This document shows positions 1 to 43,367 of a stretch of DNA of 43,367 nucleotides, piece by piece. Source of the DNA: Oscillospiraceae bacterium. Its GTDB lineage: Bacteria > Bacillota > Clostridia > Oscillospirales > Ruminococcaceae. The notes below the pieces were generated by a model that ran no database searches, was not told the DNA's origin, and worked only from the letters and a program-made list of their open reading frames with translations. The stretch's first letter is position 1. The number at the start of each line of letters is the position of its first letter. Location of the stretch: positions 1-43,367 of the forward strand of contig JAGAJF010000063.1 in NCBI GenBank assembly GCA_017829005.1. Direction: 5' to 3'. The translations under genes and the position numbers were made by a program.

Positions 1-5
1 ATGCA

Positions 6-995
6 TTATTCATTCAGATAATGGCAGGCAACCCAGTGATTTTCTCCTACCTTTTTCAGCTTCGGAGTTCTTTCACTGCAAAGACCCTTTCTGAATTTGC
101 TGCACCTGTTGGCAAACCTGCAGCCCTCACCGATATCTATCGCATTGGGGATATCTCCCTCAAGCAGGATACGGTTTGTTTCCTGTAAGGGGTGTTCCTT
201 GGGCTTTGCGGAAATAAGTGCCTTTGTATAAGGGTGCATAACATTGGAATACAGTTCTTCCGCAGAACCCATTTCCACGATAACTCCAAGATAAACTACA
301 GCAACAGTATCGCAGGTGTGTCGCACGACTGTAAGATCGTGTGAGATAAACAGGATAGTCTGACCAAGATCATCTCTCAGGTCTGCCATAAGATTAAGTA
401 TCTGAGCCTGGACTGATACGTCAAGAGCCGAAACAGGCTCATCGGCAAGGAGAAATTCAGGCTTCAGCATAAGCGCTCTTGCAATTGCAAGCCTTTGCAG
501 CTGACCGCCCGACAGCTCTTTCGGAAGTCTGTTAAGCACATCCTCGTTCAGACGTATGACCTTAAGTTGTTCCTTGATGCGCTTGTCAGCCTCGTTTTTA
601 TCCATTTTATAGACTCTTGCAAGCTCGTAAAAGGTTTTGCCGATCGTCATTTTGGGATTAAATGACGCAAGCGGATTCTGGAATATCATCTGCATATGGG
701 GACGATACTCTTTCATCTGAGCTTTTGTAAGTCCGCTTATTTCATTGCCGTTGAAATATATTTTGCCGCTGTCTATTTTGTGAAGTCCCAGCAGACATCT
801 TCCGATGGTAGATTTTCCGCTGCCGCTCTCACCGATTATTCCGAATATCTCTCCACGCTTTATATTAAAAGAAACATCGTCTACAGCGTGAAGATAACGT
901 ATTTTAGATTTGGCAAATTTATAATCGTCCATAGGGAAATATTTTTTTATTCCCTTGACTTCAAAGATAAAGTCATCATTTCTTTCAGGCATCAT
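6..995 (-). CDS. Oligopeptide/dipeptide (or nickel) ABC transporter ATP-binding protein, OppF/DppF type
   Basis: One of the two cytoplasmic ATPases powering an Opp/Dpp/Nik importer. Visible in the 329 residues are Walker A GESGSGKST (about residues 56-64), the Q-loop QMIFQNP, the signature LSGGQ and Walker B LLADEP. The C-terminal extension carries four cysteines (C..ANRC..C and ACHYL), typical of this subfamily. The start ATG overlaps the stop of the upstream ATPase gene by four bases (ATGA), and that gene's end supplies the GGAGG. Length is normal. Last visible gene of the operon; the stop lies at the window edge, so a substrate-binding protein gene could follow outside. The substrate (peptide versus metal) cannot be read from the ATPase alone. 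Confidence 0.93.
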   Translation of the reverse strand: MMPERNDDFIFEVKGIKKYFPMDDYKFAKSKIRYLHAVDDVSFNIKRGEIFGIIGESGSGKSTIGRCLLGLHKIDSGKIYFNGNEISGLTKAQMKEYRPHMQMIFQNPLASFNPKMTIGKTFYELARVYKMDKNEADKRIKEQLKVIRLNEDVLNRLPKELSGGQLQRLAIARALMLKPEFLLADEPVSALDVSVQAQILNLMADLRDDLGQTILFISHDLTVVRHTCDTVAVVYLGVIVEMGSAEELYSNVMHPYTKALISAKPKEHPLQETNRILLEGDIPNAIDIGEGCRFANRCSKFRKGLCSERTPKLKKVGENHWVACHYLNE

Positions 996-1981
996 TCCTT
1001 ACCTCCCTCGTTCAGAAGATGACAGGCAGCAGTATGACCTTCGGATACTGTTTTTACCGGAGGCAAAGCGCTTCTGCATATTTCTGTCGCCTTCGGGCAT
1101 CTTGGTGCAAAGGGACAGGAAGTAAATTTCGCATAAAGCGGAGGCGGTGCTCCTTCAATAGTTTTCATTCTTTTGCCGCTGTCGGAGGCTTTGGGATTGC
1201 TTGCAAGCAGCGCCTGAGTATAAGGGTGAGCAGGACGGTCAAATATATCCAGCACAGAACCGCTTTCAACTACTCTGCCTGCATACATTACCGAAACGCT
1301 GTCGCATATTTCGGCAACTACTCCGAGATTGTGAGTTATGAAAATTACGGAGGTATGATTTTCCTGCTGAAGATTTCTCAGCAGATCCAGTATCTGAGCC
1401 TGAATAGTAACGTCGAGAGCTGTTGTGGGCTCATCGGCAATAATAAGTCTCGGCTCGCACGAAAGCGCCATTGCTATCATAACGCGCTGGAGCATACCTC
1501 CGCTCATTTCAAACGGATACTGCTCATAACGTTTTTCGGGGGGAAGTATCCCGACTTTTTCAAACATTCTGAGCACATATTCCTTGGCTTCCTTTTTTCC
1601 CATTCCCCTTTTTCGTCTCACAACTTCGGAGATCTGTTCGCCTGCTTTCATAATGGGGTCCAGGGAGGTCATGGGGTCCTGGAAAATCATAGCGGCGTCT
1701 TTGCCGCGGAAGTCTCGCATACGCTTATCAGACATAGCAAGTATGTCCTCGCTGCCGCTGCTGCTGTTATAAATAACAGACCCGGTATATTCTGTCTTGT
1801 CTTTTTCGTGCAGACGCATGATCGTTTTCGTGGAAACGCTTTTGCCGCATCCGCTTTCACCCACGATACCGTGTACCTCTCCCTCTTTAACGGCAAGATC
1901 AACACCCTGTACCGCATAGACAATTCCTCTGACCGTCATCAGATTTACACACAGATCTTTCATTTCAATTATATTTCCCAT
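992..1981 (-). CDS. Oligopeptide/dipeptide (or nickel) ABC transporter ATP-binding protein, OppD/DppD type
   Basis: Partner ATPase of the adjacent OppF-type protein; the two form the nucleotide-binding pair of a heteromeric importer. It shows Walker A GESGCGKS, the Q-loop MIFQDP, a signature of the form MSGGM instead of LSGGQ (common in OppD proteins), Walker B LIIADEPTTALD and the H-loop ITHN. The C-terminal oligopeptide-transporter extension has the four-cysteine pattern CPFAPRC...C...ACHLL. It lies 27 bases downstream of the permease gene and overlaps the next ATPase by four bases, so translation is probably coupled. The 329-residue length is standard. Confidence 0.93.
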   Translation of the reverse strand: MGNIIEMKDLCVNLMTVRGIVYAVQGVDLAVKEGEVHGIVGESGCGKSVSTKTIMRLHEKDKTEYTGSVIYNSSSGSEDILAMSDKRMRDFRGKDAAMIFQDPMTSLDPIMKAGEQISEVVRRKRGMGKKEAKEYVLRMFEKVGILPPEKRYEQYPFEMSGGMLQRVMIAMALSCEPRLIIADEPTTALDVTIQAQILDLLRNLQQENHTSVIFITHNLGVVAEICDSVSVMYAGRVVESGSVLDIFDRPAHPYTQALLASNPKASDSGKRMKTIEGAPPPLYAKFTSCPFAPRCPKATEICRSALPPVKTVSEGHTAACHLLNEGGKE

Positions 1982-2008
1982 AATGAAAGCTTCCTTTCCG
2001 ATGCGGTT

Positions 2009-2902
2009 TTAGGCAGCATCTTTGTTTTTGCGGCGGTATTCCTTAAAGCTTGGCAGTCTGCGCTGACTGGGATCAATGTATGCCTGTATACCGTCGCTGA
2101 ATATATTTATGGAAATAGATGTTATCATAATTGCCGCTGCCGGGGCTATAAGAAGCATCGGCTGCTGATAAAGCATTGTCATACCGTCCTTCAGAAGTGA
2201 GCCCCAGTCTGATTTAGGCGGCTGAACACCAAGTCCCAGATACGAAAGGCTTGCCATTGAAACGATAGCCGTTCCGATATCAAGAGTAAGCTGTGCGACC
2301 ATTGTGGTTATACAGTTAGGGAGGATATGAATGAAAATTATTCTTGCATCTGAATATCCGAGGGATTTTGCAGCCTCAACATAAACCTGTGATTTTTCGG
2401 TAATTATAAGCGAACGTGCCAGCTTTGCGGTAAGAGGAGTATATACGATACCCATTGCAATAACGCCGCTGTATGTGCCTTTTCCGAAGGCTGCCACCAG
2501 GACGAACGCCAGCAGAAGAGAAGGAAGGGAGCACACGATATCCCATATCCTCATAATGAAGCTGTCAAGTCTGCCGCCGTAATATCCGCATATAAGTCCT
2601 ATCGGGATGCCGACGATCATTTCAAAACCTACGATCAGGAATGCATTCACGATCGAGCTTCTTGCACCTGCTATTATTCTTGATAAAAGATCACGGCCAA
2701 GCTTGTCTGTACCGAGAATATGTCCCTTTTCCATTGCCTTGCAGAGAGAGTCTGCAAGATTTGCCTCCTCCGGGTCATACGGGGTTATCCATTCGGCAAA
2801 TATGGATATGAAAAGAACGATCGCAAGGATAATGCTTGTTATAATTACAGGGACGGTAAAGAAGCTTTTCAGCTTGCTCACACTTTTTTTATTTCCGTTC
2901 AT
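2009..2902 (-). CDS. ABC transporter permease, OppC/DppC type
   Basis: Inner-membrane permease of the peptide/nickel importer. The protein has an N-terminal transmembrane helix followed by the extracytoplasmic motif EWITPYDPEEANLADSL and GTDKLGRDLLSRIIAGARSS, both characteristic of OppC/DppC. A five-helix binding-protein-dependent transport domain follows, with the EAA-type coupling loop around EAAKSLGYSDARIIFIHILPN. I take the start at ATG 2902 because AAGGAGG sits eight bases upstream; the in-frame ATG at 2908 lies almost on top of that Shine-Dalgarno. It is six bases downstream of the OppB-type gene. Confidence 0.92.
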   Translation of the reverse strand: MNGNKKSVSKLKSFFTVPVIITSIILAIVLFISIFAEWITPYDPEEANLADSLCKAMEKGHILGTDKLGRDLLSRIIAGARSSIVNAFLIVGFEMIVGIPIGLICGYYGGRLDSFIMRIWDIVCSLPSLLLAFVLVAAFGKGTYSGVIAMGIVYTPLTAKLARSLIITEKSQVYVEAAKSLGYSDARIIFIHILPNCITTMVAQLTLDIGTAIVSMASLSYLGLGVQPPKSDWGSLLKDGMTMLYQQPMLLIAPAAAIMITSISINIFSDGIQAYIDPSQRRLPSFKEYRRKNKDAA

Positions 2903-2915
2903 AACCATAGCCTCC

Positions 2916-3860
2916 TTACTTCAGCTTGACTCTCGGGTCAATGACCGCATAAAGCATATCGACGACAAAGCTCATAACAAGATATACTACCAGCATAAAC
3001 AGTACAAGTATCTGTACAACGGGGTAATTATTCTGCTGAATACCGTTTACAAGCATTCCTCCGACTCCGGGAAGGGAGAATATCTGTTCGATAAGAACTG
3101 TGCCGCCAATTGAACCTGCAAACTGAAGACCTGCGATAGTCAGTACAGGCAGCACTGCATTGTGGAAAGCGTGCTTGAAGGTCACATTGAACTCGTCCAT
3201 ACCTTTTGCCTTTGCAGTCATAATATGAGGAGCCTGAAGCTGGGATATCATACTGCTTCGTGTAATTCTTCCGAGCATTGCCACAACTCCGAGAGACATT
3301 ACGATGGACGGTACGAATATTCTGCTGAGGTATTCGCCGAAATTGCTGTAAGAACCTATGAATGAATATCCGGGAACAAATTTTGTACAGAATACAATAA
3401 CAAGAATGCTGACAACGAAATTGGGTACAGAAGTAAGGAACAGCATAAGGACCGATAAAATGCGGTCAGCTGATTTATTTCGGTTGAGAGCGGCAACAAC
3501 TCCAAGAATGATAGCAAAGGTCATTCCGAAAAGGGAGCTGAGGACTACCAGACCTGCTGTAACCGGAAGCCTTGAAATAATAAGATCATTGATGCTTTGT
3601 TTGTTTATGTAATCAATTCCGAAATCTCCTGCGATGACTCCCTTGAGCCAGATCAGATATTGAGTGAGCAGAGGCTTGTCAAGATAAAATTGCTGTCTGA
3701 GAGATTCCCTAAGCTCATCAGTCGCCTGTTTTTCACCTATCATTACGGTAACAGGATCGACTCCCGAGGCTCTTAACAGTACAAAAACCGCAATAGAAAC
3801 AATAAGAATGATCGGTATCATTGATAATAGTTTTTTGACTGCATATGATAAATATTTCAT
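2916..3860 (-). CDS. ABC transporter permease, OppB/DppB type
   Basis: First gene of the importer operon. A 314-residue permease with an N-terminal membrane helix, the OppB hallmark region where DP is followed by a helical segment, a YLIWLKGVIAGDFG motif and a C-terminal five-helix permease domain with the coupling loop AKAKGMDEFNVTFKHAFHNA. Start ATG 3860 has AAAGGAG seven bases upstream; an in-frame TTG one codon earlier is unlikely. It is preceded by a 5' leader with short palindromes and by a clear promoter at 3951-3979. Heterodimerises with the OppC-type protein by family knowledge. Confidence 0.92.
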   Translation of the reverse strand: MKYLSYAVKKLLSMIPIILIVSIAVFVLLRASGVDPVTVMIGEKQATDELRESLRQQFYLDKPLLTQYLIWLKGVIAGDFGIDYINKQSINDLIISRLPVTAGLVVLSSLFGMTFAIILGVVAALNRNKSADRILSVLMLFLTSVPNFVVSILVIVFCTKFVPGYSFIGSYSNFGEYLSRIFVPSIVMSLGVVAMLGRITRSSMISQLQAPHIMTAKAKGMDEFNVTFKHAFHNAVLPVLTIAGLQFAGSIGGTVLIEQIFSLPGVGGMLVNGIQQNNYPVVQILVLFMLVVYLVMSFVVDMLYAVIDPRVKLK

Positions 3861-3873
3861 CAAACCACTCCTT

Positions 3874-3929
3874 TGACCGGAAGAATAACCGCCGAATGAT
3901 ATCAGTCTCTGACCGGTCTGTCCGATATC
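3874..3929 (-). promoter_or_regulatory. Palindromic 5' leader of the importer operon
   Basis: Between promoter and oppB-like start lie two GATATC sites (3898-3903 and 3924-3929) bracketing GACCGGTC, plus a second copy of TGACCGG at 3874-3880 (the other at 3910-3916). These could form a weak hairpin or be protein sites. Function unknown. Confidence 0.35.
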
Positions 3930-3950
3930 ATTTTTTTATCTTGATTATAT

Positions 3951-3979
3951 TATATACCTTTGTGTTACACAAATGTCAA
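3951..3979 (-). promoter_or_regulatory. Promoter of the ABC importer operon with a 15-bp palindrome in the spacer
   Basis: On the minus strand, TTGACA (3974-3979), a 17-base spacer and TATATA (3951-3956; an overlapping TATAAT also occurs). The spacer contains TTTGTGTTACACAAA at 3959-3973, a perfect 7-1-7 palindrome directly between -35 and -10, which is a classical repressor-operator position. The regulator is not identified. Confidence 0.8.
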
Positions 3980-4152
3980 GCTAATTGAATAATATAATTT
4001 AAACTTTGTCTATCCTTATAATTTTTAGTTTATTTTGCTGTATCATATTTACCTTTTGCACAATATAAACAGTGTATTTTTGCAAGTCGAAAATTCATAT
4101 AATTCACTTTGTTAAAATAACATCAATTATACATCAGCTTTTTCTAATAATT

Positions 4153-4180
4153 ATGCAACATTTATTTGAATAAGTTGCAT
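4153..4180. repeat. Inverted repeat in an AT-rich 320-bp gene-free stretch
   Basis: ATGCAAC (4153-4159) pairs with GTTGCAT (4174-4180), and the inner TTATT/AATAA extends the stem. It is the only clear structure in the AT-rich stretch from about 3985 to 4300; I see no coding sequence there. It could be a weak terminator or a protein site. Confidence 0.45.
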
Positions 4181-4302
4181 TTCCATATATTAAATATTTT
4201 TTATGAGTTATTCGGTCAGCTATCCCTGCCGTATGTTTGTGAGCTGTATTTATCTGATATTTCGCTTTCAGGAATGGGGTTGAGTTTACATCTAATAAAA
4301 AT

Positions 4303-4330
4303 GGCTGCTGCAGTGTGCGCTGCAACAGCC
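4303..4330 (-). terminator. Rho-independent terminator after the sigma-gene fragment
   Basis: On the minus strand an 11-bp stem (GGCTGTTGCAG with CTGCAGCAGCC, one mismatch) with a 6-base loop is followed by ATTTTTATTA. It lies just past the stop of the sigma-factor fragment at 4339. Its sequence differs from the terminator after intact sigK. Confidence 0.8.
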
Positions 4331-4338
4331 TCTTAATT

Positions 4339-4450
4339 TTATTCGTACATATCTCTCAGCTTTTCCGGCACCTTTTTCTCTATCCTCGAAACGTAGGAAC
4401 GGGAAATGTTAAGCTTGTCGGCTACCTCCCGCCGAGAAAGGGGCTGTTTT
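4339..4450 (-). pseudogene. 3'-end fragment of a SigK-like sigma factor (region 4.2)
   Basis: The last 31 or so codons encode RREVADKLNISRSYVSRI followed by EKKVPEKLRDMYE, almost identical to the C-terminus of the intact SigK at 12459-13142 (REVADKLNISRSYVSRI, EKKALEKLRDMYE). DNA identity over about 105 bases is roughly 85 % by eye. An open frame continues upstream to about 4800, but its sequence does not resemble sigma regions 2 or 3 and it runs through the inverted-repeat element at 4571-4731, so I do not count it as a functional sigma gene. Either the displaced 3' end of a duplicated sigK or the remains of a paralogue. It ends in its own terminator. Confidence 0.75.
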
Positions 4451-4570
4451 ACAGAACTCCCCTGCTGCCTGAAATTGAACAAATATGCGGCGTCCCCCGT
4501 TACACCCTGCTTGATGATTATCTTATTTTCTTCGAGACCTGCAAACTGAAAGAACTGCGAAAGCAATTTA

Positions 4571-4731
4571 ATACTAATCTTTAATTGTTCTGTAGACAAA
4601 GACGGCAGATAGAACACAGCCAATCTAGGAAAGCGACTGCAGCAAGGCTTGCCGCCTTGCAAGGGAGCTTGACGACGAGTGGCTGGGTTATAGCTATCGT
4701 CTTTGTCCATAGGTTGATTAAAGATTAGTAT
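4571..4731. repeat. MITE-like element with about 35-bp terminal inverted repeats
   Basis: The outer arms ATACTAATCTTTAAT (4571-4585) and its exact complement (4717-4731) are perfect over 15 bp. After symmetric 9-base spacers the inner arms GACAAAGACG (4595-4604) and its complement (4698-4707) are perfect over 10 bp. The GC-richer core has its own small inverted repeats (AGCCA/TGGCT, AAGGC/GCCTT). No protein is encoded. Size and symmetry suit a non-autonomous mobile element or a structured RNA; no target-site duplication is obvious. Confidence 0.7.
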
Positions 4732-4933
4732 AATATCACGCAAAAACAGCTTGCAGCGCATCCGGGCGTTGACCACAGAACAATAAGCTAATGGGAACAA
4801 AAAAAATGCAGACCGTCACGGGAGATATGGCGGGCTGCGATGAAATTCTTTAAGGAATGATAACTTGAGTTTATAAAAATTGCTTCTGATAATTTTCCAA
4901 AATAATCAAAATCTAAATTCATACTATCATTTT

Positions 4934-5122
4934 TTACTGCTTATCCGTATCAAAGGGCACCCATAAACCGGAGCTATTTTTAACCATACCGCTTTTGCGG
5001 CGGTCGATCTCTTCCATAAGCTTTTCGTCCATTTTACGCTCGGCGCTGTCTAACATATCCGATACTGCAGTAAGTTCCTCATCGGAAAGCAGATTTGCAT
5101 TTATATGCTTTATTTTAGTCAT
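4934..5122 (-). CDS. Small hypothetical protein (62 aa)
   Basis: A 62-residue soluble, charged protein (DEELTAVSDMLDSAERKMDE, then an EEIDRRKSG segment), probably helical, ending in a segment with SSGLWVPFDTDK. No family recognised. Translation is well supported: AAGGAGG sits seven bases before ATG 5122, and a TATAAT-like -10 (5200-5205, minus strand) lies 78 bases upstream with a poor -35. It stands alone between the sigma fragment and the MutS-like gene. The 4740-4930 stretch downstream holds nothing I can identify. Confidence 0.65.
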   Translation of the reverse strand: MTKIKHINANLLSDEELTAVSDMLDSAERKMDEKLMEEIDRRKSGMVKNSSGLWVPFDTDKQ

Positions 5123-5317
5123 AATTTTTCCTCCTTAATATTTGTACACTGTAGATTTTTGATGGAAAACACTTTATTTGCCAAAATGGATCATGCTCTA
5201 TTATAGCATATCTCATTATCCTATTTTATCTCCATTCTCCCAATAATAATGATAACATATCACCTGTGTAAAAATCCACCCAGCAAATCCACAGTTTATT
5301 TTCACTAAATAAACACT

Positions 5318-7051
5318 CTATTCTTGTATCATATTTCCAACCAGCATATCATAAGTAACACCATATTTCTCCGCAATATCCATAGCATAAGACATACCCT
5401 CGGGCGGAGCGATCTCGATTTTAAAAGACCTCTTGTTACCTTCATTCTTCACGATAAGAGAAGCAGCCTTTGCATTTCCGCCTGCCTTGTTCAGCTCGTC
5501 CGTATCGGCAGCAAGCTTGTGCATATGAGTGTTGTATATCGTCCTGACCTCCTTCTTTAACAGCGCACGGACAGAATCCTTTGCAATAAAGTATCCTTCC
5601 TCAAAGGACGTGGTGGAGAATGTTTCATTCATCAGAAGCAGGCTGTCTTTTGTACAGCTGCCGTAAATTTCTTTGAATCTTATACATTCCTCACCAAGCC
5701 TACCCAGATCCATCGTCTTGTCCTCATCTGCGGGGAAATGAGTAAATATGCAGTCGGCAGGACGATAAACAAACTCCGAAGCAGGTACAAATAATCCGCC
5801 CTGTGCCAGAACAAACATCAGCCCCACAGCCTGCGTCACCGTTGTTTTTCCGCCTCTGTTTGCGCCTGTCAGAATATAAATCGTATGTTCATTATCAAAA
5901 ACAAGATCGTTATATACGATGTCATTTTTATCGGGAATGCTTACTGCAAGCTTCAGATTATAAAAGCCCTTTGCATTCATAGAAATGCTGTCATTACCCG
6001 AAAGCTGCGGTTCGCAGAACGGAAAGCCCTTTTCCATACAGCTTTCCACAAACTCAGCCGTTCTGATATAATACACAAATTCGGGAATCAGCTGAGATAT
6101 GTTCACAACAGCCACATTCGCATATTTTGTAAGGGTGTCACGAAGCTTTTTCACCAGAGAATCAAGCATTTTATTCAGCACATTTTCAAGATAGAAGGTT
6201 GAATTATTTGCCCCGTCACCCTCGGGCATATTTACAATGGTTGATTTTGTCCTTATGTCCATAAGCGGGTTCTGAGCGATCTGAACAGCAGCAGTTTTCT
6301 CAAGTAAAGCAACCGCACCGTTATCCTTTTCCTGCTCGACCATATGGTAATGCATATCGCCGTTCCACTCTGAACCGCTTTGTATCTTATCCTTTGAAGA
6401 AATAGCATCGGCAAAATTGCTTATGATACCCGATTTTTTGAAGGGCTTGTCATTAACCGAAACAAGTCCCATACTTACCGCTTCAAACCGTTCATTTACA
6501 TTTATTCCGATGGTCACACTTTTTATATCCGAAGCAGTAATTTTCAAAGCGGCAATATCCTTTTTCATTTCCGCAAAGAATGCTTCATTGTACAGCATAT
6601 CAATATGCTCTTTAAATCTGATAAGCCCGTCGGAGGATATCTCTGCATCAGCAAGACATTCCCTCATTTCCTCCACGCATTTTATGTAATTGCTCAAATC
6701 TTCAAGCCTGTGCATAAGGTGCCACAGTCCAAGCTTTTCGTCCGAGTCCTTGTGCATTATCCCGAAATTGCGGATAAATTCAACCTTGTCAAACAGCTCT
6801 GTCATACGTTTTCTGAGCTCGGGCAGCCGCAGGATATCCGCAAATATTTTCTGACGGTAAAGTGCAGCAGCCCTATCGGCTGTCATCTCGGATAATACAT
6901 TCATTATCAGCCGCTGTTCCTTTGTATCGTCGGTCATCTTACGGCAGATATTATCAAGTCCAAGATCGTGACAGGCGGTTTCAGAAAGCTTTGAAATGGT
7001 TATATTTTTTTGATCGGGATAAAGTAAGCTGAATGTACCAATGTCGTTCAT
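5318..7051 (-). CDS. MutS-family ATPase without a mismatch-recognition domain
   Basis: A 577-residue protein whose C-terminal third is a MutS/MSH ATPase. It has Walker A GANRGGKTT (canonical MutS GPNMGGKS), a downstream AQGGLFVPASEF segment matching the MutS ATPase fold, a Walker B-like LLLMNETFSTTS, and an IYNTHMHKLA switch histidine. The N-terminal 370 residues are helical (core and lever type); there is no mismatch-binding domain I and no C-terminal Smr nuclease, so it is neither MutS1 nor MutS2. The Walker B aspartate is asparagine (MNE instead of MDE), which I recall from other non-canonical Firmicute MutS-like proteins. ATG 7051 is preceded by GAAAGGACGG. It is the last gene of the operon headed by the exonuclease-helicase fusion, 27 bases after the small ORF. 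Confidence 0.85.
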   Translation of the reverse strand: MNDIGTFSLLYPDQKNITISKLSETACHDLGLDNICRKMTDDTKEQRLIMNVLSEMTADRAAALYRQKIFADILRLPELRKRMTELFDKVEFIRNFGIMHKDSDEKLGLWHLMHRLEDLSNYIKCVEEMRECLADAEISSDGLIRFKEHIDMLYNEAFFAEMKKDIAALKITASDIKSVTIGINVNERFEAVSMGLVSVNDKPFKKSGIISNFADAISSKDKIQSGSEWNGDMHYHMVEQEKDNGAVALLEKTAAVQIAQNPLMDIRTKSTIVNMPEGDGANNSTFYLENVLNKMLDSLVKKLRDTLTKYANVAVVNISQLIPEFVYYIRTAEFVESCMEKGFPFCEPQLSGNDSISMNAKGFYNLKLAVSIPDKNDIVYNDLVFDNEHTIYILTGANRGGKTTVTQAVGLMFVLAQGGLFVPASEFVYRPADCIFTHFPADEDKTMDLGRLGEECIRFKEIYGSCTKDSLLLMNETFSTTSFEEGYFIAKDSVRALLKKEVRTIYNTHMHKLAADTDELNKAGGNAKAASLIVKNEGNKRSFKIEIAPPEGMSYAMDIAEKYGVTYDMLVGNMIQE

Positions 7052-7078
7052 TTTATTGACCGTCCTTTCAGAACTAAA

Positions 7079-7306
7079 TTACTTCATCTCCTCGGGAATA
7101 ACAGGCTCATAATACTCAAGCTCTGCATCATCGAGGTAATACCCTCCCCTTGGAGGCGTTATAGGCTCCTGCTTTGCAAACTCGAAATCAATTTTGTGAG
7201 TCTCCTTGTTCACAACAAGTGAAGCGTCAAACTCATTTTTATTGTTGATTGGCTTAAATTTATTTAACTGCGCCTCAGATAAATATCCGGCAAAACCACG
7301 GCACAT
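7079..7306 (-). CDS. Small ORF overlapping the helicase 3' end (75 aa)
   Basis: An open frame of 75 codons whose first 43 bases overlap the end of the helicase gene in another frame. The product is acidic, with FDASLVVNKETHKIDFEFAK and a tail TPPRGGYYLDDAELEYYEPV, and no family is recognised. No good Shine-Dalgarno precedes ATG 7306, so it is either translationally coupled to the helicase, reached by a frameshift near the helicase stop, or the former helicase C-terminus split by a mutation. Clean spacing to the following MutS-like gene (27 bases) supports it being coding. Confidence 0.5.
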   Translation of the reverse strand: MCRGFAGYLSEAQLNKFKPINNKNEFDASLVVNKETHKIDFEFAKQEPITPPRGGYYLDDAELEYYEPVIPEEMK

Positions 7307-10300
7307 TCCGTATTATCATCTTTATCTGTCCACGCAGTAATAAAGCGTATTTCTCCTTTATACGGCGTATATCCCCGTCTTGCAAGGTCTGAAAGCTGTC
7401 CCTTGAAGGCTTTGGAAAATCTAAGCACCTCACGCTGACCGTCTTTGGTAACAATATTCATACCGTTTGGCGTTACAAACAATTTCATACCGCTTCTTAG
7501 TTTAAGAATAAAATCCTTTTTATCCTTGGAAAATCCGAGGAAAACGTCCTTGTGACTTAGCTGCAGAATTATTTCATCGGGACTTGGATACTTATTTTTA
7601 TCTGTGATCTTCTCCGAACCTGCGGTTTCAAATTCATCAAATATCCCATTGTTATAATGGATGTGCAGACGGCTTTTTGCTCTTGTAAGACCCACATAAA
7701 TTTTTCTGCGTTCTTCATCATTTTCGGCACGAATATTGTCAAGCAGCATATATACGCTGTCAAATTCTCTGCCCTTTGATTTGTGGATAGTAGAAACAAA
7801 AACCGTTCCGTTTTCCGTATGATAAAAATCCTCAAGCTTTGATTCGTGAATGAATTGATCAAGGTCTGATTTGTATTTCCTTTCCACAGATTTTTCATAA
7901 TCATCAAGAAGACTGAGACACATCGGCAGAGCGGTGCTGCGTGAATATGCGCTTTCAAGTTCTGATCTTGTTTCATTCCATATTTCCTGAGATATTATGG
8001 GAGAAGTCAGCTTCATCTCAAGCATTTTCAGAAAATATCTTATCTCGGCAAGATTGTAAATATCAAAGCCGTCATTTGACTGTATGAGCTTTGCACGCTG
8101 ACCGTTTTTGATAAGCAGCCCCATCACTCGCATAGCTTCCATATTTGTTGATGTAAGCACACAAGCTGTTGAATTGCCGTCATAATTTGCAAGGAGATCA
8201 TTTACAACCGCAGTTTCGATATTTCGGCTGTTGTATCTTATGAGCTTTACCTCGCCCTCAGCTTCTGACATTGAAATAATGGGGCTGACCTTCATTCTCT
8301 CGGTGATGGTTTCCGCATAAGCATTCGCAAGGAACACAACTTCCTTGCAGCTTCGGTAATTTTCAACAAGCTCATATTTTACAGCATTTTTCTCGGTGAT
8401 AAATGAGCGGAGATACTTTGAATCGGAGCCTCTGAATCCATAAATATTCTGGTCGTCATCGCCCACAGCTATGACACGCATATCCTCGTTGCGCTCCATA
8501 AGTGCCTCGATCAGGGCATACTCGTTCCCGTCCATATCTTGTGCTTCGTCAATTACAACAACCGTTTTTGTGATGCGTCCAAGCTCCACCTCACCGTCTT
8601 TTATCATCTTTGCGGCGTCAGCCACAATGTTTTCTGCATTATCAAGATTCCCCACCCTGCCAAGAAGATCAAAGCAGTAGGAATGGAATGTTTTTATCTC
8701 AACAAAGCTTGCGGCATTTCCTATAAGCTCATACAAACGCTGCTTGAATTCGGTCACAGCCGCACGGGAAAATGTGACCATAAGCAGCTGCTCGTGCTTT
8801 ACGTCCTCAAGCAGCAGAAGGGACGCAAGCTTATGAACAAGCACCCTTGTTTTTCCGCTTCCTGGACCTGCCGTTACAACTATGTACTGCGAGGTGTTAT
8901 CATCAATTATCTCACGCTGCTTTTCCGAAAGCACAGCGAAAAGCTGTTCGTATTTCTGCGGTGTAACTGTTCGTTCAATTTCCTTTGAACGTTCTCCCTC
9001 AAAATATTTATTCAGAAATTTCTTATAGTCAAGCTGAAAATAATCATTTACAAACTGCAGCGCAGCATTATAATCCCTTACCATCATATTGGCATATTCG
9101 CCAACAATATGTATCTGCTGTATCTTCTGGCAATAGAAATCATTAAGCTGCTTGTAATCGTCCTTTTTATACTTTATCTTGTTGTCAAGCTCAAGACGGG
9201 TTATTTCCATACCGCTGTAAATAACGAGAAATCCGCCTTCCAGCTTCATCGAATCTATCTTCGCAAGATAAAGCAGAGCTTCTTCGATATCCTGATCGGA
9301 GACCTTGACAACACGGCTTTTTTCATAAGCATTTTTAAGCTCCAATATTGAATACTGAACGAGAATTTCCTCTTTGTCTGTCTTTTCCGCAGCACTTCTG
9401 TCAAAAAGGAAGCTTACAATAAATTTTGCGATATTTACGCAGCTGTTTCTTTTGCTGCAAAATGTTTCAAGCTTCACCTTCGGAACAATACTCACACGAT
9501 CAAGTGCTGCATCGGTGTGCTTTTCAATGTAATTTCTTATGGTCCAGTAATAGAAAACAGTTTTGATATTATTGACCGTTGCACCTTTTATCCCGCTGTT
9601 CTGAGCCTTTTCATTAAGCTCTTTCAGATAGAAGCTGCTGCCGTCCTCCTCAAGATTTTCAAGCAAAAATTTTTCAAGCTCAACGAACCTATTAAGAACT
9701 GCAAGAGACCTGTTTTTGTTCTCATTTTTCCTGATATATGCGGTCATATCCTTGCTGTCGGCAAGCAGCCCTTCTTCACGAAGAAGGTTTATTACACGAA
9801 TAACATCTGCTTTTGGAATACCCAGCCTGTCCGCAATATAATCAACTCTTGATTCGGCTTCGTCATTTCCCGCTTTTGCAATACTTTTGCTTGATATGAG
9901 GGAACTAATTATCCGCTTGGCGTGTATCTTGTATGAATCGCTGAATTTATCGGAACGGTCTATCATAACAGACGCCGTTGCCATATCGGGAACTGTAATG
10001 CCGCTCGCAAAGCACATAGGTACGTTTTTTCCTCTTGAAATATACCCCGCATTCTCAAGTGCAAGAACGGCAGTTTTCACCCTTGTTTCAATATCCTCCA
10101 CAGTATCGTCCCAGCCTGCCTGACGTGCTATTTCAAGGGGTGAACGACAGAGAGAGGGCCTTGTTTTGGTAAGGTCTTTTATTGCTTTCCATATCTGCTG
10201 TATCTCGCTGATACTAAGTTTGGTTTGATTGAGTAGAATAAAATGCTTGTCAAGGTCGCTGTCATTGAAAAGCACATAGCACTCCGCCTGTAAAGACTGA

Positions 10301-12060
10301 TCCCGTCCTGCTCTGCCCGCCTCCTGAACATAATTCTCCAGCGAATCGGAAATATCATAATGGATAACAAGCTTGACATTTGACTTGTCAACACCCATAC
10401 CAAAAGCAGATGTGGCAACGATTATCTGCACCTCATCATTGATGAAGGCTTCCTGATTTTCCTGCTTTTCTGTGCTGTCCATTTTTCCGTTGAAGGGACG
10501 AGCCTTAAAGCCGTCTACACACAGCTTTTCAGCAAGCATACGAGTTCTCTTTGTACGTGAAACATAAACAATTGTGGGACAGTTTTTCTGCTCAATAAGG
10601 TCTCTCATGGCAGAGTATTTTTCCTCGTCCGTTTCCTTGTACAAAACCTCATATCTCAGGTTTGTCCTTGCCGCAGAGGTCGCAAAAAGCTCAAGGTCAA
10701 GGTCCAGCTTTTTCTTGAAATAATCTCTGATATCGCTTATTACCTTCTGCTTTGCGGTTGCGGTAAAGCAGGATACGGGGATAGGGTCTTTCAAATGCTT
10801 TTTCTCCTGCAGCTCACGGATAAAATCTCCGATATAAAGATAATCCACACGAAAATCCTGCCCCCACGCAGAAAAACAGTGTGCCTCGTCAATTACAAAA
10901 CGTGCGATGTTCCTTGACATAAAAAGTCTTTCGATAGTTCGTGACCGAAGTGATTCGGGAGAAATATAGATTATTGACGCAAGACCGCTTTCCACACGTT
11001 CAAAGCTTTCCGCACGCTCAATGGGACTGAGCAGTCCGTTGATAGTTACAGCGTCTGCTATGCCCTTCTTTTCCAGATTATCCACCTGGTCTTTCATAAG
11101 CGACTGGAGAGGTGAAATGACTACAGTAAGCCCTCTCGATGCTTCTCCCGCCATAAGTGCGGGGAGCTGAAAGGTTATTGATTTTCCTCCGCCGGTTGGA
11201 AATACCGCAAGCAGAGATCTATTATTTACCGCTGCCCGAACTGCCTTCTCCTGCAGCGGCTCGTCATTATATTTTCTGAAATCATCATACCCGAAAATGC
11301 TCTTGAGCTTTTTATGTATATCAAGTCCGTTTCTGCAATATTCGCAGCCGTCGGAGCAGGGAGTATTTCTGAGCAGCCGCATTACATTATCTACTACGGG
11401 ATAATTTATATGCACCCATCTCGGAATGACCGAATGAACATCTTCCGCTGTAATTAGCGCAAGGCAGTATGCAAGCTCTATAGGAAAATTTTTTATGATA
11501 CTCCCAATATCACAGTTACTGCAAATTTTACCGGTAAATTTCTTTTTTATAAGCTCCTCCGCATTGCCAAAGGGTTTCTTTTTCAGATAAACAAAAAATC
11601 CGTAAAACTCCTTCTTTTCATAAAGAAGCGAACAGAAAATATTTTTCATATCATCATCAAGAGCATTAAAAGCATTGACCTCATCATAAAAAAGCTGCAT
11701 TGCTTTTATGGAATCGTTGAGCGGATTGTTAAGCTCGTCAGTACGAAGCTTGTCATCTTTCAGCAATGCGTGATAAGGCTTATTCGGAAATAACAGGGGC
11801 GAGAGATACAGCGTATCAATAATATATTTTATTCCGGACCTATCAACCGCTTCTTCGATATATTGCAGGTCATGAGCAAGGATATTATGTCCGCAGATAA
11901 ATCTGTCACCGAAAGGGAAAATGCCTTTACGGATAAAATCGGCAAACTCCTTTTCCGATCTTGTATGAAGCTTGTCATTCTCTGCGTTGACAGCACCGAA
12001 ATCGCACACCTTACCACTTTCGGTGCTTACTTCTGTATCAATAAATACTATCCTGCTCAT
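7264..12060 (-). CDS. Exonuclease-RecQ-UvrD fusion: giant DNA helicase
   Basis: A 1598-residue multidomain protein. Residues 1-135 resemble a DnaQ/DEDD exonuclease (FIDTE near the start, CGHNILAHDL about 56-66, LNDSIKAMQLF). Residues near 235-245 hold CSDGCEYC, a possible zinc site. RecQ core: Walker A FPTGGGKS (about 287-294), DEAHCFSAWGQDFR (391-404), motif VIHYDISDS and EAGRAGRD. A second, UvrD/PcrA-type helicase follows: AGPGSGKT (about 1064-1071), VVIDEAQD (about 1168-1175), VGDDDQNIYGFRG and STIHKSKGREFD with YVGLTRAK. Start ATG 12060 is chosen because GGGGTG precedes it and the promoter (12090-12118) would make the earlier in-frame start untranscribed. By family it unwinds and probably degrades DNA in repair or foreign-DNA control. 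First gene of an operon with a MutS-like ATPase. Confidence 0.9.
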   Translation of the reverse strand: MSRIVFIDTEVSTESGKVCDFGAVNAENDKLHTRSEKEFADFIRKGIFPFGDRFICGHNILAHDLQYIEEAVDRSGIKYIIDTLYLSPLLFPNKPYHALLKDDKLRTDELNNPLNDSIKAMQLFYDEVNAFNALDDDMKNIFCSLLYEKKEFYGFFVYLKKKPFGNAEELIKKKFTGKICSNCDIGSIIKNFPIELAYCLALITAEDVHSVIPRWVHINYPVVDNVMRLLRNTPCSDGCEYCRNGLDIHKKLKSIFGYDDFRKYNDEPLQEKAVRAAVNNRSLLAVFPTGGGKSITFQLPALMAGEASRGLTVVISPLQSLMKDQVDNLEKKGIADAVTINGLLSPIERAESFERVESGLASIIYISPESLRSRTIERLFMSRNIARFVIDEAHCFSAWGQDFRVDYLYIGDFIRELQEKKHLKDPIPVSCFTATAKQKVISDIRDYFKKKLDLDLELFATSAARTNLRYEVLYKETDEEKYSAMRDLIEQKNCPTIVYVSRTKRTRMLAEKLCVDGFKARPFNGKMDSTEKQENQEAFINDEVQIIVATSAFGMGVDKSNVKLVIHYDISDSLENYVQEAGRAGRDQSLQAECYVLFNDSDLDKHFILLNQTKLSISEIQQIWKAIKDLTKTRPSLCRSPLEIARQAGWDDTVEDIETRVKTAVLALENAGYISRGKNVPMCFASGITVPDMATASVMIDRSDKFSDSYKIHAKRIISSLISSKSIAKAGNDEAESRVDYIADRLGIPKADVIRVINLLREEGLLADSKDMTAYIRKNENKNRSLAVLNRFVELEKFLLENLEEDGSSFYLKELNEKAQNSGIKGATVNNIKTVFYYWTIRNYIEKHTDAALDRVSIVPKVKLETFCSKRNSCVNIAKFIVSFLFDRSAAEKTDKEEILVQYSILELKNAYEKSRVVKVSDQDIEEALLYLAKIDSMKLEGGFLVIYSGMEITRLELDNKIKYKKDDYKQLNDFYCQKIQQIHIVGEYANMMVRDYNAALQFVNDYFQLDYKKFLNKYFEGERSKEIERTVTPQKYEQLFAVLSEKQREIIDDNTSQYIVVTAGPGSGKTRVLVHKLASLLLLEDVKHEQLLMVTFSRAAVTEFKQRLYELIGNAASFVEIKTFHSYCFDLLGRVGNLDNAENIVADAAKMIKDGEVELGRITKTVVVIDEAQDMDGNEYALIEALMERNEDMRVIAVGDDDQNIYGFRGSDSKYLRSFITEKNAVKYELVENYRSCKEVVFLANAYAETITERMKVSPIISMSEAEGEVKLIRYNSRNIETAVVNDLLANYDGNSTACVLTSTNMEAMRVMGLLIKNGQRAKLIQSNDGFDIYNLAEIRYFLKMLEMKLTSPIISQEIWNETRSELESAYSRSTALPMCLSLLDDYEKSVERKYKSDLDQFIHESKLEDFYHTENGTVFVSTIHKSKGREFDSVYMLLDNIRAENDEERRKIYVGLTRAKSRLHIHYNNGIFDEFETAGSEKITDKNKYPSPDEIILQLSHKDVFLGFSKDKKDFILKLRSGMKLFVTPNGMNIVTKDGQREVLRFSKAFKGQLSDLARRGYTPYKGEIRFITAWTDKDDNTECAVVLPDIYLRRS

Positions 12061-12089
12061 TTTTTCACCCCAATAGGTACTTTCTTTAT

Positions 12090-12118
12090 ATTGTACCATA
12101 TTTACATAAATATTTCAA
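12090..12118 (-). promoter_or_regulatory. Promoter of the exonuclease-RecQ-UvrD operon
   Basis: Minus strand TTGAAA (12113-12118), 17-base spacer, TACAAT (12090-12095), about 30 bases before ATG 12060. It fixes the start, since the upstream in-frame codon at 12099 lies inside the promoter. Confidence 0.75.
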
Positions 12119-12142
12119 CAAAAATATGAAAATCAAAGTAAA

Positions 12143-12358
12143 TTGACCCATTTATCTTCACAACGAAAAAGCTCCCTCAGAAACGATCCTGCAAAAGCTT
12201 TTTCTGAGAACAGATGCCCGCTGAGAACAAGAGGAAATATCAAAAGTTTGCTCAGAAATATGAATATCGACAGCTATGACCCGCTCAGCATTATCGAAAA
12301 CACCAAAGGGAAATGCGTTGATGACAATATGTGGATAAAGTTTCATTTTGTTCCATAG
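12143..12358 (+). pseudogene. Fragment resembling a small mobile-element-associated protein
   Basis: A 71-codon open frame whose second half reads NRCPLRTRGNIKSLLRNMNI then DSYDPLSIIENTKGKCVDDN and MWIKF. From memory this pattern (RTRxNxxxLLxxLGL..YDPLxIxxKTxGxxxDDxxWIRF) is found at the C-termini of small proteins in clostridial conjugative elements. No Shine-Dalgarno or promoter is seen and the N-terminal half is unconvincing, so I treat it as a remnant. It lies on the opposite strand between the helicase promoter and sigK. Confidence 0.4.
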
Positions 12359-12429
12359 AAAAATTATGCTATAATAATTTGGCGGCTATATGAACCGACT
12401 GTAATTTTGTATTCCTAATCGTCTAAAAA

Positions 12430-12452
12430 AGCCTGCACCAAAAATGCAGGCT
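12430..12452 (-). terminator. Rho-independent terminator of sigK
   Basis: Minus strand AGCCTGCA, 7-base loop, TGCAGGCT, followed by TTTTTT (12425-12430). It lies directly after the sigK stop at 12459. Confidence 0.85.
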
Positions 12453-12458
12453 CACACT

Positions 12459-13142
12459 TTATTCGTACATATCTCTCAGCTTTTCCAGGGCTTTTTTCTC
12501 TATCCTCGAAACGTAGGAGCGGGAGATGTTCAGCTTGTCGGCAACTTCACGCTGGGTAAGGGGCTTCAAGCCGTAAAGTCCGTATCGATGCTGTATGACC
12601 TCCTTTTCACGCTCGTCAAGGCACTTGTCTATAAAGCCGTAAAGCTGACGGGATTTTATCATCACGTCTATCCTGTCCACAAGATTGTCGTCCTCGGCGA
12701 TTATATCCATAAGGCTCATACTGTTGCCGTCCTTATCGGTGTCCACGGGCTCGTCAAGATAGACATCTCGTGCGCTTTTCCGGGCGCTTCTGAAATACAT
12801 CAGCACCTCGTTATCAATGCACTTTGCCGCATAGGTGGCAAAGCGGGTGGATTTGGAATTGTTAAAGGAGGAAACAGCCTTGATAAGCCCGATGGTGCCT
12901 ATGGAAATAAGCTCCTCGCTGTCAACGTTCGGAGAATAGTATTTCTTCACCACGTGGGCAACAAGGCGGAGATTATGCTCAATAAGCTCACCTCGGGCGC
13001 TGTCGTCCCCCTCTGCCATTCTCTTGAATGCCTCCGCTTCCTTCTCTGCGGACAGGGGCTTCGGGAATACGGTGCTGCTGTCCATATGCAGGGCAAAGTA
13101 CAGCATATGCTCCAGAAGCCACGAGATAAGTCCGCCAAACAT
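12459..13142 (-). CDS. sigK: RNA polymerase sporulation sigma factor SigK (pro-sigma-K)
   Basis: Late mother-cell sigma factor of endospore formation. The 227-residue product aligns with B. subtilis pro-sigma-K: a hydrophobic N-terminal pro-sequence (FGGLISWLLEHMLYFALHM) before FPKPLSAEKE, region 2 with ARGELIEHNLRLVAHVVKKY, SIGTIGLIKAVSSF and RFATYAAKCIDNEVLMYFR, and region 4.2 with REVADKLNISRSYVSRIEKK. By family knowledge the pro-sequence is removed by a SpoIVFB-type protease. Start ATG 13142 has GAGG eight bases upstream; the in-frame GTG at 13151 lies within that Shine-Dalgarno. The gene is uninterrupted (no skin-like element), but a partial copy of its 3' end lies 8 kb away at 4339-4450. 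Confidence 0.93.
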   Translation of the reverse strand: MFGGLISWLLEHMLYFALHMDSSTVFPKPLSAEKEAEAFKRMAEGDDSARGELIEHNLRLVAHVVKKYYSPNVDSEELISIGTIGLIKAVSSFNNSKSTRFATYAAKCIDNEVLMYFRSARKSARDVYLDEPVDTDKDGNSMSLMDIIAEDDNLVDRIDVMIKSRQLYGFIDKCLDEREKEVIQHRYGLYGLKPLTQREVADKLNISRSYVSRIEKKALEKLRDMYE

Positions 13143-13156
13143 AAAGATCACCTCGG

Positions 13157-13179
13157 ATATACATTTTGGTAATGTATAT
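13157..13179 (-). promoter_or_regulatory. Perfect inverted repeat upstream of sigK
   Basis: ATATACATT and AATGTATAT (9 bp each) around a 5-base spacer sit 15 bases before the sigK start. Just upstream on the minus strand, at 13191-13197, is GGACAAA, resembling the SpoIIID box GGACAAG. A sporulation promoter or operator is plausible but unproven. Confidence 0.45.
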
Positions 13180-13201
13180 TCGGGGTGAAATTTGTCCTAT
13201 T

Positions 13202-14011
13202 CTATTTTTTGTTAAAGAAGCCGTTGTCGAATATGTTTTTGCGGTCGGGTCTGTCTTTATTTATGGTGATATCACCCTCGCAGCGGACATCGCCCTGTAT
13301 TTCTGTGCATTCAATATCGCCCTCGCAGCTCTGAACATTGCCGTGTATCACAGCGCATTCGATATCTCCGCCTGCGGAAGCATTTGCACCGATATCTCCG
13401 CAATGAATATCATCTCCTGCTGTCACGCTGCCGCCTACATTGCCGCAGTTTACTCCGTCTCCTGCCGACACTCCGCCGCCTACGTTTCCGCAGTTTACCC
13501 CGTCTCCGCAGGACACTCCGCCGCCTACGTTTCCGCAGTTTACCCCGTCTCCGCAGGACACTCCGCCGCCAACATTTCCGCAGTTTACGCCGCCTCCGCA
13601 CTGAATGTTTCCGTTAACGTCACCGTCAATGGTACAGCCGCTCCATATATCCACATTAAGTTTTGGCTGCTCCGAGGGCTTGGGCATCTGCAGCTTTATC
13701 ACAAGCTTGCCGTCATATTCATTCTGCCCGAGAATTTTATTTCCCATTGCCTGAACTATTCGCAGCTTACCGTCATCGGGCAGTCCGCACTCCGAGCAAA
13801 TGACCCCTTCCCTGCCCGTAAGCAGAAAGTCAACAGTTACGCCGAAAAATTCTCCCAGCTCCGGCAGCAGCGATATATCGGGACAGGACAGCCCGTTTTC
13901 CCATTTGCTCACCGCCTGAACGCTTATTCCCATCTGCTCGGCAAGCTTTTCCTGGGATATGCCCTTTTCGGCTCTGAGCTTTCTGATGATGTCCGAGATA
14001 ACAATATTCAT
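13202..14011 (-). CDS. XRE-family regulator with a cysteine/glycine-rich 15-residue repeat domain
   Basis: The N-terminal 60 or so residues are a Cro/C1-type helix-turn-helix (GISQEKLAEQMGISVQAVSK). CSECG at 72-76 suggests half a zinc knuckle. Residues about 126-248 are seven or eight tandem 15-residue repeats of the form VNCGNVGGGVSCGDG, degenerating towards IECTEIQGDVRCEGD; such valine/isoleucine-spaced glycine-rich repeats are typical of beta-solenoid or bactofilin-like folds. It likely binds DNA as an oligomer and may sense metal or redox state through the regular cysteines (inference). ATG 14011 is preceded by GGAGG. The stop is 59 bases before sigK on the same strand, so the two may be cotranscribed. 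Confidence 0.85.
   Translation of the reverse strand: MNIVISDIIRKLRAEKGISQEKLAEQMGISVQAVSKWENGLSCPDISLLPELGEFFGVTVDFLLTGREGVICSECGLPDDGKLRIVQAMGNKILGQNEYDGKLVIKLQMPKPSEQPKLNVDIWSGCTIDGDVNGNIQCGGGVNCGNVGGGVSCGDGVNCGNVGGGVSCGDGVNCGNVGGGVSAGDGVNCGNVGGSVTAGDDIHCGDIGANASAGGDIECAVIHGNVQSCEGDIECTEIQGDVRCEGDITINKDRPDRKNIFDNGFFNKK
13268..13588 (-). repeat. 45-bp tandem repeat array within the XRE gene
   Basis: In-frame 45-bp units encode the 15-residue repeats. The first three (about 13450-13588) are nearly identical at the DNA level, indicating recent expansion or homogenisation; those towards the 3' end are diverged. A candidate for repeat-number variation. Confidence 0.8.
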
Positions 14012-14043
14012 AATGACGACCTCCGTTATTTTATTATGTCTTT

Positions 14044-14049
14044 ATTATA
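14044..14049 (-). promoter_or_regulatory. -10 element of the XRE gene
   Basis: TATAAT on the minus strand 33 bases before the XRE start. No convincing -35 hexamer at 17 bp. Confidence 0.4.
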
Positions 14050-14090
14050 ACTGCTGAGCGGGGCAATGAACAGAGACCGTCCGTTGAAAT

Positions 14091-14948
14091 TTATTCAACC
14101 GTTGGTTGATTATCCTCAGGCTTGTCATCATCTGCGCCAAGCTTTTTTCCCATTAGCTCCATTACAAGGGGAAGGGCAAGACCGATAATGAATATCACAA
14201 TGGCGATAATGCCCTCACCGTTAAGTGTGAATTCTTTCGGATATACCGCAGGGAGAGAGCCGATTATCAGTCCGAGAATTGCGCAGTATGTGCCTGTCTT
14301 GCACTTTTTCAGAAGTATGCTTATTATTTTCGCTGCCGCAAGAAGTCCGATGACCGCTCCTATGGCATAATATACAAGTGTGACGATATCAAGCTCGCTT
14401 ACGGCTCTTATGGCATTGTCATAGCCGCCGAGAATTTTTAGCACAAGTGCGCCGCTGAGACCCGGCATTATCATTGCCGCCGCCGCAAAGACTGTCATTA
14501 TGATTATTGCTATGGGACCTGTGCCGAATGCGGCGGTGCCTTCCTTTAAGGAGTTAAACAGGATTATTCCCACCGCTGAAATGAGAAAGGGCGCAAGGTG
14601 AACGGGTCTAAGCTTGCCTGCGCTTCTGCACTCCTTCACGATGGCGGGAAGTGAGCCGAGAATTATTCCGAGAAAGAAAAACTGTGTGGGGACGTTATGA
14701 TGCTCAAAAAGATATCCCAGCACCTTTGAGGCAAGGAAAACTCCCAGCACTACGCCAATTCCCAGAGGTATGAGAAAGGGGAGATTTTTTCTGAGCTTTT
14801 TTAAATTCAGATCAATAGCATCAAGGAGCTTATCATATATTTTAAGTATAAATGCAATGGTTCCGCCGCTGACGCCCGGTATGGCATCTGCAATTCCCAC
14901 ACAGGCTCCTTTTATGACCAGCAGGAGCCATTCTGTAAACTTCTTCAT
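14091..14948 (-). CDS. DUF368 membrane protein (PopT-type polyprenyl-phosphate transporter)
   Basis: A polytopic membrane protein of 285 residues with the DUF368 signature near the N-terminus (GACVGIADAIPGVSGGTIAF), repeated in degenerate form in the second half (AAAMIMPGLSGALVLKILG), giving an inverted-repeat topology. DUF368 proteins have been reported as transporters that recycle undecaprenyl phosphate across the membrane for cell-wall synthesis. Start ATG 14948 has GGAGG eight bases upstream; the ATG ten codons earlier has no such site. Own promoter at 14981-15009, divergent from the next gene. Confidence 0.85.
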   Translation of the reverse strand: MKKFTEWLLLVIKGACVGIADAIPGVSGGTIAFILKIYDKLLDAIDLNLKKLRKNLPFLIPLGIGVVLGVFLASKVLGYLFEHHNVPTQFFFLGIILGSLPAIVKECRSAGKLRPVHLAPFLISAVGIILFNSLKEGTAAFGTGPIAIIIMTVFAAAAMIMPGLSGALVLKILGGYDNAIRAVSELDIVTLVYYAIGAVIGLLAAAKIISILLKKCKTGTYCAILGLIIGSLPAVYPKEFTLNGEGIIAIVIFIIGLALPLVMELMGKKLGADDDKPEDNQPTVE

Positions 14949-14980
14949 TTCTCTTTTCCTCCATTTATAAATTCCCATTC

Positions 14981-15009
14981 AGTATAACATATTTTTTTAC
15001 TTATTTCAA
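14981..15009 (-). promoter_or_regulatory. Promoter of the DUF368 gene
   Basis: Minus strand TTGAAA (15004-15009), 17-base spacer, TATACT (14981-14986). Confidence 0.7.
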
Positions 15010-15049
15010 TAGCAAAAGAGATTTATTCTGAATTTTTAACGAAATCTTA

Positions 15050-15078
15050 TTGAATTTTAATTTAAAGTATGGTATAAT
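15050..15078 (+). promoter_or_regulatory. Promoter of the small membrane protein / EAL genes
   Basis: Plus strand TTGAAT (15050-15055), 17-base spacer, TATAAT (15073-15078), 27 bases before ATG 15106. Divergent from the DUF368 promoter. Confidence 0.7.
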
Positions 15079-15105
15079 ATAACTAATTTGGAAAGGATGA
15101 CCGAT

Positions 15106-15486
15106 ATGGGCAGCTACATAACAACTTACATGAGATCGGTGGAAGCCGCTCTCGAGGACGAAAACACCGACTGGCAGGCGCTTAAAAGAGAACATCTCGT
15201 TCAGATAGAATTTATCCAGCACGAAAGGCTCATTCACCTTATTGTGACAGTGATGTGCTGCCTGCTGCTGTTTATCGGGCTGTGCGTTTTCTTTGTTTCA
15301 CAGCTTATGCCGTTTCTTATCGTGGACGGTCTGCTGCTCATTCTCGATTTCTGTTACCTGATATATTACTGCTTTATCGAAAACAGCACCCAGAAGCTGT
15401 ACAGACTTTACAACCGTATCTGCGCCAAAGCAGAGCCTGAAAACAAAACTGTTACCGATATCCTGACACAGAAGAAGCTGACGTAA
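15106..15486 (+). CDS. Small membrane protein, unknown (126 aa)
   Basis: No family recognised. The first 45 residues are hydrophilic and helical; two adjacent transmembrane segments follow (LIVTVMCCLLLFIGLCVFFV and a segment around FLIVDGLLLILDFCYLIYYC), then a charged C-terminal tail. This hairpin topology leaves both ends on one side of the membrane, presumably the cytoplasm. GGAAAGG nine bases upstream selects ATG 15106 over earlier in-frame starts at 15088 and 15097. It lies 26 bases before the EAL gene, probably in one transcript, so a role in the same signalling process is possible. Confidence 0.75.
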   Translation: MGSYITTYMRSVEAALEDENTDWQALKREHLVQIEFIQHERLIHLIVTVMCCLLLFIGLCVFFVSQLMPFLIVDGLLLILDFCYLIYYCFIENSTQKLYRLYNRICAKAEPENKTVTDILTQKKLT

Positions 15487-15512
15487 ATTATTTTTAGATT
15501 GGAGATCGCACC

Positions 15513-16718
15513 GTGAAAGTAACCGCCGAGATCGTCCGTGAGATCATTGAAAAAAAGGACATTATCGTTGAATTTCAGCCCATATATTCCCTGAACACGA
15601 AAAAATACATCGGTCTTGAAGCCCTCGCCAGAGGCAGATACAAGGACGAGATAATTTCGCCCTATTTTATGTTTGAATACGCCAAAAAGGACGGTACTGT
15701 TCTTACCCTGGACAGGATATGCCGTGAAAAGGCTATGAGGGCTTTCTCCGCCGAAAGCTCCGCTCCTTCTCTGTTTATAAATTTCGAGACCTCGGTTTTA
15801 AACGGCATTACTTCGGGTACGGGTGAGATACAGAGGACTGCTGCCGAAAATCACATATCTCCCCAGAACATCGTTATCGAACTGAATGAGTCTCGGGTGA
15901 AGGATTCCTATAATCTGATGATGTTCGTGGATTTTTACCGCTCAAAGGGGTTTCTTATCGCTCTTGACAATGTGAGCGCGGGGCTTGACACGCTAAATCG
16001 CATTATGCTCATAAATCCAGATATCATCAAGATTGACAGGGCGATCGTTTCTCAGATAGACAGCAACAAGTACAATCAGGAGGTTTTCCGCTCCATTATC
16101 AACACCGCTAAGCAAATTGGTGCAATGACCGTTGCCGAGGGCGTTGAGACGGTGGACGAGGTAATAACCTGCATGATACTTGGCGTGGACTATTTTCAGG
16201 GGTTTTATTTCCAGAAGCCCGAGCAGTTTAATTATCTCTTTACAAACGAGGCAAGGCTCAGGGTGGAGGACGCTGCTCAGAAGCTGAACATCTCCACAAA
16301 GAAAAATCCCACTATCGTGAATATGATGATAGAAAGCTACAAGCGCATTATTTACGAGCTTGTGAACCGTCTTTCCTGTATGACCCATGACGATTACAAT
16401 GCGGAGCTTCGTGATTATGTTGACGAGCACAGCGAGATAGAATGTGCCTTCCTCATTGACAGCAAGGGCTTCCAGATAACAGACACCGTTATGACCCCCG
16501 ACGCCGAAATACTTGAGGGCTATCACCCTGCGCTGATGGGCGTTAATCACGACATCAAGAATTATTTCTACGCCATCAAGGAGCAGATAGAGGATCCCTT
16601 TATTTCCGGCTGGTACATAAGCAATGCTACGGGCAAAAGCTGTAAGACTATTTCTTCCAAATTCTACAACAACAAGGGCGAGATGATAGTTGCCTGCGTG
16701 GACTTGAAAAAGCAATAA
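15513..16718 (+). CDS. EAL-domain protein with a YkuI-like C-terminal sensor domain, probably degenerate
   Basis: Residues 15-240 are an EAL domain, the fold that hydrolyses or binds cyclic di-GMP. Seen are E36 in GLEALAR, N90 in LFINFE, E123 in VIELNE, K173 in IIKIDR, E209 in AEGVET and Q229 in YFQG. The DDFG motif is LDNVSAG: the second metal-binding aspartate is Asn153, so hydrolysis may be weak or lost and the protein may act as a c-di-GMP receptor. Residues about 260-401 form a PAS/Cache-like domain as in B. subtilis YkuI (IECAFLIDSKGFQITDTV, then a GWYISNATGK segment). It starts at GTG with TTGGAG upstream, follows the small membrane protein and ends in the repeat at 16719. Confidence 0.88.
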   Translation: MKVTAEIVREIIEKKDIIVEFQPIYSLNTKKYIGLEALARGRYKDEIISPYFMFEYAKKDGTVLTLDRICREKAMRAFSAESSAPSLFINFETSVLNGITSGTGEIQRTAAENHISPQNIVIELNESRVKDSYNLMMFVDFYRSKGFLIALDNVSAGLDTLNRIMLINPDIIKIDRAIVSQIDSNKYNQEVFRSIINTAKQIGAMTVAEGVETVDEVITCMILGVDYFQGFYFQKPEQFNYLFTNEARLRVEDAAQKLNISTKKNPTIVNMMIESYKRIIYELVNRLSCMTHDDYNAELRDYVDEHSEIECAFLIDSKGFQITDTVMTPDAEILEGYHPALMGVNHDIKNYFYAIKEQIEDPFISGWYISNATGKSCKTISSKFYNNKGEMIVACVDLKKQ

Positions 16719-16895
16719 GCGGGTGACGACCCGCGGCGAGACGTTCTATAATTTATTTGGGCGGCAGGCTGTCGGCTCGGTAAAGGCAGAAATAAATTGC
16801 ACCGCAAATCGTAAGTTGTAAAGTTTATTCTTTATTATTTATTCGCTATTCTTTATTATTTAAAAAGCAAAGGAACAAATTTTTAATGAATAAAG
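16719..16895. repeat. Dispersed intergenic repeat, copy A (no cargo gene)
   Basis: It begins directly after the EAL stop with a hairpin GCGGGT/ACCCGC (16719-16734), then GTTCTATA (16743), GCGGCAG (16761), CGGCTCGGTA (16773), AAATAA (16790), AAATCG (16806) and ATTTATTCGCTATTCTTTA (16837-16855). The same words occur in the same order and nearly the same spacing at 39664-39760 and 40611-40629. Inside, AATTTATTT/AAATAAATT and CTTTATT/AATAAAG can pair; ATCGTAAG (16809) recurs inverted just beyond at about 16905. No ORF. Confidence 0.7.
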
Positions 16896-16977
16896 ATTTA
16901 AACTTCTTACGATATATCTTTCGTACTACTTTCAATTTATCAACCTGTAGCATGTGTAGCAAAGGAAAATCATATAT

Positions 16978-17004
16978 GCCGTTCTCCGTTTTTCGGGGGA
17001 CGGC
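16978..17004 (+). terminator. Rho-independent terminator upstream of iorA
   Basis: A 10-bp stem (GCCGTTCTCC with GGGGGACGGC, including G-U pairs) and 7-base loop are followed by TTCTTATTT. It likely ends the transcript of the EAL gene. Confidence 0.65.
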
Positions 17005-17034
17005 TTCTTATTTGAAAAATTTACAAATTATATA

Positions 17035-17063
17035 TTGACTTTTAGAAACATTAGTGCTATAAT
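17035..17063 (+). promoter_or_regulatory. iorA upstream promoter P1
   Basis: TTGACT (17035-17040), 17-base spacer, TATAAT (17058-17063). Confidence 0.75.
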
Positions 17064-17078
17064 ATATTTTGGAAATTA

Positions 17079-17107
17079 TTGACGGCGGAAAAATTGTGTG
17101 GTATAAT
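17079..17107 (+). promoter_or_regulatory. iorA downstream promoter P2
   Basis: TTGACG (17079-17084), 17-base spacer, TATAAT (17102-17107), 39 bases before the iorA ATG. Tandem with P1. Confidence 0.75.
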
Positions 17108-17146
17108 TAAGATAATTATGGTATTATCTCACGAAAGGACAGCGCA

Positions 17147-18937
17147 ATGAAAAAAGAATACATAATGGGCAACAGCGCTATTGCTTTGGGCGCTCTTGCG
17201 GCAGGGGTGAACGTGGTTTCGGGTTATCCCGGCACTCCTTCCTCCGAAATTGTTGAAACGATCTACAAATATCCCCACGAGGGCGTTTACCTTGAATGGT
17301 CGGTAAACGAAAAGGCGGCTCTTGAGGTGGCTGCTGCGGCGGCTTACTCGGGGGCAAGGTCTATGGTCACTATGAAGCAGGTGGGTCTGAATGTGGCTTC
17401 CGACCCCCTTATGTCTCTGGCTTATGTGGGCGTTAAGGGCGGTATGGTGGTGGTTTCTGCCGATGACCCGGGTCCTATTTCATCTCAGACCGAGCAGGAC
17501 ACAAGAAGGTTTGCCGAGTTTGCACGGATCCCCGTTTTTGACCCCTCCTCACCCGAGGAGGCTTACGAAATGATTCGAGAGGCTTTTGAATATTCCGAGA
17601 AGTACAGCACTCCCGTTCTTTTCAGACCCACCACACGCATATGCCACGCTTATGCTTCTGTTGAGGTGGAGGATAAAGCGTCTCCGAAGGCATATGAGGG
17701 CTTTGTGAAGGACTCGAAAAGGTGGGTAATTTTCCCGAGACTTTCTTATCAAAATCACGAGATGATCGAGAAGAGAAATCCCGAAATAGGAAAGGATTTT
17801 TCGGGTTACTGCCGTAACACCTGTGAAGGCGGCGGCTCAAAGGCTGTATTTGCAAGCGGTATAAGCTATGCTTATGCGAAAGAGTATCTCAAGGATATTC
17901 CCGATGTGAAGCTTTGCAGGATAGCGACGCCTTATCCGTTCCCCGAGGATTTTGTTTTAAAATGTCTTGAGGGTGTGGACGAGGTTATTTGTCTTGAGGA
18001 GCTTAGTCCTTTTGTTGAGGAAAAGCTGCTCCGGACGGTTGGAAGATATGGTCTGAATGTTAAAATAAAGGGAAAGCTGAGCGGTGATGTTAAGGCGGCG
18101 GGAGAAAATTCCGCCGATTATGCGGCAAAGGTGCTGAGCGGATTTATTGGCAGAGAGGTTCCCGAAAAGGGGCTTTCTCTTTCGGATATGCCCCCGCTCC
18201 CCGTTCGTCCGCCCGTGCTTTGCGCAGGCTGTCCTCACAGGGCTTCCTTCTATGCGGTAAAGCAGGCTATGAAGGGCAGGAGGAGCTATTTCTGCGGCGA
18301 TATCGGCTGCTACACTCTCGGCAATGCTATGCCCCTTGATATGGTGGACACCTGTCTTTGTATGGGTGCGGGAATTACTATGGCTCAGGGCTTTAACAGG
18401 GTTGACAAGGACGGGGTATGCTTTGCTTTTGTGGGCGACTCCACCTTCTTTGCTTCGGGTATAACAGGTGTGGTAAATGCGGTATACAACGAGGCGGATA
18501 TGATTCTCTGCGTGCTTGACAATTCCACTACGGCTATGACGGGTCATCAGCCCCACCCCGGTACGGGTCGGACTATGATGGGCAATGTGGTTGAAAAGGT
18601 GAGCATTACGAAAATCCTTGAGGGTATGGGCGTTAAGAAGATAGTTACTGTTGACCCGCTGAAGCTTTCCGAAGCTGTTGCGGCGGTAAGGGAATGTGCG
18701 GATTTGAAGGGCGTTAAGGCTATTATCTTCAAGTCACCCTGCATTGCCGTCACAAAGCCTGCGGGCAAGGTTTCCATATCCGACAAGTGCATTAACTGCA
18801 AAAAGTGCATAAAGGAAATTGGCTGTCCCGCTCTTATTCTTTCGGAGGGAAAAGTGGCTGTTGACAAGGGGCTTTGTACGGGCTGCGGATTGTGTGCTCA
18901 GATTTGTCCCGTAAATGCGATTGGAGGTGAATGCTGA
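17147..18937 (+). CDS. iorA: Indolepyruvate:ferredoxin oxidoreductase, alpha subunit
   Basis: Catalytic subunit that oxidatively decarboxylates aryl-pyruvates (from Trp, Phe, Tyr transamination) to aryl-acetyl-CoA, reducing ferredoxin. The 596-residue sequence shows the N-terminal pyruvate-oxidoreductase domain (GVNVVSGYPGTPSSEIVE), a thiamine-pyrophosphate-binding half (LCAGCPHRASFY, a FCGDIGCYTLG segment, FVGDSTFFASG) and a C-terminal ferredoxin module with two cysteine clusters (CINCKKC and CTGCGLCAQICP). Length is normal. Start ATG 17147 has GAAAGGAC upstream. It is transcribed from tandem promoters and its TGA overlaps iorB by one base. Strict anaerobic metabolism is implied. Confidence 0.95.
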   Translation: MKKEYIMGNSAIALGALAAGVNVVSGYPGTPSSEIVETIYKYPHEGVYLEWSVNEKAALEVAAAAAYSGARSMVTMKQVGLNVASDPLMSLAYVGVKGGMVVVSADDPGPISSQTEQDTRRFAEFARIPVFDPSSPEEAYEMIREAFEYSEKYSTPVLFRPTTRICHAYASVEVEDKASPKAYEGFVKDSKRWVIFPRLSYQNHEMIEKRNPEIGKDFSGYCRNTCEGGGSKAVFASGISYAYAKEYLKDIPDVKLCRIATPYPFPEDFVLKCLEGVDEVICLEELSPFVEEKLLRTVGRYGLNVKIKGKLSGDVKAAGENSADYAAKVLSGFIGREVPEKGLSLSDMPPLPVRPPVLCAGCPHRASFYAVKQAMKGRRSYFCGDIGCYTLGNAMPLDMVDTCLCMGAGITMAQGFNRVDKDGVCFAFVGDSTFFASGITGVVNAVYNEADMILCVLDNSTTAMTGHQPHPGTGRTMMGNVVEKVSITKILEGMGVKKIVTVDPLKLSEAVAAVRECADLKGVKAIIFKSPCIAVTKPAGKVSISDKCINCKKCIKEIGCPALILSEGKVAVDKGLCTGCGLCAQICPVNAIGGEC

Positions 18938-19527
18938 TGGATATGGATATTCTTGTTTGCGGCGTGGGCGGTCAGGGTACTGTTCTTGCGTCAAAGCTTA
19001 TCGCATCGGCGGCTATGAGCCTTGGGAACACCGTTCATTCGGCGGAGACCATTGGTATGGCTCAGAGAGGCGGCTCGGTCACAAGTCACATTCGCATTGG
19101 AGACAATGCATACTCCCCGCTTATCCCTCTAGGAAGTGCTGATGTTATCATTGCTTTTGAGCCTGCGGAGGCGGTAAGAAACCTGATGTATCTGAAAAAG
19201 GACGGATTTGTGATAGTTAACCGGATCCCCGTTAAGCCTACCACCGAGTCGATTCACGAGACGGGGTATGACGGGGTGGAAATGATTGAATACATAAAGA
19301 AAAAATGCGGCTGTCTGGTGGTTGACGCTTCGGAGCTTTGCGGTGAGCTTGGCGGGAAATTTTACAACTCTGCTATTCTCGGTGCGGCTGCGGGTACGGG
19401 CAGGCTGGGTATTTCTCCCGAGGCACTTATTGCCGAGATCGAGGGGCGAGTTCCCGAAAAATTTATCGAGGCTAACAAAAAGGTTTTCTCCCTTGGACTT
19501 AAACAAGCGGAAAATTTTGACTTGTAA
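18937..19527 (+). CDS. iorB: Indolepyruvate:ferredoxin oxidoreductase, beta subunit
   Basis: Gamma-type pyruvate-oxidoreductase subunit that pairs with IorA. It shows the CGVGGQGTVLASKL opening and the ETIGMAQRGGSVTSHIRIG motif typical of IorB. ATG 18937 overlaps the IorA stop as TGATG, with GGAGG nine bases upstream; the in-frame ATG at 18931 is too close to that Shine-Dalgarno. 196 residues, normal for the family. It is followed at 55 bases by an acetyltransferase gene that is unusual in this context. Confidence 0.94.
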   Translation: MDMDILVCGVGGQGTVLASKLIASAAMSLGNTVHSAETIGMAQRGGSVTSHIRIGDNAYSPLIPLGSADVIIAFEPAEAVRNLMYLKKDGFVIVNRIPVKPTTESIHETGYDGVEMIEYIKKKCGCLVVDASELCGELGGKFYNSAILGAAAGTGRLGISPEALIAEIEGRVPEKFIEANKKVFSLGLKQAENFDL

Positions 19528-19582
19528 TATTTTTTTGGAGCTTAGAAATATCAGCACGATTGGAATTTGTGGAGGTAACTTT

Positions 19583-20017
19583 GTGATTAAAGAAGCAACG
19601 CAAGCAGATGCTTTATCTTTGGCAGAATTGGCTATAAAATTGTGGTCAAGTCATACAAATTCAGAATTGCAATCAGGATTTCTTGACCTTATATCCAGTG
19701 ATGACGCTGTTTGTTTCATTAAATATGTCGGTAATAAAGCAGTTGGTTTTGCACAGTGTCAGCTTAGAAATGATTATGTTGAAGGAACAGATTCATCTCC
19801 TGTTGGATATTTAGAGGGGATTTTTATCGAAGAAGAATATAGGCATAGTGGATATGCTAAAGAGCTTCTTTCAAAATGCGAAAAATGGGCAAAAGAAAAA
19901 CACTGTACTGAATTTGCAAGTGATTGTGAAATTGACAATATCGTCAGTTTGAAGTTCCATATGGCAATGGGATTTGATGAAGCAAACAGAATTATCTGTT
20001 TTAGAAAAACTTTGTAA
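19583..20017 (+). CDS. GNAT acetyltransferase, aminoglycoside 6'-N-acetyltransferase AAC(6')-like
   Basis: A 144-residue GNAT enzyme. The acetyl-CoA-binding region reads GIFIEEEYRHSGYAKELLSK, and the C-terminal part EFASDCEIDNIVSLKFHMAM, GFDEANRIICFRK closely follows the pattern of AAC(6')-I enzymes (EFASDCxxDNxxSxxFHxxxGFxExxRxxCFxK). Expected reaction: acetyl transfer to the 6'-amine of an aminoglycoside, though chromosomal homologues may have other substrates. It starts at GTG 19583 with GGAGGT six bases upstream. It is visibly more AT-rich than iorB and paaK and separates two genes that form a functional unit, which suggests acquisition. Confidence 0.85.
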   Translation: MIKEATQADALSLAELAIKLWSSHTNSELQSGFLDLISSDDAVCFIKYVGNKAVGFAQCQLRNDYVEGTDSSPVGYLEGIFIEEEYRHSGYAKELLSKCEKWAKEKHCTEFASDCEIDNIVSLKFHMAMGFDEANRIICFRKTL

Positions 20018-20060
20018 AGATATTGATAAATTACAATTTATATGAAAGAAGGCTTCTGTT

Positions 20061-21302
20061 ATGAAACTAAATGAAGTTCAGCTGGGTCAGGTAAATGCTC
20101 AGATACAAAGGCTTATAAAGACCGACAGCTATTATGGCAGGATGTACCGTGATATGGGCATTGACGGTATAAGCAGTCAGGAGGATTTTGAAAAGCTCCC
20201 CTTTTCAAGCAAGGACGATCTGAGAAATGCTTATCCTCTGGGCATTCAGGCTGTTTCCGATGAGGAGGTTGTGCGCATTCACTCATCATCGGGTACTACG
20301 GGCAAGCCTGTTATTATCCCCTACACCGCTAAGGACGTGGACGACTGGGCTATTATGTTTGCAAGGTGCTACGAGACTGCGGGCATTACCAAAAAAGACA
20401 GGATCCAGATAACTCCCGGCTATGGACTGTGGACTGCGGGAATAGGCTTCCAGGCAGGCTGCGAGAAGCTGGGTGCTATGGCTATCCCTATGGGTCCCGG
20501 CAACACCGAAAAGCAGCTGCAGATGATGATAGACCTTAAATCTACCGTTATTACGGCGACCTCTTCCTATGCTCTGCTGCTTTCTGAAGAGATAAACAAG
20601 AGGGGCATCAGAGATCAGATCCATCTTAAAAAAGGCGTTTTCGGCTCTGAGAGATGGAGCGAGAAGATGAGAAAGTCCATTGCCGAGGGACTTGGTATTG
20701 AGCTTTATGATATTTACGGACTTACTGAAATTTACGGTCCGGGTATCGGTATCAACTGCTCTGAGGAGAGAGGCATTCATTACTGGGACGATTACATTTA
20801 TATTGAGATCATCGACCCGAAAACGGGCAAGCCTGTTCCCGACGGAACTGAGGGCGAAATTGTTATCACCACTCTTGTGAAGGAGGGTGCGCCTCTTATC
20901 CGTTTCCGCACTCACGATATCTCACGTATCATTCCCGAAAAATGCTCCTGCGGCAGAAGCTATCCCCGCATTGACGTTATCAAGGGAAGAAGCGACGATA
21001 TGTTCAAGGTCCACGGCGTGAATATGTTCCCAAGTCAGGTGGAGGAAATTCTCAAGAAGGTGGACGGTGTTTCAAGCGAATACAGCATCAACATTGCTCA
21101 CGACGACGAGAAGAACAGGGACGTTATGCTCCTTACCGCCGAGGCTGAGGGACGGGTGAATTTCGAAAACACGGGCAAGAAGATAACCGAGCTTTTCAAG
21201 TCCCTTATCGGCGTTACTCCCAAGGTGACGGTAGTTCCTGTTGGAACGCTGCCCAGAAGCGAAAAAAAGACCAAGAGGGTCATTGACCACAGGGTACTGT
21301 AA
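20061..21302 (+). CDS. paaK: Phenylacetate-CoA ligase (arylacetate-CoA ligase)
   Basis: An adenylate-forming enzyme that joins phenylacetate or related aryl acids to CoA, or runs in reverse to conserve ATP from aryl-acetyl-CoA made by IorAB. The 413-residue protein has the P-loop IHSSSGTTGKPVIIPYT, YDIYGLTEIYGPGIG and the C-terminal hinge and lysine region around IKGRSDDMFKVHGVNMFPSQ and GTLPRSEKKTKRV. ATG 20061 is preceded by GAAAGAAGG. It probably belongs to the iorAB transcription unit; a terminator follows at 21308. Confidence 0.93.
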   Translation: MKLNEVQLGQVNAQIQRLIKTDSYYGRMYRDMGIDGISSQEDFEKLPFSSKDDLRNAYPLGIQAVSDEEVVRIHSSSGTTGKPVIIPYTAKDVDDWAIMFARCYETAGITKKDRIQITPGYGLWTAGIGFQAGCEKLGAMAIPMGPGNTEKQLQMMIDLKSTVITATSSYALLLSEEINKRGIRDQIHLKKGVFGSERWSEKMRKSIAEGLGIELYDIYGLTEIYGPGIGINCSEERGIHYWDDYIYIEIIDPKTGKPVPDGTEGEIVITTLVKEGAPLIRFRTHDISRIIPEKCSCGRSYPRIDVIKGRSDDMFKVHGVNMFPSQVEEILKKVDGVSSEYSINIAHDDEKNRDVMLLTAEAEGRVNFENTGKKITELFKSLIGVTPKVTVVPVGTLPRSEKKTKRVIDHRVL

Positions 21303-21307
21303 GTTTG

Positions 21308-21342
21308 ATCTGCCGGCAAATATTCTGTTGGCAGATTTTTTT
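21308..21342 (+). terminator. Rho-independent terminator after paaK
   Basis: ATCTGCC (21308-21314) pairs with GGCAGAT (21330-21336), followed by a run of T to 21342. Confidence 0.8.
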
Positions 21343-21369
21343 GTAACGTTTTTCCTTTCGGTTCGTCTA
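21342..21369 (+). promoter_or_regulatory. Putative ECF-type promoter of the sigma/anti-sigma pair
   Basis: TGTAAC (21342-21347), 16-base spacer, CGTCTA (21364-21369). The CGTCTA -10 and AAC-containing -35 are typical of ECF sigma-dependent, autoregulated promoters. It overlaps the end of the paaK terminator T-run. Confidence 0.6.
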
Positions 21370-21400
21370 AATATATGAAAGCAAAAAAGGAGGTGGGGAA

Positions 21401-21892
21401 TTGTCGGAGTTTGACGAGATATACAGACTTTACGCCGAGGACGTTTACCGCTTTCTGCTTCGTATCAGCGGAAGTGAGGATATTGCCGAGGAGCTTACAA
21501 GCGAGACGTTTTACAAAGCGGTCAAAAGCATTGACAGCTATCGGGGAGACTGCAAAATGTACGTATGGCTCATTTCAATCGGCAAAAATCTGTATTTCGA
21601 CTATCTGAAAAAAGCAGAACGGAAAAACCGCTTCCTTGAGGACTGCGAGCTTTCGGACGGAAGCGACATTACCTTGTCATTTGAAAACAAGGAACAGGCT
21701 TTGAAAATACATCAGGTGCTTCACACCCTTGAGGAGCCTTTCAAGGAAGTGTTTTCCCTGCGTATCTTCGGGGAGCTTTCATTTAAGGAGATAGGTTCCC
21801 TGTTCGGAAGATCCGACGGCTGGGCAAGGACTGTTTTTTTCAGAGCAAAAGAAAAAATCATCAACGAACTGAAGGAGAGTGAACAGTTATGA
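21401..21892 (+). CDS. ECF-family RNA polymerase sigma factor
   Basis: An extracytoplasmic-function sigma factor of 163 residues. Region 2 is seen in YAEDVYRFLLRISGSEDIAE with ELTSETFYKAVKSIDSYRGD and YVWLISIGKNLYFDYLKK; region 4 in LEEPFKEVFSLRIFGELSFK followed by EIGSLFGRSDGWARTVFFRA. Start is TTG 21401, set by AGGAGG eight or so bases upstream. Its stop overlaps the anti-sigma start by four bases (ATGA), the usual arrangement for a co-regulated pair. The upstream CGTCTA promoter suggests autoregulation. Confidence 0.92.
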   Translation: MSEFDEIYRLYAEDVYRFLLRISGSEDIAEELTSETFYKAVKSIDSYRGDCKMYVWLISIGKNLYFDYLKKAERKNRFLEDCELSDGSDITLSFENKEQALKIHQVLHTLEEPFKEVFSLRIFGELSFKEIGSLFGRSDGWARTVFFRAKEKIINELKESEQL

Positions 21893-23025
21893 AATGCGAA
21901 ATAATAAGAGATCTTCTGCCTGCATACTGTGATGGGGTATGCTCGGAGGAGACGGCGGCGGAAATAAAAGCCCACACAGCAGAATGCTCCGAATGCAGAA
22001 AAATGCTCAAGGCTTTCGGCAGTGAGATAAAAACGGCTGACGGAAGCTCATCCGCTCCCGAAAAGCCCTTTAAAAAAATTCGGGGAAGTATTCGCAGAAG
22101 CAAGGTCATCAGTCTGATGATCCTTATCATTCTGATAATCGTACTGTCGGTGATCGGGTATCTCAGTTACGGACAGCTTATTCGCCAAAGCGGTCATCAG
22201 AGCTTTGAAACACTCTTTGCCGCTTACAATTCAAAAAAGCTCATAAGTGAATATTGCAGCGGCGATCTGGAGTATGTTACCGATAAGATAAATGTTTGGC
22301 ATGATGATTCACTGTTTGAGTACAAGGCGGAAATACAGGACTATGCCGCAAAGGAGCTTAGAAGCTTTTACAAGGATTATATTGAGGGAAATGATATCAC
22401 TGTTACCCGAAGCAATGATCTCGATTATGAATTCTACGGCACGACCTTCACTACGGTACCTGCTTGCACGGTTTTTATTCAGGGAGACAAGCTTCCTGCT
22501 ATTGCTATGTTTGTTTGTCAGGAGGGATATTACAACACTGTCATTCCCTATCCGTATGAGATGGACAAAAGATGGGAAAATGAAGATTATGAGGAGCTTA
22601 AAAGACGTGTATATCAGCTTCAGTATGCTTTGTATCCCTACCCTCCCCTTACTGTACTTGAGGAAAAACTGTTTACAAACGAAAAAGAGCGGGACAGATC
22701 TTACGAATTTGTCTGCGAGAAATATACAGACGGTTCGGACGAGGAGTACAGCGCTAAGCTGTATGAGAGGATAAACACTCTTATGGAAACGGAGATCATC
22801 TGCGAGGATCTCAGCCTTACGGATTATAGGTTCGACTCGGAAAATGAACGCTATCTTGCAGACATTCGCATAACTTTTCTTGAACCGTCAACGGGAAAAC
22901 GTGCGGTTTATATCCGTACTGCACAGGTTAATGACAGGATTATTTTACTGCCCGAATTTCAGCCTATGATAATTGATGAAGGGATCAGCACCGGTATACG
23001 GACACAGATTGAGATGATCTTCTGA
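21889..23025 (+). CDS. Anti-sigma factor with zinc-finger (ZAS/zf-HC2-like) domain
   Basis: A membrane-anchored regulator of the adjacent ECF sigma factor. Residues 1-45 carry the zf-HC2 pattern (CEIIRDLLPAYCDGVCSEET, then an AHTAECSECRK segment), giving the H-x3-C-x2-C zinc ligands of ZAS anti-sigma factors. A single transmembrane helix lies at about residues 74-94 (VISLMILIILIIVLSVIGYL), and about 285 extracytoplasmic residues follow with no recognised domain, presumably the sensor. Translation is coupled to the sigma gene. The signal sensed cannot be inferred. Confidence 0.85.
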   Translation: MKCEIIRDLLPAYCDGVCSEETAAEIKAHTAECSECRKMLKAFGSEIKTADGSSSAPEKPFKKIRGSIRRSKVISLMILIILIIVLSVIGYLSYGQLIRQSGHQSFETLFAAYNSKKLISEYCSGDLEYVTDKINVWHDDSLFEYKAEIQDYAAKELRSFYKDYIEGNDITVTRSNDLDYEFYGTTFTTVPACTVFIQGDKLPAIAMFVCQEGYYNTVIPYPYEMDKRWENEDYEELKRRVYQLQYALYPYPPLTVLEEKLFTNEKERDRSYEFVCEKYTDGSDEEYSAKLYERINTLMETEIICEDLSLTDYRFDSENERYLADIRITFLEPSTGKRAVYIRTAQVNDRIILLPEFQPMIIDEGISTGIRTQIEMIF

Positions 23026-23085
23026 CCCCAATTTCAGAAATTTGAAAAAAATCCTTGAAAACTATTGCAAATTTCTCCAAAATGG

Positions 23086-23091
23086 TATAAA
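23086..23091 (+). promoter_or_regulatory. -10 element of pgk
   Basis: TATAAA 64 bases before the pgk start. The -35 is poor: TTGCAA lies at 15 bp and TATTGC at 17 bp. Confidence 0.4.
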
Positions 23092-23154
23092 ATATAGTTG
23101 AGGGCTTCTTTTATCCGAAGCCGCACTATTTCTTTATGAAAGGATGTCATACCA

Positions 23155-24375
23155 ATGGCAGGATTAAACAAGGTCACTGTTGACGACATTAACGTTAAGG
23201 GCAAAAAGGTTCTCGTAAGAGTTGATTTCAACGTTCCTATGAAGGACGGCGTTATCACTAACGATAACAGAATCCAGGCTGCTCTTCCCACTATCAAGAA
23301 GCTTATTTCCGACGGAGGCAAGGTTGTTCTCTGCTCTCATCTCGGCAAGCCCAAGAACGGTCCCGAGGCTAAGTTCTCCCTCAAGGCTGCTGCTGACAGA
23401 CTTGCAGAGCTGGTTGATACCAAGGTTGTTTTCGCTGCTGACGATACCGTTGTTGGCGACAATGCAAAGAAGGCTGTTGCTGAGATGAAGGACGGCGAGA
23501 TCGTTGTTCTCGAGAATACTCGTTTCAGAGGCGCTGACGAGACCAAGAACGGCGAGAACCTTTCCAAGGAGCTTGCTGACCTGGTTGACGGTCAGGTATT
23601 CGTTATGGACGCTTTCGGTTCCGCTCACCGTGCTCACGCTTCCACTGCAGGCGTTACAAAGTTCGTTAAGGAAACTGCTGTAGGTTACCTTATGCAGAAG
23701 GAGATCCAGTTCCTGGGCAATGCTGTTGAGGATCCCGTTCGTCCCTTCGTTGCTATTCTCGGCGGCGCTAAGGTTGCCGACAAGCTGAACGTTATCAACA
23801 ACCTTCTCGATAAGTGCGACACTCTTATCATCGGCGGCGGTATGGCTTATACATTCCTCAAGGCCAAGGGCTATGAGGTTGGTACTTCTCTCGTTGACGA
23901 CGAGAAGATAGACTACTGCAAGGAAATGATGGCTAAGGCTGAGCAGCTGGGCAAGAAGCTCCTTCTCCCCATCGACACCACTATTGCTGCTTCCTTCCCC
24001 GATCCTATCGACGCTGAGATCGCTGTTGAGGTAGTTGACTCCGACAAGATCCCCGCTGACAAGATGGGTCTCGATATCGGAACAAAGACTATGGAGCTTT
24101 TCGGTGAGGCTGTTAAGTCCGCTAAGACTGTTGTTTGGAACGGTCCTATGGGCGTTTTCGAGAACCCTGTTCTCGCTAAGGGCACTATCGCTGTAGCTAA
24201 GGCTCTTGCCGAGACCGATGCTACCACTATCATCGGCGGCGGCGACTCTGCTGCGGCTGTTATGCAGCTCGGCTTTGCTGACAAGATGTCCCACATCTCC
24301 ACCGGCGGCGGCGCTTCTCTCGAATACCTCGAGGGCAAGGTTCTTCCCGGCGTTGATGTTATCGCTGAAAAGTAA
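23155..24375 (+). CDS. pgk: Phosphoglycerate kinase
   Basis: Glycolytic enzyme converting 1,3-bisphosphoglycerate and ADP to 3-phosphoglycerate and ATP. The 406-residue sequence has the N-terminal substrate site ([20 protein letters not shown]), CSHLGKPKN, the region [26 protein letters not shown] and the C-terminal nucleotide site around [12 protein letters not shown] and GGGDSAAAV. Length is normal. Codon use is strongly biased, as expected for a highly expressed gene, which explains long empty frames on the opposite strand. ATG follows GAAAGGATG. A strong terminator lies at 24391. Confidence 0.98.
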
Positions 24376-24390
24376 TCTTTTGCTTACTTT

Positions 24391-24423
24391 CGGGACGGAG
24401 CGCCTGCTTCGTCCCGTTTTTTT
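24391..24423 (+). terminator. Rho-independent terminator of pgk
   Basis: CGGGACGGAGC and GCTTCGTCCCG (24391-24416) pair with one mismatch around a 4-base loop, followed by TTTTTTT. Confidence 0.92.
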
Positions 24424-24429
24424 CTTATT

Positions 24430-25443
24430 ATGGGTACAATTATGGACGAAAATTTCTATCGTAATGCTGTTCGGAACGCTGTTTCAAAGGGTGCGGAGCT
24501 GCTTGAACAGATCAAAAAGGGAGACATATCCCGGGTTCGCTGCGATATGAGCGGAGAATACGACGGCGGCGGAATTTACGATATTAACAGTAAAAATCGT
24601 ATGCTGCTTGCTCGTTTCCTTATGTGGCAGGACAGGCTGCCCGATGATGGAGAAGAACTGCTTTCTATGATTATGAAGGAGGAAATTTCCGCCCGCAGAC
24701 AGGATTCCTTTCAAGGCTTCGGTGACGGGCTTGAAATACTTACCGCTTTGCTCGATCATTATTACAATGAGGACGGCAGATATGACAATTTATTCGGGCA
24801 GGCTAAGAACGCTAATTTTGACACCTTCTGTGGCTATGAACCAAAAGAATGCGTAAAAATTCTGTCGGAAAAGATAGATGATCTGTCTCCTACTGACTGC
24901 ATTTATTTTCTCGCCGATCTGGATAATTTAGACGAGGCAGGAAGACTTGCAGAAAAATATGCGGAGGATAATCCGCCTTTTTCAGTAACTGAGTACAAGT
25001 TTCTGATATACATCAATAATTATACGGGAAGAAAACAGTATAATATCCCATATTACGAGGCTGTTGCGGATATATTCCTTGAGCGTGAGGATCCATGGGA
25101 TGTTTCTTCTTCGCTGAGTCAGCTTATCAGAGCATACATTGAGGTTGGAGAATATGATAAGGCATATCTTGCTATGGGCAGGGCAAGGGAATTTATTTTT
25201 AAGGTCTCCGAATGGAACGAATGCGGACTGGGAAGAGATTATTTTGAATATGCCGCTGAGCTTGTTTGCACAATGCCCGATAAAGCCCGAAGCATATGGG
25301 AAGAATGGCGGTATTTTTCGGTGAAATTTCCCGATGATATGAGCGTTAATTGTCTGAAAAAGCATATTCATGCCGCAGAAGCTGTGGGCGATACCGAAGC
25401 AGCTCATATTTTCCGAAGCGCTCTTGACAGAACAATGGAATAA
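24430..25443 (+). CDS. Hypothetical helical-repeat (TPR-like) protein
   Basis: A 337-residue acidic, soluble, all-helical protein. The second half has TPR-like spacing (LIRAYIEVGEYDKAYLAMGR, CTMPDKARSIWEEWRYFSVK, IHAAEAVGDTEAAHIFRSAL), but I recognise no defined family. The start is uncertain: ATG 24430 lies seven bases after the pgk terminator T-run and ATG 24442 is the next in frame; neither has a good Shine-Dalgarno or a clear promoter. Expression may rely on read-through of pgk. Followed at 26 bases by the pentapeptide-repeat gene. Confidence 0.7.
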   Translation: MGTIMDENFYRNAVRNAVSKGAELLEQIKKGDISRVRCDMSGEYDGGGIYDINSKNRMLLARFLMWQDRLPDDGEELLSMIMKEEISARRQDSFQGFGDGLEILTALLDHYYNEDGRYDNLFGQAKNANFDTFCGYEPKECVKILSEKIDDLSPTDCIYFLADLDNLDEAGRLAEKYAEDNPPFSVTEYKFLIYINNYTGRKQYNIPYYEAVADIFLEREDPWDVSSSLSQLIRAYIEVGEYDKAYLAMGRAREFIFKVSEWNECGLGRDYFEYAAELVCTMPDKARSIWEEWRYFSVKFPDDMSVNCLKKHIHAAEAVGDTEAAHIFRSALDRTME

Positions 25444-25469
25444 TTATCTAAAATCAAGGAGGAAAATTT

Positions 25470-25907
25470 ATGATACTTGAAAACGAAAAAATCGACATCT
25501 GCCGTGACTGCGACTTCTCCTATTCCAACATCACAGGCTCGGATCTTACCGCTGTTTCCGCTATGGACTGCGATTTTTCCGAGATAACTTTGAATGGCTG
25601 CAATATGATATCCGCTCATCTGGAAAATGTTATGCTGGAGGACGCTTCCATTGAGAACGGCAATATGGCAAACTCCTCATTCACCGACCTTTCCCTGGCG
25701 GGTCTCAGAATGCTAAACGGCGACATTCAGAGAGGAAAGCTTGAAAGCGTTGATATGAACGGCATTTCCGTCAAGGGCTGCGATATGTCGGGAGCAGTGC
25801 TTGAAAACTGCAACCTTGAGGGGCTTGCTATAAGCTCCTGTCAGATATCCGGTATGAGCATTGACGGTATCCCCGTTAAGGAGCTTCTGGAAAAATATTA
25901 CAGATAA
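25470..25907 (+). CDS. Pentapeptide-repeat-like protein
   Basis: A 145-residue protein made of five-residue turns with a hydrophobic or small residue at regular positions (CDFSYSNITGSDLTAVSAMD, LENVMLEDASIENGNMANSS, CDMSGAVLENCNLEGLAISS), as in right-handed quadrilateral beta-helices of the pentapeptide-repeat family. Some members mimic DNA and protect gyrase (Qnr type), but most have no assigned role, and this one lacks features pointing to any specific function. AAGGAGG precedes ATG 25470. Closely spaced with the genes on both sides. Confidence 0.8.
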   Translation: MILENEKIDICRDCDFSYSNITGSDLTAVSAMDCDFSEITLNGCNMISAHLENVMLEDASIENGNMANSSFTDLSLAGLRMLNGDIQRGKLESVDMNGISVKGCDMSGAVLENCNLEGLAISSCQISGMSIDGIPVKELLEKYYR

Positions 25908-25922
25908 TTCGGGAGGGTGTCT

Positions 25923-26552
25923 ATGGATAACAGGGCTGTTTTTGAGGAGATAAAGAAACTCCGTTCTCCCCACCGCACCGTTATTATCGGCATTGACGGG
26001 CTGGGCGGTGCAGGCAAAAGCACTGTTTCCGAAAGCATAAAAACGGCTTTTGCGGATACAGATATAATAGTTACAATTCTGCACATTGACGATTTCATTC
26101 ACCCGAGAGCTGTGAGATACAGCGATAAGGCGAAGGAATGGGAATGCTATTATTATCTGCAGTGGCGGTATGATTATCTTATCCAAGAGATAATCAAGCC
26201 CATACGGAGCGGTGCGCCTTTTCATAAAAAGATAGAGCTTTATGACAAGGAAAATGATGACTACATTCTTTCTCAAACGGATATCCCTGTGGGAAGTGTT
26301 GTCATTATTGAGGGGATTTTTTTGCAGAGAGAAGAGCTTGAGAATTTATTCGACTTTATGATATACATTGACGTTCCCGAGGAAACGCGCCTTGAACGTG
26401 TACTCAAAAGAGACGGGTATATCGGAGATAAGGCGCAGATAGCCGCTAAATATAACTCCCGCTATTTTCCTGCCGAGCGGTACTACTGCGAGCAATGCTC
26501 CCCTGCAGATAAGGCTCATCTCGTTATCGGACAAGGACGCACATATGCTTGA
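25923..26552 (+). CDS. Uridine-kinase-like P-loop NTPase
   Basis: A 209-residue nucleoside-kinase-type P-loop protein. Walker A is GIDGLGGAGKST (about residues 23-34), followed by HIDDFIHPRAVRYS (the substrate-aspartate region of uridine kinases and phosphoribulokinases), a tyrosine-rich segment, VVIIEGIFLQREEL and a lid region YIDVPEETRLERVLKRD. It probably phosphorylates a nucleoside or related small molecule in the cytoplasm; the substrate is not evident. ATG 25923 has GGAGGG five bases upstream; the GTG two codons earlier lies within that site. It follows the pentapeptide-repeat gene by 15 bases. Confidence 0.78.
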   Translation: MDNRAVFEEIKKLRSPHRTVIIGIDGLGGAGKSTVSESIKTAFADTDIIVTILHIDDFIHPRAVRYSDKAKEWECYYYLQWRYDYLIQEIIKPIRSGAPFHKKIELYDKENDDYILSQTDIPVGSVVIIEGIFLQREELENLFDFMIYIDVPEETRLERVLKRDGYIGDKAQIAAKYNSRYFPAERYYCEQCSPADKAHLVIGQGRTYA

Positions 26553-26577
26553 CAAACAGGTTTGTGAATGCTAAAAT
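26549..26577 (+). promoter_or_regulatory. Promoter of the U32-like gene
   Basis: TTGACA (26549-26554), 17-base spacer, TAAAAT (26572-26577), 39 bases before ATG 26616. It overlaps the 3' end of the kinase gene. Confidence 0.78.
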
Positions 26578-26615
26578 AGATATAGTCAGATTTTTATTTT
26601 TAAGGAGTTTTTTTA

Positions 26616-27545
26616 ATGAGCGTTAAATTCCATCTCCCCGATTTCTGGTCCCACGGTCCACTTAATCTTGCTCTTATTGATATGATAAAAAGCAACCCCG
26701 AATATTTCTATGACGGCGTAGAGATCGCATCTGTTTACGGCTGCTTTCCTCCTGCTGTATGGAACGGCGGAAGAAACATTAACGGTTATGCTTCCGAAGA
26801 TGTTATCAAAGAGGTTCTGAACGAGTTTAATTCACGGGGCATTCCCTGCCGCTTTACATTCACAAATCCTCATCTCACCAAAGAGCATATGAGCGATAAA
26901 TTCTGCAACCACCTTCTTGAGCTTGCGGACAACGGGCTTAATGAGGCTATTGTGAACACTCAGGTGGTCGAAGATCACATTCGGAAAAATTTCCCAAAGT
27001 ACAAGATAACCTCCTCCACCTGCAAGCAGATAAGGGATATGGACAAGCTTATCGCCGAGCTTGAAAAGGACTACAGCCTTGTGGTTCTCGACTACAACTG
27101 GAATAACAATATGGAGGCGTTGGCGCAGATTCCCGAGAAGTACCGCAGCAGGCTTGAGGTGCTTGTATGCCCCTACTGCTTCCCCAACTGTCAGCGCAGG
27201 GGCGAGCATTACAGCTTCCTCGGAAAGCAGCAGATAGAGCGCTCCACCATCAACGCTTTCCAGGGTATGGGCGGTATGCAGCTGAACGTTAAGCAGGAAA
27301 AGCCATTCCTTTGCGAGGCAATTAACAAGAATTTCCTTGAGACCACGGAATTTTCCACCCACGTTACTCCCGATACTTTATATAATAAATACGTTCCTTT
27401 AGGATATGAGCAGTTCAAGATAGAGGGCAGAACTATTCACCCTCTGAATGTTATTGAGAGCTATGTTTATTATATGGTAAAGCCCGAATACAAGGATATG
27501 GTAAGGCTTAAGCTGGGTCTCAGCGTTTTTAAGCCGAGAGTTTGA
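26616..27545 (+). CDS. TIM-barrel protein resembling peptidase U32 / collagenase-like family
   Basis: A 309-residue cytoplasmic protein. The alternating pattern (YDGVEIASVYGCF, IPCRFTFTNPHLTKEHMSDK, NEAIVNTQVV, SLVVLDYNWNNN, RLEVLVCPYCFPNCQRRGEH) suggests a TIM barrel with a cysteine cluster (C-x2-C-x3-C) near residue 190 that could hold a metal or Fe-S site, as in U32-type proteins. I cannot assign a substrate. ATG 26616 has AAGGAG upstream, its own promoter at 26549 and a strong terminator at 27554, so it is a single-gene unit. Confidence 0.6.
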   Translation: MSVKFHLPDFWSHGPLNLALIDMIKSNPEYFYDGVEIASVYGCFPPAVWNGGRNINGYASEDVIKEVLNEFNSRGIPCRFTFTNPHLTKEHMSDKFCNHLLELADNGLNEAIVNTQVVEDHIRKNFPKYKITSSTCKQIRDMDKLIAELEKDYSLVVLDYNWNNNMEALAQIPEKYRSRLEVLVCPYCFPNCQRRGEHYSFLGKQQIERSTINAFQGMGGMQLNVKQEKPFLCEAINKNFLETTEFSTHVTPDTLYNKYVPLGYEQFKIEGRTIHPLNVIESYVYYMVKPEYKDMVRLKLGLSVFKPRV

Positions 27546-27553
27546 TAATTATG

Positions 27554-27592
27554 ATACCGCGGATAAGTGTTTTTTATCTGCGGTATTTTTTT
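27554..27592 (+). terminator. Rho-independent terminator after the U32-like gene
   Basis: ATACCGC...GCGGTAT (27554-27586) with inner GATAA/TTATC pairing, followed by TTTTTTT. Confidence 0.9.
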
Positions 27593-27644
27593 CTGTTGAC
27601 TAAAGCTTGAATTTTGAATTTCAAATAAAAATTATCGTTTTTCG

Positions 27645-27715
27645 GTAAATAAGTATTGACAAACACATTTTGGTGTGCTATAATGCAGATAGTGGAAATG
27701 CTTTTACTTATTTAC
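27645..27715. promoter_or_regulatory. Promoter flanked by an 11-bp inverted repeat (DUF2975 operon)
   Basis: Promoter: TTGACA (27656-27661), 17-base spacer, TATAAT (27679-27684). GTAAATAAGTA (27645-27655) abuts the -35 and its exact complement TACTTATTTAC (27705-27715) lies about 20 bases past the expected start of transcription. The 49-bp gap between half-sites is suited to a looping or cooperatively binding repressor, for example the small XRE protein encoded in the operon. Confidence 0.75.
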
Positions 27716-27734
27716 TGAAAGGCGGTTTTTTATT

Positions 27735-28181
27735 ATGACAAAAAATAACAGATCAATAAAACTGACGGGTATTCTCATTAAAACGGCTATAGTTCTCTGC
27801 TTTGCCGCGCTGTTTATTATGCCCTATGCGGCAGAGGTTTACAAGCAGGTGTCACTTATGCACGACGATGTTACCGTTCCCCTGCTTATCACCTTTTACT
27901 CCTGCGCCGGGGTGGGATTTGTGATACTTTTCGTTCTCGACAGGCTTGTTGCTAACATAAGCAAGGGCGATGTCTTTGTTAATGACAACATCAAGCTTCT
28001 GAGGATATTGTCCTACTGCTGCTTTATCATTTCCTTTATCACTCTGATCTTTGCACGTTTCAGGATAATTGTTTTCGTTATCACCTTTGCTGCGGCGTTC
28101 TTCGGGCTTATCCTTCGGGTAATCAAGAACTGCTTTGAAGAAGCTGTGAAGCTGCGTGAAGAAAATGATTTTACTATATGA
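27735..28181 (+). CDS. DUF2975 membrane protein
   Basis: A 148-residue protein with four predicted transmembrane helices (about residues 12-32, 48-68, 90-108, 110-128), matching DUF2975 in size, topology and the central motif VANISKGDVFVNDNIKLLR. The function of this family is not established. In Firmicutes it is commonly followed by a short XRE regulator (YozG-like), as here 16 bases downstream. GAAAGGCGG precedes ATG 27735. First gene of an operon controlled by the promoter with flanking inverted repeats. Confidence 0.85.
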   Translation: MTKNNRSIKLTGILIKTAIVLCFAALFIMPYAAEVYKQVSLMHDDVTVPLLITFYSCAGVGFVILFVLDRLVANISKGDVFVNDNIKLLRILSYCCFIISFITLIFARFRIIVFVITFAAAFFGLILRVIKNCFEEAVKLREENDFTI

Positions 28182-28197
28182 GCAGAGGTGAGGATAT

Positions 28198-28422
28198 ATG
28201 GCAATTATTGTTAATCTTGATGTTGTAATGGCAAAGAGAAAAATAGGCTCGGGCGAGCTTGCGGAGAAGATAGGCATTACTCAGGCTAATCTTTCCATTC
28301 TCAAAACAGGCAAGGCTAAGGCTGTACGCTTTTCCACACTTGAAAAGCTCTGCGATGTTCTTGACTGTCAGCCCGGGGATATTCTGGAATTCAGACGTGA
28401 GGAGGGTGAAGAAGATGAATGA
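28198..28422 (+). CDS. Small XRE/Cro-type regulator (YozG-like)
   Basis: A 74-residue protein consisting of essentially one helix-turn-helix domain (VVMAKRKIGSGELAEKIGIT, QANLSILKTGKAKAVRFSTL) plus an acidic tail. Such stand-alone Cro-type proteins bind DNA as dimers. GAGGTGAGG precedes the ATG. It overlaps the next gene by eight bases. Likely the local regulator of this operon through the inverted repeat at 27645-27715 (inference). Confidence 0.88.
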   Translation: MAIIVNLDVVMAKRKIGSGELAEKIGITQANLSILKTGKAKAVRFSTLEKLCDVLDCQPGDILEFRREEGEEDE

Positions 28423-29941
28423 GGCAGGTTTTATACCCATGGACACTCCACTCGGCAAGGGTAATGAAGCCGTTTTTTCAAAGAGGGAAAAGATTTTTTC
28501 ATTTGTGGCGGCGGCTCTGGGCTTTGTTTTTGTAAAATGCTTTGCTGCTCCATTTATGATAAATGTGCGAATGGGGCTGGGTGCGGCGGTATTTCTGATA
28601 CTCACCCTTATTTTTACTCTCGTCTTTAAAAAGGGCAGAAAAATAACGCCCTCAAAGGCGCTTCGCACTGTTTTATGCATTATGTTTTCCGCTAATATTT
28701 TCATAAGCGCAAATTTTCTGATTCAGTCTCTTTGCTTTATTTTTGCGGCGATGATACTTGTTTACGACTGCCTTGCAGACTGCGATAATAGGTTTGACAG
28801 GATAAGAAAGCTTTTCCCTGCGGATGTGCTTTCGGCGGCTTTCCGTCCCTTATCGGATATGAGTGCCTGCCCCGGCGCTATGAAGTCTGCGGCGGATAAA
28901 AACAATGCGGGAAAGACTGTAAAAAACGCTCTTTTAGGTCTTGCGATCGCACTGCCATCAACCATTATAGTAGGTATCCTTCTTATGAGCGCTGACAGCG
29001 GATTTGCGGATATACTGACCTCCATTACTGACGGTGGGCTAAGATCTGTGCTGATATTCGCCGCTCAGGCGGTCATCGGTCTGCCTGTGGGCTTTTACAT
29101 TTTTGCAATGTGCCACGCCCCGAATGAATGTGACGAAAGCAGCGATGAATACTTTCTTGAAAGGATAGCGTCGGTGAGATTTGTGCCTTCGGGTGCGGCG
29201 GCGTTCTCGGCGGTTCCTCTCTGCGTGATGTATGTGATATTTTTCTTCTCACAGGCTTCATATTTCCTGTCCTCATTCGCTTCAAGGCTCCCCTCGGATA
29301 TGGCAAGCTATTCGGAATATGCAAGACGGGGATTTTTCGAGCTGTGCATTGTTGCGCTTATAAATTTAGCTGTGATAATCGGCATAAATCTTTTCTCGAA
29401 ATACGGTGAGGACGGAAAAAAGTCTAAATTTCTGAAAATAATGACCGTCACCCTCTGTATATTTACAATTCTCCTCATTGCCACAGCCGTAAGCAAAATG
29501 GTTATGTACATAAGCGTTTACGGGCTTACAAGGCTGAGATTTTATACAAGCTGGTTTATGCTTCTGCTGGGGGTGCTGTTTATCGGGATAATTATTTCGG
29601 TGGTATGTGAGAATTTTAATCTGTCAAAATTCGCTGTGACTGCATTTACCGTAATGTTTGCCGTTCTGAGCTTTTCAAATGCCGACAGGATAATTGCGGA
29701 ATACAACATTGGCAGATACTTAGACGGCACTCTCCCCTCGGCGGACATAACCATGTTTCGTGAGCTTTCCGCTGACGCTGTTCCTGCGGCGGAGAAGCTT
29801 CGGGGACACATCTCCCAAAATGAGGAAGAAAAGCTTGACGAGATACTTGAAAGCAAGCTTCAGGAATTTCACAAGGCGGATATCCGCACATTTACCGTAA
29901 GCGAGCTGATGGCGGAGAGGTGTCAAAGTGAAAGGCTGTAA
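28415..29941 (+). CDS. DUF4173/DUF4153-family polytopic membrane protein
   Basis: A 508-residue integral membrane protein with roughly a dozen hydrophobic helices. The C-terminal part (AEYNIGRYLDGTLPSADITM, then FRELSADAVPAAEKL) matches the pattern I associate with DUF4173/DUF4153 proteins. The role is unknown; these often accompany small DUF2975 and XRE genes. Start ATG 28415 is chosen because GGAGGG lies eight bases upstream; the open frame extends further 5' but inside the XRE gene. It overlaps the next gene by 14 bases, implying coupled translation. Confidence 0.82.
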   Translation: MNEAGFIPMDTPLGKGNEAVFSKREKIFSFVAAALGFVFVKCFAAPFMINVRMGLGAAVFLILTLIFTLVFKKGRKITPSKALRTVLCIMFSANIFISANFLIQSLCFIFAAMILVYDCLADCDNRFDRIRKLFPADVLSAAFRPLSDMSACPGAMKSAADKNNAGKTVKNALLGLAIALPSTIIVGILLMSADSGFADILTSITDGGLRSVLIFAAQAVIGLPVGFYIFAMCHAPNECDESSDEYFLERIASVRFVPSGAAAFSAVPLCVMYVIFFFSQASYFLSSFASRLPSDMASYSEYARRGFFELCIVALINLAVIIGINLFSKYGEDGKKSKFLKIMTVTLCIFTILLIATAVSKMVMYISVYGLTRLRFYTSWFMLLLGVLFIGIIISVVCENFNLSKFAVTAFTVMFAVLSFSNADRIIAEYNIGRYLDGTLPSADITMFRELSADAVPAAEKLRGHISQNEEEKLDEILESKLQEFHKADIRTFTVSELMAERCQSERL

Positions 29942-30335
29942 GATACTTATATGCGGTGGGGCACTCATAATAATGCACTATGTAGATTTTATGCTGTTTG
30001 ACAAGGGCTTTCCCGCCGCTCTGCTCGTCACCGCCGCCGCAGGTGCTGTCTGCGGCAGGGTATGCGGGGAAAAGAAATTTATGGATACGGCTGTTAATAC
30101 TATGCTTACGCTTGTGCTGTATGCGGTGCTCATATTCCTGACGGGAAGGCTTAACATTTACGAACTGATAATGTTTCCTCACGGAATGACCGAGGAAAAC
30201 TATCTGAGCGCTTCAAACCGAGGTGCGGCGGGACTTATAATAATGCTTATTTTCGCTGTGACTGTGGGTTCGATGATCCTTGGAGCGGCGGTATACTGTG
30301 GGATAAAGAGCGGAGGCGTGGAAGATCAAAGATGA
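29928..30335 (+). CDS. Small membrane protein, unknown (135 aa)
   Basis: Four or so hydrophobic segments (ILICGGALIIMHYVDFMLF, FPAALLVTAAAGAVCG, TMLTLVLYAVLIFLTG, AGLIIMLIFAVTVGSMILGA) and short charged loops; no family recognised. It starts at GTG 29928 with GGAGAGG upstream, inside the end of the DUF4173-like gene. Last gene of the operon. Its 3' end overlaps the convergent DUF6320 gene by 10 bases and no terminator is visible between them. Confidence 0.7.
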   Translation: MKGCKILICGGALIIMHYVDFMLFDKGFPAALLVTAAAGAVCGRVCGEKKFMDTAVNTMLTLVLYAVLIFLTGRLNIYELIMFPHGMTEENYLSASNRGAAGLIIMLIFAVTVGSMILGAAVYCGIKSGGVEDQR

Positions 30336-30985
30336 AATCTCCGCTCAAACTCGTCCTTTGTGGTTTTTCCTCTGAAAAGGAACAGCGCCGCCATAAGCAT
30401 TACGCTGAGACAGGTGCATATGACTGTGGGGTAGGTTATATTCGTAAGCCCCGCTATAAGGCAGATAAGGGGCAGAAAGCCGTAAAATCCCCCGATTATG
30501 AGATAGAGCATATACTCTCCCGACTTCATTTTCAGCACCTTTGCGATTATGAAAATGGATATTACGGCGCATATGCTGGCGCAGGGCAGGACAAAATCCA
30601 CCGACCAGCCCCGCCACCCCGTAAATCTGTCCCAAATTACGGACAAGGAGGTTATGAGGATAAGCTCCCAGGTGATGTTTTTGAGTATCCTGCGGCGGTA
30701 GGTTATGCCCACCGAGGTGGTGAGCCATGCGCAGATTATTCCGCCTATGCATATGAGCGACCAGGTTATCCGTCCCGAAATGATATAATCCGTGCCTATA
30801 CAAATTGCCGCTGCAGATATGGCGATAAATGAAATAAGCTTTATGAGAAAGTCGCTTCCGAAGCGGCTTTCCGTTATTTTGGGATACATCTCGGGCTCGG
30901 GTGTGCCTGTAAGCTCTCCCTGACAGAGGGGACAGCGATCCTTGTCGCCGTCAACGTTTATTCTGCATTTTCTGCACTGCTGCAT
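30326..30985 (-). CDS. DUF6320 membrane protein with N-terminal zinc ribbon
   Basis: A 219-residue protein that begins with a treble-clef/zinc-ribbon knuckle (CRKCRINVDGDKDRCPLCQG) followed by about six transmembrane helices and a short basic C-terminus. I match it to DUF6320, whose genes sit next to condensation-type acyltransferase genes; the function is not known. AGGAGG precedes ATG 30985, which lies 28 bases inside the upstream acyltransferase gene, so translation is probably coupled. Last gene of a three-gene operon with an alpha/beta hydrolase and an acyltransferase, pointing to a membrane-associated lipid or ester pathway (inference). Confidence 0.8.
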   Translation of the reverse strand: MQQCRKCRINVDGDKDRCPLCQGELTGTPEPEMYPKITESRFGSDFLIKLISFIAISAAAICIGTDYIISGRITWSLICIGGIICAWLTTSVGITYRRRILKNITWELILITSLSVIWDRFTGWRGWSVDFVLPCASICAVISIFIIAKVLKMKSGEYMLYLIIGGFYGFLPLICLIAGLTNITYPTVICTCLSVMLMAALFLFRGKTTKDEFERRFHL

Positions 30986-32280
30986 TCTTCGCTCACCTCC
31001 TGAACGGGTCTTTCGGCGTATGAGTCATTGCTCCTTATTGTGACCTCAATATCCTGAGACGTAAGCATTCTGAAAAAGTTCCGCTGAACGTCGGTGGAAG
31101 CATAGCTTGAGGTTATTCCCATTTGCAGGACATCGTTATAGGAGCAGATATTGAGCTGGATATTTCCCGTGCTTACAAATACGGAAAAGCTTCTTATCAG
31201 CCCGTCAAACTGTCGGGGCATTTTTATCCTGCCCACATTCGAGATAACGGAGGTCTCGCTTCTGACACTGATATGACGGGCAATTCTCAGAACTTTGTTC
31301 TTGAGGGGCAGAGGTGCGATGCGCACGAAGGGATTGTGCTCAAGGGCAGCAAGGCTGTTCATTCGCACAGCAAGCTTGTCCTTTGTGAGCTGCTCCTTGA
31401 ACATTTCGTTCACGCAGGAAATGATGTCCTCAAGGGAGCCGTCCCGCTTTGCAAAGCTGTATTTTACGGATATCATTCCGAAAAAATTCTTGGCTGTTTC
31501 CGATGGAAAAAACTGCCTGAGATTTACGGGGATATTTATGACCACAGGCTTTTTTCTGCTCTGCACGGACATTTCCATACTCAGCGCCTTGATATAAAGG
31601 GCGGTGAGAAATACGGTGAGAGTTGTATTATATTTATGTGCCGCCGCTATAACGCTCTGAACCGAAGCAAAGCCCTCTATTGCCGAAAGCCTGTTGTTTT
31701 CAAGTCTTTCCGACCTGAGACGGAACGCCTTTACCATTTTAGCCTTTGGCTTTTTGATAGTCTTGTCGTAATATTTTGAAAAGCTGTCCGCATTTTTCTG
31801 GGAAAATGAAGCGTCATTATCCAGCACGGGAAGCTCGTCTTCGAAAAGCTCGGCGTAGCGGTAGATGATGTATCGGTAAACGATAGTTTTAAGCAGCATA
31901 AGCGCGCCTGTGCCGTCAGCAAGTACATGGAAGACCTCAAGATTTATCCTGCTTCGGTGATAGGTTATCCTATAAAGCAGAGAACGGGAATCTTCCTCGT
32001 AAATTGCGGCGCATACGGGAGAGCTTTCCTCGGTGACAACAGGTTTCAAGTCACAGTTTTCCAGATAATACCAGAATACCCCCTTTTTCATTATCATATT
32101 GAAATTGGGATAGCTCTCCGTCGCTCTTTCGGCGGCTTTCTGCAGCAGCTCGGGGTCTATCTCATCGTTAAGCTCGCAGGAAAAACGAAACACTCTGGTA
32201 TCGGATTTTTCCACAGTGGAGGGAAATATCTTGGCAGCGTTGTCAAGACGGCTCCAGGAGGTATGTTTTTCACGTTTCAT
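30958..32280 (-). CDS. Condensation-domain-like acyltransferase (alcohol acetyltransferase / wax-ester-synthase type)
   Basis: A 440-residue protein of the chloramphenicol-acetyltransferase/condensation superfamily. The catalytic HxxxDG motif is HVLADG at about residues 117-122, within RITYHRSRINLEVFHVLADG; the second half holds the VNLRQFFPSETAKNFFG segment seen in PapA/alcohol-acetyltransferase relatives. It is expected to transfer an acyl group from an acyl-CoA or carrier to an alcohol or amine; substrates are unknown. It lies 16 bases after the alpha/beta hydrolase gene and overlaps the DUF6320 gene. Confidence 0.8.
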   Translation of the reverse strand: MKREKHTSWSRLDNAAKIFPSTVEKSDTRVFRFSCELNDEIDPELLQKAAERATESYPNFNMIMKKGVFWYYLENCDLKPVVTEESSPVCAAIYEEDSRSLLYRITYHRSRINLEVFHVLADGTGALMLLKTIVYRYIIYRYAELFEDELPVLDNDASFSQKNADSFSKYYDKTIKKPKAKMVKAFRLRSERLENNRLSAIEGFASVQSVIAAAHKYNTTLTVFLTALYIKALSMEMSVQSRKKPVVINIPVNLRQFFPSETAKNFFGMISVKYSFAKRDGSLEDIISCVNEMFKEQLTKDKLAVRMNSLAALEHNPFVRIAPLPLKNKVLRIARHISVRSETSVISNVGRIKMPRQFDGLIRSFSVFVSTGNIQLNICSYNDVLQMGITSSYASTDVQRNFFRMLTSQDIEVTIRSNDSYAERPVQEVSEECSSAENAE

Positions 32281-32296
32281 AATAGATCACCTGCTC

Positions 32297-33220
32297 TCAG
32301 TCCGTAAGGCGCAGAAAATACATTATCATACTTACCGCCTTGCGTGCGTGGGGGTTAAATTGCAGGTCGGAAGCGAAAAAGCCGTGATACGCCTTTTTTA
32401 TTCGAAATGCCATTACCCTTGCGCCGCTTTTGTAAAGTCTTTTCGCAAATGCCTCGCCCTCGTCGCGGAGGGGACATCTCTCGGCGGTTATCACAAGAGT
32501 GTCGGGCATTCCTTTAAGGCTTTTCGCCTTGAGAGGAGCCACATAGGGATCGTTTTTCTCCTCGGGGCTGTTTAAATACAGCTCAAAATATCCTCTCATA
32601 CGCTCGGCAGTGAGGATACAGCCCTCGCCGTTTTCACGGAAGGATTCATAGGGCGAATCCTCTCCGAACTCGCAGTCGGCGGCGGGGTATATAAGAATCT
32701 GCCTGCGTACTCTGAACTCTCCCCTGTCACGGGCTTTAAGGGCAACGGCAGCGGCAAGATTTCCTCCTGCACTGTCTCCTATAAGGACAATATCATTTGA
32801 CGACACGCCCCTTTTAACAGCGTATTTATGGATACGTCGTGCGGCTTCGTAGCAGTCGTTCAGACCTGCGGGATATTTATTCTCGGGAGCAAGGCGGTAA
32901 TTTACGGAAACCACATAGCTGCCCGTTATGCGTGAAAGCTGCTTGCACACCTTATGATACCTGTCGATATCGTCAATGACCCAGCCGCCTCCGTGAAAGA
33001 ATATAAGCACTCGTTTTTTGGGGCTTAGCACAGAGGGGGGATATATTCGAACGGGTATGGCTCTGCCGTCACGTGCTGTTATATCCCTGTCGTAATGACC
33101 GTCCTTGGCGGTGGCGGCGGTGCGCACAAGCAGGTGGATAAGCTCCCTGTGAAGGCGGTAGACCTTCCTGATATCGGGGGGATTTATCCTGCTGATTATA
33201 TGATCAATAAAGCTGCTCAT
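32297..33220 (-). CDS. Alpha/beta hydrolase, hormone-sensitive-lipase-type esterase
   Basis: A 307-residue serine hydrolase. The oxyanion-hole motif HGGGW (FFHGGGWVI) and nucleophile elbow GDSAGG identify the HSL (esterase family IV) group; the aspartate and histidine of the triad are likely in the region after TLVITAERCPLRDEGE and in AYHGFF. It hydrolyses carboxylic esters of small or medium acyl chains. No signal peptide, so cytoplasmic. First gene of the operon; promoter at 33256-33284. Paired with an acyltransferase, it could set or edit the acylation of a lipid or secondary metabolite. Confidence 0.88.
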   Translation of the reverse strand: MSSFIDHIISRINPPDIRKVYRLHRELIHLLVRTAATAKDGHYDRDITARDGRAIPVRIYPPSVLSPKKRVLIFFHGGGWVIDDIDRYHKVCKQLSRITGSYVVSVNYRLAPENKYPAGLNDCYEAARRIHKYAVKRGVSSNDIVLIGDSAGGNLAAAVALKARDRGEFRVRRQILIYPAADCEFGEDSPYESFRENGEGCILTAERMRGYFELYLNSPEEKNDPYVAPLKAKSLKGMPDTLVITAERCPLRDEGEAFAKRLYKSGARVMAFRIKKAYHGFFASDLQFNPHARKAVSMIMYFLRLTD

Positions 33221-33255
33221 TTTTCTTCAATGCCTTTCAGATATTCTATATTTCT

Positions 33256-33284
33256 ATTATACTATAAATCTTCCGTAAGGTCAA
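33256..33284 (-). promoter_or_regulatory. Promoter of the hydrolase-acyltransferase-DUF6320 operon
   Basis: Minus strand TTGACC (33279-33284), 17-base spacer, TATAAT (33256-33261), 35 bases before ATG 33220. Confidence 0.78.
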
Positions 33285-33338
33285 TCGTATTATGTAAACT
33301 GCTGACGTTATGACGAAAATTTACACGGGGGTAAAAAA

Positions 33339-33369
33339 TTTCCGCCGAATGTTTTTCAGACGGCGGAAA
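33339..33369 (-). terminator. Rho-independent terminator after the 174-aa membrane protein gene
   Basis: TTTCCGCCG and CGGCGGAAA form a 9-bp stem with a 13-base loop. On the minus strand it is followed by TTTTTT, about 50 bases past the stop at 33421. Confidence 0.85.
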
Positions 33370-33420
33370 CAGGTAAATCTCATTTGTAAAAAATAAATAT
33401 ACTTTGATCAGTAAATCACA

Positions 33421-33945
33421 TTATCCTCCTTTACGGTTTGGTGCCAAATCAACAAATTTTACTTTCATGCCCTCATCAAAATATAGGGAAAGATAAAATG
33501 CTCTTAAATTACCATCTAACCAGTCAATTTCTAAACCGATATAATAAGTTATTTTTGCATAAACTATTTCTTCTTTTTTTGAAATAGTCTCTTTTCTTTT
33601 GCCTTTAAATTCTACATATTCTGTTTGTACATCAATTCCATTGTCAAGCAGCAGATCATAACATTCATCATATGATTTACCGATGAGAGCTCTTGTTTTG
33701 ACTAATTTATACGCTTGCAGATACGAATCATCATCTGTTTCATCTCTTAACAAAGGATAAGGATAAAAGCAGCAAAACAAACATATTACTATTGCGCAGC
33801 ATCCTATTATTAAAAAAACAAGTCTTCTTTTTTTCATATTGGCCGCAAAACAGCGGATATGCCCTCTCAGGGAATAAGCAAGATATTCATTTTCAAGCTT
33901 GTGTCTTATACTTGTCCAGGTTTTCATATAAATATTTCGCCCCAC
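33421..33945 (-). CDS. Hypothetical single-pass membrane protein, AT-rich
   Basis: 174 residues. A basic N-terminal 37 residues precede one hydrophobic helix (LVFLIIGCCAIVICLFCCFY, about residues 41-60); an extracytoplasmic part of about 110 residues with VKTRALIGKSYDECYDLLLD follows, reminiscent of small PepSY- or lipoprotein-like sensor modules but not assignable. The start is unclear: GTG 33945, ATG 33927 or ATG 33840; none has a strong Shine-Dalgarno. Base composition is more AT-rich than neighbouring genes. It has its own terminator and an inverted repeat upstream. Confidence 0.6.
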   Translation of the reverse strand: MGRNIYMKTWTSIRHKLENEYLAYSLRGHIRCFAANMKKRRLVFLIIGCCAIVICLFCCFYPYPLLRDETDDDSYLQAYKLVKTRALIGKSYDECYDLLLDNGIDVQTEYVEFKGKRKETISKKEEIVYAKITYYIGLEIDWLDGNLRAFYLSLYFDEGMKVKFVDLAPNRKGG

Positions 33946-33980
33946 TTTATTTCACGAATGTTATTCCCCATATAAAATTA

Positions 33981-34011
33981 TTTGGTATCAATAGAAAATA
34001 CTGATACCAAA
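33981..34011 (-). promoter_or_regulatory. 10-bp perfect inverted repeat between two minus-strand genes
   Basis: TTTGGTATCA (33981-33990) and TGATACCAAA (34002-34011) are exact complements 11 bases apart. On the minus strand ATAATTTT follows, so it may be a weak terminator for the 34068-35339 gene or an operator for the 33421-33945 gene. Confidence 0.5.
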
Positions 34012-34067
34012 CAATAAAAATTAACGTTATTATGTTTATCCCCAAACATAATATTTTTGAATTTCAG

Positions 34068-35339
34068 CTATTCACTTCTCCGTCTCTGCCCAACAAGATA
34101 AGCAATGAAATTCACAAATATGAGCAGACAGGCGGTGCTTGCCGCCACAAGATACTGAACGGCATCGAGAGCCGCCGAATTAACGATAAGTCCGAAGCCT
34201 GCTGTTGCAGCAATCGAAAACGCCGAGCCCAGAAGCTCCGAAGATATCTGAGATACGGTGGAAAATCCCCCCGAAAGAGCGAAGGCTCCCGAAATTACGG
34301 ATATCATCAGTGCAGAAGCGAGGAAAATGCCGCTAAAAAGCATCATACTTTCCTCACCCAATCCGGGTATACTGAAAATATCCACATTTTCCGAAACCGA
34401 GATCTCATAATACGCAAAATCGTTCTTGGGAGTATAATCGGTATAAACGCTCCTGAAGGGGAAGGAGAAGATGAAGAAAAAGGCGATAAGGATAAAGGTG
34501 AAAATATTTAACACGCACAGGCTTTTGCTTTTTTTGCTGAACAAGGGTATCTTTTCCTCGGAAAGCTTGTCCTCCCCGCCCTTTGGGCAGCTGCCCGAAA
34601 GTCCCACAGCAAGCATACAAAGAAATGCAGTCTGAATGCAGGAAAAAGCCGAGCCTGCTCCGCTGAGTGCGGACATAACTATTGTAACCGATACCACTAC
34701 CGACGCAGCAACTCTCACGCCCGACATTTTCCCAAGTCTCTTCATAAGCTCGGGGCTGTTTGACGCACGACAGGTCTTTTTAAGAAGCTCGCTGCCCTTT
34801 GCACCCGTTGTTCTGCCCGTAATTATGTACAGTGAACATCTGAGAGAGGGTCTTGATGTGGTGACGGATATCATTGAACCCGTACAGAGCGCACAGGCAA
34901 GGGTCTCAAGGAGAGGTACGGCAATATTATCCAAATTGAAGGCTCCGCCGTCCGTAATGAAAAGCCTGGAAAGCACTACCGATATGCCTGCCAACGCGCC
35001 GAGAGAGCTTCCAAGGCTGTTAAGGTCACCAAGGCTTCCCGAAAGTCTCGGGTCAACGCTCTTTTGGTTGTCAAGCATCATTTTTCTGGAAAGCCCGTAT
35101 TTTCTGAGGGCAAAAAACTGTATCAGCCACATCGCAATGCCGATACCAGCCGCAGCGGACACCTCGGCAATGCAGGAATAGCTTTCCGAGCCGAAAAACA
35201 GGGCTGCTGCCGCCAAGATCACCGATGTCAGAGAAATAACCACATACTTGTTGCAGATAGCCCCCCAAGCCGCAGTCAATAACGAAACGAAGCCTGCGCT
35301 CTCAGTGCTTTTTGGCTCCTGCTTCGCTGAATTTATCAT
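34068..35339 (-). CDS. Polytopic membrane protein, unknown (423 aa)
   Basis: About ten hydrophobic segments with serine/glycine/alanine-rich helices (LTSVILAAAALFFGSESYS, VRVAASVVVSVTIVMSALSG, LNIFTFILIAFFFIFSFPF) and one larger extracytoplasmic loop (SVYTDYTPKNDFAYYEISVS). The middle stretch RLSGSLGDLNSLGSSLGALA suggests a transporter-like core. No family recognised and no nearby partner. Upstream GTGAGATG is a weak Shine-Dalgarno. A very good promoter (35393-35421) and a leader hairpin precede it. Confidence 0.72.
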   Translation of the reverse strand: MINSAKQEPKSTESAGFVSLLTAAWGAICNKYVVISLTSVILAAAALFFGSESYSCIAEVSAAAGIGIAMWLIQFFALRKYGLSRKMMLDNQKSVDPRLSGSLGDLNSLGSSLGALAGISVVLSRLFITDGGAFNLDNIAVPLLETLACALCTGSMISVTTSRPSLRCSLYIITGRTTGAKGSELLKKTCRASNSPELMKRLGKMSGVRVAASVVVSVTIVMSALSGAGSAFSCIQTAFLCMLAVGLSGSCPKGGEDKLSEEKIPLFSKKSKSLCVLNIFTFILIAFFFIFSFPFRSVYTDYTPKNDFAYYEISVSENVDIFSIPGLGEESMMLFSGIFLASALMISVISGAFALSGGFSTVSQISSELLGSAFSIAATAGFGLIVNSAALDAVQYLVAASTACLLIFVNFIAYLVGQRRRSE

Positions 35340-35355
35340 AAAATCATCTCACTAT

Positions 35356-35387
35356 AAAAAAATAGCGCATAAAATTTTAACTATGCG
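35356..35387 (-). promoter_or_regulatory. Hairpin plus U-tract at the 5' end of the 34068-35339 transcript
   Basis: On the minus strand CGCATA (ending at 35387) pairs with TATGCG (35366-35371), followed within two bases by TTTTTTT (35356-35362). It begins at about the expected transcription start, so it is either a 5' stabilising hairpin or an attenuator-like structure. Confidence 0.5.
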
Positions 35388-35392
35388 TAATA

Positions 35393-35421
35393 ATTATATC
35401 ATAAAAGCAGATTTTTGTCAA
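35393..35421 (-). promoter_or_regulatory. Promoter of the 423-aa membrane protein gene
   Basis: Minus strand TTGACA (35416-35421), 17-base spacer, TATAAT (35393-35398): a perfect consensus. Confidence 0.82.
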
Positions 35422-35497
35422 TGGTTTTTATGATATTACATTGAAAGAACTGTCCCCCCAAAAAAACAGTTCAATTCTTAAATTTCTGTAAACGCTA

Positions 35498-35525
35498 TTG
35501 CTTTTTTGGGAAAATGCGGTATAAT
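35498..35525 (+). promoter_or_regulatory. Promoter of yajC
   Basis: TTGCTT (35498-35503), 16-base spacer, TATAAT (35520-35525), 45 bases before ATG 35571. Confidence 0.65.
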
Positions 35526-35570
35526 TAAAGATGTATTACTATTTTTTCAAAGGAAAGGAATAACCAAAAT

Positions 35571-35939
35571 ATGTCAAATATTTATTTTATGCTTGCCAAT
35601 ACCGCAACTGCCACCGCAGATGAAGCTGCAATGACAGGTCAGCTCATATCTTCTGTGGGTATGCTCATTGTGGTAATGGTAATTTTCTATTTTATGCTTA
35701 TCCGTCCTCAGAACAAGAAGGAAAAAGAGCAGAAGAAAATGCGTGACAACATTCAGATAGGCGACGAGGTCACTACCATCGGCGGCATTGTGGGCATTGT
35801 TGTCCGCAAGAACGAGGACACCCAGACAGTTGTTATCGAAACAGGCGGCGACCGCAGCAAGATAAGAGTTAAGATCTGGGCTATCTCCGAAAATCTCACT
35901 CAGCACGATGATGTTGAGGAGCTTGGCAAGAAAAAGTAA
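35571..35939 (+). CDS. yajC: Preprotein translocase subunit YajC
   Basis: Small accessory subunit of the Sec translocon. 122 residues: one N-terminal transmembrane helix (about 22-46, SSVGMLIVVMVIFYFMLIRP), then the YajC signature RPQNKKEKEQKKMRDNIQIG and DEVTTIGGIVGIVVRKNEDT. It is longer than E. coli YajC at the N-terminus, as usual in Firmicutes. AGGAAAGGA precedes the ATG. Single-gene unit, with a promoter and a near-perfect terminator. It is not next to tgt or secDF in this window. Confidence 0.95.
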   Translation: MSNIYFMLANTATATADEAAMTGQLISSVGMLIVVMVIFYFMLIRPQNKKEKEQKKMRDNIQIGDEVTTIGGIVGIVVRKNEDTQTVVIETGGDRSKIRVKIWAISENLTQHDDVEELGKKK

Positions 35940-35951
35940 GCTTACAACTTA

Positions 35952-35996
35952 AATCGGGACTGACGATGCAGTAAACTCGTCAGTCCCGATTTTTTG
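35952..35996 (+). terminator. Rho-independent terminator of yajC
   Basis: A 15-bp perfect stem AATCGGGACTGACGA (35952-35966) with its complement (35977-35991) and a run of T. It probably also serves the convergent yqfD gene only weakly. Confidence 0.93.
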
Positions 35997-36007
35997 TATT
36001 TATAAAT

Positions 36008-37234
36008 TCAGCTTTCCGCTTTTACATCGGATTCCTTTTCAGGCTCCTTCGGCGGCTCGTATTTTGCAAATATCATCTTTTCCTCCCCTATCTCCCCCTC
36101 AAGAGTATATGTGACCGTAACCGTTACCCCGTTTTTATCGCTGTTTTTTTCTATTTCTCTGTTAATGACCTCCGCTCCCCCGTCAAGAAAATTCTGCTCG
36201 TATTTTTCTATCCTCCCCATAATATTCTGCTCCGCCTGCTCCTCTGTAAGGGTAACGCTCTGAGCCTTCATAATGCGGTAATGCCCTGTAATACGATAAA
36301 CGGGCAGGGACAGCCCCAGAAATGTGAGCTGCTCCTCTGTCTCGCTGTACTCGTAATCCCCCGAGGGAAGCTTTGCAGGACTGTAGACAAGCTTGTGTCC
36401 GAATATTTTCAGTGCCTTTGCGCTCTGCTCGCCCACGCATACCTTCTCTTCGGTCACAAGCCTTTCCGAAAATGTCATTTTCTCGGTGTATATCCCCTTT
36501 ATCTCACCTATGGAATGGACGTAAAAGCTTCGCCCGTACTTGGTATCCACAACGCCGCTGACAAGAATATCCCCCTTTCTGACCCCGTCTCCCACCATGG
36601 GAATGAGCATTCCGCTGTACAGCTTCACTCCCGTTATCTGTGCGTCATGTGTGGCAACAATGTTGCAGGGAGTGTTTTTCCGCTCCATTACGGGGGGAAG
36701 AGTTATCTCGTTTATCTCCACCGTCACCCTGCTGCCGATATGCTTTATCCCCACCCAGTCGATGTCCTTGTCCATTGCGGCGACCTGTCTTTCCACCCGT
36801 CTTAAATTGACCGAGGAAATGCTGCTGCCGATAAACACCCCCGCGTCCTCCAGATGGGATAATATCCGCTCTGTGGGGATAGTTTCATTGCCCCCCACTT
36901 CTATTATCATCACCCTGTCGCTTAAAAACGCCACCAGCCATATAGACAGACAAAAGCCTATAACAAGCCCTAACCGCCTTTTGTAGGGCTTTAGCTCCTT
37001 TGCCGCTCCCTTTTCGTCTATCATCTCGCAGGTGAGCTTATGCTTCTCCGCAAGACTTTTCAGAGCGGAAAAATCCCTCGACCCAACATATCCGTAAAGC
37101 CTGTCACCCCTCACCGAAAGTCCGAAAAATTTAAGAGGACTGTTTCTGAGGTCGTTTATGAATTTCCCGCAGTCCCTGCCCTGCTCCGAATATATGCAGA
37201 AGCCCGTTCGGCTTCGGAGCCTGTATAACCGCAT
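36008..37234 (-). CDS. yqfD: Sporulation protein YqfD
   Basis: A conserved mother-cell sporulation protein of 408 residues. The N-terminal soluble part (SPLKFFGLSVRGDRLYGYVG) is followed by one transmembrane helix (RLGLVIGFCLSIWLVAFLSD, about residues 86-105) and a large extracytoplasmic domain with VMIIEVGGNETIPTERILSH and WVGIKHIGSRVTVEINEITL, matching the YqfD family. In B. subtilis the yqfC-yqfD pair is sigma-E dependent; the precise biochemical role is unknown. It lies six bases after yqfC. Confidence 0.93.
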   Translation of the reverse strand: MRLYRLRSRTGFCIYSEQGRDCGKFINDLRNSPLKFFGLSVRGDRLYGYVGSRDFSALKSLAEKHKLTCEMIDEKGAAKELKPYKRRLGLVIGFCLSIWLVAFLSDRVMIIEVGGNETIPTERILSHLEDAGVFIGSSISSVNLRRVERQVAAMDKDIDWVGIKHIGSRVTVEINEITLPPVMERKNTPCNIVATHDAQITGVKLYSGMLIPMVGDGVRKGDILVSGVVDTKYGRSFYVHSIGEIKGIYTEKMTFSERLVTEEKVCVGEQSAKALKIFGHKLVYSPAKLPSGDYEYSETEEQLTFLGLSLPVYRITGHYRIMKAQSVTLTEEQAEQNIMGRIEKYEQNFLDGGAEVINREIEKNSDKNGVTVTVTYTLEGEIGEEKMIFAKYEPPKEPEKESDVKAES

Positions 37235-37240
37235 TTTATT

Positions 37241-37474
37241 TCACTCCTCTTTTCCGTGAAGCTCCACCGAAGTAATTTTCCCCCTGACTGCTATCCCCTC
37301 GGTATTGTAATCCGAAAGCAGCAGTCCCGTTCCCCATATCTCTATCACCATTCCCGAAAATGTTTTTACTTTCAGGTAAATGTCATTATACTCCATGATA
37401 CGACTGCAGTTTTCCACCTCAAGATAGGTATTTCCGCAAATGACGATCTGGGAGCTTCGGGGTTTAAGCTCCAT
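37241..37474 (-). CDS. yqfC: YabP/YqfC-family sporulation protein
   Basis: A 77-residue beta-rich protein (SSQIVICGNTYLEVENCSRI, then MEYNDIYLKVKTFSGMVIEI and GLLLSDYNTEGIAVRGKITS), with the family-typical final IxxVEL. Partner of YqfD during sporulation. GAAAGGACGG precedes ATG 37474. The 107-bp gap to the divergent YlbJ-like gene should carry sporulation-type promoters in both directions; I see CATAGGCGC and GCATTATATATA motifs but cannot assign them confidently to sigma-E or sigma-K. Confidence 0.92.
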   Translation of the reverse strand: MELKPRSSQIVICGNTYLEVENCSRIMEYNDIYLKVKTFSGMVIEIWGTGLLLSDYNTEGIAVRGKITSVELHGKEE

Positions 37475-37581
37475 TCACACCCGTCCTTTCCGGGGAATAT
37501 TTTTCCCTCCCCCGCATTATATATATTAAGCGCCTATGCGTTTTATGCAGACGGCAATCTGTACAAAGGACGGTATAAGAT

Positions 37582-38682
37582 GTGAAGCTTACACATAAAT
37601 TTAAGGAGCTGTGTCCCGCAGTTCCCGTGTTTTTATTTGCCGCCGCTCTCATATGGGCAGGACGTGAAGCGGCACAGGAATGTGCAAAGGCGGCGGCGCT
37701 GTGCATTTCCACCCTCATACCCTCGCTGTATGCATTCACCGCCGCCTCAAAGCTGCTTATTGAAACGGATACATATAGGCTCATAGGGAGACCCTTTTCC
37801 CTTTTTTCAAGATATATCTTCCGAATGCCCGAAGAGTTTTTCCCCGTATTTGTCATAAGCCAGCTTGCGGGATATCCCATCGGGGCGGCGCTAATAAGCA
37901 GTATGCTTGAAAGCGGTCGTATCACAAGGGCACAGGCGGAAGTGTTTTTATGCTTCTGCATTGCCCCGGGACCTGCATATATTATGGCAATATCCTCCAT
38001 TGCGGCTCCCGACAGCAAAGGAGCATGGATATCCGTAATGCTCGCCGTTACGGGGACAAACCTGCTTGCCGCCCTTTTGTCCGCACCCTTTCGCCCCCTG
38101 CCCGAGAAATTCACAGAAAAGATTCGACCGAAGCTCTCGGCGGAGGATATCACAGGAGCCGCACGCTCTGCCGCAGATAGTATGACTATGATATGCGGCA
38201 TGGTGCTTATTATGGCGGCTCTTATGGGGATATTTTCAAAGGCAGGGCTGCTTTCGGGCATATCGGTGCTGATATCACGTATGACGGTTGTCCACCCTGC
38301 TCAAATTTATCCCTTTGTGCGGTCATTTTTCGAGATAAGTAATTTAAGCGGAGTATTCGGTGACCCCACCGAGCTTCTGCCCCTTACCGCCGCAATGCTC
38401 TGCTTTGGCGGACTGTGCGTTCATATGCAGATAAAGGCGGTATGCAAGGGCTTCTCGCCCCTCAAAGCGCTGATATGCCGTATTCCCTGCTCCCTTGCCG
38501 CATTTATCATATGCCAAAGGCTTATCCCGAAATTCTATACAGTAAGCGTAATATCTGTAAGCGCACCCGTAAGTGACGAGATCAGATTTAGTGATTTCTC
38601 ACCAATGCTCTCGATAATTTTGTTGATAATGACGATTTTGATATTATCGCAAAAAAATATAGCCAAACCCGAAAAAATGTGA
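37582..38682 (+). CDS. Sporulation integral membrane protein, YlbJ/SpoVV-like
   Basis: A 366-residue polytopic membrane protein of the nucleoside-recognition (Gate) type: CISTLIPSLYAFTAASKLLI, FVISQLAGYPIGAALISSML, FCIAPGPAYIMAISSI and a second repeat with TMICGMVLIMAALMGIFSK. YlbJ of B. subtilis (SpoVV) is required for movement of dipicolinic acid from the mother cell into the forespore. It starts at GTG 37582 with AAAGGACGG upstream. Divergent from yqfC-yqfD, which fits a shared sporulation role. Confidence 0.82.
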   Translation: MKLTHKFKELCPAVPVFLFAAALIWAGREAAQECAKAAALCISTLIPSLYAFTAASKLLIETDTYRLIGRPFSLFSRYIFRMPEEFFPVFVISQLAGYPIGAALISSMLESGRITRAQAEVFLCFCIAPGPAYIMAISSIAAPDSKGAWISVMLAVTGTNLLAALLSAPFRPLPEKFTEKIRPKLSAEDITGAARSAADSMTMICGMVLIMAALMGIFSKAGLLSGISVLISRMTVVHPAQIYPFVRSFFEISNLSGVFGDPTELLPLTAAMLCFGGLCVHMQIKAVCKGFSPLKALICRIPCSLAAFIICQRLIPKFYTVSVISVSAPVSDEIRFSDFSPMLSIILLIMTILILSQKNIAKPEKM

Positions 38683-38688
38683 TATAAT
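38683..38688 (+). promoter_or_regulatory. -10 element for the small Cys protein gene
   Basis: TATAAT immediately after the YlbJ-like stop codon, 42 bases before ATG 38730. The -35 is not clear. Confidence 0.5.
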
Positions 38689-38729
38689 ATAAAAAAGATG
38701 TATCTTGCTACGCAGAAAGGAATGTTTAT

Positions 38730-38939
38730 ATGGCAAAGAAGAAATACTTCGGAAACGATATTGAGCCTCAGTGCCAGTACTGCGCTTTCGGAACAAGAGC
38801 TAAGGACGGCGGCAAGGTTCTCTGCGAAAAAAGAGGTCTTGTTAACGGAGACGCTTCCTGCAATAAATTTTCGTATTCTCCCTTAAAGAGGATCCCTGTA
38901 AAGCAGCTCCATATTCCGGGCAACTTTGATGATGAGTAA
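38730..38939 (+). CDS. Small cysteine-containing protein (69 aa)
   Basis: A compact soluble protein with four cysteines (CQYCAFG near residue 15, then VLCEKRGLVN and ASCNKF), suggesting a small zinc ribbon or Fe-S site, followed by a basic tail SYSPLKRIPVKQLHIPG. I believe such proteins are common in Ruminococcaceae, but no function is known to me. GAAAGGAATG precedes the ATG, and a terminator at 38967 makes it a single-gene unit. Confidence 0.8.
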   Translation: MAKKKYFGNDIEPQCQYCAFGTRAKDGGKVLCEKRGLVNGDASCNKFSYSPLKRIPVKQLHIPGNFDDE

Positions 38940-38966
38940 TACTCCGAATACATAAGTGTCTCTATG

Positions 38967-38993
38967 TGCCGACAATCCGTCGGCATATTTTTT
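38967..38993 (+). terminator. Rho-independent terminator after the small Cys protein
   Basis: TGCCGAC (38967-38973) and GTCGGCA (38979-38985) with a 5-base loop, followed by TATTTTTTC. Confidence 0.85.
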
Positions 38994-39024
38994 CGGGAAA
39001 AATTTTGATTTTAATGGTGGTCTT

Positions 39025-39672
39025 ATGAAACGTGTAATTGACATTTTCCTCAGGGCAGTGATGACGGGCTTTGCTATCGGCATCGGCGGAGCGGTCTTTC
39101 TTTCCTGTGACAGCAAATATATGGGCGCATTCCTTTTTGGAACGGGTCTGTTCGTGATACTTTCCTTCGGCTTCAACCTGTTTACCGGCAAGGTGGGATA
39201 TGCAGTCGAAAACAAGCCCTCTTACATAATCGACCTTATTCTCATATGGCTGGGAAATCTGGCGGGAACTGCCGCAATGGGCGGTATGCTCCTGTGCACG
39301 CGAATTTCCTCTGCCATAAGCGAAAAGGCGGCGCAGATTTGCGAGGTCAAATTTAACGATGATTTACTGAGCATTTTCATACTTGCCATATTCTGCGGAA
39401 TGTTAATGTTTATCGCCGCAGACGGCTACAAAAAGATAGAGAACCCCGTGGGAAAAATGCTTGCGGTATTTCTCCCCGTTATGGCGTTTATCCTCAGCGG
39501 ATATGAGCACTGCGTTGCCAATATGTTTTATTTCACCGTTGCAAAGGTATGGTCGGCAAATACTTTGCTGTATCTTCTGGTGATGACATTGGGAAATGCT
39601 GTGGGCGGTATGTTTATTCCCTTTGTGAGAAAGGCGTTTGTTCAGCCCGAGGCGCAGAAAAAGGCAGGTTGA
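39025..39672 (+). CDS. Formate/nitrite transporter family channel
   Basis: A 215-residue FNT-family pentameric channel for formate, nitrite or a related small anion. About six transmembrane helices; the first half has GFAIGIGGAVFLS, the middle FGFNLFTGKVGYAVENKPSY, and the last third the hallmark FILSGYEHCVANMFYF (FocA: SGFEHCxANMF), with the central histidine present. It is somewhat shorter than FocA. Start ATG 39025 is chosen on GGTGGT upstream; the open frame extends back into the preceding terminator. The stop codon lies inside the first hairpin of the following repeat. Confidence 0.88.
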   Translation: MKRVIDIFLRAVMTGFAIGIGGAVFLSCDSKYMGAFLFGTGLFVILSFGFNLFTGKVGYAVENKPSYIIDLILIWLGNLAGTAAMGGMLLCTRISSAISEKAAQICEVKFNDDLLSIFILAIFCGMLMFIAADGYKKIENPVGKMLAVFLPVMAFILSGYEHCVANMFYFTVAKVWSANTLLYLLVMTLGNAVGGMFIPFVRKAFVQPEAQKKAG

Positions 39673-39764
39673 ACCTGCAGCCTCTCGTTCTATAGTTTTT
39701 GAGGGGCGGCAGACAGGCGGCTCGGTACGATACAAATAAGCTGCCCGATAAATCGGAATTTGTG
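39664..39764. repeat. Dispersed intergenic repeat, copy B, left part
   Basis: It starts with hairpin GCAGGTT/AACCTGC (39664-39678, overlapping the FNT stop), then GTTCTATA (39687), GCGGCAG (39706), CGGCTCGGTA (39718), AAATAA (39734) and AAATCG (39750), matching copy A at 16719. The last 22 bases (39743-39764) recur as an inverted repeat at 40512-40533 with 20 of 22 matching. Between the two parts of this copy lies the gene at 39775-40494. Confidence 0.72.
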
Positions 39765-39774
39765 GGTGTAAATC

Positions 39775-40494
39775 ATGTATACAGAATATAAGTTGGTTCC
39801 AAATCTGGACAGTATTATATGTGATGTCCTTAAAGAGAAATATGATGTTAAAAGCTATGAGAAAGGGCATTATTGGTTTACTCCTTGGGAAAATCATCGC
39901 CGTATGGTTTTCAATCTATATCCTTTGAAAGGTTCTTCATATCCTATATATTGGGGATACAATTTTGATTTTATTCCTTGGGAAAAATGTTTTTTAGGTA
40001 TTAACCCTAAGCCTTGGAATGAGTCAGGAAAACTTGTATATCATCGAACAGAGAAATCAATAAATATAGATTTTCGAGGGGATATTTTTTCTTTTATTGA
40101 ATATAACTTTTCTAATCCAAGCCTACATAGTTCTGAAGAACATAAAGCCTTCAGAAACAAGTATTTTGTGCAAGCATATGGTAGTGACTCACTTGAGGAT
40201 ATAGAAAAAATAAAAAACGTTGTTAGAAGAAATATTCCATTTATTATTGATTGGTTTGATAGAATAAAAACAATTGATGATATAATTGTCGAGCTAAGCA
40301 AAGACATAATTGATTGTGAGAACAAACGATGCTTTCCATTTTCTGCATACTGGGTAAGAGGATTTCTAAAAGCTAAGGTTCATGATATTGAAGGTGCTCT
40401 TTCCGACATAGCATATGTATATAATAAATTTAATCCCCCAACTGAGATTCCGGAGAAAGTTATAAAAAATATATACGAAATTGATAAGTTATGA
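39775..40494 (+). CDS. AT-rich hypothetical protein, possibly DUF4304-like (239 aa)
   Basis: A soluble protein. The N-terminal half has LDSIICDVLKEKYDVKSYEK, GHYWFTPWENHRRMVFNLYP, YWGYNFDFIPW and NIDFRGDIFSFIEY, which loosely recalls DUF4304-type domains; the C-terminal part is helical (IPFIIDWFDRIKTIDDIIVE). The match is weak. The gene is markedly AT-rich compared with its neighbours, has no clear Shine-Dalgarno, and sits between 22-bp inverted repeats inside copy B of a dispersed repeat. It looks like cargo; a toxin-immunity or defence-accessory role is possible but not shown. Confidence 0.6.
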   Translation: MYTEYKLVPNLDSIICDVLKEKYDVKSYEKGHYWFTPWENHRRMVFNLYPLKGSSYPIYWGYNFDFIPWEKCFLGINPKPWNESGKLVYHRTEKSINIDFRGDIFSFIEYNFSNPSLHSSEEHKAFRNKYFVQAYGSDSLEDIEKIKNVVRRNIPFIIDWFDRIKTIDDIIVELSKDIIDCENKRCFPFSAYWVRGFLKAKVHDIEGALSDIAYVYNKFNPPTEIPEKVIKNIYEIDKL

Positions 40495-40511
40495 TTTTTT
40501 ACAATATCATT

Positions 40512-40533
40512 CAAAAATTCCAATTTATCGGGC
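40512..40533. repeat. Right inverted repeat of the cargo region
   Basis: Inverse complement of 39743-39764 with 20 of 22 positions identical, 18 bases after the cargo gene stop. Confidence 0.8.
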
Positions 40534-40610
40534 TGTTGACACTCCTATCGGCGCGGTGACAAAACTCACAAGTCCGCACAAATTAACAAATACAGAATTT
40601 ATATTTTATA

Positions 40611-40656
40611 ATTTATTCGCTATTCTTTAAATATAAAGTCAGCTTTTTAAAGAATA
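40611..40656. repeat. Dispersed intergenic repeat, copy B, right part
   Basis: It contains ATTTATTCGCTATTCTTTA (40611-40629), identical to copy A at 16837-16855, and an 11-bp perfect inverted repeat TATTCTTTAAA (40621-40631) / TTTAAAGAATA (40646-40656). The following AT-rich run to 40690 repeats AATAATAAA. Confidence 0.7.
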
Positions 40657-40693
40657 AAGAAAAAATAATAAAGAATAAATAATAAAACAAAAT

Positions 40694-40735
40694 CCTCCCA
40701 TACCGCATATTATAATGCTGTATGGGAGGTGTTTT
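40694..40735. terminator. Bidirectional terminator-like hairpin overlapping the SOD start region
   Basis: CCTCCCATAC (40694-40703) and GTATGGGAGG (40720-40729) are a perfect 10-bp inverted repeat with a 16-base loop. It is followed by TGTTTTT on the plus strand and by ATTTTG on the minus strand. The right arm contains both the only upstream ATG and the Shine-Dalgarno of the SOD-like gene, so it may instead control translation. Confidence 0.65.
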
Positions 40736-41192
40736 TATAAATACAGTATACGCAAAAGCCGTTATTCACGGAAGTAATAAATATCCGGATATTTACGGCT
40801 ATGCCGCATTTGTCCCCGACAAGGGAAAAACTATGGTGACAGTCTCGGTCTACGGCCTGCCAAAGGTAGAAAAATGTGACTGCCATATCTTCGCAATGCA
40901 CATTCACGAGGGAGGAAGCTGTACGGGTACAGCGGAAGACCCATTTGCAGATGCAAAAACTCATTATGACCCGGGCGGCTGCCCTCACCCCTGCCACTCG
41001 GGAGATATGCCGCCGCTTTACGCCGACAAAAACGGAACAGCCAAATTCGCCTTTGTCACCGACCGCTTTACGCCCGAGGAGATGATCGGCAGAACTATTA
41101 TTATCCACGCAGACCCCGACGACTTTCACACCCAACCCTCGGGCAATTCGGGAGAGAAAATAGCCTGCGGAGTTATTGAGAAAATGGGATAA
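40722..41192 (+). CDS. Cu/Zn superoxide dismutase family protein
   Basis: A 156-codon frame with the Cu/Zn-SOD fold. Metal ligands are seen in FAMHIHEGGSC (two copper histidines), THYDPGGCPHPCHSGDM (bridging and zinc histidines plus aspartate) and IIIHADPDDF (last copper histidine). The C-terminal GNSGEKIACGVI has lysine where classical enzymes have the guiding arginine. No signal peptide, so cytoplasmic, as in other clostridial members. The start is problematic: ATG 40722 has no Shine-Dalgarno, whereas GGGAGG (40724-40729) is correctly placed for an ATA at 40737, which would give a start matching relatives beginning just before VYAxAxIxGS. Convergent with murB, two bases apart. Confidence 0.85.
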   Translation: MGGVFINTVYAKAVIHGSNKYPDIYGYAAFVPDKGKTMVTVSVYGLPKVEKCDCHIFAMHIHEGGSCTGTAEDPFADAKTHYDPGGCPHPCHSGDMPPLYADKNGTAKFAFVTDRFTPEEMIGRTIIIHADPDDFHTQPSGNSGEKIACGVIEKMG

Positions 41193-41194
41193 TT

Positions 41195-42109
41195 TTATCC
41201 CCGCCTTATTATCTCAGGCTCGCACTCTAAGCTTATGCCCCGTTTTTCATAAACCGTTTTTTTAACGTGTTCGATGACGTTCATAACGTCCTCAAAGGAA
41301 GCAGTTCCCTTGTTTATCACAAAACCGCTGTGCTTAACGCTTACCTCGGCGTCACCGCAGGAATAGCCCTTGAGTCCGCACTCCTCGATAAGGAGAGCCG
41401 CAAAGGTTCCCTCGGGACGCTTGAAGGTGCTGCCAGCGCTTCGGTATTCAAGGGGCTGCTTTTCCTTTCGCTTTGCGGTAAGCTCCGCCATTTTTGCGGA
41501 TATCTCGTCGGTATTGCCCGGAGAAAGCTTCAGCCTTGCGGACAGGATAATATATCCACCGCCCGAAAACAGGCTGTGACGATAGCCGAAATCAAGCTCA
41601 TCTGCGGAAAATTCACGGATATTTCCAAAGAAGTCCGAAGCGGTAACGCTTATAACTATATCCTTCATCTCGCCGCCGTATGCCCCCGCATTCATATATA
41701 CCGCACCGCCCACGTTGCCGGGTATGCCGTAGGCGAACTCAAGTCCCGTAAGCCCTCTGTCACGTGCAAATGCGCTGACAGCAGACAAAGCCGCTCCCGC
41801 CTGACAGTCAATAATACCATTTTCCTCGGAAATACGGGCGATATCTTTTCCCATATGGAGGAATACCATAGGTATCTCCCCGTCCTCCACCAGCAGATTT
41901 GAGCCTTTCCCAATAACGTAAAAGGGAATTTTTTCCACAGAAAGCGCTTTCACAAGCTCCGCCGCACCCTTTTCATCGCCTATTTCTATCATCAGAGGAC
42001 ATTTTCCGCCTATACCGAAGGTGGTATATCGGCTGAGAGGGACGTTTTCAAGGCATTCAAAGCCCAGCGCCTCCGCAAGCTCCTTTATTTTATTTATTTT
42101 CATTGTCAT
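41195..42109 (-). CDS. murB: UDP-N-acetylmuramate dehydrogenase (UDP-N-acetylenolpyruvoylglucosamine reductase)
   Basis: An FAD enzyme reducing UDP-GlcNAc-enolpyruvate to UDP-MurNAc, the second committed step of peptidoglycan synthesis. Seen are the FAD-binding opening PLSRYTTFGIGGKCPLMIEI, VIGKGSNLLVEDGEI, GLEFAYGIPGNVGGAVYMNA, the catalytic-serine region YRSAGSTFKRPEG and the terminal ECEPEI. Type II length. Several in-frame starts are clustered; I choose ATG 42109 because GGTGAT lies four bases upstream. Last gene of the hprK-small-PHP-murB operon; it converges with the SOD-like gene without a visible terminator. Confidence 0.95.
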   Translation of the reverse strand: MTMKINKIKELAEALGFECLENVPLSRYTTFGIGGKCPLMIEIGDEKGAAELVKALSVEKIPFYVIGKGSNLLVEDGEIPMVFLHMGKDIARISEENGIIDCQAGAALSAVSAFARDRGLTGLEFAYGIPGNVGGAVYMNAGAYGGEMKDIVISVTASDFFGNIREFSADELDFGYRHSLFSGGGYIILSARLKLSPGNTDEISAKMAELTAKRKEKQPLEYRSAGSTFKRPEGTFAALLIEECGLKGYSCGDAEVSVKHSGFVINKGTASFEDVMNVIEHVKKTVYEKRGISLECEPEIIRRG

Positions 42110-42140
42110 AGTCATCACCCAAAGTCCATTATGCCATAAA

Positions 42141-42863
42141 TCAGCTGAAAATAATGCCGTTTTTTCTGTTTATCCTTTCAAGGAGCAGCTCCCTGTCCGT
42201 ATTAACAATAAGCCGCTGCGGATAATCAAATTCCTCAAGCAGCGAAAGTGAACGGCTCACCTGCCCCACAGCCGCAAAAAAATGAGCGTCGGTGTTTACG
42301 ATAACGCTGACCTCATATTTTTTGCATAATGGAATTATCTCCCGATAATTTTTCTCCGAATTTTTCCAGAGCAGGGTGCTTTCGTTTATCTCCACAAGCT
42401 TGTCATATTCCTTGAAAGCCTTTATTCCCTTTTCGTAATCAAATAGGAATTTCGTATTTCCGGGGTGCCCGATAACGTCCACAAGAGGATTTTTAGCAAG
42501 CCCCAGATAGGCGTTTGTATTCTGTTCAACAGTTCCCGAGGGCAGGATATCCGTATGCACCGAGCCGATTATCCAGTCAAGCGCCCTGCATTCCTCGTCG
42601 GGCAGGTCGATATGCCCCTCGAAATCCGTAACGCTTGACTCCGCCCCGTATATCATCTTTACCTCGAAAAGCTCACGGGGAATAGCCTTGTGAAGATTAT
42701 GAAAATGCCATATATGGGGTCCGTCTGTAGAGTTCGGCGTGTGGTCGGTTATGGCAAGAAACTCAAGGCCTGCCTCCCTCGCCGCCTCGGTCATTTCCTT
42801 GACGGTGGAGTAGGCGTGGGTGGAGGCAACTGTGTGAGTATGCATATCTGCAATTATTTTCAT
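42141..42863 (-). CDS. PHP-domain phosphatase, YcdX-like
   Basis: A 240-residue metal-dependent phosphoesterase of the PHP family. Metal-binding motifs are seen in order: DMHTHT (residues 6-11), ITDHTP, the GAESSVTDFEGHIDL region, GSVHTD, VIGHPG, VEINEST and NTDAHF near the C-terminus. Full length for the stand-alone YcdX-type group. AAAGGAAC precedes ATG 42863. It lies between a small membrane protein gene and murB; hprK-PHP-murB clusters are, as I recall, common in clostridia, linking carbon control with envelope synthesis. The substrate is unknown. Confidence 0.9.
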   Translation of the reverse strand: MKIIADMHTHTVASTHAYSTVKEMTEAAREAGLEFLAITDHTPNSTDGPHIWHFHNLHKAIPRELFEVKMIYGAESSVTDFEGHIDLPDEECRALDWIIGSVHTDILPSGTVEQNTNAYLGLAKNPLVDVIGHPGNTKFLFDYEKGIKAFKEYDKLVEINESTLLWKNSEKNYREIIPLCKKYEVSVIVNTDAHFFAAVGQVSRSLSLLEEFDYPQRLIVNTDRELLLERINRKNGIIFS

Positions 42864-42909
42864 TGGTTTAGTTCCTTTATTATTATGTGAGCCTTGGTAT
42901 AACTCTGTA

Positions 42910-43056
42910 TCAGACCGCTGCTGTATTTGCAGCCAAACACGCCCATAATATCAGAGCAATAACAGCTATAGCAGGCAGCAGTTTGAGCAGCGTTACACCA
43001 AGCCACAGCAAAATTGCAAAAATATCCTTTTTTCTCTGTTCGTCCTTCTGATCCAT
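42910..43056 (-). CDS. Small single-pass membrane protein (48 aa) coupled to hprK
   Basis: A 48-codon gene. The product starts MDQKDEQRKKD and continues with one hydrophobic helix (about residues 13-42, containing LLKLLPAIAVIALILWACLA), ending LAANTAAV. Its ATG overlaps the hprK stop as TGATG, so translation is coupled, and its stop is 46 bases before the PHP gene. The charged cytoplasmic N-terminus plus a single helix resembles many small regulatory membrane proteins, but no family is recognised. A competing frame on the same strand (42860-43102) lacks this coherent pattern. Confidence 0.72.
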   Translation of the reverse strand: MDQKDEQRKKDIFAILLWLGVTLLKLLPAIAVIALILWACLAANTAAV

Positions 43057-43367
43057 CAATAAATATCCCACTTCTTGATGGTGTCCTTATGCTCCATCTC
43101 AAGGCCTAAGTTGTCAAGCAGCTCCTGAGCGGCATTGTAGCCCATCTTTTTCTGACGGTTGTTCATAGCCGCAACCTCGAGAATGACCGCAAGGTTACGT
43201 CCGGGCTTTACGGGAATAGTGGAGCAGGGAACCTTTACGCCGAGGATAGAGGTGTATTCGCTGTCAACGCCCATTCTGTCGTATACCTTTTCCGAATCCC
43301 AAGGCTCAAGCTCAACTATCATATCGATTTTTTCCGTTACCTTAACGGCACCCATACCGAACAGGCG
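43056..43367 (-). CDS. hprK: HPr kinase/phosphorylase, C-terminal part (runs off the window)
   Basis: The last 103 codons of HprK, the bifunctional enzyme that phosphorylates and dephosphorylates Ser46 of HPr for carbon catabolite control. The visible part FGMGAVKVTEKIDMIVELEP, YDRMGVDSEYTSILGV, STIPVKPGRNLAVILEVAAM, NNRQKKMGYNAAQELL matches the C-terminal end of the family (B. subtilis: GAGAVRTNKRI, IPVRPGRNLAVIIEVAAMNF). The P-loop region lies outside the window. First visible gene of the hprK-small protein-PHP-murB operon. Confidence 0.95.
   Translation of the reverse strand, partial: RLFGMGAVKVTEKIDMIVELEPWDSEKVYDRMGVDSEYTSILGVKVPCSTIPVKPGRNLAVILEVAAMNNRQKKMGYNAAQELLDNLGLEMEHKDTIKKWDIY

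Follow-up and report, generated by a model that had tools for sequence, protein, structure and literature searches.

A patchily distributed exonuclease-like/RecQ/UvrD fusion protein encoded beside sigK in an Oscillospiraceae bacterium, a candidate stand-alone defence gene

Here we describe a protein that joins an exonuclease-like domain, a RecQ helicase core and a UvrD/PcrA-type helicase core on one chain, encoded in a genome of an Oscillospiraceae bacterium within a window of 43,367 nucleotides (the whole stretch of DNA that was analysed; Table 1). Judged from sequence comparisons, its gene would be a stand-alone, horizontally moving accessory gene encoding a three-domain DNA-processing machine, most likely for defence against mobile DNA, a reading to which we give a probability of roughly one half. 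The patchy distribution of the gene, the signs of its transfer and the character of its neighbours favour foreign DNA over routine repair as the target. Each of the three domains is already known, and the triple architecture apparently has no name of its own; titles and abstract openings of open-licence papers yielded no description of it, a sample from which absence can be argued only weakly.

Architecture of the fusion protein

The open frame runs from 7264 to 12099 on the minus strand and comprises 1611 codons encoding one polypeptide (residues are numbered from the first codon of the frame). Translation likely starts at the ATG at 12060, the start chosen in the preliminary description, with GGGGTG lying five bases upstream. 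That description had also read the chain as combining a DnaQ-like nuclease with RecQ and UvrD helicases; the single frame and the recognition of both helicase cores by Pfam and NCBIfam bear this out, and the DnaQ-like part holds as a probable fold detected by profile-profile comparison, with doubtful catalysis and neither a Pfam nor a PDB-profile match. Twenty-six rows (the window and 25 relatives, some of them truncated) align nearly end to end; L059, L076 and L079, which are truncated, and the partial loci were left out of four further alignments (A1-A4). Among the matches listed (the best 25 of 67 for PADLOC, all 13 for Pfam and the best 25 of 43 for NCBIfam), no model covers the triple fusion. 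Apart from the fusion, the host genome encodes a RecQ protein (857-aa frame) and a further UvrD-like protein (796-aa frame).

The RecQ half has a DEAH core with an aromatic-rich loop and invariant motifs, scoring 283.2 bits with TIGR00614 against a cut-off of 219.8. Its motifs PTGGGKS, DEAHCFS, WGQDFR, TATA, GMGVDK and QEAGRAGR are fully or nearly unchanged across the 26 aligned rows. Behind this core, a profile of residues 640-1060 compared with PDB gave one weak match, to a metal-dependent transcriptional regulator (E 0.055). The UvrD half follows with SF1A motifs I-VI present and invariant, and both PF00580 and PF13361 score above cut-off; AGPGSGKT, DEAQDM, GDDDQNI, NYRS and TRAK are likewise fully or nearly unchanged across the 26 rows. 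The full PcrA/UvrD layout is not reached, with 123.3 of the 911.2 bits required by TIGR01073 and 119.1 of the 1144.45 bits required by TIGR01075. The best match to the PcrA profile breaks off at its position 95 (residue 1148), and the best match to the Rep profile sets in at its position 210 (residue 1181); the part in between, which we take to be the 1B subdomain, therefore seems much shortened or mostly absent.

The N-terminal domain has no Pfam match, and a profile of this region compared with PDB returned no match at E<=10. A profile built from the broad family nevertheless aligned with the PolC-type exonucleases of relatives at 93.4% probability (E=2.4e-7 in a single hhalign comparison), whereas a narrower alignment reached only 5.8% in the same comparison, and two control comparisons with the middle region of the fusion gave 0.6% and 0.1%. 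Numbered from codon 14, residues D8, E10, H58, N59, D64, N111 and D116 are invariant in 23 rows. The domain retains DEDDh motifs I (D-x-E) and II (HN...D), whereas motif III reads N-[ND]-P-x-x-D instead of H-x4-D; all 23 rows, and likewise all 10 plasmid rows, carry Asn at the site of the catalytic His. This makes a DEDD fold probable and catalysis doubtful. Between this domain and the RecQ core, C180, C235, C239 and C242 (again numbered from codon 14) are invariant in 23 rows and not conserved in the Aliarcobacter, Nostoc and Scytonema rows.

Table 1. Features of the window, and genes of the recurrent neighbour family C2 in their own loci.
Feature	Position	Strand	Remarks
Partial copy of sigK 3' end	4338..4445	.	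88% over 108 bp; compared with the intact gene at 12459-12565
62-aa frame	4934..5122	-	close to sigK, or to a fragment of it, in 4 of 20 genomes of the genus
MutS-domain-V ATPase, 577 aa	5318..7051	-	PF00488 E=4.2e-22; not a conserved partner
C-terminal remnant of topoisomerase III gene	7079..7237	-	75-codon frame between fusion and MutS; longer in G302
Exonuclease-like/RecQ/UvrD fusion gene	7264..12060	-	single open frame; Pfam and NCBIfam domain matches
UvrD/PcrA-type (SF1A) helicase core, residues ~1055-1490	7630..8937	-	PF00580 E=4.9e-36; PF13361 E=1.6e-20
RecQ (SF2) helicase core, residues 263-640	10180..11313	-	TIGR01389 E 7.4e-95; TIGR00614 above cut-off
Four conserved cysteines (residues 193, 248, 252, 255)	11335..11523	-	possible zinc site before RecQ core
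DEDD exonuclease-like domain (probable fold), residues 14 to about 150	11650..12060	-	hhalign; Asn at the DEDDh catalytic His position
Promoter-like site upstream of fusion	12090..12118	-	TTGAAA-17-TACAAT, TG before second hexamer; consensus match only
sigK-like sporulation sigma factor gene	12459..13151	-	chromosomal anchor of the insertion site
C2 gene, L055	3095-3661
C2 gene, L061	6330-7331
C2 gene, L065	14764-15771
C2 gene, L069	14824-15393
C2 gene, L083	14809-15801
C2 gene, L084	9554-10648
C2 gene, L087	1802-2368

Relation to known helicases and defence systems

Like members of the RecQ family of ATP-dependent DNA helicases (TIGR00614/TIGR01389), the fusion has a complete RecQ core with DEAH box and Q-D-F-R loop, but it adds the exonuclease-like domain in front and the UvrD core behind, and the TIGR01389 match is confined to positions 3-354 of 591, the RQC/HRDC region lying beyond. 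The order of an exonuclease followed by RecQ on one chain is that of WRN, from which the fusion differs in its motif III pattern, in its second (SF1) motor and in being bacterial and mobile. With UvrD, PcrA and Rep, and with GajB of Gabija, it shares the SF1A core motifs, and PADLOC GajB models match its UvrD half; the apparently shortened 1B stretch sets it apart from UvrD, PcrA and Rep. In contrast to Gabija, no GajA-type partner recurs next to it, as judged from neighbour clusters at 55 other loci, and the adjacent gene in the window encodes a MutS protein that has no PADLOC match. A RecQ-like core is also shared with the defence helicases DpdF and PsyrT, but the fusion scores only 219.5 bits against the DpdF cut-off of 550 (NF041063), with the matches confined to the RecQ core. 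Assignment to Gabija, Dpd or PsyrTA was rejected, the matches listed (best 25 of 67 for PADLOC, best 25 of 43 for NCBIfam) being limited to the helicase cores.

Distribution and horizontal transfer

In named genomes, 30 of the 33 loci returned hold true relatives (best segments 52-88% identical), mostly from Bacillota and also from Spirochaetota, Verrucomicrobiota and Gastranaerophilales. Loci L089-L091 were rejected as helicase-only matches of 19-23% identity; L051 was dropped as lying on the same contig as L062, and L053 and L054, two pieces of one gene, were counted as two loci. A survey of the order found the fusion in 5 of 295 genomes, one copy being split over two contigs and one frameshifted, and genome G077 of this survey has a 68-residue piece that is 70% identical. 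A phylum survey with a middle-region profile found it in 15 of 398 genomes, broken copies included. Full-length copies occur in eight phylum-ranked groups (Melainabacteria being counted apart from Cyanobacteriota), some of them on plasmids. The gene is patchily distributed, with a few per cent of genomes carrying it, and is not the housekeeping gene of all relatives that the preliminary description had named as the alternative to a variable distribution.

Six of the 437 matching plasmid records cover at least 80% of the fusion query. Ten plasmid copies were viewed, from Bacteroides, Phocaeicola, Aliarcobacter, Nostoc, Scytonema, Allochromatium, Croceicoccus, Sulfitobacter, Cereibacter and Paracoccus, of which six are annotated as ‘RecQ family ATP-dependent DNA helicase’. 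None of the 104 matching records in the phage collection covers 80% of the fusion, and viral contigs yielded no copy in a search that reached close relatives only.

A tree pairs the copy of a Treponema (L064) with one from Clostridia (L060; support 99) and that of an Opitutales genome (L070) with another from Clostridia (L069; support 100), both against taxonomy, in a tree made by a quick method and with long branches among the plasmid rows. L070 lies on a 309-kb contig, whereas L064, one of several cross-phylum copies from metagenome bins, is on a contig of 9.8 kb and could have been misbinned. Among the 56 loci, the window included, 41 have an unbroken full-length gene, five a broken one (L055, L086, L142 in G655, L146 in G618 and L150 in G522) and ten a gene that reaches a contig end or stops no more than 60 bases short of it; for L059 and L080, two of these ten, the contig ends after the stop codon. 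The broken copy in G655 lies about 50 kb from an intact second copy. Taken as signs of cross-phylum transfer, these patterns suggest a mobile gene moving horizontally between distant bacteria.

Neighbour genes and their defence-like character

Across the 56 loci, the fusion usually stands alone. The one recurrent neighbour that we take as a real associate, family C2 (188-364 aa), occurs at seven loci and is adjacent and co-directional in all seven, overlapping the stop codon of the fusion by four bases in L065 and L069. Two members were scanned against Pfam without a match at E<=0.001 (one match had E 0.078), and C2 has no PADLOC match at E<=0.01; it is a possible optional partner of the fusion. 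The other clusters found in at least three loci are ABC-transporter, helicase and other common families lying away from the fusion. In L083 (9938-18933), the fusion, C2 and a type IV restriction enzyme (PLD/ResIII/DUF3427; PADLOC E 2.9e-235) form a close run on one strand.

At E<=1e-20, 138 proteins neighbouring the fusion match 153 PADLOC models, compared with four models for 138 control proteins. Of 369 neighbours that measure at least 150 aa and lie no more than 6 kb away, the 138 closest made up the test set, which is of mixed origin with plasmids included; the control set consisted of 138 of 232 proteins from 20 stretches in only eight fusion-bearing genomes. The scan left out 231 neighbours and 94 control proteins, and C2 genes that overlap the fusion (those of L065, L069 and L084) were excluded from the test set. 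Among the first 25 neighbour models listed are those for a type IV restriction enzyme (two members), a type II methyltransferase (MTase_II, two members), PtuA, HerA and a type I specificity subunit (one each), together with look-alikes, an adenosine-deaminase model among them. In the control, the four models matched are mad3 (eight members, compared with three among the neighbours), PsyrA, ShosA and an RtcR/PspF-type model (one each). Helicases and methylases covered by PADLOC models also occur as ordinary genes. Because models rather than proteins were counted and the control is narrow, the excess is clear in direction and uncertain in size.

Other copies of the fusion lie amid housekeeping genes, for example those for ribosomal proteins L13 and S9, adenosine deaminase, citrate synthase and other metabolic functions; such genes make up many of the neighbours and count against the defence reading. 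On an Aliarcobacter plasmid it stands next to ParA, ParB and replication genes, and on a Bacteroides plasmid within about 7 kb of ParA and SSB genes.

Proposed role and competing explanations

RecQ and UvrD families are 3'-to-5' motors. We infer both the defence role and every biochemical step from the domain content and context described above: starting from a 3' single strand, the RecQ core would open DNA that is forked or gapped; the UvrD core, as a second 3'-to-5' motor on the same chain, would hold or travel along the other arm and strip bound proteins; and the DEDD domain would grip, and perhaps trim, exposed 3' ends. Together, the three domains could dismantle the replication or recombination intermediates of incoming DNA such as phages and plasmids. 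A more specific form of this proposal, a single-gene defence system spread over many phyla in which the two motors dismantle the forks of an invader while the Asn-for-His domain senses 3' ends instead of cutting them, is tentative, at somewhat less than even odds. Defence against foreign DNA had been among the roles suggested in the preliminary description for a helicase/nuclease/MutS set; for the fusion, this role agrees with its uneven occurrence, its horizontal spread and the surplus of defence-like genes around it, but the set with MutS is largely refuted.

The fusion could instead be an accessory genome-maintenance enzyme, a WRN-like exonuclease-RecQ protein with an additional UvrD motor, that mends stalled forks or unwinds intermediates of recombination and has spread horizontally without serving in defence. 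This fits the domain order shared with WRN, two intact motors and the frequent housekeeping neighbours, but we consider it somewhat unlikely given that the gene is carried by few genomes, is broken in 5 of the 46 loci not cut by contig ends, would join a RecQ and a UvrD-like protein already present in the window's genome, lies among an excess of defence-like neighbours and has exchanged the exonuclease His for Asn throughout.

Plasmid copies near partition and replication or SSB genes, such as those of Aliarcobacter and Bacteroides, would fit plasmid upkeep, counting against the defence reading. The fusion may be cargo that aids the replication, partition or transfer of plasmids or integrated elements, for example together with topoisomerase III, two frames of which come after the 3' end of the fusion in genome G302. 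We regard this as unlikely, since no mobile-element gene recurs beside the chromosomal copies and a tblastn search of 61 loci with the topoisomerase frames, covering the 55 other fusion loci, gave a match in the window alone. Topoisomerase III as a conserved partner was rejected on its presence in the window, as a remnant, and in G302 only; the 75-aa frame of the remnant matched none of the plasmids.

A rearranging island beside sigK

Next to sigK, the window has a rearranged island that contains the fusion. About 8 kb from the intact sigK gene lies an incomplete copy of its 3' end, likely the footprint of site-specific integration. In the sister genome G307, whose sigK protein is 99% identical to that of the window, positions 5144-12424 are absent, with L103 matching the window on both sides of 223 bp; the left end of this missing 7.3-kb stretch is the flank of the 62-aa frame. 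In G305, a prophage (tyrosine integrase, S24-type repressor and Bro-N protein) starts beside sigK. G302 has a second fragment of the sigK 3' end, close to a LlaJI-type restriction pair and to the 62-aa frame, which is located between two sigK copies in the window's genome (G000) and beyond the sigK fragment in G302. The stretch beside sigK in G309 (L106) is without the fusion. Given the sigK copy, the prophage of G305, the LlaJI pair of G302 and the empty site of G307, we read the sigK region as a probable integration hotspot.

Two other observations concern the same surroundings. A 71-aa frame on the plus strand between the fusion and sigK (12143-12358) weakly resembles a stretch of a Lachnospira eligens HTH protein (39% over 51 aa) and is possibly a gene remnant. 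At 13352-13621, repeats spaced by 45 bp lie inside an HTH-domain gene (13202-14011) and encode Gly/Cys-rich repeats after the DNA-binding domain.

The layout of contig L197 of G302, whose assembly is an estimated 7% contaminated, bears on the history of the island. The contig begins with 133 bp of the 3' end of the fusion (92%), followed by the two topoisomerase III frames (matching PF01131, PF01751 and PF13342), an SNF2-type helicase and a 5'-truncated MutS fragment that is 97% identical; a search of the G302 assembly for the remainder of the fusion brought up only an ordinary RecQ. L197 2490-2672 matches window 7085-7237 at 77% of DNA positions (in opposite order, 7237-7085), and L197 2678-2739, directly after the topoisomerase stop, corresponds to window 5300-5239 on the far side of MutS. 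We read the window and L197 as probably two states of one island with MutS placed differently, which would make the fusion and MutS two cargo genes of a rearranging island. As a separate observation, a fusion 3' end followed by topoisomerase III (L197 1-2678) recalls the partnership of RecQ with topoisomerase III, its classical partner.

The MutS neighbour in the window has the Walker A sequence GANRGGKTT. Its description as lacking mismatch recognition was fair, because only domain V is recognised by Pfam and NCBIfam. This domain is shared with the MutS, MutS2 and KamC group, but the protein scores far below the NCBIfam cut-offs, with 85.3 of 300 bits for KamC, 83.3 of 480 for the mismatch-repair equivalog MutS (PRK05399, domain V only) and 63.1 of 400 for MutS2. 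The gene lies on the same strand as the fusion after a 212-bp gap that contains the topoisomerase remnant, with no terminator-like site between them on that strand; the common transcript given in the preliminary description is at most a possibility.

The co-occurrence survey proposed in the preliminary description speaks against a conserved helicase/nuclease/MutS system. A tblastn search with the MutS protein (E<=1e-3) gave no match at the 55 other fusion loci, although in ten of these the fusion gene runs up to a contig end, or nearly so, and several more have one short flank. Within the genus, 2 of 20 genomes have the fusion (G000 and G309) and 9 of 20 have MutS, G000 alone having both. The nearest relative of the fusion, L059 of G309 (88%), is on a contig of 4.7 kb that shows no neighbouring genes, so that only the lack of a MutS match elsewhere in this 85% complete genome counts. 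Ten MutS loci, four of them on contigs shorter than 5 kb, have almost no neighbours in common. That the fusion and MutS form one functional operon, as first proposed, is highly improbable, for against the shared strand, the terminator-free gap and the co-occurrence of both genes as fragments on the G302 contig stand their separate occurrence in the genus, the 55 loci without a MutS match and the location of MutS, which has the topoisomerase remnant on one side and, on the other, sequence that in G302 comes immediately after the topoisomerase gene. MutS was rejected as a partner and looks like an unrelated, chance neighbour.

Implications

The pairing in the window illustrates that a convincing-looking operon can arise through local rearrangement. 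The fusion itself places two helicase motors of different superfamilies and an exonuclease-like domain on one chain, an unusual, widespread and transferable layout. If it acts in defence, it would be a compact system of a single gene, with motors that lend themselves to separate tests; if it acts in repair, it would be a bacterial counterpart of WRN carrying an extra motor.
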